Positions 1 through 54,323 of a stretch of 54,323 nt of DNA are shown in pieces. The translations under genes and the position numbers were made by a program. Each line of letters opens with the position of its first letter. Position 1 is the stretch's first letter. The notes under the pieces were generated by a model. That model ran no database searches. It worked only from the letters and a program-made list of their open reading frames with translations, and was not told the DNA's origin. Source of the stretch: Clostridia bacterium (GTDB lineage Bacteria; Bacillota; Clostridia; Christensenellales; Aristaeellaceae); contig JAFZPV010000018.1 of assembly GCA_017552535.1 (NCBI GenBank), positions 1 through 54,323 on the forward strand, in the 5' to 3' direction.

Positions 1-36
1 AATTTCATTTCCGGCGAGGGGCTGTTCCACAGCCCC
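1..36 (-). repeat. Structured repeat, copy D (cut by window start)
   Basis: Read on the minus strand this is the left end of the roughly 322-bp repeat described at 27909 and 44023: an 8-bp hairpin (GGGGCTGT / ACAGCCCC, loop GGA) followed by the start of the CGCCGGAAATGAAAT arm. The rest lies outside the window. It starts at the base directly after the stop codon of the GH130 gene and in the same sense, so it would be the first part of that mRNA's 3' UTR. Confidence 0.75.
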
Positions 37-1020
37 TTAAACCCGGCTATTCTTTTTGATGAAGGTCACCAGTTCGTCCACCTGGCAGAAGGCCATGCAG
101 ATCACGGTGTCGGCGCCGCCGTAGTAAATGGCGATGCGGCCGGTGTCCGCGTCGGTGAGGGCCGCGCAGGGGAAGGCCACGTTGGGCACGTCGCCGATCT
201 GCTCGTAGGGCTTCTGGGGAGAAAGCAGGTAGGGCTCGGTGCGGTAGAGCACCTTCCAGGGCTTTTCCAGATCCAGCAGGCACGCGCCGAAGGAGTATAC
301 GAAGCCGTTGCAGCTGGTGAGCACGCCGTGGTAGAACAGAAGCCAGCCTTCGTCGGTCTTGATCGGGATGGGGCCCGCGCCGATCTTGGTGGACTGCCAG
401 CCGCCCTTGGTGCCCATCACGTAGCGGTGACGGCCCCAGTAGCACAGGTCGGGGGACTCGGAGTAGAAGATGTCGCCGAAGGGCGTGTGGCCGTTGTCAG
501 AGGGGCGGGACAGCATGGCGTAGTTTCCGTTGATCTTCTCCGGGAACATCACGCCGTTGCGGTTGAAGGGCAGGAAGGCGTTTTCCTTCTGGTAGTAGGT
601 CTTGAAATCCTGGGTGGTGGCCACGCCGATGGTGGGGCCGTGGAACCAGTTGCACCAGGTGACCACGTATTCGTCGCCGATCTTGCAGCAGCGGGGATCG
701 TAGCCGTAGCGGAAGGGACCCACTTCCTCCGCCTGGGGATTGAGCAGCACGAAGGGTTCGGGATCGATGTCCCAGTGGATGCCGTCTTTGGAGTGGGCGG
801 AGTGGATGCGCATCTCGCGCCGCTTGTCGTCCACGCGGAACACGCCGGCAAATTCGCCCTCAAAGGGCACGACGGCGCTGTTGAAGATGGAGTTGGAGCA
901 GGGGACCGCGTCCCTGGGCACGATGGGATTCTCGCTGTAGCGCCACAGCACGTCGGAGCAGCCGGCGGGCCTGTCCTGCCAGGGGATGTTGGGAAGAGAA
1001 GCGCCGATGATCTTTGCCAT
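37..1020 (-). CDS. Glycoside hydrolase family 130 protein (beta-mannoside phosphorylase type)
   Basis: This 327-residue protein has the five-bladed propeller signature of GH130, a family of inverting phosphorylases that release alpha-mannose 1-phosphate from beta-mannosides with phosphate. Visible family motifs are YGYDPRCC (the conserved Asp region), [11 protein letters not shown], the GAGPIPI strand and a C-terminal [12 protein letters not shown]. The length and absence of a signal peptide fit the cytoplasmic GH130_1/GH130_2 enzymes acting on mannosyl-glucose or short mannooligosaccharides, but the exact substrate cannot be read from sequence. The ATG at 1020 has a strong GGAGGAAA ribosome binding site. 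It is transcribed alone, separated from mrp by an inverted-repeat element, and ends directly against a copy of the structured repeat. Confidence 0.88.
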
Positions 1021-1080
1021 GTCTGTTTCCTCCGGTCATTTTTATTGTGGGTTGGCGGTTCTGAAGAAGCATTATGGGAA

Positions 1081-1206
1081 AAGTTTGGAGTTTGGAGTCA
1101 GGAGTTAGGAGTTGCGGTGGCTTTGCCTCCGGCAAAGCTTTGAATCATAAAAATGCCTTCGGCATTTTTTCCACAACTTCTAACTCCTAACTCCTAACTA
1201 ATAACT
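1081..1206. repeat. Long-armed inverted repeat built of TAACTCC-type units, with two inner hairpins
   Basis: Arms of about 34 nt (1081-1114 and 1173-1206) are imperfect reverse complements made of tandem GGAGTT(T/A) units on the left and TCCTAAC units on the right. Inside are two clean hairpins: GCTTTGCC-TCC-GGCAAAGC (1120-1138) and AAAAATGCC-TTC-GGCATTTTT (1149-1169). The second has T runs on both strands and could serve as a bidirectional terminator, in particular for mrp, whose stop codon touches the right arm. No coding capacity is seen. The whole looks like a small non-autonomous mobile element. Confidence 0.75.
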
Positions 1207-2027
1207 CACCCTAAAACGTTCTTTATCATTCCGTCCAGCCAGTCGCCCTCGAACAGTTCGATCATGCCCTTGTCGCAGGCGGCGGCGAGCTTGGGGTTGA
1301 TGGGGAGCCGGGCGGTCACGCTGGTATTGGCCAGGCGGGCGGCCTCCTCCAGGCGGCTTTCGCCGTAGGGGAAGATCTTCTTTCCGCAGTCCGGGCACTG
1401 GATATAGCTCATGTTCTCCACAATGCCCAGCACCGGGATGTTCATCATTTCGGCCATGTTCACGGCCTTCTGCACCACCATGCCCACCAGCTCCTGGGGC
1501 GTGGTGACGATCACGATGCCGTCCACGGGCAGGGACTGGAACACGGTCAAGGGAACGTCGCCGGTGCCGGGCGGCATGTCGATGAACATGATGTCGTTGT
1601 CGCCCCAGTTCACGTCCGTCCAGAATTGCTTCACGGTGCCCGCGATCACGGGTCCGCGCCAGATCACGGGATCGGTCTCGTTTTCAAGCAGCAGGTTCAC
1701 GCTCATCACTTTGATGCCCGTGGCGGTCTCGGCGGGAAACAGCGAAACGTCGTCGCTGCCGGCTTCTTTGGCGAACTTAAACATCCTGGGGATGGACGGG
1801 CCTGTGACGTCCGCGTCCAGCACGGCGGTCTTATAGTCCATGCGCCTGGCCAGCGTGGCCAGCAGGCCGGTGACCAGGCTCTTGCCCACGCCGCCCTTGC
1901 CGGAAACCACGGCGATCACTTTCTTCACGCGGCTCTGGTCGTTGAGCTTTTCTTTCTGTATGGCGTTTTCCCTGCTGGCGCACGCGGCCGAACAGGTCTC
2001 GCAGTTATGGGTGCATTCCTCTGCCAT
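1206..2027 (-). CDS. mrp: Mrp/NBP35-family ATP-binding Fe-S cluster carrier
   Basis: This 273-residue P-loop ATPase of the Mrp/ApbC/Nbp35 family is expected to bind a 4Fe-4S cluster and pass it to apo-proteins in the cytoplasm. The deviant Walker A motif SGKGGVGKS lies near residue 43, followed by DADVTGPSIPRM and the Walker B-like MFIDMPPGTGD. Cysteine-rich CTHNCETC at the N-terminus and CPDCGKK near the C-terminus provide cluster ligands as in Nbp35-type proteins; the DUF59 domain of longer Mrp proteins is absent. The start at 2027 follows a GGAGGAAAG site. It has its own promoter at 2111-2138. The product assignment is firm; client proteins are unknown. Confidence 0.92.
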   Translation of the reverse strand: MAEECTHNCETCSAACASRENAIQKEKLNDQSRVKKVIAVVSGKGGVGKSLVTGLLATLARRMDYKTAVLDADVTGPSIPRMFKFAKEAGSDDVSLFPAETATGIKVMSVNLLLENETDPVIWRGPVIAGTVKQFWTDVNWGDNDIMFIDMPPGTGDVPLTVFQSLPVDGIVIVTTPQELVGMVVQKAVNMAEMMNIPVLGIVENMSYIQCPDCGKKIFPYGESRLEEAARLANTSVTARLPINPKLAAACDKGMIELFEGDWLDGMIKNVLG

Positions 2028-2110
2028 GTCTTTCCTCCGAAGGTCTTTGCCGTATTCGATCGGGATACTCTGCCTGCGCGGGACCGCCGCAAAGGAGAGT
2101 CCCTTCTGCT

Positions 2111-2138
2111 ATTATATCATACCGCCTGCGAAAAGCAA
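2111..2138 (-). promoter_or_regulatory. Putative sigma-A promoter of mrp
   Basis: On the minus strand, -35 TTGCTT (2133-2138) and a consensus -10 TATAAT (2111-2116) are separated by 16 bp and lie about 85 bp upstream of the mrp start codon. Confidence 0.65.
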
Positions 2139-2199
2139 GTGAAATGCTTGGAAATACGCCGGAAATGAAGGGGGGTTCCCGGGGCCGGCATTTGAATGC

Positions 2200-2233
2200 A
2201 AAAACACAGGCGCGGGAGACACGCCCCCGCGCC
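2200..2233 (-). terminator. Rho-independent terminator of the sugar-phosphate isomerase gene
   Basis: On the minus strand an 8-bp GC stem, GGCGCGGG with CCCGCGCC (2209-2216 and 2226-2233), is followed by TGTGTTTTTGC. It lies 18 bp after the stop codon at 2252. Confidence 0.8.
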
Positions 2234-2251
2234 GCATGCTGTTTTATATGT

Positions 2252-2980
2252 TTATTGTTTTTCCTGCGCTTTCAGCCATTCGCAGCACAGCCTGGCCTCG
2301 GTGAGGCCGTCGGGCTGCAGGCTTTCGCTCTCCACCACCATAAGCATATTGTTGGCTTTGGCGGTATCGTACACTTCCCGGAGAGGGGCCTGTCCGTAGC
2401 CCAGGGGCTTGCCCTCGCCGCCCCTGAAGCCGTCCTTGATGTGGATGAAATCGATCCTGTCCTTCAGGCGCTCCAGTATGCCTTTGGCGGAAAAGCCCGT
2501 GGCGTTATAGTACCAGAAGGTGTCGATCTCCAGCCGCAGGTCAGTACGGCACACCAGCTGCTCGTGGATCATGGAGCCGTCGCGGTTGGGCTGAAACTCG
2601 TGGGAGTGGTTGTGATAGCCCAGCTGTATTCCCTCCTTGGCCAGAACGGGCGCGTAGGCGTTGACCTTTTCGATGAAGGCGTCCAGCTTTTTCTGGTCGC
2701 TCAGGTCGTGGCCCGGAATGATGTAGTGACGGTTGCCCAGGGTCTTGTGGTACTGTACAGTGGCGTCAAAGTCCTCATCCAGTTCCTTAAGGCCCGTGTG
2801 CGTGCCGGACACCTTCAGCCCGTATTCCTCCAGCCAGCCCCTGACTTCCCTGGCGCTGTGGCCGAAAAAGCCCGCAAACTCCACCCAGCGGTAGCCGATG
2901 TCGGCGATGCGCTTGAGAGCGCCCCGCAGATCGTCCTTCGTGATGTCCCGTACCGAATACATCTGTATGCCGTATTCCAT
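2252..2980 (-). CDS. Sugar phosphate isomerase/epimerase family protein (AP endonuclease 2-like TIM barrel)
   Basis: The protein, 242 residues from the chosen start, has the fold of the xylose isomerase-like/IolE family: MEYGIQMYSVRD at the N-terminus, GYRWVEFAGFFG, LGYHNHSHEF (metal-binding His/Glu region), LRLEIDTFWYYNATG and IDFIHIKDG. These are usual metal ligands of this family. Such enzymes isomerise or epimerise free or oxidised sugars; the substrate here is unknown. The longer open frame to 3142 was rejected because it runs through the promoter cassette; the ATG at 2980 has an AAAGGATG site. Transcription should begin at the TTGACC/TATAAT promoter at 3029-3058. It may belong to a regulon shared with the neighbouring membrane protein, which carries the same promoter cassette. 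Confidence 0.85.
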   Translation of the reverse strand: MEYGIQMYSVRDITKDDLRGALKRIADIGYRWVEFAGFFGHSAREVRGWLEEYGLKVSGTHTGLKELDEDFDATVQYHKTLGNRHYIIPGHDLSDQKKLDAFIEKVNAYAPVLAKEGIQLGYHNHSHEFQPNRDGSMIHEQLVCRTDLRLEIDTFWYYNATGFSAKGILERLKDRIDFIHIKDGFRGGEGKPLGYGQAPLREVYDTAKANNMLMVVESESLQPDGLTEARLCCEWLKAQEKQ

Positions 2981-3000
2981 ATTCGCGCATCCTTTCCGCG

Positions 3001-3077
3001 CCCGCGCTGCCCGCGGGCTGTTGCCTGAATTATACGTCCCGGGCGCGTTCAAGGTCAATACCCGGGGCGGTTTTTTC
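3001..3077 (-). repeat. Promoter cassette, copy 1 (TTGACC-N18-TATAAT plus leader hairpin)
   Basis: This 77-bp stretch is about 87 percent identical, without gaps, to 3677-3753. On the minus strand it carries an A-run, -35 TTGACC (3053-3058), an 18-bp spacer, a perfect -10 TATAAT (3029-3034) and a GC-rich inverted repeat just after the expected start point. It lies directly upstream of the isomerase gene starting at 2980. Confidence 0.8.
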
Positions 3078-3102
3078 CGCAGGTTTTGGTTTCGTAAGCC
3101 GT

Positions 3103-3654
3103 TTATCTCATGGCGGAACGTATCTTTTGCCAGGAGTTCCACATGGTCCTGCCGGAAACGGCCAGGAAGATCGCCGCCAGTACTGCCAGCACCAGAACCA
3201 CAGTGCCCACCGCTATCTTTTTGTCCGAAGTGCCGGCACGCTTCACAAAAAAGCGGCAGCTGTTTGCCAGGTACACCAGTGCTTCAAAACAGAAGCAGCT
3301 TATCGCAATGTTTCCGTTCAGCTCCTCGGTGCTGGTTTCTGTTATCACGCCCCCGCGGCGGTAGTAATAGGTGTGCTCCAGGCTCTCTATCGGCTCAAGC
3401 ATGAGCCCATTGTACACGCACAGCAGTATACAGGCAGCTGTGAGCGCATACAGTATCAGCCCGGCAACGGCAAGCTTTCGCCTGTTGTCCGGCGGATTTG
3501 GGGTCTTGCTCATGGGCAGCAGAACGCCGGAGACCAGCAGCTTTGACGTGCGCTCACTGACGTTCACAAAGCCCGGAAACAAAAGCTGTTCATCGTACAC
3601 CGCCGCGAGGCGGCAGATGCACAGCATACACATAAAAAGAAGGACCGATGTCAT
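3103..3654 (-). CDS. Hypothetical small membrane protein
   Basis: This 183-residue protein is not recognised. It has three likely membrane segments: an N-terminal one (residues 1-20), one near 61-86 (LAVAGLILYALTAACILLCV) and one near 147-168 (KIAVGTVVLVLAVLAAIFLA). The loop between segments 2 and 3 holds ESLEHTYYYRRGGVITETSTEELNG-type polar sequence, and the C-terminus is short and basic. The start at 3654 is set by a GGGAGG site five bases upstream. It is expressed from cassette copy 2 at 3677-3753, a near duplicate of the promoter that serves the next gene downstream, so the two may be co-regulated. No function is proposed. Confidence 0.7.
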   Translation of the reverse strand: MTSVLLFMCMLCICRLAAVYDEQLLFPGFVNVSERTSKLLVSGVLLPMSKTPNPPDNRRKLAVAGLILYALTAACILLCVYNGLMLEPIESLEHTYYYRRGGVITETSTEELNGNIAISCFCFEALVYLANSCRFFVKRAGTSDKKIAVGTVVLVLAVLAAIFLAVSGRTMWNSWQKIRSAMR

Positions 3655-3676
3655 ACATGCCTCCCGATCGGAGTAC

Positions 3677-3753
3677 CCCGCGCTGCACGCGGGCTGCTGC
3701 CGGCATTATACGTCCCGGGCGCGCCCAGGGTCAATACTTGGGGCAGTTTTTTC
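3677..3753 (-). repeat. Promoter cassette, copy 2 (TTGACC-N18-TATAAT plus leader hairpin)
   Basis: This is the partner of 3001-3077, with 10 differences in 77 bases. On the minus strand it has -35 TTGACC (3729-3734), an 18-bp spacer and -10 TATAAT (3705-3710). Just downstream is a perfect 6-bp inverted repeat, CCCGCG-TGCAG-CGCGGG. It drives the membrane protein gene starting at 3654. Differences avoid both promoter hexamers and the GGGCGCG core of the spacer. Confidence 0.8.
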
Positions 3754-3783
3754 TCTTTACCGCGTAAATTGTATATGCGCGTA

Positions 3784-3812
3784 TTGCACGCCGGCGGATT
3801 CTGTGCTAAAAT
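3784..3812 (+). promoter_or_regulatory. Putative sigma-A promoter of the pssA-psd operon
   Basis: -35 TTGCAC (3784-3789), 17-bp spacer, -10 TAAAAT (3807-3812), 45 bp upstream of the chosen pssA start. Confidence 0.65.
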
Positions 3813-3857
3813 AGCATCGAAAATACCGGGCATGTGTTTGCCGTTAAGAGGATAGAT

Positions 3858-4514
3858 ATGTTTATCGGCTATTACAACTACACCGTTGTGCTCACCTATC
3901 TGGGTCTGAGCTCCGCCGTCGTGGGCATGGTCGAGGCCATGAAGCACGACTATAAAACCGCCCTCATCTGCCTTCTGATCTGCGGCGTGTGCGACATGTT
4001 CGACGGCATGATCGCTCGCACCAGCAAAAAGCGCAGCGAGGACGCCAAGAGCTTCGGCGTGCAGATCGATTCGCTGTGCGACGTGATCTGCTTCGGCGTT
4101 TTCCCCGTGGTGATCGGCTATTCCCTTTGCCCCATGAACTGGTTCACCGTGCTGTGCTCGGTGTTTTTCGTGCTGGCTGCGGTGATCCGGCTGGCCTTTT
4201 TCAACGTGCAGGAGATCAACCGCGTGGAAAACAACGAGGGCAAGCGGGAATACTATCTGGGTCTGCCCGTCACCGCCAGCGCCCTCATCATGCCCGCGGT
4301 GGCCCTGGTCACCTCGCTGAACGCCGTGAACTGGGCGTATCTGTATCCCGTGTGCCTGGCGCTCACCGGCATCGCCAACATCACCCGTTTCAAGGTGAAA
4401 AAGCCCTATCTGGCAGGCATCGTGTTTTTGCTCATCATCGGCGCACTGATCTTTTATCTCACCTTCCGCTTCGGCGGCAACATCACCTGCATGAAGCCGG
4501 GCATCAGCGTCTGA
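3858..4514 (+). CDS. pssA: CDP-diacylglycerol--serine O-phosphatidyltransferase
   Basis: This integral membrane enzyme joins CDP-diacylglycerol and serine to give phosphatidylserine, the first committed step to phosphatidylethanolamine. The CDP-alcohol phosphotransferase signature is complete: DMFDGMIARTSKKRSEDAKS followed by FG, VQIDSLCD, giving the D..DG..AR....G...D...D spacing. Several hydrophobic segments follow. I chose the ATG at 3858, which has an AAGAGGA site six bases upstream, over the in-frame ATG at 3834, giving 218 residues. The psd gene begins one base after its stop, so both steps of the pathway are co-expressed. Confidence 0.93.
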   Translation: MFIGYYNYTVVLTYLGLSSAVVGMVEAMKHDYKTALICLLICGVCDMFDGMIARTSKKRSEDAKSFGVQIDSLCDVICFGVFPVVIGYSLCPMNWFTVLCSVFFVLAAVIRLAFFNVQEINRVENNEGKREYYLGLPVTASALIMPAVALVTSLNAVNWAYLYPVCLALTGIANITRFKVKKPYLAGIVFLLIIGALIFYLTFRFGGNITCMKPGISV

Positions 4515-4515
4515 T

Positions 4516-5316
4516 ATGTTCGAGGATATCTATTCGCGCCCCCTGGGGCGTTTGGCGGCGCGCGTGCTGGCGGCGCCGTTTGTTTCTTTCCTGGCGGGGG
4601 CCTTTATGGACAGCCGCCTGTCCAGGCCCTTCATCCGGGGCTTTGCAAAGCGCAACATGATAGACATGAGCGAGGTCCTCAAAACGGATTTTTCCAGCTT
4701 CAACGAGTTTTTTACCCGGGAGCTCAAGCCCGGGGCGCGGCCGCTGTGCCCGGACGCAGACGCGCTGATCGCCCCCTGCGACGGGCTTTTAAGCGTGTAC
4801 GATATCGGGCCGGACAGCCGTTTCGATATCAAAGGGCACCTGTACACGGCGTTCTCCCTCACCGAAAACCAGGATATCGCCCGCGCCTTCGACGGCGGCA
4901 AGTGCCTGGTGTTCCGCCTGACGCCCAGCCATTACCACCGCTACATCTGGCCCTTGAACGGGCGCGTGACCGGCAGAAAGCACATACGCGGCCTGTACCA
5001 TACGGTGCGGCCGGGGGCGCTGGAGCACACCGAGGTCTTCAGGACCAACACGAGGGAGTATGCCCTGTGCGAAACGGATTTCGGCAGGCTTTTATACATG
5101 GAGGTAGGCGCCATGCTGGTGGGGCGCATCGTGAACCGCGCGGAGCAGGACGTGTTTTCCCGCGGGGAAGAAAAAGGATATTTCGCCTTCGGAGGCTCCA
5201 CCATCGTGATGCTTCTTGAGGCAGGGGCCGCCGAGCTGGAGGGGCGGTTTTCGCCGGACGCGGAAACGCCCGTGCGCGCCGGTGAGAAGATCGGCATCAG
5301 GAGGAAAGACGCATGA
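4516..5316 (+). CDS. psd: Phosphatidylserine decarboxylase proenzyme
   Basis: The enzyme converts phosphatidylserine to phosphatidylethanolamine at the membrane. The 266-residue proenzyme contains the self-cleavage motif FGGSTI: Ser228 would become the pyruvoyl prosthetic group after cleavage between Gly227 and Ser228, leaving an alpha chain of about 39 residues. LTPSHYHRYIWP holds the conserved His region and GAMLVGRI lies before the cleavage site. It sits one base after pssA and overlaps the next gene by four bases (ATGA), so translation is probably coupled throughout. No separate ribosome binding site is obvious. Confidence 0.93.
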   Translation: MFEDIYSRPLGRLAARVLAAPFVSFLAGAFMDSRLSRPFIRGFAKRNMIDMSEVLKTDFSSFNEFFTRELKPGARPLCPDADALIAPCDGLLSVYDIGPDSRFDIKGHLYTAFSLTENQDIARAFDGGKCLVFRLTPSHYHRYIWPLNGRVTGRKHIRGLYHTVRPGALEHTEVFRTNTREYALCETDFGRLLYMEVGAMLVGRIVNRAEQDVFSRGEEKGYFAFGGSTIVMLLEAGAAELEGRFSPDAETPVRAGEKIGIRRKDA

Positions 5317-5987
5317 AAAAGCTGGCCGGCCTGATCAGGCGCATTCCTCCTTACGCACGCACGCCCATCCTGGTCACCCTCGTGACCCAGCTGATGTGCT
5401 ATTATTCGCCCATGATATTCGGCGTGAGTCCCACGCACGTGCTTTCGTCCGCCCTGGACGAAAGCATCCCGGTGATCCCGGCGTTCATCTATATCTACGT
5501 GCCGGCGTTTTTTTTCTGGATCGCCAACTACTGCTATATCTACTGCTTCAGCGTAGACTTTGCCCGGCGGCTGCTCACGGCGGACCTGATGTGCAAGATC
5601 GTGTGCGCGCTGTGCTTTGTGCTGTACCCATGCACCCTCGTCCAGCCGGACCCGGAAAGCCTGCACGGCATTGGGGCGTGGCTTCTGAAGCTCATTTATC
5701 ACCTGGACCAGCCCACGAACCTGCTGCCCTCCATGCACTGCTACATCAGTGTGCTCATCGCCCTGCCCCTGATGTGGAAAAAAGACACGCGCACGCCGCT
5801 GTGGTACCGGGTGTTCTCAGCCGTGCTTGCCCTGGCCATCTGCCTTTCCACCCTGTTCACCAAGCAGCACGTGGCGGCGGACGTGTACACCGGCGCGCTG
5901 ATGGCGGTTGCCGCCTGGCTGATCTCCCGGGTGGTATGGGGCTTTATCGACAGGCGCCGCGGCGCGAAAAGGCAGACGAACGCCTGA
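5313..5987 (+). CDS. PAP2-superfamily integral membrane protein
   Basis: This 224-residue protein has about six membrane segments and the PAP2 phosphatase-like motifs LLPSMHCYISVL (motif 2, PSxH) and STLFTKQHVAADVYTG (motif 3, with the catalytic His and Asp). Motif 1 (KxxxxxxRP) is not clear. Family members are phosphatidate or undecaprenyl-pyrophosphate phosphatases or phosphotransferases such as inositol phosphorylceramide synthase-like proteins. Its place as the third gene of the pssA-psd operon, overlapping psd by four bases, points to lipid headgroup metabolism, for instance phosphatidate turnover. This role is inferred. A terminator follows at 6024. Confidence 0.8.
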   Translation: MKKLAGLIRRIPPYARTPILVTLVTQLMCYYSPMIFGVSPTHVLSSALDESIPVIPAFIYIYVPAFFFWIANYCYIYCFSVDFARRLLTADLMCKIVCALCFVLYPCTLVQPDPESLHGIGAWLLKLIYHLDQPTNLLPSMHCYISVLIALPLMWKKDTRTPLWYRVFSAVLALAICLSTLFTKQHVAADVYTGALMAVAAWLISRVVWGFIDRRRGAKRQTNA

Positions 5988-6023
5988 TCAAAGCCCTTAC
6001 TCAACATACACTTAGCAAACAAT

Positions 6024-6055
6024 AAAAGCTTTTCTTATTGCAGGAAAGCTTTTTT
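6024..6055 (+). terminator. Terminator of the pssA-psd-PAP2 operon
   Basis: An 11-bp stem with one mismatch (AAAAGCTTTTC with GGAAAGCTTTT), loop TTATTGCA, merging into a T run at 6051-6055. Confidence 0.7.
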
Positions 6056-6066
6056 GCGTGTAGAAT
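6038..6066 (+). promoter_or_regulatory. Putative deoB promoter nested in the upstream terminator
   Basis: -35 TTGCAG (6038-6043) falls in the loop of the preceding terminator; after a 17-bp spacer follows -10 TAGAAT (6061-6066), 50 bp upstream of the deoB start. The match is moderate. Confidence 0.45.
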
Positions 6067-6116
6067 TATTTGGAAACAGAATCGTCTTTTGAATATGTCC
6101 TGAAGGGGGTCTGAAT

Positions 6117-7292
6117 ATGGCAAACAAAATCCGGCGGGTGCTGAATATCGTTCTGGACGCCTGCGGCTGCGGCAACGCCCCGGACGCGGCGCAGTACGGC
6201 GACGAAGGCGCCAACACTCTTTTGCATGTGATACAAACCAAAAACCCGGATATCCCCAACCTTATGGAACTGGGTCTGGGCAACGTGCTGGGCTTTAAAA
6301 ACGCGGACGTGCCCGTGGGCTGCTACGGGCGCATGACCGAAAAGGCCGTGGGCAAGGACACCACCTCCGGCCACTGGGAGATCGCGGGCCTTACGCTTCA
6401 GAAGCCCTTCCCCACCTACCCCAACGGCTTCCCGCCCGAGGTGATCGAGGCCTTTGAGCGCGAGACCGGCATGCAGGTGATCGGCAACAAGCCCGCTTCC
6501 GGCACGGAGATCATCCAGGAGCTGGGTGACGAACATTACGTGACGGGCAAGCTCATCGTGTACACCTCTGCCGACAGCGTGTTCCAGATCGCGGCCCACG
6601 AGGACGTGATCCCGCCCCAGGAGCTGTATTACATCTGCCGCACTGCGCGCCGCCTGCTCAAGGGCGAGCATGCCGTGGGCCGCGTGATCGCCCGCCCCTT
6701 CGTGGGTTCCTCCGGCAACTACACCCGCACCGCCAACCGCCGTGACTTCTCGGTGGATCCCTTCGGCGACACCATGCTGGACGTGGTGAAGCGCGCCCAC
6801 ATGGACGTGATCAGCATCGGCAAGATCGAGGACATCTTCAATCACAGGGGCATCACCTTCTCCGACCACGCCGCCGGAAACGACGCCTGCATCGTGGCCA
6901 CGCTCAAGGCGCTCAGAAAGCCCGGCTGGAAGGGCCTGTGCTTTGTGAACCTGGTGGATACGGACGCGCTGTACGGCCACCGCCGCGATCCAGACGGCTT
7001 TGCCGAGAGCCTGGAAGCCTTCGACAGCTACATCCCGGACATCATGAAGGGCCTGGGCGACGACGGCATTATGATGATCACCGCCGACCACGGCTGCGAT
7101 CCCACCTACAAGGGCACGGATCACACCCGCGAGCAGGTGCCGCTGCTGGTGTGGGGCCTGGGCATCGAGGAAGGCATGGACCTGGGTGTACGCTCCACCT
7201 TCGCGGACGTGGCCAAGACCACGCTGGACATGCTGGGCATCGACAACAGCCTGGACGGCACAAGCTTCTATCCGGACATCCGGGTGGACTGA
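6117..7292 (+). CDS. deoB: Phosphopentomutase
   Basis: This cytoplasmic alkaline-phosphatase-superfamily enzyme interconverts ribose (or deoxyribose) 1-phosphate and 5-phosphate, linking nucleoside breakdown to the pentose phosphate pathway. At 391 residues it has the usual length. KDTTSGHWEIAG carries the phosphorylated Thr; ITADHGCDPTYKGTDHTRE holds the C-terminal metal ligands. Near the N-terminus NIVLDACGCGNAPDA replaces the more usual DSFGIGELPDA, keeping the metal-binding Asp. The start at 6117 follows a GAAGGGGG site. It is monocistronic, with its own promoter and terminator; no nucleoside phosphorylase lies next to it. Confidence 0.95.
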   Translation: MANKIRRVLNIVLDACGCGNAPDAAQYGDEGANTLLHVIQTKNPDIPNLMELGLGNVLGFKNADVPVGCYGRMTEKAVGKDTTSGHWEIAGLTLQKPFPTYPNGFPPEVIEAFERETGMQVIGNKPASGTEIIQELGDEHYVTGKLIVYTSADSVFQIAAHEDVIPPQELYYICRTARRLLKGEHAVGRVIARPFVGSSGNYTRTANRRDFSVDPFGDTMLDVVKRAHMDVISIGKIEDIFNHRGITFSDHAAGNDACIVATLKALRKPGWKGLCFVNLVDTDALYGHRRDPDGFAESLEAFDSYIPDIMKGLGDDGIMMITADHGCDPTYKGTDHTREQVPLLVWGLGIEEGMDLGVRSTFADVAKTTLDMLGIDNSLDGTSFYPDIRVD

Positions 7293-7318
7293 CAACCAAA
7301 TTGAAAGATATCCCAACA

Positions 7319-7349
7319 GCCCTGCGGGCATACCGCCGGGCCGTTTTTG
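7319..7349 (+). terminator. Terminator of deoB
   Basis: Nine base pairs with one mismatch (GCCCTGCGG with CCGCCGGGC), loop GCATA, followed by CGTTTTTG. Confidence 0.65.
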
Positions 7350-7364
7350 TATGCATTCTTTGCG

Positions 7365-7394
7365 TTGCGCAAACGAGGGGCAGTATGTTATAAT
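7365..7394 (+). promoter_or_regulatory. Putative promoter of the GH3 gene
   Basis: -35 TTGCGC (7365-7370), 18-bp spacer, perfect -10 TATAAT (7389-7394), 47 bp before the GTG start. Confidence 0.6.
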
Positions 7395-7440
7395 CTGTAC
7401 TGAGACCGGCGGCAAGCCGGGTATATGGGAGGAAAGACCC

Positions 7441-10038
7441 GTGGAACAGAGAAACAGCATGCTGAAGGATATCGACCTGCGCGTGAACGAACTGCTGGAC
7501 CGGATGACCCTGGACGAGATGATCATGCAGACCGACCAGTATTTCAGCCCGGGCTTTACGCGCCGCAATAAAAGGGGCGACGCGGAAAGCGTGGACACGG
7601 AAAAACTGCACGAGCTATTGAAAGGATACAGCGTTGGCTCCATCCAGGCGCGGGAAATGACCCCGGCGCAGATCAACGAGCTGCAGTCTTACGCGGTGGA
7701 GCGCACCCGGCTGGGCATCCCGTTCCTGTTCAGCGAGGAGGCCCTGCACGGCCTGTGCCACCGGTCTGCCACGGCGTTTCCGCAGCAGATCGGTTTGGCG
7801 GCCACCTTCGAGCCGGAGCTGGGAAGGCGCATGGGCCGGGCCATCGGCACCGAAGCCCGCGCCATGGGCATACATGAGACCTACAGCCCCGTGATGGACC
7901 TGATCCGCGATCCCCGCTACGGAAGGGCAGAGGAATCCTACGGCGAGGATACGTTCCTGTGCGCGGAGTTCGCCCGGGAGACGGTCACGGGCATGCAGGG
8001 GGAAAACCTCTCCGATCCGGACGCCATCGCCGCCGAGCCCAAGCACTACGCGGGCTACGGGGCGCCGGTGGGCGGTATCAACTGCGCGCCCTGCGCCATG
8101 GGGCGCCGGGAGGTGTTCAGCGACTGCCTGCCCGTGTTCGAGGCGGCTTTCCGGGACGCGGGCGCCGTGGACGCCATGTGCTCCTACAACGCCATAGACG
8201 GCGTGCCGGTGTCTGCGGATCACGAGCTGCTCACCGAGGTGCTCAGGGACCGGTGGGGCATGCGCGGCTTCGTGCGCAGCGACCTGACCGCCGTTGCGCG
8301 TTTGTATGACAACCACTATGTGGCGCCCAGCCGCAAAGAGGCGATCGCCATGGGCCTGGAGGCGGGCGTGGACCTGCAGCTGTACGATTTTCCCCACGAG
8401 GAATGGCGCGAGGGCATCCGGGCGCTGGTGGAAAGCGGCAGGCTGGACAAAGCTGTGGTGCGCCGCGCGGCGGGCCGGGTGCTGCGGGTCAAATTCCTGC
8501 TGGGCCTGTTCGAACATCCCTACGTGGACGAGAGCCGCAGGGAAAAATACGTGCATATTCCTGCGCACCTCAGCCTGGCAGAGGAGATCGCCCGCAAGAG
8601 CATCGTGCTGCTCAAAAACGAAAACGGGCTGCTGCCGCTGAAAAAAGACATAAAGCGCATCGCGGTGCTGGGGCCTTCCGCCGAAAACGCGATGCTGGGC
8701 GACTATACCACCGAATACAAGACCGGCGTTTCGGTGCTGGAAGGCATACGCGCCTGCCTGCCCGAAGGGACCGAGATCCTCTTTGACAGGGGCTGCCATT
8801 TTCGGGGCGACGCGGTGCAGCCCATAGACTCAGACTGGCTGCGGGACGAAAACGGAGAAACCGGCCTCACGGGGCGCTACTTCGACGGCCGCGAGTTCCG
8901 GGGAGAGCCGCTGCTTACGCGCCGCGACCACATGATCAACTTCAACTGGATCATGAACAAGCCCTGCGACGAGGTGGACGCCTACTGCTTCAGCGTGCGC
9001 TGGACGGGCTTCCTCGTGCCGGACGAGACCTTCGACGGCTTTATCGGCTTCGGCACCCAGGACAGCATGCGCCTGTACGTGGACGGAGAGCTGATCCTGG
9101 ACGGCTGGGGCGAAAAGAAGCGCTCCGACCGGTCCGTGCCCTTCCGCTTTGAAAAGGGGCGCTCCTACGCGCTCAGGATCGATTTTACCAACGACCGCCG
9201 GGGTGCAAAGGTGCTGTTTGGCTTTAACCGCGAAAAGGAGGACTTCTCCCGGGCGGTGGAACTGGCCCGGCAGGCAGAGGCAGCCGTTGTGTGCCTGGGC
9301 GACAATCCGGATACCTCCGGCGAGAATCTGGACCGGGCGAGCCTGGATCTCCCCGGCAGACAGACGGAGTTTTTGAAGGCGGTTTACGCCACCGGCACCC
9401 CGGTGGTGCTGGTACTGCAGACGGGCAGGCCCGTGTCCATCGTGTGGGAGAGTGAGAACATCCCCGCGATCCTGGAGTGCTGGTTCCCGGGAGAGATGGG
9501 CGGCCACGCCGTGGCGAAGACGCTGTTTGGCGAAAACAATCCCGGCGGACGCCTGCCCATGAGCTTTCCAAAGTCCGTGGGCCAGGTGCCCTGCCACTAT
9601 TCCCGCCGTCCCGGCGGCGGAAAGCGCTATGTGGAGATGGACTGGCTGCCGCTGTATCCCTTCGGCTACGGCCTGAGCTACACGCAGTTCGAATACGGTG
9701 ATCTTGCCCTCAGCGCGGACATAATACAGGCGGGCGAAGCGGTCACGGCTGAATTCACGGTCAGAAACACCGGCAGCAAAGCGGGCGACGCGGTAGGACA
9801 GATCTATCTGAGGGATATGTTCTCCTCCACCGTCAAGCCGTACATGGCGCTGGCGGGCTTCAAGAGGGTATACCTGGAGCCGGGCGAGGAAAAGCGGGTG
9901 CAGGTAATGATAACGCCCCGCAGCATGCGCACGCTGGGCCGGGACTTCGTGTGGCGCGTGGAAAAAGGAGACTTCCGGGTGTTTTTGTGCGTAAACGCCG
10001 AGCAGCCGGTGGAGCATAAGGATTTCAGGGTGGAGTAA
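7441..10038 (+). CDS. Glycoside hydrolase family 3 beta-glucosidase/xylosidase with PA14 insert
   Basis: The protein, 865 residues from the GTG at 7441, lacks a signal peptide and should act on imported oligosaccharides in the cytoplasm, releasing terminal beta-linked glucose or xylose. Domains in order: GH3 catalytic barrel (nucleophile Asp281 in FVRSDLTAV), the GH3 C-terminal alpha/beta domain (SIVLLKNENGLLPL) interrupted by a PA14 domain from about residue 474 to 620 (TGRYFDGREFRGEPLL, FIGFGTQDSMRLYVDGELIL), then CLGDNPDTSGENLDR and a C-terminal fibronectin III-like domain. PA14 inserts restrict the pocket to particular glucosides. GTG was chosen because GGGAGGAAAG precedes it; ATG at 7459 is an alternative. 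The next gene starts three bases downstream. Confidence 0.9.
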   Translation: MEQRNSMLKDIDLRVNELLDRMTLDEMIMQTDQYFSPGFTRRNKRGDAESVDTEKLHELLKGYSVGSIQAREMTPAQINELQSYAVERTRLGIPFLFSEEALHGLCHRSATAFPQQIGLAATFEPELGRRMGRAIGTEARAMGIHETYSPVMDLIRDPRYGRAEESYGEDTFLCAEFARETVTGMQGENLSDPDAIAAEPKHYAGYGAPVGGINCAPCAMGRREVFSDCLPVFEAAFRDAGAVDAMCSYNAIDGVPVSADHELLTEVLRDRWGMRGFVRSDLTAVARLYDNHYVAPSRKEAIAMGLEAGVDLQLYDFPHEEWREGIRALVESGRLDKAVVRRAAGRVLRVKFLLGLFEHPYVDESRREKYVHIPAHLSLAEEIARKSIVLLKNENGLLPLKKDIKRIAVLGPSAENAMLGDYTTEYKTGVSVLEGIRACLPEGTEILFDRGCHFRGDAVQPIDSDWLRDENGETGLTGRYFDGREFRGEPLLTRRDHMINFNWIMNKPCDEVDAYCFSVRWTGFLVPDETFDGFIGFGTQDSMRLYVDGELILDGWGEKKRSDRSVPFRFEKGRSYALRIDFTNDRRGAKVLFGFNREKEDFSRAVELARQAEAAVVCLGDNPDTSGENLDRASLDLPGRQTEFLKAVYATGTPVVLVLQTGRPVSIVWESENIPAILECWFPGEMGGHAVAKTLFGENNPGGRLPMSFPKSVGQVPCHYSRRPGGGKRYVEMDWLPLYPFGYGLSYTQFEYGDLALSADIIQAGEAVTAEFTVRNTGSKAGDAVGQIYLRDMFSSTVKPYMALAGFKRVYLEPGEEKRVQVMITPRSMRTLGRDFVWRVEKGDFRVFLCVNAEQPVEHKDFRVE

Positions 10039-10041
10039 ACA

Positions 10042-10932
10042 ATGAAAAAGCTCGCGGTCTTTCTGGCGCTCATCTTCCTTGCGCTGCCGTGCGGCTTCGT
10101 GAACGCCCGCGGCGAAACGGCCCAGGCAGCAGGCGAATCCGCCGCCGCGTCCCGGCAGGGCGCCGCCATGCCGGAGATCTGGCGGGAGGTCTTCAGCCGC
10201 CCGTGGTACGATCAGAGCCTGCTGTACAACCTGCCGGACGACTTCAGGGACGCGCTGCTCGATACCCGCCTGGTATACACCGACGGCGTGTACTGCTACT
10301 ATCTGTTCGATATGGGAAGCCGGTATTCCGACAGGCTGTACAGATTCTTCACCAACGGCGACAGGCTGTTCGCTGCGGACGAGGAAATGCATATCCAGTA
10401 TGAATACGAACCGCTTGACAGCGCCGCAGGCGAGGCGTTCCGCGGCAACGCGGACTGGCAGCTGTTCTATGAAGTAAACAACTGCGGCGATTACTATAAA
10501 GAGCTGGGCAGCCACTACTTCAAGCATCTTTTCCTGGCCCCGGACGGCAGCTTTACCTACTGCGGCGGCGGATACGAGGCTTTTTCCGGCCAGGATGCCG
10601 GCAGGGAAAACCTGGACGAACTGGTTTCGGGCTTATGGAGCCTGGACGCGGAGAATTTCACGCTGTGCCTCTTTCCCGACAGGTTCTCGGAGAACTATTT
10701 CCTCCATGAAAACGACGGCCTGAACGACCTGTTTCACATTTTTACCCCGGACAACGGCTATACCTGCGGCTGCGTGATGTTTGATTGCGAATACGTGTAC
10801 GCCAACGGGCCGGGCATCCTGATGTACGTCATCGATCCAAAGGTCGATGAGCAGATGGCTTTTTACTGCCTGACCGAAAGACCTGAATACGGCCCGGATT
10901 ATTGTTTTCACTATTTCCAGACAGCCGGCTGA
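10042..10932 (+). CDS. Unknown secreted protein
   Basis: I do not recognise this 296-residue protein. Residues 1-22 form a signal peptide (MKK, hydrophobic core, cleavage likely after VNA), followed by an Ala-rich linker to about residue 43. The mature part is rich in Tyr, Phe, Asp and Cys (for example YTDGVYCYYLFD, TYCGGGYEAF, TCGCVMFDCEYVY) and looks like one globular extracellular domain of mixed strands. It begins three bases after the GH3 stop, with the GGTGGAG end of that gene as ribosome binding site, so the two are co-translated. No membrane anchor is visible after the signal peptide. Confidence 0.7.
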   Translation: MKKLAVFLALIFLALPCGFVNARGETAQAAGESAAASRQGAAMPEIWREVFSRPWYDQSLLYNLPDDFRDALLDTRLVYTDGVYCYYLFDMGSRYSDRLYRFFTNGDRLFAADEEMHIQYEYEPLDSAAGEAFRGNADWQLFYEVNNCGDYYKELGSHYFKHLFLAPDGSFTYCGGGYEAFSGQDAGRENLDELVSGLWSLDAENFTLCLFPDRFSENYFLHENDGLNDLFHIFTPDNGYTCGCVMFDCEYVYANGPGILMYVIDPKVDEQMAFYCLTERPEYGPDYCFHYFQTAG

Positions 10933-10983
10933 TTTATGACCGCCCGAAACGAGGCGTCCGGGCCTGTATGCGCTTTTGCGCGC

Positions 10984-11012
10984 TTGACTTTGCTTTGCCT
11001 CCCGGGTATACT
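10984..11012 (+). promoter_or_regulatory. Putative promoter of the ABC importer operon
   Basis: -35 TTGACT (10984-10989), 17-bp spacer, -10 TATACT (11007-11012), 63 bp upstream of the substrate-binding protein start. Confidence 0.7.
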
Positions 11013-11075
11013 GTATCCGTTACCTGTTCTTGACGGCTTTGGCCGTTGGAATATTTGCATGAGGGGGATCATTCT

Positions 11076-12263
11076 ATGAAACGTTTGCTTGCAGTGGCGC
11101 TCGTGCTGGTTCTCGTGTTCTCTGCGGTGCTCACCGCGCATGCCGAGAGCGTACAGGACGCGCTGGAAAAGGCCGCCAAAATGACCAACGAAGAGCTTTA
11201 CGCCAAGGCGAAGGAAGAATTCGCCGCCGGCGCGCAGCTCAACTTCTATTCCACCACCTCCTTCGCGGAGAAGGCCGCGGCCAACTTCATGAAGGCCTAC
11301 CCGGACCTGGACGGCAAGGTGATCTACGCCGAGATCGACGACGGCGAGACCTATACCAAGCTCACCAACCAGATCGGCTCGGGCGTGAAGGATTCGCCCG
11401 ATATGGCGCTGGTGCAGAACGGCCCCGACCTCAAGGTGAACCTGCTGGAGGACGAGCTGAGCTACAACTACTTCCCCGAGGCGCTTAAGGACGTGGTGCC
11501 CGAGGCGTACCAGGAGCCCACTGTGGTCACCTTCATCAACTCCCTGATGATCTACAACAACAAGGAAGGCTCCGTGGGCGTCAACAACGTGTGGCAGCTG
11601 GTGGAAGAGGACTGGAAGGGCCGCGTGTTCTTCAAGGACCCCACCAACGAGACCGTGAACCTCAACTTCCTCATTATGCTCACCAGCCCCGAATGGACCG
11701 AAAAGATGGAAAAGGCCTACGAGGCCCGCTACGGCAAGGCCTGGGCCAGCGACGAATTCGAAAGCGCGTCCTATGAATGGATCGACGGCTTCCTGAAGAA
11801 CGTCAACTACACCTTCACCTCCGCCTCCAAGATCGCTACCGGCATCGCTTCCGGCGCGGCGGGCAACATGGGCATTTTCGTGTTCTCCAAGCTCCGCAAG
11901 GTGGCGGAAGAGGACCGGGCGAACCTCACGGTGCTGCAGTTTGAAAACGACGTGGACTGCTTCTCCGGCTTCATGTACAACGTGTACGCCACGGTGTGCT
12001 CCGATACCGACTGCCCCTACGCCTGCGCGCTGTTCATCAACTGGCTGCTGAGCGAAGAGGGCTTCGCGGGCGAAAAGAGCTGGAACTCCAGCCAGGGCTA
12101 CTACAGCCCCAACACCACCATCGGCAAGCCCGAAGGCCTCGAGGACCAGGCCTACGTCTACTGGGACGGCAAGCTGGTGTTTGAGGACCTGGAATACATC
12201 GACGGTCTTGGCGCGGCCTATACCGACGTGTACCGTTTCATCAACGTGCGCGTGAGCAAGTAA
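11076..12263 (+). CDS. ABC transporter substrate-binding protein, ferric iron/polyamine (FbpA/PotD) type
   Basis: This 395-residue extracellular solute-binding protein (family 1/6-like) has a signal peptide MKRLLAVALVLVLVFSAVLT ending at AHA and no lipobox. The two-lobed fold shows LNFYSTTSFAEKAAANFMKA, TYTKLTNQIGSG, DMALVQNGPD, NSLMIYNN and WKGRVFFKDPTNE. Partner genes follow at 12529 (fused permease) and 14357 (ATPase). The ligand could be ferric iron, a polyamine, a phosphonate or an organic anion; sequence does not decide. The start at 11076 has a GAGGGGGATC site; the earlier ATG at 11046 lacks one. A strong terminator right after the stop should make this protein more abundant than the permease. 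Confidence 0.85.
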   Translation: MKRLLAVALVLVLVFSAVLTAHAESVQDALEKAAKMTNEELYAKAKEEFAAGAQLNFYSTTSFAEKAAANFMKAYPDLDGKVIYAEIDDGETYTKLTNQIGSGVKDSPDMALVQNGPDLKVNLLEDELSYNYFPEALKDVVPEAYQEPTVVTFINSLMIYNNKEGSVGVNNVWQLVEEDWKGRVFFKDPTNETVNLNFLIMLTSPEWTEKMEKAYEARYGKAWASDEFESASYEWIDGFLKNVNYTFTSASKIATGIASGAAGNMGIFVFSKLRKVAEEDRANLTVLQFENDVDCFSGFMYNVYATVCSDTDCPYACALFINWLLSEEGFAGEKSWNSSQGYYSPNTTIGKPEGLEDQAYVYWDGKLVFEDLEYIDGLGAAYTDVYRFINVRVSK

Positions 12264-12274
12264 ATACCTTTCTT

Positions 12275-12303
12275 CGGCGGGGGCATCGTCCCCCGCCGTT
12301 TTT
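12275..12303 (+). terminator. Strong hairpin terminator between binding protein and permease genes
   Basis: A perfect 9-bp stem (CGGCGGGGG with CCCCCGCCG), loop CATCGT, then TTTTTC. It probably lets only part of the transcripts reach the permease and ATPase genes. Confidence 0.85.
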
Positions 12304-12305
12304 CG

Positions 12306-12480
12306 GCTTTTCACGGAAAGCCCGGGTTTGTTCGCCCGGCATTCCACCTCATCACCGCCTTCGGCGGAGCTTCCCCTCCAGGGGAAGCCTTATATGCCTT
12401 CTCCTTGAGGAGAAGGTGGGCCGCGAAGCGGCTCGGATGAGGTGTCGGTTTACGCAAGTCCCTGACTTTCCGGGAAGAAC
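12306..12480. mobile_element. MITE-like hairpin-rich repeat, copy 1
   Basis: The core at 12345-12444 has terminal CACCTCATC and GATGAGGTG. Between them lie four small hairpins: CCGCC-TTC-GGCGG, GCTTCCCCT-CCA-GGGGAAGC, CCTTCTCCTTGAGGAGAAGG and GCCGC-GAA-GCGGC. Outside the core, TTTTCACGGAAAG on the left and CTTTCCGGGAA on the right extend the inverted ends. A second copy in the opposite orientation is at 18738-18905. No transposase is encoded. It sits inside the importer operon, between the terminator at 12275 and the permease gene. The outer boundaries are approximate. Confidence 0.75.
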
Positions 12481-12528
12481 CCGTTTTTCTGCTGACAGCT
12501 CTTAAATCCTCTGAAAGGATATGGTCGT

Positions 12529-14352
12529 ATGAAAGCGATCCAGCCGGACCTGAGGCGCGAGCCGATGCGGTACCGCCTCAGAGCCTTCTTCGCAAAGCCC
12601 GCCAACCTCATACTGCTTCTGTTCATCGCGGTGCTGGCGGTGCTTTCGCTGGCGCCCATGGTGACGATGCTCACCAATATGTTTAAGGTGCACGCGGGCA
12701 CGGAAAAAAAGATGCTGCGCCTCAAGGCGGGCAGCTTCACGCTCAACCACTTCGAGATGCTGTTCAAAGACAGGGAATGGGGCAAAGCCAATTTCTGGAC
12801 GCCCCTGCTCAATTCCCTGATCGTGGCCTGCGGCTCCGGCCTGCTGGGCATACTGATCGGCGGAACGGTGGCCTGGTTCGTGACGCGCTCGGACCTCAAG
12901 TGCAAAAAGTTCATCTCTGCCGTGTTCGTGTTCCCCTACATGATGCCCGCCTGGACGCTGGCGCTGTTCTGGACGAACATGTTCCAGAACAGCAAGGTGG
13001 GCGGCGGCGTCGTGGGCATGGTGGAATCGCTTTTAGGAGTGTGCATGCCCCAGTGGTTCGTGTACGGCCTGTTTCCGATGATCGTGGTGATCGGCCTGCA
13101 CTATTCGCCCTTCGCCTACCTGCTGATCGGCGGCATACTCAAAAACATGGACGCCACGCTGGAGGAAAGCGCCACGATCCTGAAGGCCAGCCGCTTTACC
13201 ATCATCCGACGCGTCACGGTGCCCATCATCATGCCGGCGGTGCTCAGCACGTTTTTGCTGATCTTCTCGTCCGGCTTTGCCAGCTACACCGTGCCGGTGT
13301 TCCTGGGCTCGGCCACGCGCACATTCACCCTTTCCACCAAAATGCGCGCGCTGATCCAGGCCGGCTATGAGGGGCAGGGCTACATCATCGCCTTCATATC
13401 CATCCTTCTGGGCACGCTGATCCTGGGCGTGAACCAGTACTTCACGGGCAAGCGCAAGTCCTTTACCACGGTAACGGGCAAGAGCGGCCAGGTGTCGCTG
13501 GTAAAGCTGAAGGGCGCCAACTGGCCCGTGAGCGCGCTTCTGATCGTGCTGACGCTGTTCTTTGCCATCATGCCGCTCATCTCCTTTGCGCTGGAGAGCG
13601 TGATCCGCCAGCCCGGCAACTATTCGCCCTCCAATATGACCCTCACCTTCTGGATCGGCACCGAGGCATCCGCCTTTGAAACGGGCATGCCCAACGGCAT
13701 CCTGATGAACGGCACCATGTGGTCGGGCCTGGCCCGCCAGGTGGGCCTTGCGCTGGCGGTGGCGCTGGTGGTGGGCACCTGCGGCATGCTGATCGGCTAC
13801 GCGTGCGTGCGCAGGCGGGGCAGCTTCCTCTCAAAAGCGGTGGAGAACCTGGCGTTCTTCCCCTACCTCATGCCCGCGATGGCCTTCGGCACCATCTACC
13901 TGGCGGTGGCCACCAGCGCCTCCTTCAAGTGGATGTACGGCTCCTTCTTCCTGCTGGGCCTGGTGGCGGCGGTCAAGTTCCTGCCCTTCGCGTCCCGCTC
14001 GGGCGTCAACTCCATGATGCAGATCTCGCCCGAGATCGAGGAAGCCGCCACGATCTTCGGCGTGGGCTGGGTGACGCGCATGGCGCGCATCCTGTTTCCC
14101 ATACAGAAAAGCGCCATCATATCGGGCTATCTTCTGCCCGTGATCAACGTGATGCGCGAAGTGGCGTTGTTTACGCTTCTGGTGCCGTATCCGCGCTATC
14201 TGCTCACCACCATGCTGTTCTCGTTCAACGAGACCGGCTACGCGCAGTACGGCAGCGCGGTCACGCTGCTCATCATCGTGATCATCATCGCGATCAACTC
14301 GCTGGTCAACAAGCTGACGGGCGCGTCGTTCGACAAGGGAATCGGAGGTTAA
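12529..14352 (+). CDS. ABC transporter permease, fused two-domain FbpB type
   Basis: This 607-residue inner-membrane protein has two binding-protein-dependent transport domains in one chain, each with about six membrane segments. The EAA loops are recognisable: LEESATILKASRFTIIRRVT (about residues 213-232) and IEEAATIFGVGWVTRMARI (about 504-522). Such fused permeases serve ferric iron, thiamine or phosphonate importers. The start follows a GAAAGGATATGG site. The MITE at 12306-12480 separates it from the binding-protein gene; the ATPase gene follows four bases after its stop. The three gene products should form one importer. Confidence 0.9.
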   Translation: MKAIQPDLRREPMRYRLRAFFAKPANLILLLFIAVLAVLSLAPMVTMLTNMFKVHAGTEKKMLRLKAGSFTLNHFEMLFKDREWGKANFWTPLLNSLIVACGSGLLGILIGGTVAWFVTRSDLKCKKFISAVFVFPYMMPAWTLALFWTNMFQNSKVGGGVVGMVESLLGVCMPQWFVYGLFPMIVVIGLHYSPFAYLLIGGILKNMDATLEESATILKASRFTIIRRVTVPIIMPAVLSTFLLIFSSGFASYTVPVFLGSATRTFTLSTKMRALIQAGYEGQGYIIAFISILLGTLILGVNQYFTGKRKSFTTVTGKSGQVSLVKLKGANWPVSALLIVLTLFFAIMPLISFALESVIRQPGNYSPSNMTLTFWIGTEASAFETGMPNGILMNGTMWSGLARQVGLALAVALVVGTCGMLIGYACVRRRGSFLSKAVENLAFFPYLMPAMAFGTIYLAVATSASFKWMYGSFFLLGLVAAVKFLPFASRSGVNSMMQISPEIEEAATIFGVGWVTRMARILFPIQKSAIISGYLLPVINVMREVALFTLLVPYPRYLLTTMLFSFNETGYAQYGSAVTLLIIVIIIAINSLVNKLTGASFDKGIGG

Positions 14353-14356
14353 GCAC

Positions 14357-15466
14357 ATGCCCCAGATCATATTGGAACACATCAACAAACGCTTTGACAA
14401 ATTCGTGGCCGTGGACGATCTGAACCTGGTCATCGAAGACAGGGGCTTCGTGACCCTGCTGGGCCCCTCGGGCTGCGGCAAGACCACCACGCTGCGCATG
14501 ATCGCGGGCCTGGAAACGCCCACCTCCGGCCGCATCCTCATAGACGGAAAGCCGGTATACGATTCCGAAAAGGGCATCAACCTGCCTCCCAACAAGCGGG
14601 ATATCGGCTTTCTGTTCCAGAACTACGCGCTCTGGCCCCACATGACGGTGTACCAGAACATCGCCTTCGGCCTGGAGATGCTCAAGTGGGACAAAAACCG
14701 CATCCGCCAGCGGGTGGACGAGATGCTGAAGCTGCTCAAGATCGACCAGTTCGAAAAGCGCTATCCCGCGGAACTGTCCGGCGGCCAGCAGCAAAGGGTG
14801 GCCATCGCCCGCACCCTGGCGCCCAGCCCCCGCGTGCTGTTCATGGACGAGCCGCTGAGCAACCTGGATGCCAAGCTGAGGGGAGAGATGCGCACGGAGC
14901 TCAAGCGCCTGCACACCGACACCAACTCCACCTTCGTCTACGTCACCCACGACCAGCTGGAGGCCATGACGCTCTCCACCCGGGTGTGCCTGATGGAAAC
15001 GGGCGTGCTGCAGCAGTACGCGCCGCCGCTGGAGATATACAACAAGCCCGCCAACACCTTCGTCGCGGGTTTCGTAGGCAATCCCACCATGAACTTTATC
15101 CCCGCCAGGGTCACCGGCAGGCGCGATGACGGCGCGGCCCTGGAGTTCCTGGGCAGGAAGGCGGCGTTCATTTCTTCAGACCTCGGCGAGATCGGCGAAG
15201 ATGCGATCCTTGGCGTCAGGCCGGAATTTCTGCCCATCCGGGAAGACGGCGCATTGGAGGCGTCCATCTATTCCACGCTGCCCGCGGGCATGGAGACCAC
15301 GGTGAAGGCCAATTGCTCAGGCACGATGCTCACCAGCGTGGTGTTCGGCTCGGTGGACTACGAGGTGGATTCCGCGGTGCGCATGGACATCGTGGGAAGC
15401 GACATCGTCCTGTTCGACGGAAAAACCCAGAAAGCAGCCGGCTCGGGCAGGATTGTATTCGGCTGA
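14357..15466 (+). CDS. ABC transporter ATP-binding protein, FbpC/PotA type
   Basis: This 369-residue ATPase powers the importer encoded just upstream. Walker A is GPSGCGKTT, the Q-loop NYALWP, the signature LSGGQQQRVAIARTL, Walker B VLFMDEPLSNLDAKLR and the switch His lies in VYVTHDQLEAM. After the nucleotide-binding domain, residues about 240-369 form an OB/TOBE regulatory domain (VGNPTMNFIPARV, ILGVRPEF), usual for the ferric, polyamine and sugar CUT1-like classes. A GGAGG site precedes the start. The operon ends at the bidirectional hairpin at 15493. Confidence 0.93.
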   Translation: MPQIILEHINKRFDKFVAVDDLNLVIEDRGFVTLLGPSGCGKTTTLRMIAGLETPTSGRILIDGKPVYDSEKGINLPPNKRDIGFLFQNYALWPHMTVYQNIAFGLEMLKWDKNRIRQRVDEMLKLLKIDQFEKRYPAELSGGQQQRVAIARTLAPSPRVLFMDEPLSNLDAKLRGEMRTELKRLHTDTNSTFVYVTHDQLEAMTLSTRVCLMETGVLQQYAPPLEIYNKPANTFVAGFVGNPTMNFIPARVTGRRDDGAALEFLGRKAAFISSDLGEIGEDAILGVRPEFLPIREDGALEASIYSTLPAGMETTVKANCSGTMLTSVVFGSVDYEVDSAVRMDIVGSDIVLFDGKTQKAAGSGRIVFG

Positions 15467-15482
15467 GCTTCCGGAAAGAACC

Positions 15483-15519
15483 AAAAAAACCCGCAGCCGC
15501 CGGCATGGCCGGCGGCTGC
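15483..15519. terminator. Bidirectional terminator between importer and MATE genes
   Basis: A perfect 12-bp GC stem (GCAGCCGCCGGC with GCCGGCGGCTGC, loop ATG, 15493-15519) lies between two converging genes. On the minus strand it is followed by GGGTTTTTTT (15483-15492), an ideal terminator for the MATE gene; the plus strand has only GCTGCGTTTTGG. Confidence 0.9.
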
Positions 15520-15538
15520 GCTGCGTTTTGGCTTGGAT

Positions 15539-16984
15539 TTACTGGGGACCGGGCTGTTCCATCTGGGCGCGTATGCTTTTGATCGTCCTGAGCAAAAAGA
15601 CGATGCTGGCCGCGAGGGACACCACCTCCGCCACCGGGAAGGAGATCCACACGGCGTCCAGGCCCCACAGGCGGCCAAACAGCCACGCCGCGGGCAGGAG
15701 CACCAGCAGCTGGCGGAAGATGGATACGAGCATGGAGTGGGCGGGATTGCCCACCGCCTGGAACACGGAGCCCACGATGATGCAGAAGCCCGCCACGGGG
15801 AAGGTGGCCGCGATGATGCGCAGGCCCACCCTGCCGATGGAAAGCAGGTCGTCGCTGGCCTGGAACAGCCCCAGCCACACCTCCGGCATGATCTCAAACA
15901 GCAGCATGCCCACGGTCATGATGCTCATGGAAATGGCCACGGCGTATTTTACGGTCTTCCAGAGGCGGTCCGGCTTGCGGGCGCCGTAGTTGTAGGAAAT
16001 AATGGGCACCATGCCGCTGTTCAGGCCGAACACGGGCATGAAGATAAAGGACTGCAGCTTGTAGTATATGCCGAAAAACGCGGTGGCCGTGTCGGTAAAG
16101 GAGATCAGGATCAGGTTCATCAGGTAGTTCATCACCGAGCCCACGCACTGCATGATGATGGAGGGCAGGCCGATCTTGTAGATCTGCTTTACCGTGGGGC
16201 CGTGCCAGCGCATCTTTTTCACGTCCAGGCGCACTTCCTTCACTTTTGCCAGCACGAACACGAGGGCCAGGCCGCCGGCTACGAACTGGCCGGTCACCGT
16301 GGCCACCGCCGCGCCCGTGACCTCCAGGGCGGGAATGCCCAGGCTGTCCACGCCGAAGATGAACACGGGGTCCAGAATGATGTTGGTCACCGCGCCGCAC
16401 ACCTGGCACAGCATGGCCAGGCGGCTGCGGCCCGTGGCCGTGAGCATGCGCTCAAAGGTGGACTGCAGGAAAAAGCCCATGGAGAAGCACAGGCACACCG
16501 TGCAGTAGGAGGTGCCGTAATCGATGATCTTCTGCACGCGGGCTTCTTCGGCAAGACGGGCGGCTTCGTCCGCGATGAGGGCCGCCGCTTTCAGGGACGG
16601 GCCGTTGATGGAACGGAAATAGAATCCGGAAAACACCAGGCCGATCACCGCGAACACCAGGCTGGTGACCACGGACAGGAACACGCCGGTGTTGGCGCTT
16701 CTTTCCGCCTCCAGGGGCTGTTTGGCGCCCAGGTAGCGGCTCAGCATGGCGTTGGTGCCCACCGCCGTGCCGATACCCACGCCGATCATCAGCGTCTGCA
16801 GCGGAAATGCCAGGGATACGGCGTTGAGCGCTTCCTGGCTCAGGCGTGAAACGTACAGGCTGTCCACCACGTTGTACAGGGCCTGCACCAGCATGGAGAT
16901 CATCATGGGCAGGGCTGTGGCCATCAGCAGCGGGCCGATGGCGCGGGTGCCCATCTCGTCCCGTCTGGCATTTTCCTTTTGCAT
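15539..16984 (-). CDS. MATE family efflux transporter
   Basis: The protein has 481 residues and twelve hydrophobic segments in two repeats. MGTRAIGPLLMATALPMMIS and VQALYNVVDSLYVSRLS at the N-terminus are the typical MATE opening; a second repeat begins around KQIYKIGLPSIIMQCVGSV. Family members export cationic drugs or metabolites in exchange for sodium or protons. The open frame reaches 17212, but the ATG at 16984 has a GGAGGAAG site and gives the standard N-terminus. It is a single gene, divergent from the exonuclease fusion and convergent on the ABC importer, with a terminator at 15483-15519. The substrate is unknown. Confidence 0.92.
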   Translation of the reverse strand: MQKENARRDEMGTRAIGPLLMATALPMMISMLVQALYNVVDSLYVSRLSQEALNAVSLAFPLQTLMIGVGIGTAVGTNAMLSRYLGAKQPLEAERSANTGVFLSVVTSLVFAVIGLVFSGFYFRSINGPSLKAAALIADEAARLAEEARVQKIIDYGTSYCTVCLCFSMGFFLQSTFERMLTATGRSRLAMLCQVCGAVTNIILDPVFIFGVDSLGIPALEVTGAAVATVTGQFVAGGLALVFVLAKVKEVRLDVKKMRWHGPTVKQIYKIGLPSIIMQCVGSVMNYLMNLILISFTDTATAFFGIYYKLQSFIFMPVFGLNSGMVPIISYNYGARKPDRLWKTVKYAVAISMSIMTVGMLLFEIMPEVWLGLFQASDDLLSIGRVGLRIIAATFPVAGFCIIVGSVFQAVGNPAHSMLVSIFRQLLVLLPAAWLFGRLWGLDAVWISFPVAEVVSLAASIVFLLRTIKSIRAQMEQPGPQ

Positions 16985-17170
16985 ATCTTCCTCCGGAGCA
17001 AATGATGGCTGTATGATACACCCAAATTGAAATGTCCGTGAGAATAACAGATTAATTATCGCTGACGCAGGCGGTATTTTCCGAAAAACGCCGGGCCGCC
17101 GTGCGCAAATGATAGCGGGCTTTACATTCGGGTGGTATTCTTTTGGCAAACTGCAATATGGGGAGACTGC

Positions 17171-18682
17171 ATGTATTACGCCATCATCGACCTGGAATGG
17201 AACCAGTACCATAATCCGCTGTGGACGCCCGAGAGCCGCTCAGGCGTCATCATGCACGAAGAGATCATACAGATCGGCGCCGTGAAGACCGACGAGAGCA
17301 TGACGCCGGTGGACACCTTCAACCTCTACGTACGCTTGGGCGGCCGCAGGCGCCTGGACCGGTACGTGAAAAAGCTCACCGGCATCGGCGAGAGCCAGAT
17401 CGCCTCGGGTGAGGACTTCCCCGTGGCGGCGGACATGTTCGCCGCGTGGCTGGCGGACGTAGACGCGATCTTTTCCTGGGGGCAGGACGACCGGCGCGTT
17501 TTTCTGAACAACCTGGCCTTCCACTCCCTGAACGCCCCGGCCTGCGCCTGGTACGACGCGCAGCGCATCTACGCCGCCCAGCGCCCCGAGCACGGGCCGC
17601 TGGCCCTGAAGCACGTGGCGGAAGCGGAGGGCGTGCGGGTGAACCTTTCCCTGCACGACGCCATGAACGACGCGGTGCTCACCTCGGTTTGCATGAAGGG
17701 GCTGGACATAGCAAAGGGCATCGAGGAATACGACCACGTGAAGAACCCTCCGGCGCCCGGCATGCTCAGGCCCATCTCCACCGCCAGGACCCACCGCCAC
17801 CCCAGCCAGCAGGCCGCCTGGGAAGAGGCCGTCGCGTCCCTGATGCACTGCCCCAGGTGCATGCAGGCGCTCACCCTGAAGGAAGGCGAAAAAGGCACGC
17901 TGGAGCGCTGGTACAAATACGCCGAATGTCCCGACCACGGCGAGTTCATCCTGCGGGGCGAATTCATGGGCGTAAAATTCAAGACCCTCAAGCTCTCCTT
18001 CTACGAAGCCACGGAGGAAGCCCGGGCGGCGGCTGAAAAAGAGGCTGCGCCCGCGTCCGCGCCCGCCAGAAAGAGAAGCCGCCGGCACAGGGGCGGAAAA
18101 AAGAACAAGGACGCCGTGCAGGCCCTGACCCCGGAGGAGCTTCTGGCCCGGGCGGTGGCCTTCGCCGCGGAAAGCCACAAGGAGCAGCTGCTTCTGCCCG
18201 GCGCGTCCCCCTACATCGTGCATCCCATGGAAGCCTCCTCCATCGCCGCCACCATGACCGACGACAGCGCGGTGCTGGCGGCCGCGGTGCTGCACGACGT
18301 GCCTGCCATGTGCCCCGGCGTGAGCATGGACCAGATGCGTTCCCTCTTCGGCGACCACGTGTGCGGCCTGATCGAATCCGCCCGCGCGGGCAGCGAAGAT
18401 TTGCAGGCGGGCCGCGCCCCGGAGGGGCTTTCCAATGAAGAGCTGATCGTGATGCTCTCCGACGCCCTGTCCTCCCTGCGGGCACTCAGCCGCAACGTGC
18501 GCCTGGCCGGCGACAAATTCTGGGAGGGCATGGCCCCGGAAGCCAGAGCCCAGACGGCGGCGCACTTCAAGGGCTTTCTCAAGGTCTTTTCGCCCCTTAA
18601 GACCGGCGCTGCTTTCCAGGAGTTCAAACGCCTGATCAGCGCGACCTTCGCAGCCAAAGCCGAAGACAAAAAGGCAAAGTAA
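17171..18682 (+). CDS. Fusion protein: DEDDh exonuclease + zinc ribbon + RelA/SpoT-like HD domain
   Basis: A 503-residue protein in three parts. Residues 1-180 are a DnaQ/RNase T-like 3'-5' exonuclease: YAIIDLEWNQY carries the DxE pair, FSWGQDDRRVF the middle Asp and LHDAMNDAVLT the His-x4-Asp end. Residues 220-260 contain C227xxC230 and C253xxH256, a probable zinc site. After a basic linker (RKRSRRHRGGKKNK), residues 325-490 resemble the hydrolase domain of RelA/SpoT: H336, SPYIVHPMEA and LHDVPAM. The HDxxED motif is changed to HDVPAM (375-380), so H375 and D376 remain but the Glu-Asp pair needed for (p)ppGpp hydrolysis is missing. The start at 17171 follows GGGGAGA. Function is unknown; nucleotide-controlled RNA or DNA trimming is one idea. 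Confidence 0.8.
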   Translation: MYYAIIDLEWNQYHNPLWTPESRSGVIMHEEIIQIGAVKTDESMTPVDTFNLYVRLGGRRRLDRYVKKLTGIGESQIASGEDFPVAADMFAAWLADVDAIFSWGQDDRRVFLNNLAFHSLNAPACAWYDAQRIYAAQRPEHGPLALKHVAEAEGVRVNLSLHDAMNDAVLTSVCMKGLDIAKGIEEYDHVKNPPAPGMLRPISTARTHRHPSQQAAWEEAVASLMHCPRCMQALTLKEGEKGTLERWYKYAECPDHGEFILRGEFMGVKFKTLKLSFYEATEEARAAAEKEAAPASAPARKRSRRHRGGKKNKDAVQALTPEELLARAVAFAAESHKEQLLLPGASPYIVHPMEASSIAATMTDDSAVLAAAVLHDVPAMCPGVSMDQMRSLFGDHVCGLIESARAGSEDLQAGRAPEGLSNEELIVMLSDALSSLRALSRNVRLAGDKFWEGMAPEARAQTAAHFKGFLKVFSPLKTGAAFQEFKRLISATFAAKAEDKKAK

Positions 18683-18692
18683 ACACCTGACA

Positions 18693-18737
18693 AAGCAGGC
18701 GGCTCCCCTCGTTTTCCGTGAGGGGAGCCGCCTGCTT
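18693..18737. terminator. Long hairpin between converging transcription units
   Basis: A perfect 18-bp stem, AAGCAGGCGGCTCCCCTC with its complement, around the loop GTTTTCCGT, 10 bp after the exonuclease-fusion stop. T runs are weak on both sides (CTTATT on plus, CTTTGTC on minus), so it may act bidirectionally for this gene and for the helD-ridA operon. Confidence 0.7.
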
Positions 18738-18905
18738 ATTCCTGGAAATCCAGGGATCTGTGTAAAACCGACACCTCATCCGAGCCGCTGCGCGGCTCAC
18801 CCTCTCCTCAAGGCGAAGGCAAATAAGGCTTCCCCTTCGAGGGGAAGCTCCGCCGGAGGCGGTGATGAGGTGGGGACAAACATTCTCTGACTTTCCGTGA
18901 AAAAT
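18738..18905. mobile_element. MITE-like hairpin-rich repeat, copy 2 (inverted relative to copy 1)
   Basis: The core 18772-18872 runs from CACCTCATC to GATGAGGTG and holds the same four hairpins as 12345-12444 in reverse order (GAGCCGC-TGC-GCGGCTC, a decayed CCTCTCCTCAAGGCGAAGG, GCTTCCCCT-TCG-AGGGGAAGC, CCGCC-GGAGGCGG). Flanks are also related: GTGTAAAACCG on the left matches CGGTTTACGC of copy 1 reversed, and CTTTCCGTGAAAA recurs on the right. It lies downstream of ridA, between convergent genes. Outer boundaries are approximate. Confidence 0.75.
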
Positions 18906-18923
18906 GGATTAGTCTGTACAGCC

Positions 18924-19298
18924 TCAGCCGATCTCCGCCGTTGCTTCGATCTCCACCAGCGCGCCTTTGGGCAGGGCGGCGACCTCCACGCAGCTGCGCG
19001 CGGGGCAGGACGCAAAAAAACCGGCGTAGACCTGGTTGAAGGCGGCAAAGTCGCCCATGCTCTTTAAGAAGCAGGTGGTCTTTACTACCCTGTTCAGCGA
19101 GCTTCCCGCTTCTTCCAGCACGAAAGCGAGGTTGGAAATGGCCTGCCTGGCCTGTTCTTCGATGCCGCCGGGCACCAGAAGGCCGGTGGAGGGGTCGAGG
19201 GGAATCTGCCCGGAGGTGAAAACGAGCTTTCCGGATACGATCGCCTGGGAATAGGGCCCGATCGCGGCGGGGGCTTTGTCGGTATGGATCGGCTGCAT
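18924..19298 (-). CDS. ridA: RidA family enamine/imine deaminase
   Basis: This 124-residue protein of the RidA/YjgF/YER057c family hydrolyses reactive 2-aminoacrylate and related enamines formed by PLP enzymes. It shows the whole family pattern: IGPYSQAI, LVFTSGQIPLDP, QARQAISNLAFVLEEAGSSL, VVKTTCFLKSM and PARSCVEVAALPKGALVEIEA with the Arg that binds the substrate carboxylate. The ATG at 19298 has a GGAGGAGC site, and upstream in-frame sequence is only the rmuC 3' end in another frame. It is the last gene of the minus-strand run beginning with helD, 43 bp after rmuC. Confidence 0.95.
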   Translation of the reverse strand: MQPIHTDKAPAAIGPYSQAIVSGKLVFTSGQIPLDPSTGLLVPGGIEEQARQAISNLAFVLEEAGSSLNRVVKTTCFLKSMGDFAAFNQVYAGFFASCPARSCVEVAALPKGALVEIEATAEIG

Positions 19299-19341
19299 GA
19301 TGCTCCTCCTTTTGCATATGGGGCCTGCGCGCAGGGCAGGG

Positions 19342-20553
19342 CTACGGCTGCTGTTCCGGCGCGTCCTTCGCCCCGACCTCGTCCCGAAGCTGCTCCATGG
19401 CGCCCAGCTTTTTGTTGAGGGCGCGGGTGCGGGCGCCCACGCCGTCCAGTTCGCCCGCTGCCTGCTCCAGCCGCAGGCGGGCTTTGTCGATGATGTCCCC
19501 GAAGGCGTCAAATTCCTTGCGCACGCCGGAGAGCATGTCCATGATCTCGCCGGAGCGCTTTTCCACCGCCAGGGTGCGGAAGCCCATCTGCAGACAGCTC
19601 AGAAGCGCGCTTAAGTTGGCCGGGCCTGCCGGCAGCACGCGGAAGCGCTGCAGCATGGCTTCGGTGAGGCCGGGCGAAGTGAGCGCCTCGGCGTAAAGCC
19701 CCTCCGTTGGCAGGAACATCAGCGCGAAATCCGTGGTGACGGGCGGGTCGATATATTTGGAGGATATGCGTTTGGCTTCCTCCATCAGGGCGTTTTCCAG
19801 GGCCTTTTTGCTTTTGCGCTCTTCCTCCGCGTCGCCCTTCTCCCGGGCCGAGAGCAGCCGCGCGTGGGCCTCCATGGGAAATTTGCTGTCTATGGGCAGA
19901 AGCACCGGCGCGTCCTGGTCCCGCCCCGGCATGCACACGGCGAATTCCACCCGCTCCTGGCTGCCCCGCTTGACGCAGGCGTTTTCCAGCCACGCGGAGC
20001 GGGGAAGGTCCTGCTCCAGAAGCGCGCGCAGCCGCACTTCGCCCCACACGCCGCGGGTCTTCACGCCGGAGAGCACGCGCTTTAAGTCGCCCACGTCTTG
20101 GGCCAGGGCCTGCATCTCGCCAAGGCCCTTGTACACGCTTTCCAATTGGCCGCTCACCAGGCGGAAGCTCTCGCCCAGGCGGTTTTCCAGCGCCTCGTTC
20201 ACGTCGCGACCCAGGCGGGAGGCGATGGCGTCCAGCCGGCGGTCGGAGGCCTGCTGCATGCCGCTCAGCTGCTCGCTGATCTCCCGGCGCATGCGCTCCT
20301 GCCGCGCTTCCATGCTGTCGGACACCCGGCTCAAGGTGTCCGCCGCGCCGCTCACGGCCTGGCTCATGCCCTTCACTCCGCCGTAGAGCCGGCCTTCCGT
20401 GACGGAAAGCTTTTTGTCCAGGCGGCTGAGCATGGTGCCGGTCCTGAGCTGCTGGGCCCTGAGCGCCTTTAAGGCGATCCTGCCCAGGATGATAAAACCG
20501 ACCGCCACGGCGATCACCGCCGCCCAGCCGGGATGGGAATCGACAAACGACAT
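19342..20553 (-). CDS. rmuC: DNA recombination protein RmuC
   Basis: A 403-residue RmuC-family protein: an N-terminal membrane anchor (about residues 10-28), a long coiled coil (residues 30-150) and a C-terminal PD-(D/E)XK nuclease-like domain with GVWGEVRLRALLEQ, LPIDSKFPMEAH and FALMFLPTEGLYAEAL. RmuC proteins limit DNA inversions at short inverted repeats in Escherichia coli, by unknown chemistry. This is of interest in a genome with many inverted repeats. It starts 30 bp after the upstream FAD gene, with GGAG before the ATG. Confidence 0.93.
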   Translation of the reverse strand: MSFVDSHPGWAAVIAVAVGFIILGRIALKALRAQQLRTGTMLSRLDKKLSVTEGRLYGGVKGMSQAVSGAADTLSRVSDSMEARQERMRREISEQLSGMQQASDRRLDAIASRLGRDVNEALENRLGESFRLVSGQLESVYKGLGEMQALAQDVGDLKRVLSGVKTRGVWGEVRLRALLEQDLPRSAWLENACVKRGSQERVEFAVCMPGRDQDAPVLLPIDSKFPMEAHARLLSAREKGDAEEERKSKKALENALMEEAKRISSKYIDPPVTTDFALMFLPTEGLYAEALTSPGLTEAMLQRFRVLPAGPANLSALLSCLQMGFRTLAVEKRSGEIMDMLSGVRKEFDAFGDIIDKARLRLEQAAGELDGVGARTRALNKKLGAMEQLRDEVGAKDAPEQQP

Positions 20554-20583
20554 GCTATATCTCCATATATCTGTGTATGCGCT

Positions 20584-22164
20584 TCAGGCCCCGTTTTCCC
20601 AGGCAAAGCGCTGGGCCACCCGTATGCCGTCCAGGGCGGCGGAACTGATGCCACCGGCGTAGCCCGCGCCTTCGCCGGCAGGGTACAGGCCCAAAATGGA
20701 GCTCATCAGGCTGTCCGGGTCCCGCAGGATGCGCACGGGGGAGGAGGAGCGCGTCTCTACGCCCGTAAACACGGCGTCCGGACTGGCGAAGCCGCGTATG
20801 CGCCTGTCAAATTCGGGTATCGCGGCCCTCAGATCCCGCACGGCGAAATCCGGAAGGCAGAGGCTGAGATCCGTCCAGGCAACGCCGGGCAGGTAGGAAG
20901 GCAGCACGCCGCCCGCCTGTGTGCTCTTTGTGCCCTGCATAAAATCACCCAGCAGCTGGGCGGGCGCTTTATAGCTGCCTCCGCCCAGTTCGAAGGCGGC
21001 CCTTTCCCAGCGGCGCTGGAATTCCACGCCCGCCAGCACGCCGCCGTCGGGCGGAAAGTCGTCCGTCCTCACGTCCACCAGCAGGGCGCTGTTGCAGTTT
21101 TCGCCGTCACGCAGAAATACGCTCATGCCGTTGGTCACCACGCCGCCCTTTTCACTGGCGGCGGCAATCACCTGGCCGCCGGGGCACATGCAGAAACTGT
21201 ATACTCCGCGGCCTGAAGGCGCGCGTGCGCTCAGCTTGTAGTCGGCCCGGCCCAGGGCGGGATGGGCGGAAAAACGCCCGTACTGCGCCCTGTCGAGCCA
21301 GTCCTGCCTGTGCTCCAGCCGCGCGCCGACGGAAAAGGGCTTGCGCTCCATGTTCACGCCTTCGTCCTTCAGCATGTAAAAGGTGTCCCGGGCGCTGTGC
21401 CCCACGGCCAGGATCACGCCGCAGGTCTCCATGACGCCCCGGTTTGTAACGGCGGCGCGCACGCGCCCGCCTTCCGTGATGAGCCCGGTCAGACACGTTT
21501 CAAACCGCACGTCCCCGCCCAGGCGGATGATCTCCTGCCGTATGCCGGAAACGGCCTTGCCCAGCCGGTCCGTGCCCACGTGGGGCTTGGCTTCGTACAG
21601 GATCTCTTCGGGCGCGCCGAATTCATGCAGGGTCTCAAGCACCCAGCTCAGGCGCGCGTCCTTTACGCCCGTGTTCAGCTTGCCGTCGGAAAACGCGCCC
21701 GCGCCGCCTTCGCCGAACTGCACGTTGCTGTTTTCGTCGATCCCGCCCCCCGCAAAGAAAGCGGAAACGTCATTTTTTCGCTCCTCCACGCGTTTTCCCC
21801 GCTCCAGCACCACGGGCCTGAGCCCGCGCTTTGCCAGCGTCAGGGCGGCAAACAGGCCGCAGGGGCCCAGGCCCACCACCACCGGCGGATGCCGGGGCGG
21901 ACAGGCGCACACCGGCTCCGTCCAGGGAACGGGCGCGGGCGCTTCGGCGGCGTTTTTGGGAAGGAACGCAGGCGGCCTTTTCGTCTGTGCGTCCAACGTG
22001 ACGATGATATGGATGCTGCCCTTGTCCCGGGCGTCCACGCTGCGCTTTACCAGGCGGACGGACAGGATGTTTCTGACGTCTGTCTTCAGCGCCTTTGCGG
22101 CTGCGTTTTCAAGCGGCGAAAGCGCTTCGTCCGGGGTCAGGCGCAGGGATTGTATGCGGATCAC
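20584..22164 (-). CDS. NAD(P)/FAD-dependent dehydrogenase (COG2509 type)
   Basis: This 526-residue flavoprotein belongs to the uncharacterised FAD-dependent dehydrogenases. After an N-terminal alpha/beta domain of about 95 residues (LSVRLVKRSVDARDKGSIHI) comes the FAD-binding VVVGLGPCGLFAALTLAKRG with the GxGxxG motif and VVLERG, then GEGGAGAFSDGKLNTG, VILAVGHSARDTFYML, FSVGARLEH and a C-terminal LYPAGEGAGYAGGISSAALDG. The substrate is unknown. The GTG at 22164 is chosen because it overlaps the stop of the upstream gene (GTGA) and has an AAGGCGG site. It may work with the flavoprotein encoded just before it. Confidence 0.88.
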   Translation of the reverse strand: MIRIQSLRLTPDEALSPLENAAAKALKTDVRNILSVRLVKRSVDARDKGSIHIIVTLDAQTKRPPAFLPKNAAEAPAPVPWTEPVCACPPRHPPVVVGLGPCGLFAALTLAKRGLRPVVLERGKRVEERKNDVSAFFAGGGIDENSNVQFGEGGAGAFSDGKLNTGVKDARLSWVLETLHEFGAPEEILYEAKPHVGTDRLGKAVSGIRQEIIRLGGDVRFETCLTGLITEGGRVRAAVTNRGVMETCGVILAVGHSARDTFYMLKDEGVNMERKPFSVGARLEHRQDWLDRAQYGRFSAHPALGRADYKLSARAPSGRGVYSFCMCPGGQVIAAASEKGGVVTNGMSVFLRDGENCNSALLVDVRTDDFPPDGGVLAGVEFQRRWERAAFELGGGSYKAPAQLLGDFMQGTKSTQAGGVLPSYLPGVAWTDLSLCLPDFAVRDLRAAIPEFDRRIRGFASPDAVFTGVETRSSSPVRILRDPDSLMSSILGLYPAGEGAGYAGGISSAALDGIRVAQRFAWENGA

Positions 22165-23378
22165 AGCGATTCGGCCGCCTTTCTGCCCGCCAGCATGCCG
22201 CTGGCCCAGGTCCATTCCAGATTGAACCCGCCGCAGGGACCGGCAACGTCAAGCATCTCGCCGCAGGCGTACAGCCCCGGCACCAGGCGGGAGCCCATGG
22301 TGCCGGCGTCAAAGCCGTCGGTGCGCGCGCCGCCCAGCATCACCTGCGCCTGCGCCATTCCGCCGGTGCCCGTGACGGGGATGCGCCAGGCGGACAGCTC
22401 CTCCGCCAGGCGGCTGAGCTGAGAAGCGGAAAGATCCTTTGCACATAAAGCCGGGCTGATGCCTGCGCGGCGCAGGGCCGCCAGGGCGATCATGCGGTTC
22501 ACCTCTCCTGTGAGCAGTTCCCCGCAGCTGCGGCTTGGAAAGGCGCTTTGCCGTTTTTGAAGGATGCAGCGCGCGTCTCCCGGAAGCGGGGAAAGCTTCA
22601 GCACGGGGGTTTTGCCGGCTTTAAGAAGGGGCGCGGCAAAAAGGGACAGCTGCATTGCGGCGATGCCGCTTACGCCGTCTTCCTGAAACAGGCATTCGCC
22701 CGTCTCCCGCGCCAGCTCCCTGTCGCCGTCCAGAAGGGAGAAGCTGCCTTTCAGGCGGATGCCTTTCAGGCCCTTCACCTGTTCCTTATGGGTCTTCAGG
22801 CATACCAGGCCCGGCAGGATATCCGTGAACCGGTGGCCGAGGGGCCCGAGCAATGTGCGGAAGCTGTCGTTTTCCCCAAGCCCCTTGCCCGCCAGGCCGC
22901 CGGTAGCGAGGATCACGCGGCGGGCTTTGATCTCGCCTGAGCTGCTGCTTATCAGAAAACCGTCCTTTGCGGGGCGCACGCTTCTGACCTCGCAGCCGCA
23001 CATCTCCGTTACGCCTTTTTCCGCCAGGGCTAGGCGGAGCACGTCCAGAACGGAGGACGCCTGGTTGGTGGCGGGATACACGCGGCCCTCTTCTTCCTCT
23101 GTCAGGGCAAGGCCGAGGCCGGCCCAGAAGTCTTTGTACTTCTGAATGTAGGCCTCCAGCGCGGGCGCAATAAAGCCCGCGTCGCCCAGGTAGCGCGCGG
23201 GGGCAGATGCAAGGTTCATCAGATTGCAGCGGCCGTTGCCGGTAGCCAGAAGCTTTTTGCCGGTGCGGCTCAGCTTTTCCGCCACACATACGGCAAGGCC
23301 GGGCCTTGCCGTCTTGGCGCTGACGGCGGCGGCAAGGCCTGAGGCCCCGCCGCCCACGATGAGGATATCGGTATGCAT
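22161..23378 (-). CDS. NAD(P)/FAD-dependent oxidoreductase, HI0933/YhiN (BaiN-like) family
   Basis: The 405-residue protein begins with the dinucleotide motif DILIVGGGASGLAAAVSA and carries the HI0933-family signatures KLLATGNGRCNL, VILATGGLAGKGLG and the C-terminal GLYACGEMLDVAGPCGGFNLEW. Family members have been described as flavoproteins, one being the 3-dehydro bile acid reductase BaiN; whether this one reduces bile acids is open. The ATG at 23378 is five bases after the helD stop and lacks a clear ribosome binding site, suggesting coupled translation. Confidence 0.88.
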   Translation of the reverse strand: MHTDILIVGGGASGLAAAVSAKTARPGLAVCVAEKLSRTGKKLLATGNGRCNLMNLASAPARYLGDAGFIAPALEAYIQKYKDFWAGLGLALTEEEEGRVYPATNQASSVLDVLRLALAEKGVTEMCGCEVRSVRPAKDGFLISSSSGEIKARRVILATGGLAGKGLGENDSFRTLLGPLGHRFTDILPGLVCLKTHKEQVKGLKGIRLKGSFSLLDGDRELARETGECLFQEDGVSGIAAMQLSLFAAPLLKAGKTPVLKLSPLPGDARCILQKRQSAFPSRSCGELLTGEVNRMIALAALRRAGISPALCAKDLSASQLSRLAEELSAWRIPVTGTGGMAQAQVMLGGARTDGFDAGTMGSRLVPGLYACGEMLDVAGPCGGFNLEWTWASGMLAGRKAAESL

Positions 23379-23383
23379 GATGT

Positions 23384-25525
23384 TTACGAAATGATGCCCA
23401 GTTCGTCGGTCAGCCGGCGGTCGGTGGCCAGCGTGAGGCGGTGCAGCGCGCGGGAGCAGGCGGTGTACAGGCGGCGCCTCTCCCCGTCGGACATACGCGC
23501 ATAGGGCCAGACCACGATCACGGCGTCAAACTCCAGCCCCTTCATCAGGTGGTAGCTGCCCACGGCGATATCGCCGGGATCGGACAGGATGTCTTCGTCG
23601 CTGCCGTCCAGCAGGTGCGCCTTTGGGATAAAGCGGGAGATGCGGTCGGCTTCCTTCAGCGTGCGGGTGATGACGGCGATGGAGCCGTAGCCCGCGTCCA
23701 CGTATCTCTGCACGGCCTCTTTGACGGCTTCGTCCGTGAGGGGCACGATCGTGGGCGCTTCGCCTTCGCGGCCGAAAGGCTGCAGCTGCTCGGCGTCTGG
23801 CAAAATGGCGTTGCACAGCCGCGTGATGTCCAGCGTGGAGCGGTAGCAGCGGGTGAGCTCCAGCATGGGCGCGTCCTTCAGGCCGAAGCTCTCGTTCCAC
23901 ATGGCGGGGTCCAGCATGGGCATCGCCGGACAGGTGCGCTGCTTGGGATCGCCCAGAAGCGTCACGTGGGCCAGCGGAAAGTAAGCGCTTAGCATGCCCA
24001 GCGCACAGGCCGTATAGTCCTGTGCCTCGTCCACCACCAGGTGGCGTATGCTCTTGTCGCCGTGGGAGAAGCCCAGCAGCAGCATGAGATACGCGATGCA
24101 GGGCGCGTCCTCCCACCACACGACGCCGGCGTCTGCGTTGTCCAGCGCCATGCGGTACAGCCCGCTCGGGGCGTTTTTCAGGCTCTCGGCGTACAGGTGC
24201 GGTACGGAGACGGTGAGCATGTCGCGTATCTCTTTCCGCACGGGCTGCAGCCGGTGGCTCACGGCGAAGCGGCTGGCCACGTCCAGGTCCTTGCCGCGGT
24301 AGCGTGGGCGGAGCTGCTCTTTGTACTGCTGCAGAAGGGAGGTCTCCCAGCGCTCCAGCCGGCTGTCCAGCACGCTTTTGAGCCTCTCCAGCCGCTGGGC
24401 GGGCAGAAGGGCGGTAAAATCCTGCCGGTACATGCGCTCCAGCTCGTCTTTGCGGATGAGGTTCGTGTCTTCCAGGGCAATGTCCCGGAAGAGGGGGCCC
24501 GTTTCGGAATAGGCTTTGGCAAAGTCTTCCAGCAGGCGCTTGAACTCCAGCCCGCTTTTATACCGGACGCTCTCGCGGCGCGCCTGGTTGCTTTCGTCCA
24601 GAAGGATCTCCGTCTGGATCAGCGGCTTTTCGATCCTGCCGGGCACCAGGTCGCATACCAGCTTGTACAGCGTCACGGCGGGGGCGTTCTCTTCGCCCAG
24701 TTCCGGGAGCACCGTGGAAATGTATTCCGAAAACGAATTGGACGGGGACAGGATCAGGATGCGGCTGGCCTCCAGGCGGTTGCGGTAGCGGTACATCAGA
24801 AACGCGATGCGGTGCATGGCCACGCTGGTCTTGCCGCTGCCCGCGCCGCCGATCACCGACAGGAGCTTTTCGTTGCCGTAGCGGATCGCCCGGTTCTGCT
24901 CGGTCTGAATGGTGGCTACGATCTGGCGTATGCGCCGCTGGGTGGCGCCGGAGAGGATGTCCAGAAGCAGCTCGTCTTCGATGCTCACGGCGGTGTTCAC
25001 GTAATACTTGAGCCTGCCGTCCTCCATTTTGTACTGGCGTTTCAGGGTCATCGTGCCCCTGATCTCGCCGGAGGGGCTGTCGTAGGTCACGGGGCCGGGC
25101 AGATCGTCGTAATACAGGCTGCACACCGGGGCGCGCCAGTCGTGCACCAGCAGCTCGTTGCCGGGGCCCTTCAGGCTGTACAGGCCGATCACGATCTTTT
25201 CGTCCTCTTCCTGGCCGTCTTCCCGGAAATCCACCCGCGCGAAGAAGGGGTTTTTGAGCATCTGACGGTAGCGGCGCACCAGGTCGTCGTTGAGCGCCTT
25301 GCGTGCCAGATACCGGTCCACTTCGCCGGCCAGCTGCTGCATATCCTGCTCGCTCAGGGCGGTGGGCTTGAGCCTCAATTCCTCCCAGGCGTCTGCCATG
25401 AGCTGTTTGATCGACGCGATATGGTCTTTGGAACTGTCTGTGGAATTTGCAATGGCTGCCAAAAGCAACTGCTGCACCTTTTCGGTGTATTCCTGTTCTT
25501 TGCGTAGTTCGCTTTCGGACATCAT
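23384..25525 (-). CDS. helD: HelD-type superfamily 1 helicase
   Basis: A 713-residue UvrD/Rep-like ATPase of the HelD family, whose members bind RNA polymerase and free it from stalled complexes. A long N-terminal coiled arm (residues 1-80) precedes VHDWRAPVCSLYYD, a typical HelD signature, then Walker A in VIGGAGSGKTSVAMHRIAFL, LILSPSNSFSEYIS, HLVVDEAQDYTACALGML (Walker B) and LTRCYRSTLDI, with a C-terminal GSYHLMKGLEFDAVIV. The start at 25525 has AGGTGAAG upstream; the frame extends to 25588 but crosses the promoter. It heads a five-gene minus-strand operon. Confidence 0.9.
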   Translation of the reverse strand: MMSESELRKEQEYTEKVQQLLLAAIANSTDSSKDHIASIKQLMADAWEELRLKPTALSEQDMQQLAGEVDRYLARKALNDDLVRRYRQMLKNPFFARVDFREDGQEEDEKIVIGLYSLKGPGNELLVHDWRAPVCSLYYDDLPGPVTYDSPSGEIRGTMTLKRQYKMEDGRLKYYVNTAVSIEDELLLDILSGATQRRIRQIVATIQTEQNRAIRYGNEKLLSVIGGAGSGKTSVAMHRIAFLMYRYRNRLEASRILILSPSNSFSEYISTVLPELGEENAPAVTLYKLVCDLVPGRIEKPLIQTEILLDESNQARRESVRYKSGLEFKRLLEDFAKAYSETGPLFRDIALEDTNLIRKDELERMYRQDFTALLPAQRLERLKSVLDSRLERWETSLLQQYKEQLRPRYRGKDLDVASRFAVSHRLQPVRKEIRDMLTVSVPHLYAESLKNAPSGLYRMALDNADAGVVWWEDAPCIAYLMLLLGFSHGDKSIRHLVVDEAQDYTACALGMLSAYFPLAHVTLLGDPKQRTCPAMPMLDPAMWNESFGLKDAPMLELTRCYRSTLDITRLCNAILPDAEQLQPFGREGEAPTIVPLTDEAVKEAVQRYVDAGYGSIAVITRTLKEADRISRFIPKAHLLDGSDEDILSDPGDIAVGSYHLMKGLEFDAVIVVWPYARMSDGERRRLYTACSRALHRLTLATDRRLTDELGIIS

Positions 25526-25555
25526 ATGCTTCACCTGCCGTAATGTTGATGTTTC

Positions 25556-25584
25556 AGTATACCACAGCGCCCTTTTTTTGTAAA
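25556..25584 (-). promoter_or_regulatory. Promoter of the helD-yhiN-COG2509-rmuC-ridA run
   Basis: On the minus strand, -35 TTTACA (25579-25584), 17-bp spacer, -10 TATACT (25556-25561). The start point would be about 25 bp before the helD start codon. Confidence 0.75.
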
Positions 25585-25640
25585 GCAAAAATGTTGTTTT
25601 TATGAATATATCTTAAAGAGCGGGACAGCGCAACAGTCCT

Positions 25641-25669
25641 TTGCAATCGCGGGCGGCAGATGGTATAAT
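25641..25669 (+). promoter_or_regulatory. Promoter of the sulfatase gene
   Basis: -35 TTGCAA (25641-25646), 17-bp spacer, perfect -10 TATAAT (25664-25669), 31 bp before the chosen ATG. It rules out the upstream TTG that opens the same frame at 25641. Confidence 0.75.
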
Positions 25670-25700
25670 GGTGCCATTCCATGACCTGGAGCGTGATCGT

Positions 25701-27212
25701 ATGGCGGACGGAAGACCCAACATCGTATTTATCATGACGGACCAGCAGCGCTTCGACGCGATGGGCTGCGTGAATCCCTTGGTGAAGACCCCGAATATCG
25801 ACGCCCTGGCGAAAAACGGCATCCGCTTCAGCCAGGCGGTCAGCCAGTGCCCCATGTGCGTGCCCAGCCGCAACAGCATGATGTTCGGCCTGTACGCCTC
25901 CCAGACGGGCGTGCGCAACAACGGCGGCGCGCTGCTGGACGAAAGCCGCCTGCCCGCCGTGCCCCTGCCCCAGCTTCTTCACGACGCGGGCTATTTCTGC
26001 GCGGGTTTCGGCAAGACCCACTGGAACAACACGGTCAAGGGGCAGCCCGGCTCCCGGCGGGGCTTCGACGTGCGCGCGGAGGGCCAGCCGAGGTACAGCG
26101 TGCTCTGGGAAGAAGGCGCCGTGATGATGGACGAGGAAGACCCCGAGGGGCTCCAGGCATACTATGAAGAGACGAAGGAATTCGGTTCCGGCGAGGAAAA
26201 CGGCGCGGGCTACATCGGCAAGGTGAGCACGCTGGACAAGGTACATCACCGGGACGGCTTCATACAGAAAAAGTGCCTGGAATTCCTGGACGGATACGAG
26301 CCGGATGGCAGGCCCCTGTTTTTATATTTTTCCCTGATCAAGCCTCACGCGGGCTTCAACATCCCGCCCGAGTTCGAGGCGATGTACGACATAAACGACA
26401 TACCGGATATCCCGTCTCCGCCCTGGGACGCGGAACCCCAGACCCATATCCTTTCAGCCATGCGCGTAAGCCCCAATCTGTACCGGGCCCACTACGGGCG
26501 CAAGGCTGTGCTGGACGGGCGCACCAAAGAGGAAAAGCGCCTGACCACCCTGCGCTACTGGGCCAACTGCTCCTTCATGGACGATTACATCGGAGGGGTG
26601 CTGAACAAGCTTAGAGAAAAGGGCCTGGACAAAAACACGCTGTTCGTGTTCGTGTCGGACCACGGCGAGATGCTGGGGGAGCGGGACGGGCGCTTCAGCA
26701 AATACTGCCTGTTCGAATCCTCCGTGCGGGTGCCGCTGATCCTGGCGGGAGATTATCTGGACCAAACGCTCCGCGGCACCGTGGACGGGCGCTGCGCCAT
26801 GCTCACGGATATCGTGCCTACGCTGTGCCGGGCGGCTGGCATACGGCCCGACCTGCGCCTGCCGGGCTGTGACCTGCTGGGCGAAAAGAAGCACCGGGGC
26901 GGCTTTTGCGAGTTCCACGGCGGCGGCGGAGAGGATACCCAGACCGCGCCGGCGTGGATGTGGAGAAACGAAAACTATAAGCTGATCGTCTACCGTGACG
27001 GCACGGTCTTGGACGACGGTGAACCCCGCGGGGAACTGTACGACCTGAAAAACGACCCCCACGAGTGGTTCAACCGCTTTGACGACCCGGCCCTGGCCTC
27101 CGTGCGGGAAACTATGCTCATGGAGCTGACGGCGCACGTCGCCCAGGCCTTCGCCAAAGCCCCGGCTTTCGGCAGCTATAAAGGTCTTTCGGTGCTGGAG
27201 GAAAAAAAGTGA
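25701..27212 (+). CDS. Sulfatase (arylsulfatase A / choline-sulfatase-like)
   Basis: This 503-residue alkaline-phosphatase-fold hydrolase removes sulfate esters, probably from glycans. NIVFIMTDQQRFDAMG holds the N-terminal metal-binding Asp residues, and SQCPMCVPSRNSMMFG contains CxPSR, the sequence in which Cys is oxidised to formylglycine. Later motifs are GFGKTHWN, FVSDHGEMLGERDGRFSK and YKLIVYRDG. No signal peptide is seen, so the substrate would be intracellular, small and imported. Under anaerobic conditions the Cys needs the radical-SAM maturase anSME, which is not encoded in this window. The start at 25701 has GGAG upstream. It is a single gene. Confidence 0.9.
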   Translation: MADGRPNIVFIMTDQQRFDAMGCVNPLVKTPNIDALAKNGIRFSQAVSQCPMCVPSRNSMMFGLYASQTGVRNNGGALLDESRLPAVPLPQLLHDAGYFCAGFGKTHWNNTVKGQPGSRRGFDVRAEGQPRYSVLWEEGAVMMDEEDPEGLQAYYEETKEFGSGEENGAGYIGKVSTLDKVHHRDGFIQKKCLEFLDGYEPDGRPLFLYFSLIKPHAGFNIPPEFEAMYDINDIPDIPSPPWDAEPQTHILSAMRVSPNLYRAHYGRKAVLDGRTKEEKRLTTLRYWANCSFMDDYIGGVLNKLREKGLDKNTLFVFVSDHGEMLGERDGRFSKYCLFESSVRVPLILAGDYLDQTLRGTVDGRCAMLTDIVPTLCRAAGIRPDLRLPGCDLLGEKKHRGGFCEFHGGGGEDTQTAPAWMWRNENYKLIVYRDGTVLDDGEPRGELYDLKNDPHEWFNRFDDPALASVRETMLMELTAHVAQAFAKAPAFGSYKGLSVLEEKK

Positions 27213-27238
27213 AGCTCCAAGCAAAGCGGATGCGCCGC

Positions 27239-27267
27239 TTGATATCTTTTTGGAAATAGGGTATACT
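27239..27267 (+). promoter_or_regulatory. Promoter of the small-gene pair
   Basis: -35 TTGATA (27239-27244), 17-bp spacer, -10 TATACT (27262-27267). The leader to the first small gene is about 95 nt. Confidence 0.65.
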
Positions 27268-27366
27268 GAATATGCTTGCCGTATTGGCTGTGAATTTTCA
27301 TTGAAGGACCGGCTGGGATCGGAACGATCCCGTCCGGCACGGAAAAGCTCGAAAGGGATGATGTAT

Positions 27367-27639
27367 ATGATGTATCCGTTCCTGACGCTGAACGACGATA
27401 CCGAGATCACGCACTCTGAGATGAAGTCAGACGGCCGGGTAAAAGTATATATCGAAACTCCGGACGAAAAGGACGGTTTTCACAACGCCGTGTGCTGGCT
27501 GCCCGAATACAGCTGGGAATGCATCCATGGGTATACAGAAGAAGAGATGTCGTTTTTTCAAAAGCTGATAAGGCACAATGCGCACCTGATCATCGAGTTT
27601 TCGCAGGATGGAGGCGTATTGAATGCCGCAACTGCTTAG
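27367..27639 (+). CDS. Small hypothetical protein paired with a DUF4160 protein
   Basis: About 90 residues, not recognised. It is acidic (TLNDDTEITHSEM, IETPDEKDGFHN) with one compact alpha/beta domain predicted and no membrane segment. The precise start is uncertain: ATG codons occur at 27358, 27361, 27367 and 27370; the AAAGGG at 27352-27357 best suits 27367. It overlaps the following DUF4160 gene by 17 bases, an arrangement seen for toxin-antitoxin and other obligate pairs. DUF4160 genes usually neighbour a DUF2442 gene; whether this protein is a distant DUF2442 relative cannot be judged by eye. Confidence 0.65.
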   Translation: MMYPFLTLNDDTEITHSEMKSDGRVKVYIETPDEKDGFHNAVCWLPEYSWECIHGYTEEEMSFFQKLIRHNAHLIIEFSQDGGVLNAATA

Positions 27640-27901
27640 GATCGGTCCCTACATCCTGTATTTCTGGTCTAACGAGTCGGAGCCGCTTGAACCGGTCCAC
27701 GTGCATGTCGCGGAGGGAAAAGCCGTCAGCAATGCCACAAAGATCTGGATCACCGGTACCGGCAAGGCGCTTTTGTGCAACAACAATTCCCAGATACCGG
27801 AACGCATCCTCAACAGGATCATGAGAGTGGTGGAAGCCAACAGCGCGGAATTCATTCAGGCCTGGACGGACCATTTCGGGGAAACCCGCTTCTATTGTTA
27901 G
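27623..27901 (+). CDS. DUF4160 domain-containing protein
   Basis: The 92-residue protein shows the DUF4160 pattern: a hydrophobic first strand (IGPYILYFWSNE), the HVHV motif in EPVHVHVAEGK, AKIWI-like KIWITGTG, and a C-terminal helix ILNRIMRVVEANSAEFIQAW. The family is small, of unknown activity, and is often found in two-gene operons that have been suggested to be toxin-antitoxin systems. A GGAGG site inside the upstream gene precedes its ATG. The structured repeat begins seven bases after its stop codon. Confidence 0.8.
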   Translation: MPQLLRIGPYILYFWSNESEPLEPVHVHVAEGKAVSNATKIWITGTGKALLCNNNSQIPERILNRIMRVVEANSAEFIQAWTDHFGETRFYC

Positions 27902-27908
27902 GATCAAA

Positions 27909-28231
27909 GGGGCTGTTGCACAGCCCCTCGTTGGAAATGAAATAAGATTTCATTTCCAACGGTTTAGTTTTGGACACATTTGAACCTTTTTATCCGAAAC
28001 GTCAATCTTTCACCAGCTTGTGCAATAGGTTTTCAGTTTTTTCGCCCGGAAATTTCTGCGGAAATTTCCGGGCGAAAAAACTGCAATGTAGCGATTTTTG
28101 CTCTCGGCGGGCAAGCTCGCCTTCGCAAAAATCGCTCCTCGAGCAGGCAAAGCTGGCCCTGCGGATTGAAATTGGAGGGGTAAACCCCTCCAAACCACCG
28201 AGTGGGTTTTCCCTACTTATGCAACAGCTCC
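27909..28231 (+). repeat. Structured repeat of about 322 bp, copy A (complete)
   Basis: The ends are inverted repeats, GGGGCTGTTGCA (27909-27920) and TGCAACAGCTCC (28220-28231). In order it holds: hairpin I (27909-27927, 8 bp); hairpin II, a perfect 15-bp stem with loop AAG (27929-27961); hairpin III, a perfect 23-bp stem with loop TGCG (28034-28083); hairpin IV, GCGATTTTTGC with GCAAAAATCGC (28091-28135) enclosing GGCGGGC/GCTCGCC; and hairpin V, TTGGAGGGG with CCCCTCCAA, loop TAAA (28172-28193). No open frame is convincing. Copies B, C and D are at 44023, about 54133 and 1. It starts seven bases after the DUF4160 stop, in the same sense. Confidence 0.85.
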
Positions 28232-28295
28232 GTTGTTTGTCCTCAAGCAGATGCCAAATGCCTGCAGCACCCCCGATAAGTTAAATCAAAGTTAA

Positions 28296-28322
28296 TTAGC
28301 ACTCACCTCTTGACAGTGCTAA
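28296..28322 (+). promoter_or_regulatory. CIRCE operator (HrcA binding site)
   Basis: TTAGCACTC, nine bases, CAGTGCTAA: the CIRCE inverted repeat with one mismatch in the right arm. It overlaps the -35 hexamer TTGACA (28310-28315) of the hsp20 promoter, so HrcA binding should block RNA polymerase until heat or protein stress. Confidence 0.9.
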
Positions 28323-28337
28323 CAAAACGAGTATAAT
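28310..28337 (+). promoter_or_regulatory. hsp20 promoter
   Basis: Consensus -35 TTGACA (28310-28315), 16-bp spacer, consensus -10 TATAAT (28332-28337). Strong when not repressed by HrcA. Confidence 0.88.
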
Positions 28338-28446
28338 AGCATATGAACAAAGGAACAGCGATCCCTCAGACCACCGTCCCAATGCTCAGGCAGAACATAT
28401 CACAGGGCCCGGCCCCGAAGGGCCGCCGCCAAAGGAGGTAAGCGTT

Positions 28447-28887
28447 ATGTTGATGCCGAGTATCTTTGCTGAGAATTTGTTCGATGACTGGTTCGATTTC
28501 CCCTCCGTGCGCGATATCGACCGCAGGCTGTACGGTAAAAACGCGGCGCGCGAAATGAAGACGGACGTACGCGAGCACGACGATCACTACGAAGTAAACA
28601 TCGATCTGCCGGGCTTCAGGAAGGAAGACATCACCCTGACCCTTGAAAACGGCTACCTCACCGTAACCGCCGCCAAAAGCCTCGACAAGGACGAGACCAA
28701 CAAAAAGGGCAAGGTCATCCGCCAGGAGCGCTGGGAAGGCACCATGAAGCGCAGCTTCTACGTGGGCGACGCGCTGACCGAAGAAGATATCGGCGCAAAG
28801 CTCGAACACGGCGTGCTGACGCTGAACGTGCCAAAGCGCGATGCCAAAAAGGTTCCCGAAAAGAAACTGATCCAGATCGAAGGCTGA
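28447..28887 (+). CDS. hsp20: Hsp20/alpha-crystallin family small heat-shock protein
   Basis: The 146-residue ATP-independent holdase keeps unfolding proteins soluble. The alpha-crystallin domain spans about residues 38-135: YEVNIDLPGFRKEDITLTLE, GYLTVTAAK, RQERWEGTMKRSFYVGD and the hallmark HGVLTLNVPK. The C-terminal LIQIEG contains the IxI motif used for oligomer assembly. An AAAGGAGG site lies upstream of the ATG. Expression should be under HrcA/CIRCE control, which is less usual for hsp20 genes than for groESL and dnaK. A strong terminator follows. Confidence 0.95.
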   Translation: MLMPSIFAENLFDDWFDFPSVRDIDRRLYGKNAAREMKTDVREHDDHYEVNIDLPGFRKEDITLTLENGYLTVTAAKSLDKDETNKKGKVIRQERWEGTMKRSFYVGDALTEEDIGAKLEHGVLTLNVPKRDAKKVPEKKLIQIEG

Positions 28888-28908
28888 GCTGGAATTTCAG
28901 AAAACCGG

Positions 28909-28944
28909 CCCGCGGCGGAGGATGCTCCGCCGCGGGGTGTTTTT
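28909..28944 (+). terminator. Terminator of hsp20
   Basis: A perfect 12-bp GC stem (CCCGCGGCGGAG with CTCCGCCGCGGG), loop GATG, then GTGTTTTT. Confidence 0.9.
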
Positions 28945-28990
28945 GGGAGCGGCACAGAATGCAAGACCCCGTTCCGGAAATCAACACGCT

Positions 28991-29019
28991 TTGACTTTTT
29001 GAACACGGTGTATTATAAT
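28991..29019 (+). promoter_or_regulatory. Promoter of the TetR-ABC exporter operon
   Basis: -35 TTGACT (28991-28996), 17-bp spacer, perfect -10 TATAAT (29014-29019). The leader is about 95 nt. No clear palindromic TetR operator was found next to it. Confidence 0.75.
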
Positions 29020-29120
29020 GACTGCACTGACGGAAAAACAGGCCGCATTCCGGCAGGCGCGTGCGCAGGCCGTGCCTGCCCGGCTGAAAGAAAGCGGCCG
29101 CTTGGAAAGGGGATGTAAAC

Positions 29121-29717
29121 GTGGAACCCAGGCAGCACAGGGAGGACCGGCGGGTGCGCCGCACCAAAAAACTGCTCACGCAGGCGCTGACGCAGCTGAT
29201 GGCGGACAAGCAGATCAAGGAGATCACCGTCAAGGAGCTGACGGACCTGGCGGACATCAACCGGGGCACGTTTTATCTGTATTACCGGGACATATACGAC
29301 ATGCTGGCCAGGATCGAGGACGATATGTTCTCGGCGCTGGAAAAGATCATTTCCGACCGGGTGCGGCAGGGAGGTGCAGAGGGCGTCATGTCGATCCTGA
29401 CGGAAGTGTTCGCCTTCATCGCCGAGAACCGCGAGATGTGCTCCGTGCTGCTCAGTGCCAACGGAGACATGAGCTTTCTGCACCGCCTGAACGGCTTTAT
29501 CCGGGAGGAATGCCGCTGTCTCGGCCCGGCGTGCGAAACGGACGATGCGGAGTTTGAATACAGCTACAGCTTTGCGGTGTTCGGCTGCGCAGGGCTCATC
29601 CGCGCCTATCTGAGCCGGGACTGCCGGGAGAGCGCCGCCCGGATGGCCGAGATCGCCTGCTCCATGCTGCGCAGCGGCAGTATGGAACACCTGAAGGATT
29701 GGGGAGACCGCGGATGA
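29121..29717 (+). CDS. TetR/AcrR family transcriptional regulator
   Basis: The protein has 198 residues. The N-terminal helix-turn-helix is clear: RRTKKLLTQALTQLM, IKEITVKELTDLADINRGTF and YLYYRDIYDMLARIEDDM. The C-terminal ligand domain (about 75-198) resembles the group that includes DhaS-like regulators. It starts with GTG after AAAGGGGATG and overlaps the first exporter gene by four bases, so it probably controls its own operon in response to a substrate of the exporter. It is expected to bind DNA as a dimer. Confidence 0.9.
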   Translation: MEPRQHREDRRVRRTKKLLTQALTQLMADKQIKEITVKELTDLADINRGTFYLYYRDIYDMLARIEDDMFSALEKIISDRVRQGGAEGVMSILTEVFAFIAENREMCSVLLSANGDMSFLHRLNGFIREECRCLGPACETDDAEFEYSYSFAVFGCAGLIRAYLSRDCRESAARMAEIACSMLRSGSMEHLKDWGDRG

Positions 29718-31438
29718 AAAAACTGCTGGCTTATCTGAAGGCGTACCGCCGGGAGAGCATACTGGGGCCGCTGTTCAAGCTGCTGGAAGCCTCCTTCGAG
29801 CTGATCGTGCCCCTGGTGGTGGCTGCGATCATCGATAATGGCATCGGCGGCGGGAACAAAGGCTATATCCTGCGCATGTGCCTGGTGCTGGTGGCGCTGG
29901 GGCTGATCGGCCTTGTCTGCTCGGTCACGGCCCAGTATTTTGCCGCCCGGGCCTCCGTGGGCTTCGTCAAAAAGCTCAGAAGCGCCCTGTACGCGCATAT
30001 CCAGCTGTTCAGCTATGCGGATCTGGACAGGATCGGGGCGTCTACCCTGATCACCCGCATGACCTCGGACTTGAACCAGGTGCAGACGGGGCTGAACCTT
30101 ACTTTGAGACTTTTCCTCCGCTCCCCCTTCGTGGTGTTCGGGGCGATGATCATGGCTTTCACCATAGACGTGAGGGCCGCCCTGTGGTTTGCCCTGGCGA
30201 TCCCCGCCCTGAGCATCGTGGTGTTTGGCATCATGCTGGTCACCATCCCCCTGTACCGGAAGGTGCAGGAGGCGCTGGACCGGGTGCTCCAGGCGGCGCG
30301 CCAGAACCTGCTGGGCGTGCGCGTGCTGCGGGCTTTCGGCCTGGAAGAGAGGGAAAAGCGCGCCTTCGACGAAAAGAATGACGCCCTGAACGCCATGCAG
30401 CGGCACGTGGGGCGCATATCGGCGCTGATGAACCCGGTGACCTACGTGATCATCAACCTGGCGATCCTCGCCCTGATCCGCACCGGCGCGCTGCGCGTGG
30501 AGGCGGGGCTCATCACCCAGGGCGCGGTGGTGGCGCTGTACAATTACATGTCCCAGATCCTGGTGGAGCTCATAAAGCTTGCCAACCTCATCATCAACAT
30601 CACCAAGTCCGTCGCCTGCGCCAGGAGGGTGCAGGCCGTGCTGGATATGCCCGCGGGTCAGAAGACCCTTGCGGACGCCCCCAAGGGGGACGCGGCTTAT
30701 CGCGTGCAGTTCGCGTCCGCGGGCTTCCGCTACAGCGCTTCAGGCGAAGAGGCGATCTCGGACGTGAGCCTCAATGTGAAGCCGGGCGAGACCGTGGGCG
30801 TGATCGGAGGCACGGGCAGCGGCAAATCCACCCTGGTCAGCCTGATCCCGCGGTTTTACGACGCCACGTCGGGCCAGGTGTTCGTGGACGGACGGGACGT
30901 GCGCACGTACGATATAACCCAGCTCAGGCGCATGATCGGCGTGGTGCCCCAGAAGGCCGCGCTGTTCAAAGGCACGATACGGGACAATCTCCGATGGGGA
31001 GATCCGGATGCCGGCGACGAAGATTTGCTTAAAGCCGCGGCGCTGGCCCAGGCTGAGGACGTGCTTGCCGCCAAAGGCGGCCTGGACGGACAGATCGAGC
31101 AGGGCGGGCGCAACCTTTCCGGCGGGCAGAAGCAGCGGCTCACCATTGCCCGGGCCCTGGTGAGAAGACCCTCCATCCTGATCCTTGATGACAGCGCCTC
31201 GGCGCTGGACTACGCCACCGACGCCGCCCTCAGAAAGGCGCTGTCCTCGCTGGATTACAGGCCCACGGTGTTCGTGGTCTCCCAGCGGGCCTCTTCCGTC
31301 ATGCACGCGGATCAGATCGCCGTGATGGACAACGGCCGCCTTGCGGGCGTGGGCACCCACGATGAGCTGATGAAGACCTGCGGGGTATACCGGGAGATAT
31401 ACGCCACCCAGTTCAGACAGGAGGACGAAAAGCCATGA
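29714..31438 (+). CDS. ABC exporter half-transporter, subunit 1 (degenerate catalytic site)
   Basis: This 574-residue protein has a six-segment type I exporter membrane domain (residues about 15-310) fused to an ATPase domain: Walker A IGGTGSGKST, signature LSGGQKQRLTIARAL, Walker B LILDDSASALDYATD. The catalytic Glu after Walker B is Asp (residue 493), typical of the degenerate half of heterodimeric exporters such as TM287/288 or BmrCD. Paired with subunit 2 it should export drugs, peptides or lipids. It overlaps both neighbouring genes by four bases. The chosen ATG at 29714 starts MKKLLAYLKAYRR. Confidence 0.92.
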   Translation: MKKLLAYLKAYRRESILGPLFKLLEASFELIVPLVVAAIIDNGIGGGNKGYILRMCLVLVALGLIGLVCSVTAQYFAARASVGFVKKLRSALYAHIQLFSYADLDRIGASTLITRMTSDLNQVQTGLNLTLRLFLRSPFVVFGAMIMAFTIDVRAALWFALAIPALSIVVFGIMLVTIPLYRKVQEALDRVLQAARQNLLGVRVLRAFGLEEREKRAFDEKNDALNAMQRHVGRISALMNPVTYVIINLAILALIRTGALRVEAGLITQGAVVALYNYMSQILVELIKLANLIINITKSVACARRVQAVLDMPAGQKTLADAPKGDAAYRVQFASAGFRYSASGEEAISDVSLNVKPGETVGVIGGTGSGKSTLVSLIPRFYDATSGQVFVDGRDVRTYDITQLRRMIGVVPQKAALFKGTIRDNLRWGDPDAGDEDLLKAAALAQAEDVLAAKGGLDGQIEQGGRNLSGGQKQRLTIARALVRRPSILILDDSASALDYATDAALRKALSSLDYRPTVFVVSQRASSVMHADQIAVMDNGRLAGVGTHDELMKTCGVYREIYATQFRQEDEKP

Positions 31439-33198
31439 GCAAACAGAAGGCTCCCAAGGGCACGCTCAGGCAGGTGCTCTCCTATATCCGGCCTTACCGG
31501 GCGCTGGTCGCCCTGTCGGTGGCGCTGTCGGCGCTGTGCGTCGCCCTTACGCTGTACGTGCCCGTGCTTCTGGGCCGGGCGATCGACCATATCGCGGGGC
31601 CGGAGCAGGTGGATTTCGGCGTCATCCTGCCCATCCTGAGCAAAGTGGCCCTGATGGTGGGCGTCACGGCCCTGGCCCAGTGGCTGGTGAACACCGTAAA
31701 CAACCGCGTGACCTATCAGGTGGTGCGCGAGGTGCGCTCCCATGCCTTTGCGCGCCTGCAGGTCCTGCCGCTTTCCTACCTCGATTCCCAGCCGGCGGGC
31801 GACATCGTGAGCCGGCTGATCGCGGACGTGGACCAGTTTTCCGACGGCCTGCTGATGGGCTTTACCCAGCTGTTCACCGGTGCGGTGACGATACTGGGCA
31901 CCCTGGGCTTCATGCTGTCCATCCGCCCGGGCATCGCGCTGGTGGTGGTGGTCCTGACGCCCCTGAGCTTCGTGGTGGCCAGGTTCATCGCCTCCCGCAG
32001 CTATTCCCATTTCCGGCGCCAGAGCGACGTAAGGGGTGAACAGACCGCCTTTATCGACGAGATGCTCACCAACCAGAAGGTGGTCAAAGCTTTCGGGCAG
32101 GAGCAGGAAACGATGAAGCGCTTCGACGAGATCAACGGGCGCCTCGAAAAAAGCTCCCTCAGGGCCATATTCTTTTCGTCCCTCACCAACCCCTGCACCA
32201 GGTTCGTGAATAACGTGGTATACGCCGCCGTGGCGCTGGCGGGCGCGCTTCTGTGCGTGAGCACCGCGGGCGAGCCGGAGGCCTTCACCGTGGGCAGCTT
32301 AAGCGCGCTCCTGGCTTACGCCAACCAGTACACCAAGCCCTTCAACGAGATCAGCGGCGTGGTGACGGAACTGCAGAACGCGCTGGCCTGCGCGGCGCGG
32401 GTGTTCAGGCTGATCGGACAGGAGGCGGAGACGCCCGACGCCCCGGACGCCCGGACGCTTTCGGACGTGCAGGGCCGGGTGGATATCGAAAACGTTTTTT
32501 TCTCCTATACGCCTGAGCGTCCTCTGATCGAGGGATTCGATCTGAACGTGAAGCCCGGGCAGCACGTGGCCATCGTGGGCCCCACGGGCTGCGGAAAGAC
32601 CACCCTGATCAATCTGCTGATGCGCTTTTACGACGTGAACGCCGGTTCCATTTCCGTGGAAGGCACCGACATACGCTCTGTTACCCGCAAAAGCCTTCGC
32701 GCCGGCTACGGCATGGTGCTGCAGGACACCTGGCTGCGCGCGGGCACGATACGCGAAAATGTGGCCATGGGCAGGCCGGACGCGAGCGACGAAGAGATCC
32801 GTTCCGCCTGCGAAAGGGCCTACGCACATTCCTTTATCATGCGCCTGCCCCGGGGCTACGATACGGTGATCGGCGAGGACGGCGGCGCCCTGTCCCAGGG
32901 CCAGAAGCAGCTTTTGTGCATCGCGCGGGTCATGCTGTGCCTGCCGCCCATGCTGATCCTGGACGAAGCCACCTCCTCCATCGATACCCGCACGGAGATG
33001 CGCATCCAGCAGGCCTTCCTCAGCATGATGGAGGGAAGGACCGCCTTCATCGTGGCCCATCGCCTGAGCACCATCCGCGAGGCGGACGTGATCCTGGTGA
33101 TGAAAAGCGGCCATATCGTGGAGCAGGGCAGCCATGCGGAGCTGCTGGCCCGCAACGGCTTTTACGCGCAGCTGTACAACAGCCAGCTTGCGGGATAG
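31435..33198 (+). CDS. ABC exporter half-transporter, subunit 2 (catalytic)
   Basis: The second half-transporter, 587 residues, has a six-segment membrane domain and an ATPase domain with Walker A VGPTGCGKTT, Walker B LILDEATSSIDTRTE retaining catalytic Glu511, and switch His in FIVAHRLSTIREAD. Its signature is LSQGQKQLLCIAR rather than LSGGQ. With subunit 1 this gives one full ATP site (this Walker motif, partner LSGGQ) and one degenerate site. It overlaps subunit 1 by four bases, supporting fixed stoichiometry. Confidence 0.93.
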   Translation: MSKQKAPKGTLRQVLSYIRPYRALVALSVALSALCVALTLYVPVLLGRAIDHIAGPEQVDFGVILPILSKVALMVGVTALAQWLVNTVNNRVTYQVVREVRSHAFARLQVLPLSYLDSQPAGDIVSRLIADVDQFSDGLLMGFTQLFTGAVTILGTLGFMLSIRPGIALVVVVLTPLSFVVARFIASRSYSHFRRQSDVRGEQTAFIDEMLTNQKVVKAFGQEQETMKRFDEINGRLEKSSLRAIFFSSLTNPCTRFVNNVVYAAVALAGALLCVSTAGEPEAFTVGSLSALLAYANQYTKPFNEISGVVTELQNALACAARVFRLIGQEAETPDAPDARTLSDVQGRVDIENVFFSYTPERPLIEGFDLNVKPGQHVAIVGPTGCGKTTLINLLMRFYDVNAGSISVEGTDIRSVTRKSLRAGYGMVLQDTWLRAGTIRENVAMGRPDASDEEIRSACERAYAHSFIMRLPRGYDTVIGEDGGALSQGQKQLLCIARVMLCLPPMLILDEATSSIDTRTEMRIQQAFLSMMEGRTAFIVAHRLSTIREADVILVMKSGHIVEQGSHAELLARNGFYAQLYNSQLAG

Positions 33199-33255
33199 GG
33201 CGGCAAGGTTTTACGCAATTTTATAATGAATGATGCCAAAAACGGGCGGGGCGGT

Positions 33256-33284
33256 TTGAAATTTGTTTCAACTGATGCTATAAT
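33256..33284 (+). promoter_or_regulatory. ftsH promoter
   Basis: -35 TTGAAA (33256-33261), 17-bp spacer, perfect -10 TATAAT (33279-33284). Confidence 0.75.
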
Positions 33285-33340
33285 AAACGTCAAATCGCTC
33301 CTGTATCCAAACGGTATGAAGAAAGCGAGGACAACGATAC

Positions 33341-35467
33341 TTGAATAACAGACGAAAAGGCCTGATGCGCACGTTTTTGATCTACGCCGTCATCATCGCC
33401 GGAATCTTCCTGGTGGTGTACATGACGGGCACGCCCGCGCAGATCGCCGAGCCTGAAAAGCTGAGCTATTCCGAGCTTCTGGGCCGCATCGAAAACGACC
33501 TGAAGCTGAAGACAGGCGACGAAAAAGCCGATCCCGCCAAGACGGTCTCAAGCGTGCTCATCGTGTCGGACCAGCTCTACGGCCTCAGGGACGGCTCCTC
33601 GATCCCGGCGTCGCGCTTCGGCACGAAATACCATGATTTCTACGCCACGCTGCCTTCCTCGGATCAGTTCTATACCGACGTGCAGGCGATCTATTCGGCG
33701 CAGATGGGCAAGACCGTGAGCCCCACCGAGTACCTGTTCACCTTCGCCACCGCCGAGCCCGAAGGCGCGAGCATCTTTTTGCAGCTGCTGCCCAGCCTCA
33801 TCTCCATCGCCCTGTTCGTGGGCATGATGATATTCATCTTCCGTATGCAGAGCGGCGCCAACCGCGGCGCCAACACCTTCGTGCGCGGACGCACCAAGCT
33901 GGTGGACCCCTCCACCAACGCCATCCGCTACGGCGACGTGGCGGGCGCGGAGGAGGAAAAGCAGGAGCTCAAGGAAGTCGTCGACTTTTTGAAGGCCCCC
34001 GACAAATACACCAGGGTGGGCGCCAAGATCCCCAAGGGCGTGCTTCTGATCGGCCCTCCCGGCACGGGCAAGACCCTTCTGGCCAAGGCCGTCGCCGGCG
34101 AAGCGGGCGTGCCGTTTTACACCATCTCCGGCTCTGAGTTCATGGAGATGTACGTGGGCGTGGGCGCCAGCCGCGTGCGCGACCTGTTCGACCAGGCCAA
34201 AAAGAACGCGCCGGCCATCGTGTTTATCGACGAGATCGACGCCATCGGCCGCCAGAGGGGCGCGGGCCTGGGCGGCGGCCACGACGAAAGGGAGCAGACG
34301 CTCAACCAGCTTCTGGTGGAGATGGACGGCTTTACGCCCAATTCCGGCGTGATCGTGATGGCGGCCACCAACCGCTCGGACATCCTCGACCCGGCGCTTC
34401 TGCGCCCTGGCCGCTTCGACCGGCAGGTGCTGGTGAATTACCCGGACGTGAAGGGCCGCGAGGAGATCCTCAAGGTGCACTCCCGGGGCAAGCCCCTGGC
34501 AAAGAGCGTGGATCTGCACACCGTGGCCGTGATGACCCCCGGCTGCACCGGCGCGGACCTTGCCAACATCATGAACGAGAGCGCCCTGCTCACCGCCCGG
34601 AACAACAAAAGCGAGATCACCATCGAGGCCATCGAGGAAGCCATCAACCGCGTGTCGATGGGCCTGGAAAAAAAGTCCCACGTGATCCCCGAAAAAGACA
34701 AGCAGATGGTGGCTTACCACGAGGCGGGCCACGCCATCGTGGCCTACGTGATCCCCGAGTGCGAAAAGGTGCAGGAGATCACCACCATCCCCCGCGGCAT
34801 GGCGGGCGGCTACACCAAATACATCCCCGACGAAAAGACCCATTATGCCACCAGCGCGCGCCTGCGGGCCCACATCGCCTCCGCCATGGGCGGCATGTGC
34901 GCCGAGCGGCTGATCTACGGCGATATCACCACCGGCGGCACCTCCGACATCAAGCAGGCCACGAACCTGGCCCGCAGCATGGTGACGGAGTACGGCATGA
35001 GCGAGCTGGGCCCCATCTTTATGAGCAGCGAGCACGAGGTGTTCCTGGGCCGCACCTTCTCCCAGACCTCCGCGGGGATCAGCGAAAAGCTTTCCAGCGC
35101 CGTGGACGACGAGGTGAGAAAGCTGCTGGAGGAAGGCGAAAGGCGCGCCACCGAGATCCTGGCCGCCAACCGTGACAAGCTGGACGGCCTGGTAAAACTG
35201 CTGATGGAGAAAGAGCGCCTCAACCGCGAGGAGTTCGAATCCTACATGGAAGACAGGCCCTACGATCCCGAGCGGGCCGAGGCCTTCCGCTTCTACCGCG
35301 ACCCGGGCGAGGCGAAGGACGAAAAGGCGCCTGAAGCCCAGCCCTCCGGCGGGGAACAGGCCCGGCCTTCTTCTGGCGAGACCGCAAAGGCAGCAGACGG
35401 GGCGGACGGCGAAAACAGCGGCGGGGACGGAGAACCCCAAACCGGCTCCTGGCTGCCGGACCTGTAG
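33341..35467 (+). CDS. ftsH: ATP-dependent zinc metalloprotease FtsH
   Basis: The membrane-bound AAA+ protease degrades misassembled membrane proteins and short-lived regulators. Two N-terminal membrane segments (about residues 9-27 and 148-168) flank an external domain of about 120 residues. The AAA domain has [13 protein letters not shown] (Walker A, near 238), [10 protein letters not shown] (Walker B) and the second region of homology [20 protein letters not shown]. The zinc site is HEAGH at 460-464, with a later Asp in [10 protein letters not shown]. The acidic, Gly/Ala/Glu-rich tail (last 60 residues) is longer than usual. TTG at 33341 is the likely start; ATG at 33365 is the alternative. 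A terminator follows. Confidence 0.95.
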
Positions 35468-35504
35468 AACGCGGCCGGGGACCCGGAAACGATCCCATAG
35501 GCTT

Positions 35505-35530
35505 GGAGGGGCTCCGGCCCCTCCGCTTTT
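35505..35530 (+). terminator. Terminator of ftsH
   Basis: A perfect 8-bp stem, GGAGGGGC with GCCCCTCC, loop TCCG, then GCTTTTC. Confidence 0.8.
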
Positions 35531-35578
35531 CATAATCGCTGGAATCGCGAAACGGCAAAACTGCAAAGGAGATACCGC

Positions 35579-36817
35579 ATGAAGACCAATCCCGTAAAGG
35601 GCATGAGGGATTATCTGCCCCAGGAGATGCGCGTGAGGGATTACGTGCAGTCCAAAATACTGGAAACCTACCGCCAGAGCGGCTTCGAGCGCATATCCAC
35701 CCCCGTCATGGAGGACATGGAAAACCTGGACAAAAGCGACGGCGGCGACAACCTGAACCTGATTTTCAAGGTGCTCAAGCGCGGCGAAAAGCTGGAAGAG
35801 GCCCTTGCGCAGGGAGACGAAAAGGCGCTGTGCGACATGGGCCTGCGCTACGACCTCACTGTGCCCCTGAGCCGGTTTTACGCCGCCAATTACGGCACCC
35901 TGCCCAGGCCCTTCAAGGTCATCCAGACCGACCGGGTGTTCCGGGCGGAGCGCCCTCAGAAGGGACGCCTGCGCGAATTCGTGCAGTGCGACATCGACAT
36001 CCTGGGCGACGACAGCCCCCAGGCGGAGGTCGAGCTGATCGACGTCACGGCCCGGGCGCTCAAAAACATCGGCTTCCAGGATTTCACCGTGCACATCAAC
36101 GACCGCAGGATGCTCAGGGGCATGCTCTCGGGCATGGGCTTTGCGCCTGACACCCTGGACAGCGTGTGCATCAGCTTCGACAAGCTGGACAAGATCGGCG
36201 CGGAAAGCGTGAGAGACGAGCTCCTCGAAAAGGGCTGCCCCGAAAGCGCGGTCTCAGCGCTGCACGGATTCCTGCTGAAGGGCGACATGCGTCCGGAGAC
36301 GGTGCGCGCCATGCTGCCGGATACGTCCGCAGCGGACAGGCTCATGTACATCATGGAGACGGCCCGGGCCATGAGCGACGGCTACAAGGTGGAATATGCG
36401 CCTTCGCTGGTGCGCGGCCAGGGCTATTACACGGGCTGCGTGTTCGAGATCAGCTGCGCGGGCTTCGCAGGCGCGGTGGCGGGCGGCGGCCGCTACGACG
36501 GTATGATCGGCAAGTTCCTGGGCCAGGACGTGCCCGCGGTGGGCTTCTCCATCGGTTTCGAGCGCATCTGCGGCATCCTCATGGATGAAAATTTCTGTGC
36601 GCCCGCGCCGAAAAAGCTGGCGCTTTTGTACCTGGAGGACGTGCCCTTCGGCGAAGTGCTCGCCAAGGCGGCCAGGCTCCGCCCGGACTGGACGGTAACG
36701 GTGCTCCGCCAGCAGAAAAAGCTGAGCAAGCAGCTGGGGCAGCTGGAGGCCCAGGGCTTTGAAGCCGCGGCGTTCTTCGACAACGAAGAGATCAAGCTTT
36801 TCGGCACGAAGGACTGA
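35579..36817 (+). CDS. hisS: Histidine--tRNA ligase
   Basis: The class II synthetase charges tRNA-His. The 412-residue protein has motif 1 around GFERISTPVMEDME, motif 2 in VFRAERPQKGRLREFVQCDI and motif 3 in GGGRYDGMIGKF...GFSIGFERI. The histidine-specific motif is LVRGQGYYTG (Arg279 kept, but the common Asp of RGLDYYTG is Gly282). The region LRYDLTVPLSRFYA and motif 2 look closer to the Bacteroidetes/eukaryote-like branch than to the usual Bacillota HisRS. The anticodon-binding domain (about 325-412) is short. It might instead be a HisZ-like paralogue, but no his genes are near and both catalytic motifs are intact. An AAAGGAGA site precedes the ATG. Confidence 0.85.
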   Translation: MKTNPVKGMRDYLPQEMRVRDYVQSKILETYRQSGFERISTPVMEDMENLDKSDGGDNLNLIFKVLKRGEKLEEALAQGDEKALCDMGLRYDLTVPLSRFYAANYGTLPRPFKVIQTDRVFRAERPQKGRLREFVQCDIDILGDDSPQAEVELIDVTARALKNIGFQDFTVHINDRRMLRGMLSGMGFAPDTLDSVCISFDKLDKIGAESVRDELLEKGCPESAVSALHGFLLKGDMRPETVRAMLPDTSAADRLMYIMETARAMSDGYKVEYAPSLVRGQGYYTGCVFEISCAGFAGAVAGGGRYDGMIGKFLGQDVPAVGFSIGFERICGILMDENFCAPAPKKLALLYLEDVPFGEVLAKAARLRPDWTVTVLRQQKKLSKQLGQLEAQGFEAAAFFDNEEIKLFGTKD

Positions 36818-36821
36818 TCCC

Positions 36822-37622
36822 ATGGCAAAGACGGCGAAAAAGGCATCCGCCGGCGCGCCGGCGGCGCTGAGGGTACTGCTGATCCCCTTCGCGTTCCTGT
36901 TTTACCGGGCGATGGATCTGTTTGACCTAAGGTCGATGGAGTTCATCCGCCGCTTTATGGATGCCTGGGGCGTAAAGGATTATACCCTCAATATGCTCTT
37001 TGCCCTTCTTTCGCTCGCCGGCCTCGCGGTGCTGGCTTTCAGCCCGCCCCGCCGCCGCTGGCTGCTGGCGCTGGGCTTTGCCCTGTTTCTGGCGCCCGTA
37101 TGGTATCAGGGGCCGGACAAGGTGGGCGCGATGGGAGCCAGGGCGTATACGGCGTTCGAGTTCGAGCCCGTCAGGCTCGGCATCTCCCTGGCGCTTACCC
37201 TGTGGGCGCTGGTGCTGGTGCGCGGCGACGCGAAGAGCGAATGGACCAAGCTGATCGTCGCTTTGCCGCTCATGGCCGCGAACTATTATTGCTGGAGAAG
37301 CGGATCGGCCCCGCTGGACTGGTACGGCTTCGCTTCCGTCATATCGCTGTCGGTGGTAGCGGGCTGTGCGGTTGACATGGTGATGAACGGCTTCAGCCTG
37401 CAGGCGCTTCTGCCCGTGATCGCGGTGGCGGGCGAGGTGGCTGGCATGTATCTTTTGACGCGCACCCAGTCGCTGTGGATCACCTCGGCGCTGGGCCTGG
37501 CCTCGGCGGTGTTCCTTCTGGCGCGCTCTCCGCTTAAGGAGCGTTCGCTCGGAGGCGTTCTTGCGTCCCTCGCGTTGCTGCTGAACGCGCTTCTGGGCCT
37601 CATCAGCATGAATGCCTTCTGA
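36822..37622 (+). CDS. Hypothetical polytopic membrane protein
   Basis: The 266-residue protein has about eight hydrophobic segments (for example LRVLLIPFAFLFYRAMDLF, LALGFALFLAPVWY, LGISLALTLWALVLV, ALLPVIAVAGEVAGMYLL, LASLALLLNALLGLISM), joined by short loops, and a basic N-terminus. It is not recognised. The ATG at 36822 lies four bases after the hisS stop, with AAGGA inside the end of hisS, so it is probably co-transcribed with hisS. No transporter or enzyme motif is evident. Confidence 0.7.
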   Translation: MAKTAKKASAGAPAALRVLLIPFAFLFYRAMDLFDLRSMEFIRRFMDAWGVKDYTLNMLFALLSLAGLAVLAFSPPRRRWLLALGFALFLAPVWYQGPDKVGAMGARAYTAFEFEPVRLGISLALTLWALVLVRGDAKSEWTKLIVALPLMAANYYCWRSGSAPLDWYGFASVISLSVVAGCAVDMVMNGFSLQALLPVIAVAGEVAGMYLLTRTQSLWITSALGLASAVFLLARSPLKERSLGGVLASLALLLNALLGLISMNAF

Positions 37623-37625
37623 CCC

Positions 37626-37661
37626 AAAAACGCCGAACCCGCCGGAACGCGGCGGGTTCGG
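37626..37661 (-). terminator. Terminator of the histidine phosphatase gene
   Basis: A perfect 12-bp stem (CCGAACCCGCCG with CGGCGGGTTCGG, 37633-37661); on the minus strand it is followed by CGTTTTTGGG. It also lies just after the stop of the convergent plus-strand membrane gene. Confidence 0.88.
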
Positions 37662-37677
37662 ATTATGCATGGAAGGG

Positions 37678-38274
37678 TCATTCCGGAATATCGGCAGTAA
37701 TGTTCCAGGCCCTGATGTGCCAGCGGCCGTCGCGGAACGCCAGTATGCATACGGAGGCGTTGTCCACGCGCAGGGGCGGTACGTGGGTTGGGGTAGAAAG
37801 CACCCAGGCGGCGCAGGCCTTTATGAAGCCCGCGTGGCACACGGCGGCACAGCGCACGTTTTCCTCCCGGGCGACGGAAGTGAGGAATTCGCCTGCTCTG
37901 GCCCGCAGATGGCAGCCGCTTTCGCAGTCCATGCCCAGGGGCGCGTAATCGAAAGCCGCCCGGCAGGCGGGATAGAGGTCCGGAAACAGCGCCAGCATGT
38001 CTTCCTTCGTTTTGCCCCGCATGGCGGTGTTGTCAAGCTCCCGGATCAGGGAACTGAATACGAAGGGTGCGTTTGGAAACACGATTCGCGCCGTCTGCTG
38101 CGCGCGCCTTACGTCGCTAACGTAGATCCGGTCAAAATCAAGGCCGCTCACGAGCTGACCGGCGCAAAGCGCCTGCCGGCGGCCCTTCTCCGTAAGGTTC
38201 ACCGGGGACCAGCCGGAATGAGTGCCGTCGTAGTTGGATTCGCTCTCGCCGTGGCGTATCAGATACAGCTCCAT
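37678..38274 (-). CDS. Histidine phosphatase family protein (phosphoglycerate mutase-like)
   Basis: The 198-residue protein starts MELYLIRHGESESNYDGTHSG, the RHG catalytic motif in which His is phosphorylated. LTEKGRRQALCAGQLV, YVSDVRRAQQTARIV and the second catalytic His in AAVCHAGFIKACAAWVL complete the family pattern. Likely a small-molecule phosphatase (alpha-ribazole phosphatase-like or sugar phosphatase); the substrate is undetermined. The frame reaches 38376, but ATG 38274 has GGGAGGA upstream. It is a single gene, divergent from the acyltransferase operon. Confidence 0.9.
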   Translation of the reverse strand: MELYLIRHGESESNYDGTHSGWSPVNLTEKGRRQALCAGQLVSGLDFDRIYVSDVRRAQQTARIVFPNAPFVFSSLIRELDNTAMRGKTKEDMLALFPDLYPACRAAFDYAPLGMDCESGCHLRARAGEFLTSVAREENVRCAAVCHAGFIKACAAWVLSTPTHVPPLRVDNASVCILAFRDGRWHIRAWNITADIPE

Positions 38275-38415
38275 GTTCGTCCTCCCGCGCGTTTTATCCA
38301 TTGTACCGCGCCCGTGTAAACATCCTCCGGGCATTTTCGTCAAAATCACATTATCTGAACAGGTTTTGCGGGGCACGCACGGCGGAAAAGCGGGAGCGGA
38401 CAGGAATCAGGCGGT

Positions 38416-38444
38416 TTGATTTTTTGGGCGGGCTATGCTACAAT
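38416..38444 (+). promoter_or_regulatory. Promoter of the plsC-rluA-znuACB-tgt run
   Basis: -35 TTGATT (38416-38421), 17-bp spacer, -10 TACAAT (38439-38444), 22 bp before the acyltransferase start. Confidence 0.7.
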
Positions 38445-38465
38445 AGGCCGGGGAGGCGATACGGT

Positions 38466-39644
38466 ATGCGCAAGGCGTTTGACATGGCTTTTCGGCACGT
38501 GGCAGTGTTTCTGATGAGCGTGTATACTTTTTTCCGCTTCGGCGCCCGAAGGCGCGTGATCGACAGGCCCACACCGGGCTCGCTGATCGTGTGCAACCAC
38601 AGCTGCATATGGGACTTTTCGTTTCTGCTGCTGGCGCTGTTTCCCGGCGCGAAGGAACGCTTTCTGGCCACCAGCGTGCAGTACGACAAGTCGCGCCTCA
38701 CGAGTTTTGTGTTCAGGCATCTTGGCATCATCCGCAAGCAGCAGGGCGCCCGGGACGTGCAGAGCGTGCGCGAAATGATGCGCGCGGCCAAAGAAGGCGG
38801 CATGGTGGTGGTATACGCTGCGGGCATGACGTCCTTTGACGGACGGCAGGCCTGGAACGCGCTGCCCGGCGCGGGGTCGCTGCCCAGGCTCCTGCGGGGA
38901 GACGTTTATACAGCCGTGGCCCACGGCGGGTTCATGAGCGCGCCGCGCTACCACGGCACCAGGCGGCGCGGACGGGTGGAGATCGAGATAAAGCGCCTCT
39001 ATACGGCTGCCGAGGCCGCCGCCCTCAGCCCGGAGGAGATCCAGAAGGGCATCAATGAAGCCCTGAGCTTTAACGACTGGGACTGGCAGGAAAAAAGGAT
39101 GGCGCCCTTCCGGGGCATCCGGAACGTCAAAAACGTCACCCGCACCCTGTATATGTGCCCCGCCTGCGGGCGGGAAGGCACGCTTTCGGAGGGCAAACGG
39201 GAGATCACCTGCTCCGCCTGCGGCCTGAAGGTCAGGCGGGACAGATACGGCTTCTTCACTTCAGAGAAAGGCGCCTGCCCCCGCCGCATGGACGAGTGGG
39301 CGGACATGGAGATCGAAAGCCTGAAAAAGCAGATGGCTTCCGGGGATCTCTGCCTGGAAGCGGAGAACGTCACGCTTATGCAGGCGCAGGCCGGCAGCGC
39401 CAGCCGCGAGGAACTGGATACGGGCAGCCTGAAGCTCAGCCGCGAGGGCCTTGCCTTCACGGGGCGCGGGGGCACGCAAAAGTCCTTCGGCCTTAGCGAG
39501 TTCCAGTTTCTGATCTTTGACGACATCGACGTGATGCAGCTCAACACCGACAGCGCCAGCTATCTGTTCCGTTTTTCAGACGTCCGGCTGATGACCAAGT
39601 GGTTCTTCATGCACCGGCTCATGGTGAAAGGAAACGAAGCATGA
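38466..39644 (+). CDS. Lysophospholipid acyltransferase (PlsC-like) fused to a zinc ribbon
   Basis: The 392-residue protein begins with a PlsC-type acyltransferase domain (residues 1-200): NHSCIWDF holds the catalytic H45-x4-D50, with GIIRKQQGARDV and MVVVYAAGMTSFDGR at the later motif positions. It then has a zinc ribbon, C231PAC234 and C249SAC252, and about 130 further residues of unknown role (ESLKKQMASGDLCLEAENVT, GTQKSFGLSEFQFLIFDD). Such an attachment is unusual for glycerol-3-phosphate pathway acyltransferases. Normal substrate would be lysophosphatidate plus acyl-ACP at the membrane. The ATG at 38466 follows GGGGAGGC. It overlaps the rluA-like gene by four bases. Confidence 0.82.
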   Translation: MRKAFDMAFRHVAVFLMSVYTFFRFGARRRVIDRPTPGSLIVCNHSCIWDFSFLLLALFPGAKERFLATSVQYDKSRLTSFVFRHLGIIRKQQGARDVQSVREMMRAAKEGGMVVVYAAGMTSFDGRQAWNALPGAGSLPRLLRGDVYTAVAHGGFMSAPRYHGTRRRGRVEIEIKRLYTAAEAAALSPEEIQKGINEALSFNDWDWQEKRMAPFRGIRNVKNVTRTLYMCPACGREGTLSEGKREITCSACGLKVRRDRYGFFTSEKGACPRRMDEWADMEIESLKKQMASGDLCLEAENVTLMQAQAGSASREELDTGSLKLSREGLAFTGRGGTQKSFGLSEFQFLIFDDIDVMQLNTDSASYLFRFSDVRLMTKWFFMHRLMVKGNEA

Positions 39645-40372
39645 CCGAGATCCCTTCCCGCTACGGAAAGATAAGCGTCCTGTACGAAGACAACCAGATC
39701 ATCGGCGCCGTGAAGCCCTGCAACCTGCCCTCCCAGGGCGATTTAAGCGGCGACGAGGACATGCTTTCCCTGCTCAAGGCGTATATCGCCTGGGCGTATC
39801 ACAAGCCGGGAGCGGCCTACCTGGGCCTGGTGCACCGGCTGGACAGGCCGGTGGGCGGGGTGATGGTATTTGCCCGCACCTCCAAGGCGGCGTCGCGCTT
39901 AAGCGCCCAGTTCGCTGCCCACACCGCAAAGAAGACCTACCTGGCGGTGCTGGAGGGCGAAATGAAGCAAAAGACCCGCCTGGAAGGCTGGCTCACCCAA
40001 AAACAGGGCCAGAACGCGCGCGTCGTGCCGGAGGGCACTTTGGGCAGCAAGCGGGCAGCCCTCACCAGCACGCCCCTTGCCTGCCGGGACGGCCTCACGC
40101 TGGTGCAGGTGGAGCTGGAGACCGGGCGCAAGCACCAGATCCGCGCCCAGCACGCTGCCGTGGGGCTGCCGCTTTGGGGCGACAACCGCTACGGCCACGG
40201 CCGGCCTGGCCAGCAGATCGCCCTGTGGGCCTGGAAACTGGAACTGGACCATCCCACCCGGAACGAGCGCGTGATGATTTGCTGCCCCCCGCCCATTGCA
40301 GGCGCGTGGGCGAAGTTTGAAAACGAGATCAATTCCCTGAAGCTTCAGCCCGGAGAAGATCTGCCCCAATAA
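39641..40372 (+). CDS. RluA family pseudouridine synthase
   Basis: The 243-residue enzyme isomerises a uridine in rRNA or tRNA to pseudouridine. LVHRLDRPVGGVMVFARTSK contains the catalytic Asp in the HRLDxxxxG motif; FAAHTAKKTYLAVLEG and LVQVELETGRKHQIRAQHAA are the other family blocks. There is no S4 domain, which fits the short subgroup of RluA proteins. Which RNA position it modifies cannot be told. The ATG at 39641 has an AAAGGAAACG site and overlaps the acyltransferase stop. Confidence 0.92.
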   Translation: MTEIPSRYGKISVLYEDNQIIGAVKPCNLPSQGDLSGDEDMLSLLKAYIAWAYHKPGAAYLGLVHRLDRPVGGVMVFARTSKAASRLSAQFAAHTAKKTYLAVLEGEMKQKTRLEGWLTQKQGQNARVVPEGTLGSKRAALTSTPLACRDGLTLVQVELETGRKHQIRAQHAAVGLPLWGDNRYGHGRPGQQIALWAWKLELDHPTRNERVMICCPPPIAGAWAKFENEINSLKLQPGEDLPQ

Positions 40373-40389
40373 ACGATAAGGAACGAACC

Positions 40390-41355
40390 ATGACCCCTAA
40401 ACGCATCTGTATCCTGATCTGTGCACTGATCGCGGCGCTGGCGCTTTCCGGCTGCGGCGCAAAAAAAGACGAGGCCGCTGCAAACGGCGAAAGCAGGCCT
40501 GTGATCGTGTGCTCCCTCTTTCCCCAATACGATTTTGCCAGCAGCATCGCGGGGGAATACGCCAGCGTATCCCAGCTGCTGCCGCCCGGCGTTGACAGCC
40601 ACGACTACGAGCCCTCCGTAGGCGACATGGTGGCCTGCGACAAGGCGGACCTGTTCATCTATACCGACGACGAATTGGAGACCTGGGTCAAGGCCCTGAA
40701 GGGCGGGCTTACGCACGTAAGAACCGTGCGCTGCGCTGAGGGCATCGACCTGGAAGCGCTTCACGAAGAGTGGGAAGAAAAATACGAGACCGCCCACGAG
40801 CATGAAAGCGAAAGCAGCCACGCCCACAAATACGACGCACATATATGGCTGGACCCCGTGCTGGCAATAAAGATGTGCGAAAACATCCGGGACGCCCTGA
40901 CCGAGCTGGACGGAGCGCACGCGGAGGCGTACCGGGAAAACTGCGCCTCCCTGGTGAAGGAGCTTGAAGACCTGGACGCGCGCTTCCGGGCGGCATTCGA
41001 GGCCCATCCGGACGCGGCGCTGTACTTCGGCGGCAAATTCGCATACAGTCATTTCATCCGCCGCTACGGCGCAAAATACTATACCGCCTACGACGACTGT
41101 TCCGACGAAGGCGAACCGAGCCTGGGACAGGTGGTGCTCATCAAAAAGCAGATGCGCGAGAACCACGCGAAATACATCTTTACGGACGAAATGTCTTCCG
41201 GGCTGGTGGCCCGTGAGATCGCCCGGGACGTGGGCGGGCAGACCCTGCTGTTCCATACCTGCCACAACCTGTCCGCGGACGAGCAGGGAAAGCGCTTTGT
41301 GGACGTGATGAACGAAAACCTGGACCATATCCTGACCGCCCTGAACGGAGAATAG
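40390..41355 (+). CDS. znuA: Zinc/manganese ABC transporter substrate-binding lipoprotein
   Basis: The 321-residue cluster A-I metal-binding protein has a lipobox LSGC with Cys22 as the lipid-anchored residue. VIVCSLFPQYDFASSIAGEY opens the mature protein, GVDSHDYEPS holds the first metal His, a charged His-rich loop HEHESESSHAHK follows, and DAHIWLDP supplies the second. The His-rich loop is typical of zinc rather than manganese binders. It precedes the ATPase gene by one base. Zinc specificity and the znu symbols are inferred from the loop and gene order. No Zur box was recognised upstream of the operon. Confidence 0.88.
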   Translation: MTPKRICILICALIAALALSGCGAKKDEAAANGESRPVIVCSLFPQYDFASSIAGEYASVSQLLPPGVDSHDYEPSVGDMVACDKADLFIYTDDELETWVKALKGGLTHVRTVRCAEGIDLEALHEEWEEKYETAHEHESESSHAHKYDAHIWLDPVLAIKMCENIRDALTELDGAHAEAYRENCASLVKELEDLDARFRAAFEAHPDAALYFGGKFAYSHFIRRYGAKYYTAYDDCSDEGEPSLGQVVLIKKQMRENHAKYIFTDEMSSGLVAREIARDVGGQTLLFHTCHNLSADEQGKRFVDVMNENLDHILTALNGE

Positions 41356-41356
41356 A

Positions 41357-42042
41357 ATGAACGCGGATATCCTGTTGAGCGTCAAAGACGTTTCCATGAA
41401 TTACGGCACAGGCCGGCAGGACGCCATCGAACACGTGAGCGTGGACGTGAGGCGCGCCGAGATCCTGGCCCTGGTAGGCTCCAACGGCTCTGGCAAAAGC
41501 ACCCTGATGAAGGGTATGCTCCGCCTGATGCCCTTCACCTGCGGCGAAATGGAGCGGAAGAAAGGCCTGCGCACAGGCTACATGGCCCAGATGCACACCG
41601 TGGTGAGGGACTTTCCCGCCACGGCCCGGGAAGTGGTGCTTTCCGGCACGCGGCAGGAAAGGTTCTCGCCCTTTTATACGAAAGCGCAGAAGCATAAAGC
41701 CGAAGAGGCCATGCGGCTCACCGACGTGACGGAGCTGGCGGACACCTACCTGGGCGCTCTGTCCGGCGGGCAGATGCAGAGGGTGCTCCTGGCTCGCTGC
41801 CTCGCGGGCGACCCGGAGCTGCTGATCCTGGACGAGCCCTGCTCGGCGCTGGACCCGGAGGCCACAGACGAGCTGCTCAGGACCTTCGTCTCCCTGCGGG
41901 ACGAAAAGCAGGTGTCCATCGTGATCTCCACCCACGACTGGGACTTCGTGCGCCATCACGCCGACCGGGTGCTGGTGCTGGACCATCATGTGGAATACCT
42001 GGGCGACATAAGCGGCTGGAACGGAAAGGAGGATGAGCATAC

Positions 42043-42055
<13 letters not shown>
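41357..42055 (+). CDS. znuC: Zinc/manganese ABC transporter ATP-binding protein
   Basis: The 232-residue ATPase of the metal importer: Walker A VGSNGSGKST, Q-loop GYMAQMH, signature LSGGQMQRVLLARCL, Walker B LLILDEPCSALDPEAT, switch His in VISTHDWDFVRHHADRV. It lies one base after znuA and overlaps the permease gene by 13 bases. Confidence 0.9.
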
Positions 42056-44020
<1,965 letters not shown>

Positions 44021-44022
44021 AA

Positions 44023-44344
44023 AGGGCTGTTGCACAGCCCTTCGCTGGAAATGAAATGGAATTTCATTTCCAGCGGTTTGGTTTTTGGAACATTCTGTCC
44101 GATTTATATCCGAAACGTCTGATGATATCCGACCTCAGCGGCAGGTTCACAGTTTTTTCTGAAATGCCTGCGGGCATTTCCGGGCGAAAAAACTGCAATG
44201 AAGCGATTATTTGCTCTCGGCGGGCAAGCGCGCCTTCGCAAAAATCGCTCCTCGGACCGGCAAAGCTGGCCCTGCGGATTGAAGCTGGAGGGGTAAACAC
44301 CTCCAAATCACCTGGCAGATTCTCCCGACTTTTGCAATAGCCCC
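44023..44344 (+). repeat. Structured repeat of about 322 bp, copy B (complete)
   Basis: The ends are AGGGCTGTTGCA (44023-44034) and TGCAATAGCCCC (44333-44344). The hairpins of copy A recur with paired changes: stem I AAGGGCTGT/ACAGCCCTT; stem II CGCTGGAAATGAAAT with loop GGA (44043-44075) where copy A has CGTTGG; stem III tip GAAATGCC-TGCG-GGCATTTC where copy A has GAAATTTC on both sides, although here the left arm lacks part of the outer GCCCGG segment. Hairpin V keeps TGGAGG/CCTCCA. It starts directly after tgt in the same sense. No gene is seen in it. Confidence 0.85.
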
Positions 44345-44361
44345 GTGAAAACCGCGCAGAA

Positions 44362-44408
44362 CAAGGCCCCCGGCACGGACAGCGGTCCGCGCCGGGGGCC
44401 TTGCTTTT
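44362..44408. terminator. Hairpin terminator between tgt/repeat B and the feo operon
   Basis: A perfect 13-bp stem (CAAGGCCCCCGGC with GCCGGGGGCCTTG) around a 16-nt loop that holds its own small GGAC/GTCC pairing. The plus strand continues CTTTTGG; the minus strand TTCTG. It may serve both converging units. Confidence 0.75.
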
Positions 44409-44443
44409 GGCAGAATAACAGACAGATATTCGGGAAGAAAGAA

Positions 44444-44830
44444 TTATCCGCGCTTTGTTTCCTGTACGGTCACGCTGTCCACCGTGTAGCCCGCCACGCT
44501 CACGACCTGGCGCAGAAAGTTCACCCTGGGCGGAGCCTTCGTGTATACTTCGGCGCGCGCCTGGTTCAGGTCCACGCGGGCCAGAGTGTCCGTCAGGGCG
44601 TTCAGGGCGTTTTCCACACGGCGGGCGCAGTTCTGGTAGGTCATGCCGCTGACGGCCAGAACGGTCTTATATGGGTAATTGCGCAAGTCGGGATCGGCGG
44701 GCGCGAGCTTTGTAACGCGCCGGACCTTGTCGCCGCAGCAGGACGAGCCTTTGCGGGCGCGCCGTACGGTGCTTGCCACAGCGGCGCCTGCCAGCAGGGC
44801 GATGAGAACGACGGCATACACGGTGTTCAC
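44444..44830 (-). CDS. Small membrane-anchored HMA-like protein of the feo operon
   Basis: The 128-residue protein has an N-terminal membrane segment (VYAVVLIALLAGAAVAS), a short Cys pair (SSCCGDK) and a heavy-metal-associated-like domain from about residue 57: VLAVSGMTYQNCARRVENAL, LARVDLNQARAEVY. The usual metal-binding CxxC of GMTCxxC is Tyr-x-x-Cys here, so canonical two-Cys metal binding is lost. It starts with GTG, overlapping the stop of the 49-residue gene (GTGA), with GGAGGAAAA upstream. As third gene of the ferrous-iron operon it may assist iron handling; the role is inferred from context alone. Confidence 0.8.
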   Translation of the reverse strand: MNTVYAVVLIALLAGAAVASTVRRARKGSSCCGDKVRRVTKLAPADPDLRNYPYKTVLAVSGMTYQNCARRVENALNALTDTLARVDLNQARAEVYTKAPPRVNFLRQVVSVAGYTVDSVTVQETKRG

Positions 44831-44976
44831 CGGTATTTTCCTCCTTCGTTGCAGCGGTGCGGGCAGCCCTGGCAGCAGCCCCCGCAGCCGCTGCGCGCGG
44901 CTTTGCGCCTGAGCCGTACGGCGGCGCACAGCATGGCGGCCACCAGCAGTAGAAGGGCGAAATCGATCAGTTTCAT
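44827..44976 (-). CDS. FeoB-associated Cys-rich membrane peptide
   Basis: A 49-residue peptide: one membrane segment (FALLLLVAAMLCAAV), a basic stretch (RLRRKAAR) and a Cys cluster SGCGGCCQGCPHRCNEGG. It matches the layout of the small Cys-rich proteins often encoded after feoB in Firmicutes, thought to take part in ferrous iron uptake. It begins nine bases after the feoB stop behind CAAGGAT and overlaps the next gene by four bases. Confidence 0.85.
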   Translation of the reverse strand: MKLIDFALLLLVAAMLCAAVRLRRKAARSGCGGCCQGCPHRCNEGGKYR

Positions 44977-44985
44977 ATCCTTGCC

Positions 44986-47322
44986 TCAGAAGATCAGTCC
45001 GATCAGGCGCACGATCAGCGCCGCCGCATAGGCGAACAGGCACTGGAACAGCACCACATACAGCGCCCACTTATGTCCAAGCTCCCGGCGGATGGATGAT
45101 ATGGCCGCCACGCAGGGGGTGTACAGCAGGCTGAATACCAGAAGCGAAGACGCGGCGAGGGTGCCGATCACCTCTTTCACGCCGCCTGCAAACAGGATCT
45201 CCATCACCGACACCATGCTCTCCTTGGCCATAAAACCGCTCACCAGCGAGGTGACGATGCGCCAGTCTCCCAGGCCCAGGGGCCTGAACAGGGGTGCGAT
45301 AAAGCCGGAGACCGCCGCCAGCATGCTGGTGTGGGAATCCTCCACAAAATTGAAGTGGAAGTCGAAGCTCTTCAAAAACCACACGGCCACTGTGGCGATC
45401 AGGATCACGGAAAAGGCTTTCTGCAGAAAGTCCTTGGACTTTTCCCACAGCAGCTGCAGCACGTTCCTGAGCCTGGGCAGGCGGTAGTTGGGCAGCTCCA
45501 TCACGAAGGGCACCGCTTCGCCCTTGAACAGCGTCTTTTTGTACATAAGCGCCGTCAGTACGCCGGAGAGGATGCCCAGCACGTACAGCCCGATCATGAT
45601 CAGGCCGCCCCTGCCCGGAAAGAACACGCTCACAAAAAAGCCGTAGATGGGCAGCTTCGCCGTGCAGCTCATGAAGGGCGTCAGCAGGATGGTCATCTTC
45701 CGGTCGCGGGCGCTGGGCAGCGTGCGCGTGGCCATCACGGCGGGCACCGTGCAGCCAAAGCCGATCAGCATGGGCACGATGCTGCGGCCCGACAGGCCCA
45801 GGCGCCTGAGCAGCTTGTCCATCACGAAGGCCACGCGGGCGATATAGCCGCTGTCCTCCATCAGGGATATGAAGAAGAACATGGTCACGATGATGGGCAG
45901 AAAGCTCAGCACGCTGCCCACGCCCTCGAATATGCCCCCGATCACCAGGGAATGCACCACTTTGTTCACGCCGGCGCTTTCCAGAAGGCCGTCCGCCCAT
46001 AGCGTGAGGGCTTCGATGCCCGAGGCGAGAATGTCCTGCAAAAACGCCCCGATCACGTTGAAGGTGAGATAAAAGACCAGTCCCATGATGGCGATGAACA
46101 GCGGGATCGCCGTCCATTTGCCCGTGAGGAAGCGGTCCGCCTTCTGGCTGCGCAGGTGCTCCCGGCTCTGGCCGGGCTTTTTGACCGAACGGGCGCATAC
46201 CCGGCGGATAAAACGGAAGCGCATATCCGCAATGGCGGCGCTGCGGTCGAGGCCGCGCTCCTTTTCCATCTGCAGGGTGATGTGCTCCAGCATCTCCTTT
46301 TCGTTGTCGTCCAGGCCCAGCTGGTCCAGGATCAGCTGGTCGCCCTCGATCAGTTTGGAGGCGGCGAAGCGGGCGGGCAGGCCGGCGGCCTGGGCGTGGT
46401 CCTCGATCAGGTGGATCACGGCGTGCAGGCCGCGGTGCACCGCGCCGCCCTCGTCCCCGGGGGCGCACAGGTCCTGCTTCAAGGGCTTTTCCTGATATTC
46501 CGCGATGTGCACGGCGTGTTTGACCAGCTCGTCGATGCCCTGGTTCCTGGCGGCGGAGATCGGCACCACGGGCACGCCAAGCATGCGCTCCATGGCGTTC
46601 ACGTCCACGCTGCCGCCGTTGGAGGTCACCTCGTCCATCATGTTGAGGGCTACCACCACGGGCGTGTCCGTTTCCAGCAGCTGCATGGTGAGGTAAAGGT
46701 TGCGCTCGATGTTCGTGGCGTCCACGATGTCGATGATGGCTTTGGGCTTGTCCCGCAGCACGAAGTTGCGGCTCACCAGCTCCTCGCTGGAATAGGGAGA
46801 CATGGAATAGATGCCCGGCAGATCGGTGACGGAAGTATTGGGATAACCCCGGATCGGGCCGTCCTTGCGGTCCACCGTGACCCCGGGGAAATTGCCCACG
46901 TGCTGATGCGCGCCGGTCAGCTGGTTGAACAGGGTGGTCTTGCCGCTGTTCTGGTTTCCCACCAGCGCGAAAGAAAGGACCGTGCCCTCGGGCAGCTTTT
47001 CGCCCTCGCCCTTCTGGTGGAATTTGCCTTCCTCGCCCAGGCCGGGGTGGTCGTCTTCGCGGCTGGCCTCTTCGGGTTCTTCGCCTTTTTCCAGAGCATG
47101 GGCGTTTTCCATCTCGATGCGCGACGCGTCGTCCAGGCGCAGCGTGAGCTCGTAGCCGTGCAGCCTGAGCTCCACCGGATCGCCCATCGGGGCGTATTTC
47201 ACCACGGTGATCTCCGTGCCCGGAATGATGCCCATGTCCAGAAAGTGCTGCCTGAGCGCGCCTTCTCCGCCGACGCTCTTCACGACGGCGCTCTTTCCGA
47301 TGCCAAGATCCTTCAGGGTCAT
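44986..47322 (-). CDS. feoB: Ferrous iron transport protein, FeoA-FeoB fusion
   Basis: The 778-residue protein starts with an SH3-like FeoA domain (residues 1-72: MTLKDLGIGKSAVVKSV, MGIIPGTEITVVKYAPMGDP), then an acidic linker (about 75-112), the FeoB GTPase (G1 VGNQNSGKTT, G3 DLPGIYSM, G4 LNMMDE) and a membrane domain with two Gate motifs (FGCTVPAVMATRTL, TPFMSCTAKLPIY, YTPCVAAISSI). It imports Fe2+ driven by nucleotide hydrolysis. The frame opens at GTG 47346, but ATG 47322 has AGAAGGC upstream and gives the usual FeoA start. The promoter carries two matching operators (47353-47388), so iron repression is likely. Confidence 0.94.
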   Translation of the reverse strand: MTLKDLGIGKSAVVKSVGGEGALRQHFLDMGIIPGTEITVVKYAPMGDPVELRLHGYELTLRLDDASRIEMENAHALEKGEEPEEASREDDHPGLGEEGKFHQKGEGEKLPEGTVLSFALVGNQNSGKTTLFNQLTGAHQHVGNFPGVTVDRKDGPIRGYPNTSVTDLPGIYSMSPYSSEELVSRNFVLRDKPKAIIDIVDATNIERNLYLTMQLLETDTPVVVALNMMDEVTSNGGSVDVNAMERMLGVPVVPISAARNQGIDELVKHAVHIAEYQEKPLKQDLCAPGDEGGAVHRGLHAVIHLIEDHAQAAGLPARFAASKLIEGDQLILDQLGLDDNEKEMLEHITLQMEKERGLDRSAAIADMRFRFIRRVCARSVKKPGQSREHLRSQKADRFLTGKWTAIPLFIAIMGLVFYLTFNVIGAFLQDILASGIEALTLWADGLLESAGVNKVVHSLVIGGIFEGVGSVLSFLPIIVTMFFFISLMEDSGYIARVAFVMDKLLRRLGLSGRSIVPMLIGFGCTVPAVMATRTLPSARDRKMTILLTPFMSCTAKLPIYGFFVSVFFPGRGGLIMIGLYVLGILSGVLTALMYKKTLFKGEAVPFVMELPNYRLPRLRNVLQLLWEKSKDFLQKAFSVILIATVAVWFLKSFDFHFNFVEDSHTSMLAAVSGFIAPLFRPLGLGDWRIVTSLVSGFMAKESMVSVMEILFAGGVKEVIGTLAASSLLVFSLLYTPCVAAISSIRRELGHKWALYVVLFQCLFAYAAALIVRLIGLIF

Positions 47323-47352
47323 GAAAAAGCCTTCTTTCATTCGCACACGTTG

Positions 47353-47368
47353 GTTAGTGCCATCTAAC
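47353..47368 (-). promoter_or_regulatory. Operator 1 of the feo operon (GTTAG-N6-CTAAC)
   Basis: GTTAGTGCCATCTAAC is an inverted repeat with 5-bp arms, just downstream of the -10 box. It sits exactly 20 bp, two helical turns, from operator 2. The pattern suggests a DtxR/IdeR/MntR-like metalloregulator; no Fur box is seen. Confidence 0.65.
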
Positions 47369-47372
47369 TACG

Positions 47373-47388
47373 ATTAGCATATGCTAAC
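47373..47388 (-). promoter_or_regulatory. Operator 2 of the feo operon (overlaps -10)
   Basis: ATTAGCATATGCTAAC contains the perfect 14-bp palindrome TTAGCATATGCTAA and covers the -10 hexamer, so a bound repressor would block transcription. Confidence 0.7.
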
Positions 47389-47404
47389 TTATTGAAAAAG
47401 TCAA
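47376..47404 (-). promoter_or_regulatory. feo operon promoter
   Basis: On the minus strand, -35 TTGACT (47399-47404), 17-bp spacer, -10 TATGCT (47376-47381), embedded in operator 2. Confidence 0.7.
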
Positions 47405-47463
47405 CCCTCCGCCGGCCGGGCTTGAACATTTAACAACAGCGCCTGTTTTTTTCTTTGCGCATG

Positions 47464-47492
47464 TAGACCGGACGGGAAAAATGTGCTATACT
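47464..47492 (+). promoter_or_regulatory. Putative asnA promoter
   Basis: -10 TATACT (47487-47492) with a weak -35 TAGACC (47464-47469), 17-bp spacer, 28 bp before the asnA start. Confidence 0.5.
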
Positions 47493-47520
47493 TGCCAAAA
47501 CCAAAATGGGGGAATGTTTT

Positions 47521-48531
47521 ATGAAGAGCACCTACATACCCGAAGGATACAAAAGCCTTCTGTCCATCCAGGACACGGAAAAAGCCATAAAATATGTAAA
47601 AGACACCTTTGAGCACATCTTTGCGGACAGCATGGGCCTTCTGCGCATCAGCGCGCCCCTGTTCGTGAGCGCCGATTCCGGCCTGAACGACAACTTGAAC
47701 GGCGTAGAGCGCCCCGTTACCTTCGGCGTGAAGGAGATCGAAGGTTCCGAGATGGAGATCGTGCATTCCCTGGCCAAATGGAAGCGGCAGGCGCTCAGGG
47801 ACTACGGCTTCGGCATGCACGAGGGCCTGTATACCGACATGAACGCCATCCGCCGGGACGAAGAGATCGACAACCTGCACTCCGTCTACGTGGACCAGTG
47901 GGACTGGGAGAAGGTCATCTCCCGGGAGGACCGCACCAAGGACTACCTGCGCGGCACCGTGAAGGTGATCGTGCGGGCCCTGGCCGCCACGGAGCTGGCC
48001 GCCTGCGCCATGTTCCCGGTGCTCGCCCCTTCCATCCAGCCGGACGTGAGGTTCGTCACCTCCGAAGAGCTGGAAGAAAAATACCCCGATCTCACCCCCA
48101 AGCAGCGGGAAGACGCCGTGGCGCGCCTGTTCGGCACCGTGTTCATCGAAAACATCGGCGGAAGCCTCAAAAACGGCCTGCCCCACGACGGCAGGGCACC
48201 GGACTACGACGACTGGAGCCTGAACGGCGACATCATCGTGTGGAACGAGGTGCTGGGGCGTTCCTTCGAGATCTCCTCCATGGGCATCCGCGTGGACATC
48301 GAGGCCATGGAAAGGCAGCTGGAGCTCTCCGGCCACAACGAGCGCCGCAGCCTGCCCTTCCACAAGGCGCTTCTGGAGGGCAACATGCCCCTCACCATCG
48401 GCGGCGGCATCGGCCAGAGCCGCATTTGCATGCTCATCCTCAAAAAGTGCCACATCGGCGAGGTGCAGGTGAGCCGCTGGGACAAAGACACGATCGATAT
48501 CTGCCGCAAAAACGGCGTTGTGCTGCTGTAA
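47521..48531 (+). CDS. asnA: Aspartate--ammonia ligase (asparagine synthetase A)
   Basis: The 336-residue class II synthetase-like enzyme makes asparagine from aspartate, ammonia and ATP. Conserved blocks are RISAPLFVSADSGLNDNLNG, EIVHSLAKWKRQAL, YTDMNAIRRDEE, HSVYVDQWDWEK, SSMGIRVD and LPLT-like MPLTIGGGIGQSRICM. The length matches the family. ATG 47521 follows GGGGGAATG; the frame upstream lies in the promoter. A single gene, divergent from feoB. Confidence 0.96.
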   Translation: MKSTYIPEGYKSLLSIQDTEKAIKYVKDTFEHIFADSMGLLRISAPLFVSADSGLNDNLNGVERPVTFGVKEIEGSEMEIVHSLAKWKRQALRDYGFGMHEGLYTDMNAIRRDEEIDNLHSVYVDQWDWEKVISREDRTKDYLRGTVKVIVRALAATELAACAMFPVLAPSIQPDVRFVTSEELEEKYPDLTPKQREDAVARLFGTVFIENIGGSLKNGLPHDGRAPDYDDWSLNGDIIVWNEVLGRSFEISSMGIRVDIEAMERQLELSGHNERRSLPFHKALLEGNMPLTIGGGIGQSRICMLILKKCHIGEVQVSRWDKDTIDICRKNGVVLL

Positions 48532-48573
48532 TGCCCGCCTTCCGGCAAACATGTTAAATATCCCGTCAGCGCT

Positions 48574-48602
48574 TGCGCACAGGTGCGTGTTGTTGTATAA
48601 TG
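48574..48602 (+). promoter_or_regulatory. rpsF-ssb-rpsR promoter
   Basis: -35 TTGCGC (48574-48579), 17-bp spacer, perfect -10 TATAAT (48597-48602). Confidence 0.75.
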
Positions 48603-48616
48603 ACAAATGCGCATCC

Positions 48617-48645
48617 TTGCCCTGATATAGACCGTGTCAGGGCCG
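48617..48645 (+). promoter_or_regulatory. Candidate S6:S18 ribosomal protein leader hairpin
   Basis: CCCTGA and TCAGGG enclose ATAGACCGTG, with an inner GAC-CGT-GTC pairing, 15 bp before the ribosome binding site AAAGGAGG of rpsF. Leaders bound by the S6:S18 complex carry a hairpin with an unpaired CCG, and a CCG is present here. The fit is by eye and tentative. Confidence 0.35.
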
Positions 48646-48670
48646 TACAGTCCAAAAGGAGGTTAATGGA

Positions 48671-49126
48671 ATGAACAAATACGAAGTGATGTACGTAATC
48701 GACACCGCGCTGGAAGACCAGGCGCGCACCGACGTCATCAATCGCTTCTCCGGCATCGTCGAATCCAACGGCGGCAAGGTGGAGCGCGTGGATGAGTGGG
48801 GCAAGCGCCGTCTGGCCTACGCAATCAACTACAAGACCGAGGGCTACTATGTGCTGATGTACATGTCCGCTCCCTCCGATCTTCCCCGCGAGCTTGAACG
48901 TAATTTCAAGATCTCCGACGCGATCCTCCGTTACCTGGTGACGCGTCTCGAAGGCGAAATCCCCGCCAAGCGTGAGCCCGTGAAGGCTTATGTGGCCCGT
49001 GAGGATGCTCCCGCCGCCGAACCCGCCAAAGAAGAAGCTCCCGCCGCCGAGGCAGCTCCCGCTGAGGCCGAAGCTCCCGCCGCTGAGGAAGCCGATGCTG
49101 AGGCTCCCGAGACCGAAATCGAATAA
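48671..49126 (+). CDS. rpsF: 30S ribosomal protein S6
   Basis: The first 95 residues are typical S6 (MNKYEVMYVIDTALEDQART, WGKRRLAYAINYKTEGYYVL, LRYLVTRLEGE); S6 binds 16S rRNA in the platform together with S18. Residues about 96-151 are an Ala/Glu/Pro-rich low-complexity tail, probably disordered. The gene heads the classic rpsF-ssb-rpsR operon, behind AAAGGAGG. Confidence 0.97.
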   Translation: MNKYEVMYVIDTALEDQARTDVINRFSGIVESNGGKVERVDEWGKRRLAYAINYKTEGYYVLMYMSAPSDLPRELERNFKISDAILRYLVTRLEGEIPAKREPVKAYVAREDAPAAEPAKEEAPAAEAAPAEAEAPAAEEADAEAPETEIE

Positions 49127-49153
49127 CACGAGCATACCGAAGGCAGGCAGATT

Positions 49154-49588
49154 ATGAACAAAGTAATCCTGATCGGCAACCTCGCCCGCGATCCCGAAAT
49201 GCACACCACCCAGGGCGGCACCAACAAGTGCTCCTTCACCGTGGCCGTGCAGCGCCGCTTTGCCAACCAGCAGGGCGTGCGCGAAGCGGATTTCATCCCC
49301 GTTGTTGCATGGCGTCAGCTGGCTGACACCTGCGGCCGCTTCCTTACCAAGGGAAGAAAAGTGGCCGTGGTGGGCAGCCTCCAGGTCCGTTCCTATGATG
49401 CGCAGGACGGCAGCAGGCGCTTTGTGACCGAGGTCGTGGCAGACGAGGTGGAATTCCTTCCCTCTTCTTCCGGTGACGGCGCGCAGCGCCCCCATACGGA
49501 CGAAGCCGCGCCCGTGCGCGAGCAGGCTCCGGCGGGCTACCAGCCCAGCCAGATGGAAGAGGCCGAAGACGACGAGCTTCCGTTCTAA
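49154..49588 (+). CDS. ssb: Single-stranded DNA-binding protein
   Basis: The 144-residue SSB protects single-stranded DNA and recruits repair and replication enzymes. The OB fold spans residues 1-105 (MNKVILIGNLARDPEMHTTQ, FIPVVAWRQLADTCGRFLTK, VVGSLQVRSY), followed by a Pro/Gln-rich linker and the partner-binding tip DDELPF. RecQ, a known partner of this tip, is encoded 400 bp downstream. Confidence 0.97.
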   Translation: MNKVILIGNLARDPEMHTTQGGTNKCSFTVAVQRRFANQQGVREADFIPVVAWRQLADTCGRFLTKGRKVAVVGSLQVRSYDAQDGSRRFVTEVVADEVEFLPSSSGDGAQRPHTDEAAPVREQAPAGYQPSQMEEAEDDELPF

Positions 49589-49623
49589 CGCGCTTTCGGC
49601 AACAGACGTAAGGAGGATTAAAC

Positions 49624-49881
49624 ATGTCTGAAGACAGAAACGATCGTACCGTGCGCCGTCCCCGCGGCCACAAGCCCCGCAGGAAGGTCTGCATGTTTTG
49701 CGTGGATAAGATCCAGCACATCGATTATAAGGATATCGGCCGGCTCCGCAAATTCACCTCTGAGCGCGGCAAGATCCTGCCTCGCCGCATGACGGGCGTT
49801 TGCGCCAAGCATCAGCGCCAGCTCTCCACCGCCATCAAGCGCGCCAGAGCCATCGCTCTTCTGCCCTACAGCGCGGACTGA
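49624..49881 (+). CDS. rpsR: 30S ribosomal protein S18
   Basis: The 85-residue S18 has a basic N-terminus, [20 protein letters not shown] and [24 protein letters not shown] and CAKH together suggest the zinc-binding form of S18. An AAGGAGG site precedes it. The operon ends at a strong terminator 14 bp after the stop. Confidence 0.97.
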
Positions 49882-49894
49882 GGATCAAGATTAC

Positions 49895-49930
49895 AATGGA
49901 GGGGGAAGCAATTCCCTCTCCATTTGTTTT
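49895..49930 (+). terminator. Terminator of the rpsF-ssb-rpsR operon
   Basis: A 13-bp stem with one G-T pair (AATGGAGGGGGAA with TTCCCTCTCCATT), a GCAA tetraloop, then TGTTTTG. Confidence 0.88.
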
Positions 49931-49985
49931 GTACCGGCTGAAAGCAAACAGACCGCGCTGCCTGAGCCGGCACGGGGGAGAAAGA

Positions 49986-52112
49986 ATGGATTATCCGAAA
50001 AAAGGACGCTACCGCCACTTTAAGGGCGGGATGTACGAGCTGATGTACATCGCCCGGGACAGCGAGACCGATGAACCCAAAGTGGTGTACCGGGCGCTGT
50101 ACGACTGCCCGGACACGCCGCTCGGGGAAGGCATATGGGTGCGGCCCCTGAGCATGTGGACCCAGACCGTGGAAGTGAACGGCGAAACCGTGCCCCGCTT
50201 CCAGTATCTGCCGGATGAAGGCGCCGAACTGACCGGCGCGTGCCGGGAAGGCGAACTGCCCTGCGCGGACGAAAGCGCGCCTTCCGGGCGCGAGGACATA
50301 CGCTCTATCCTCCGCCAGACCTACGGATACGAGGATTTCCGGCCCGGACAGGAGGAGGCGATACGCTCCGTCCTTTCCGGCAGGGACACCCTGGGCGTGA
50401 TGCCCACCGGCGCCGGCAAGAGCCTGTGCTACCAGATCCCGGCCCTGGCGCTGGAGGGTATGACGATCGTGGTGTCGCCCCTCATCTCCCTGATGAAGGA
50501 CCAGGTACAGGCGTTAAGGCTCCTGGGCGTGCCCGCCGCCTTCATCAACACGTCGCTGAGCGAAAAGCAGATCTCCGAAGCGCTCAAGCGCGCGGAGGCG
50601 GGCGTGTACAAGCTGATGTACGTGGCGCCGGAGCGCCTGCTCACGCCGCGCTTCGAAAGCCTGTGCCGCAAGGTGAGGATCGCCCTGGTGGCCATAGACG
50701 AAGCCCACTGCATCTCCCAGTGGGGGCAGGACTTCAGGCCCTCCTACCTGGATATCCCCGCGTTTTTGCAGCGCCTGCCTGTGCGGCCGCGGGTGTGCGC
50801 CTTCACGGCCACCGCCACCGAAAAGGTCCGCGCAGACATCAGGCGCATACTGGGCTTGAAGGACCCGTACGAGCTGGTGACGGGCTTCGACCGGCCCAAC
50901 CTGTATTTTTACGTGGTGCGCGCCGGTGACAAAATGAAGGCGCTCACGGAGCTGATGCACACGTATTCGGGCATGAGCGGCATCATCTACTGTTCCACCC
51001 GCAAGACCGTAGAGGAGGTCTGCGACGCGCTGGTGAAAAGGGGCGTGCGCGCCGCGCGCTATCACGCGGGGCTCAGCGAAGAGGAGCGCAGGCTTTCCCA
51101 GGAAGCCTTTTCCATGGACGAAACGCCCGTCATCGTGGCCACCAACGCTTTCGGCATGGGCATAGACAAAAGCAACGTGCGCTTTGTGATCCACTACAAT
51201 CTGCCCAAAGATCCCGAAAGCTATTATCAGGAGGCCGGCCGGGCCGGGCGGGACGGCGAACGCGCCGACTGCGTGCTTCTGTATTCCCCATCTGACCTGG
51301 TGACCCAGGGCTTTCTGATCGACCATCTGGGGGAAGAGGCGGGCATAGACGCACAGACCGCCGCCGTGCTCAAAAAAGCGGCCCGGGAGCGCCTGAGCGC
51401 CATGAAGGAGTACGCCGTGAGCGGAAGGTGCCTGCGCCGCAGCCTGCTGGGCTATTTCGGCGAAGAGGCGCCCGAAAGCTGCGGGTTTTGCGGCGAGTGC
51501 GACGGGCTTACGCGCCGGGCGGACGCCACGGACGCGGCGAAGGCGGTCCTGTCGCTGGTAAGCGCCCTGCGCCCGTCCTACGGCGAGGGGATGCTGGTAA
51601 AGATCCTGCGGGGTTCAAGAGCGGAGGACGTAAGAAGCCGGAACCTGGACAAAAGCCCGTACTACGGCGTTCTGGGCAGCCTGGGCGCCTCCACCGTGAG
51701 CGAAGTGATCGAAAAGATGGTGTTTCAGGGCATCCTGGCCCGCACCGGGGGAGAATATCCGGTGCTGACCAGGGGAGAACAGGCCGGGGATCTCGAAAAC
51801 GGTTCCGTTCAGGTGGAGATCAGCTTTGCGCCGCCCGCGGAGCGGCCCCGCAGTGCGCGCGCCCGTACAAACGCGGATGGCGCAGAGTCGCTTATGGGCC
51901 GCCTCAAAGCCCTGCGCACGGCCATCGCCCGGCGCAAGGGCGTGCCGCCCTACATGATCTTTTCGGACGCGACGCTCAGGCAGATCGAAGAAAAAATGCC
52001 CCGCACGGCGGAAGAATTTCTGCGCATCGGCGGCGTGGGAGCGGCCAAGTGCCGAGCATACGCCGCGGCGTTCATCGCCTGCGTGGTCGGCTGGGAGGAG
52101 GAAAACGGATGA
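49986..52112 (+). CDS. recQ: DUF1653-RecQ fusion: ATP-dependent DNA helicase
   Basis: The 708-residue protein starts with a DUF1653 domain (residues 1-75: GRYRHFKGGMYELMYIARDS, VVYRALYDCPDTPLGEGIWV), followed by a linker and a full RecQ helicase: GYEDFRPGQEEAI, Walker A PTGAGKSLCYQ (near 139), DEAH in AIDEAHCISQWGQDF (Asp238), QEAGRAGRDGE, the zinc module C...CGFCGEC, a winged-helix RQC region and a C-terminal HRDC domain (about 635-708, with LRIGGVGAAKCRAYAAAFI). RecQ unwinds DNA in recombination and fork repair. DUF1653 usually stands alone as a small protein of unknown role. The ATG at 49986 follows GGGGGAGAAAG; an earlier frame start at 49800 would overlap rpsR. Confidence 0.92.
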   Translation: MDYPKKGRYRHFKGGMYELMYIARDSETDEPKVVYRALYDCPDTPLGEGIWVRPLSMWTQTVEVNGETVPRFQYLPDEGAELTGACREGELPCADESAPSGREDIRSILRQTYGYEDFRPGQEEAIRSVLSGRDTLGVMPTGAGKSLCYQIPALALEGMTIVVSPLISLMKDQVQALRLLGVPAAFINTSLSEKQISEALKRAEAGVYKLMYVAPERLLTPRFESLCRKVRIALVAIDEAHCISQWGQDFRPSYLDIPAFLQRLPVRPRVCAFTATATEKVRADIRRILGLKDPYELVTGFDRPNLYFYVVRAGDKMKALTELMHTYSGMSGIIYCSTRKTVEEVCDALVKRGVRAARYHAGLSEEERRLSQEAFSMDETPVIVATNAFGMGIDKSNVRFVIHYNLPKDPESYYQEAGRAGRDGERADCVLLYSPSDLVTQGFLIDHLGEEAGIDAQTAAVLKKAARERLSAMKEYAVSGRCLRRSLLGYFGEEAPESCGFCGECDGLTRRADATDAAKAVLSLVSALRPSYGEGMLVKILRGSRAEDVRSRNLDKSPYYGVLGSLGASTVSEVIEKMVFQGILARTGGEYPVLTRGEQAGDLENGSVQVEISFAPPAERPRSARARTNADGAESLMGRLKALRTAIARRKGVPPYMIFSDATLRQIEEKMPRTAEEFLRIGGVGAAKCRAYAAAFIACVVGWEEENG

Positions 52113-52960
52113 ACTTCTGCGTGATCGGCGGCATGAACATGGACGTGACCGGATACTGCCTGGACGCGTGCGTCATGCACGATTCCAACCCGGGGCACAT
52201 CCGTTTTTCCCCCGGCGGCGTGGGCCGCAACATCGCGTGCTGCCTCGCGGAGGCGGGTCACGCAGTGGAACTCATCACCTGCGTGACGGACGACCTTCCC
52301 GGCAGGGCCCTGCGGGAGGACTGCGCCCGCAGGGGCATAGGCCTCAGATACGCTCTGGCAGTGCGGGGAAGCGCCTCATGCTATATGTCCCTGCACACGC
52401 CGGACGGCGACATGCTGGCGGCGGTGAACGACATGGCGGCGCTTGACGGGCTGGACGCCGCGTGCGTGCGGGCCAGGGCGGAGGCGGTCAACGCCTTCGA
52501 CGCCTGCGTGATCGACGCGAACCTGCCGCCCGAGACCCTGCGGGAGATCGCTTCCCTCGTATCGATCCCCCTGATCGCGGACGCGGTGAGCGTGCACAAG
52601 TGCTTCAGGCTTTTGCCCCTCATGCCCCGCCTGGCGGCGATAAAGCCCAACGAGGCCGAAGCCCGGGCCCTGACCGGACTGGAGAAGCCGGAGGACCAGG
52701 CCAAAGCGCTTGTAAAGATGGGCGCAGCGCGGGCGGTGATCTCCCTGGGCAAAAGCGGCGTATGCGCCATGGACGAAAACGGCGGCGCCTTTCTGGCAAC
52801 GAAACATCTGTATACCTGCCAGGCTACCGGCGCGGGGGACGCGCTGTGCGCGGGCATCTGCGAAGGCGTAGTGCTGGGCATGAACGCAATTGACTGCGCT
52901 CTTCGGGGCATGGAAAAGGCAGACGCGCTTTTGCGAAACAGACAATTTCACACAGGCTGA
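52109..52960 (+). CDS. PfkB family carbohydrate kinase, pseudouridine kinase-like
   Basis: The 283-residue ribokinase-fold enzyme begins MNFCVIGGMNMDVTG and has HDSNPGHIRFSPGGVGRNIA, the pattern of pseudouridine kinases (SNPG...GGVGRNIAE), and the C-terminal catalytic TGAGDALCAG with Asp as base. IKPNEAEARALTG is the usual phosphate-side motif. It would phosphorylate pseudouridine, but the glycosidase gene psuG that normally accompanies it is absent here, so another nucleoside or sugar is possible. It overlaps recQ by four bases (ATGA) with GGAGGAAAA upstream. Confidence 0.85.
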   Translation: MNFCVIGGMNMDVTGYCLDACVMHDSNPGHIRFSPGGVGRNIACCLAEAGHAVELITCVTDDLPGRALREDCARRGIGLRYALAVRGSASCYMSLHTPDGDMLAAVNDMAALDGLDAACVRARAEAVNAFDACVIDANLPPETLREIASLVSIPLIADAVSVHKCFRLLPLMPRLAAIKPNEAEARALTGLEKPEDQAKALVKMGAARAVISLGKSGVCAMDENGGAFLATKHLYTCQATGAGDALCAGICEGVVLGMNAIDCALRGMEKADALLRNRQFHTG

Positions 52961-52968
52961 AACGGGAT

Positions 52969-52986
52969 TTTTACGCCGGCGTAAAA
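52969..52986. other. Perfect 18-bp palindrome between kinase and murG
   Basis: TTTTACGCCGGCGTAAAA reads the same on both strands and lies nine bases after the kinase stop, about 65 bp before murG. It could be an operator or, as a stem without loop, a poor terminator. No function is assigned. Confidence 0.55.
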
Positions 52987-53051
52987 CGGTATATACACAC
53001 GCCTGCTAAAATTTTATTCTCAGAATTCTGTTTATGATCGGCGGAGGCACG

Positions 53052-54119
53052 ATGAAGATCATTCTTACCGGCGGCGGCACGGCGGGGCATGTGACCCCGC
53101 ACCTGGCCATCATCCCGCGTTTGCTGAAAGACGGGCACGAATTGCACTACCTGGGCACCGAGAACGGCATGGAAGCCGGCATCATCCAGGCGGTGGAGGG
53201 CGTCACCTATCACGCGATCCCGGCGGGCAAGCTCAGGAGGTATCACGACTGGCAGAACGTGAAGGACCTGGGCCGCACGCTTTCCGGCGTGCGCGAGTCC
53301 CGCGCGCTGATCAGGAGCATCCAGCCCGACGTCGTGTTCTCCAAGGGCGGCTTCGTAGGCCTGCCTGTGGTGGTGGCCGCGGGGCTTAGCCGCGTGCCCT
53401 CCATCATCCACGAGTCCGATATGACCAGCGGCCTTGCCAACCGGCTTTCCCTGCCCTTCGCCAAAGCGCTTCTGACTACCTTTCCCGAAACGGCGAAAGC
53501 CGTGGGCAGAAAGGGCGTGTTCGTGGGCGCGCCCATCCGCGAAGCCCTGCTGAAGGGAGACCGCAGGCGCGGCCTGGCTGCATTCGGCTTTACCGACAGC
53601 AAGCCCGTGCTGCTGGTGATGGGCGGCTCTTCCGGCGCGCAGGCCATCAACCTGGCGCTGCGTGGCGCACTGGACGAGCTCACGGAATGCTTCCAGGTGC
53701 TGCACATCTGCGGAAACGGCAACACCATGGACCTGTACGAGCGCCATCCCGGCTACGTGCAGGAGGAGTACTTAAACGACGAAATGGCCGACGCCCTGGC
53801 CTGCGCCGACGTGGTGGTGAGCCGGGCGGGCTCCAACTCCATCTGCGAGCTGCTGGCCCTGCGCAAGCCCGCGCTACTCATCCCCTATCCCACCGCCGCG
53901 TCCCGGGGAGACCAGGAGGTAAACGCCGAATCCTTCGAGCGCAGGGGCTTCAGCCGCGTGCTGGAGCAGAACGACCTCACCAGCGAAACGCTGGTCAAAC
54001 GCATCATAGAAGTATACCACGACCGCGGCGAACTGATCGAATGTATGAACCGCGAACCCGTGGTGAACGGCAGCGACCGGATCGTGGAGTGCATCTACCG
54101 CTACGCCGCGAAAAAATAA
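53052..54119 (+). CDS. murG: UDP-N-acetylglucosamine--MurNAc-pentapeptide-lipid I GlcNAc transferase
   Basis: The peripheral membrane glycosyltransferase (GT28) adds GlcNAc to lipid I to form lipid II for peptidoglycan. The 355-residue protein begins MKIILTGGGTAGHVTPHLAI, with G-loops at ILTGGGTAGH and LLVMGGSSGAQAIN; FSKGGFVGLPVVVAA, IHESDMTSGLANR, VSRAGSNSICELLAL and LIPYPTAASRGDQEVNA are family blocks. The ATG at 53052 has GGAGGC upstream. It stands apart from other mur/fts genes in the window. A repeat copy lies about 13 bases after its stop, in reverse orientation. Confidence 0.95.
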   Translation: MKIILTGGGTAGHVTPHLAIIPRLLKDGHELHYLGTENGMEAGIIQAVEGVTYHAIPAGKLRRYHDWQNVKDLGRTLSGVRESRALIRSIQPDVVFSKGGFVGLPVVVAAGLSRVPSIIHESDMTSGLANRLSLPFAKALLTTFPETAKAVGRKGVFVGAPIREALLKGDRRRGLAAFGFTDSKPVLLVMGGSSGAQAINLALRGALDELTECFQVLHICGNGNTMDLYERHPGYVQEEYLNDEMADALACADVVVSRAGSNSICELLALRKPALLIPYPTAASRGDQEVNAESFERRGFSRVLEQNDLTSETLVKRIIEVYHDRGELIECMNREPVVNGSDRIVECIYRYAAKK

Positions 54120-54132
54120 ACACGGCGGAAAA

Positions 54133-54323
54133 ACCTGCTGCAGAAAAGCGGATCATCCGCCAGGTGGCTTGGAGGGGCTGTGCCCCTCCAATTTCAATCC
54201 GCAGGGCCAGCTTTGCCGGCCCGAGGAGCGATTTTTGCGAAGGCGAGCTTGCCCGCCGAGAGCAAAGAATCGCTACTATGCAGTTTTTTCGCCCGGAAAT
54301 GCCCGCAGGCATTTCAGAAAAAA
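54133..54323 (-). repeat. Structured repeat, copy C (cut by window end)
   Basis: On the minus strand this is the right part of the repeat: hairpin V (TTGGAGGGG/CCCCTCCAA, loop CACAG), GCAAAGCTGGC, hairpin IV (with GCAAAAATCGC), and most of hairpin III in the copy B form (GAAATGCC-TGCG-GGCATTTC). The outer right end has decayed to CTTTTCTGCAGCAG. It continues beyond the window. The orientation is opposite to murG. Confidence 0.8.

Follow-up and report, generated by a model that had tools for sequence, protein, structure and literature searches.

Several described classes of bacterial sequence resemble the repeat reported herein. First, the BOX, RUP and SPRITE elements of Streptococcus pneumoniae are small, highly base-paired, present in many copies and enriched between convergent genes, and the enzyme that moves them is uncertain (PMC3049150); the present repeat shares all of these features. 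Further likenesses are the modular build of BOX and the location of SPRITE close to the 3' ends of genes. The same source reports target-site duplications for BOX and RUP, whereas none was seen for the present repeat. In contrast to these three elements, the left end of the repeat lies only a few nt from a same-strand stop codon in most of the called copies, and the repeat spans several genera; the likeness is drawn from features, not from sequence. Second, the MITEs of insertion sequences are likewise short and non-autonomous, with inverted ends that the repeat also carries in some copies, but the repeat has no target-site duplication and no identified insertion sequence with the same ends, and its internal fold is more elaborate. 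Third, REP and REPIN sequences, which accompany RAYT, are intergenic, contain hairpins and differ in sequence between genera, as does the repeat; however, the repeat measures 320 bp, holds six distinct hairpins in a fixed order, and occurs in a genus in which five of seven genomes lack a Y1 match. Fourth, the large structured noncoding RNAs collected in Rfam share with the repeat many covarying helices, but the repeat has no match at gathering score and its departures from pairing are less RNA-like than those of RNase P.

In the present study, a real, large and apparently unnamed family of structured repeats was found from the window, a term used herein for the whole stretch of 54,323 nucleotides that was analysed. 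Two full-length copies lie on its plus strand, copy A at 27909-28231 (323 nt) and copy B at 44023-44344 (322 nt), both recognised by sequence, BLAST and the family profile and 80% identical to each other across the aligned part (BLAST). They have the shared architecture that a first-pass annotation of this DNA had described. That annotation also named two part-copies, C and D, which we take to be the minus-strand stretches at 54131-54323 and 1-36. The former runs from hairpin III to the 3' end, is truncated by the contig end, and was found by BLAST and, with an E-value of 2e-62, in the family-profile search of the window. The latter comprises hairpin I with the beginning of hairpin II, is truncated by the contig start, and scored weakly against the profile (9.7 bits, E 0.0046), although a stop codon, GGGGCTG..CAGCCCC and TCG follow one another in its sequence. 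Since both contig ends of the window hold repeat copies, the contig has been broken at copies at both ends, and several further contigs of the same genome also terminate in a repeat copy (BLAST). Three of the copies in the window follow genes closely. Copy A begins 7 nt behind the stop codon of a 92-aa plus-strand ORF with a DUF4160 domain (27623-27901, with the start picked by the codon-score ORF caller), copy B begins 2 nt behind that of a queuine tRNA-ribosyltransferase gene called on the plus strand (42896-44020), and part-copy D adjoins the minus-strand ORF 37-1020 at its stop codon. Between copy A and an Hsp20 gene (28447-28887), upstream of the latter, a sigma-70-type promoter (12 of 12) and a CIRCE-like operator, TTAGCACTC-N9-CAGTGCTAA, were observed at 28296-28337. 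Because this operator and promoter lie between the two, copy A is probably not the leader of the Hsp20 gene.

Six hairpins (I-VI) were counted in the repeat, in place of the five originally proposed. On the plus strand of copy A, hairpin I (27909-27927, GGGGCTG-TTGCA-CAGCCCC) is followed by hairpin II (27929-27961, 15-bp arms), which with its T-rich tail is terminator-like, and by a linker (27962-28030) that is mostly unpaired in the consensus and carries the conserved motifs AAACG and CAAYAGG in sequence and alignment. Hairpin III (28031-28086) is symmetrised in this copy, so that its usual CTG / CCGGGCG internal loop is paired. Then come hairpin IV (28090-28136, 12-bp outer arms), hairpin V (28136-28165) and hairpin VI (28172-28193, TTGGAGGGG/CCCCTCCAA), the last two placed by the consensus fold with coordinates read from the sequence, and finally the 3' end, TGCAACAGCTCC (28220-28231), which mirrors the 5' end as an inverted repeat. 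A computational check for inverted repeats in copy A confirmed hairpins II, III and IV, as well as the terminal pair GGGGCTGTTGCA / TGCAACAGCTCC, a 12-bp terminal inverted repeat. Hairpins I (AAGGGCTG-TTGCA-CAGCCCTT) and II of copy B lie on the plus strand at 44022-44042 and 44043-44075, the former identified from the sequence and the latter by the inverted-repeat check. The matched changes in opposite arms reported earlier are present in the sequence, namely GGGGCTG/CAGCCCC versus AAGGGCTG/CAGCCCTT in stem I, CGTTGG/CCAACG versus CGCTGG/CCAGCG in stem II, and AAATTTC/GAAATTT versus AAATGCC/GGCATTT at the tip of stem III.

Beyond the window, RNAalifold recovered hairpins II-VI from 48 copies. 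The canonical 5' hairpin was assigned to 38 of 71 copies, the remainder being without it, on the basis of a simple rule under which at least four copies (L008, L015, L068, L075) are wrongly filed; this hairpin covaries between genera (GGGGCTG/CAGCCCC versus GGGGTTG/CAACCCC). Among 45 core sequences from several genera, the arms differ despite retention, with few exceptions, of the hairpin order, of most of the unpaired CCGGGCG in hairpin III, and of the motifs TCCTCG and CTGCGGA. The CCGGGCG motif and the hairpin order occur in other genera as well, and the copies of one genome (G023) are without TCCTCG and CTGCGGA. Several variants were also observed. Approximately 80 extra bases occupy the region of hairpin IV in L025, L030, L066, L076, L089, L091 and L092. 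In L046, part of the 3' arm of hairpin II is repeated again, as from slippage or template switching. A second subtype (L103, L138, L169 and L267, the last being the pgk-tpiA copy of G000) has a hairpin II built of a G-run and a C-run, followed by an unpaired C-run, is without the long linker, and occurs in other genera too. In another genus (G016), an extra hairpin, TTGTCCCTTCGC..GAAGGGACAA, stands after the copies L037 and L057.

The repeat is abundant in some genomes and is concentrated in one bacterial family. In its own genome (2.39 Mb, 76.7% complete), 75 BLAST matches were reduced by eye to 40 places by setting aside arm-to-arm matches and second pieces of one copy; approximately 16 of these places are part-copies at contig ends, so that a pair of places may be the halves of a single copy. 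Several copies in this genome are 93-95% identical to copy A over the full length (BLAST), which suggests recent spread. BLAST hits were obtained in 13 of 60 genomes, the own genome included, comprising all seven of the genus (G000 to G006) and six more from the family. When the core was modelled by covariance from the 45 sequences of several genera, with rough E-values, the model matched 36 of 110 genomes at E 0.001, again with the own genome included, and 35 of these belong to the same family and one to the same order. At least 31 core-model matches per genome were counted in G000, G002, G006, G012 and G023, and several genomes have just one to three, some of them weak. A pattern scan of genome contigs gave at least 99 stretches. 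The 80 that were listed lie in MAG records whose titles read Clostridia, Clostridiales, in one case Lachnospiraceae, and 'Christensenella sp. UBA4379', and those records among them that give a sample in the title came from sheep or goat gut. No match to the repeat was found in plasmid and phage collections. The earlier statement that no named family fits has held: at gathering score, Rfam gave no match in the window or at six further loci, every match of a relaxed search fell below that score, with microRNA models placed on hairpin III accounting for many, and no description of the repeat appeared in the titles or abstract openings returned by literature searches.

The position of the copies relative to genes was determined with our own codon-score ORF caller. 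Among 98 hits with context, a set in which a single copy can be represented by more than one piece, the upstream gene was on the same strand in 68, on the opposite strand in 16 and uncalled in 14. When the 5' end was intact and an upstream gene was called (n = 71), 56 genes were on the same strand and 15 on the opposite strand, and 51 of these 56 same-strand genes had their stop codon no more than 30 nt from the left end of the repeat. On the 3' side, opposite-strand stops lay within 30 nt of the end in 18 of 36 cases. In 50 copies with both ends intact and called, both genes were sense in 20, both antisense in 9, convergent in 19 and divergent in 2; the sense bias between co-directional genes alone (20 versus 9) was not significant (p 0.06). 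The sense orientation behind stop codons is what might be expected of a structured RNA acting in cis in the 3' untranslated region and serving the host behind many of its genes, as a terminator or as an element for processing or stability, and the terminator-like hairpin II with its T-rich tail in copy A points the same way. We consider this explanation unlikely, and further evidence on it is given below. A hairpin matched to the last codons of the host gene around the stop codon was tried and rejected in 19 independent copies (1518 of 2000 swaps as low). It had been seen first in copies without canonical hairpin I (15 copies, 0 of 2000 swaps as low) and again in a redefined discovery set of 18 copies (0 of 2000 swaps as low), and stop-codon stems were found in 25 of 101 cases versus 47 of 377 control genes (p 0.004), several of these stems being hairpin II itself. 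A gene-specific hairpin around the stop codon is unproven and is not claimed in the present study.

The repeat has the character of a mobile element, as the first-pass annotation had supposed, in that homologous sites contain it in some genomes and lack it in others. The genes concerned are presumably argS, pgk, tpiA and a cation-efflux gene, named by us from their translated sequences. The argS gene was found in all seven genomes of the genus; its 3' end carries the full element in G000 and G003, carries a remnant in G001, and is empty in G002, G004, G005 and G006. At pgk-tpiA, with pgk found in five of the seven genomes, G000 and G005 carry two different forms of the element, G001 has a lone hairpin, and G002 and G006 have none. 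G000 and G004 carry the element behind the cation-efflux-type gene, and the four other genomes read do not; the genes compared in the other genomes are homologues 33-56% identical to the query and putative orthologues. The copies thus number in the dozens, are dispersed and highly base-paired, lie outside genes by our own ORF scoring, and are present or absent between relatives, as in small interspersed structured repeats of the BOX type. The occurrence of copies at the same gene in two species (argS in G000 and G003, the cation-efflux-type gene in G000 and G004) is consistent with a host-used RNA in the 3' untranslated region. However, the sites that are empty in the other congeners read, remnants aside, the near-identical recent copies at many places and the copies located between pgk and tpiA argue against it.

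Covariation was strong in the larger alignment. In 47 copies, 97.3% of the cells at 60 consensus pairs were paired, and 30 of the 60 pairs showed changes on both sides. The covariation score was 0.307, compared with 0.113 in shuffles that ignore the relatedness of the copies (0 of 500 as high) and no more than 0.069 with slid partners; further pair types, one of five covariation measures, were not clearly above shuffles (49 of 500 as high). This result favours a structured RNA, and the first-pass annotation had read the matched changes as selection on, or copying through, a folded strand. If each copy were maintained as RNA, GU is expected to be far commoner than AC among the departures from Watson-Crick pairing. 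The repeat (48 sequences) was therefore set against RNase P (29 sequences from the same bacterial family) in the same pipeline, with pairs under 70% Watson-Crick dropped, and the filtered GU:AC counts were 45:53 and 82:23, respectively (Fisher 2.8e-6 on cells, which are not independent, and 0.0015 on columns). In the unfiltered counts, GU did exceed AC in the repeat, as an RNA would have it, but at 110:63 versus 189:23 in RNase P it was far less favoured (2.0e-9 on cells, 0.0004 on columns), and three columns account for 75 of the 110 GU cells, one of these columns probably being no true pair. For states common to at least three sequences, the ratios were 5:3 and 15:2, a difference that was not significant (p 0.28). 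Double-transversion pair changes were commoner in the repeat by cells (177 of 314 versus 108 of 288), and no such excess over RNase P was found by columns (p 0.50). In other words, GU was not clearly commoner than AC in the repeat as it is in RNase P and as a functional RNA at each copy would require. On a careful reading, single copies decay in much the way that neutral DNA does, and the active copies may pair as RNA or as DNA. The part of the earlier reading that concerns selection on RNA is weakened, and covariation alone is no proof that each copy is maintained as RNA.

The other part, copying through a folded strand, has gained from hairpin III. In copy A, this hairpin is a near-perfect palindrome with 26-nt arms that are 96% complementary, and it is symmetrised in three copies (A, L004 and one in L094), compared with 58 distinct asymmetric sequences; the two other symmetrised copies have changed in the opposite way to A. 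The symmetrised stems therefore point to copying through a folded strand, and template switching has been reported to symmetrise hairpins (PMC8794818). Given the low favour for GU relative to RNase P together with the symmetrised stem in A, part of the paired change looks like hairpin-templated DNA copying, i.e. template switching, rather than RNA selection at each site. Carried to its limit, this argument would make the covariation purely mutational, with template switching symmetrising any hairpin and the fold having no role, and the three symmetrised copies, the weak preference for GU and the published mechanism all agree with it. Nevertheless, the same asymmetric loop is retained in the 58 distinct sequences, and the 45 core sequences keep the hairpin order and most of CCGGGCG. 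Because pure symmetrisation would erase this asymmetry and order, a purely mutational origin is rather improbable in our judgement.

The inverted ends of the repeat had been likened to those of transposable elements, and this comparison stands for copy A and is otherwise incomplete. The word GGGGCTGTTGCA appears to resemble the ends of the IS6 family, and the repeat could accordingly be a MITE of a DDE insertion sequence with such ends, as the 12-bp terminal inverted repeat of copy A might suggest. Against this, the 5' part of the terminal repeat is absent or altered in many copies, and no target-site duplication was found in 27 full copies with ends placed by the profile (mean longest match 2.2 versus 2.4 permuted, with the observed value reached or exceeded in 785 of 1000 permutations; one copy, L002, has a 5-base match). 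Moreover, an IS6 origin of the ends was rejected, with an IS6-type transposase (DDE domain) in none of 35 genomes, and a limited search, made up of the word positions in G000 and a screen for split copies, revealed no insertion sequence bounded by them. That screen looked for an autonomous copy with a gene between its halves; it covered 285 hits, flagged only one 190-nt gap and missed the known split copy in L270. A DDE origin is thus doubtful to a high degree.

Mobilisation as single-stranded DNA by a Y1 transposase of the IS200/IS605 or RAYT-like type, as for REPs and REPINs, was also considered. Hairpins with conserved unpaired bases, the absent target-site duplication and the DNA-like paired evolution would all suit such an enzyme. 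A Y1 transposase was found in 10 of 35 genomes, but in only two of the seven of the genus, none of which is complete, and the Y1_Tnp match is absent in G001-G004 and G006; two of these, G002 and G006, are approximately 94% complete and hold at least 31 copies each. In addition, the left flank of the copies is A-rich and has no fixed target word. The Y1 transposase was rejected as the mover, both for its presence in just two of seven genus genomes and because that of G000 sits in a separate, nested IS200-like element, and we regard Y1 mobilisation as very improbable. This element, of approximately 724 bp, lies inside a repeat copy (L270, about 1200-2060, on G000 contig C6) behind a putative clpX-like gene. 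Its tnpA was rejected as marking an autonomous form of the repeat, as the insert of approximately 724 bp has relatives at two other loci over that length. In the IS6-type and Y1 searches of 35 genomes, no carrier or transposase for the repeat was found.

Herein, we propose that the repeat is most likely of the BOX/MITE type, being dispersed, built of several hairpins and non-autonomous. With a probability of roughly 0.6, its copies are non-autonomous dispersed elements of approximately 320 bp that are moved in trans, settle behind stop codons and are then inherited and decay. First, the element consists of six hairpins with conserved unpaired motifs and would depend on an enzyme acting in trans for its mobilisation. 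This enzyme may recognise the fold, including the conserved asymmetric CTG/CCGGGCG internal loop of hairpin III. Second, insertion would take place mostly in the sense orientation, a few nt behind stop codons, where harm might be least. Third, the inserted copies would be passed on and lose their form with time. A bolder version, which we offer only tentatively and think unlikely, is a transposition system not described before. In it, a single strand of DNA or RNA would fold and be recognised via the conserved CTG/CCGGGCG loop of hairpin III, and some enzyme would insert it, always in the same orientation, immediately behind stop codons.

The present results add a large, apparently unnamed family of structured repeats, located at gene ends in uncultured Clostridia and at the points where several contigs of this genome break off. 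As many copies of different age can be compared, the repeat offers a natural setting in which to distinguish RNA selection from DNA template switching as the cause of covariation. Moreover, should the mover prove new, its targeting of sites behind stop codons would be unusual.
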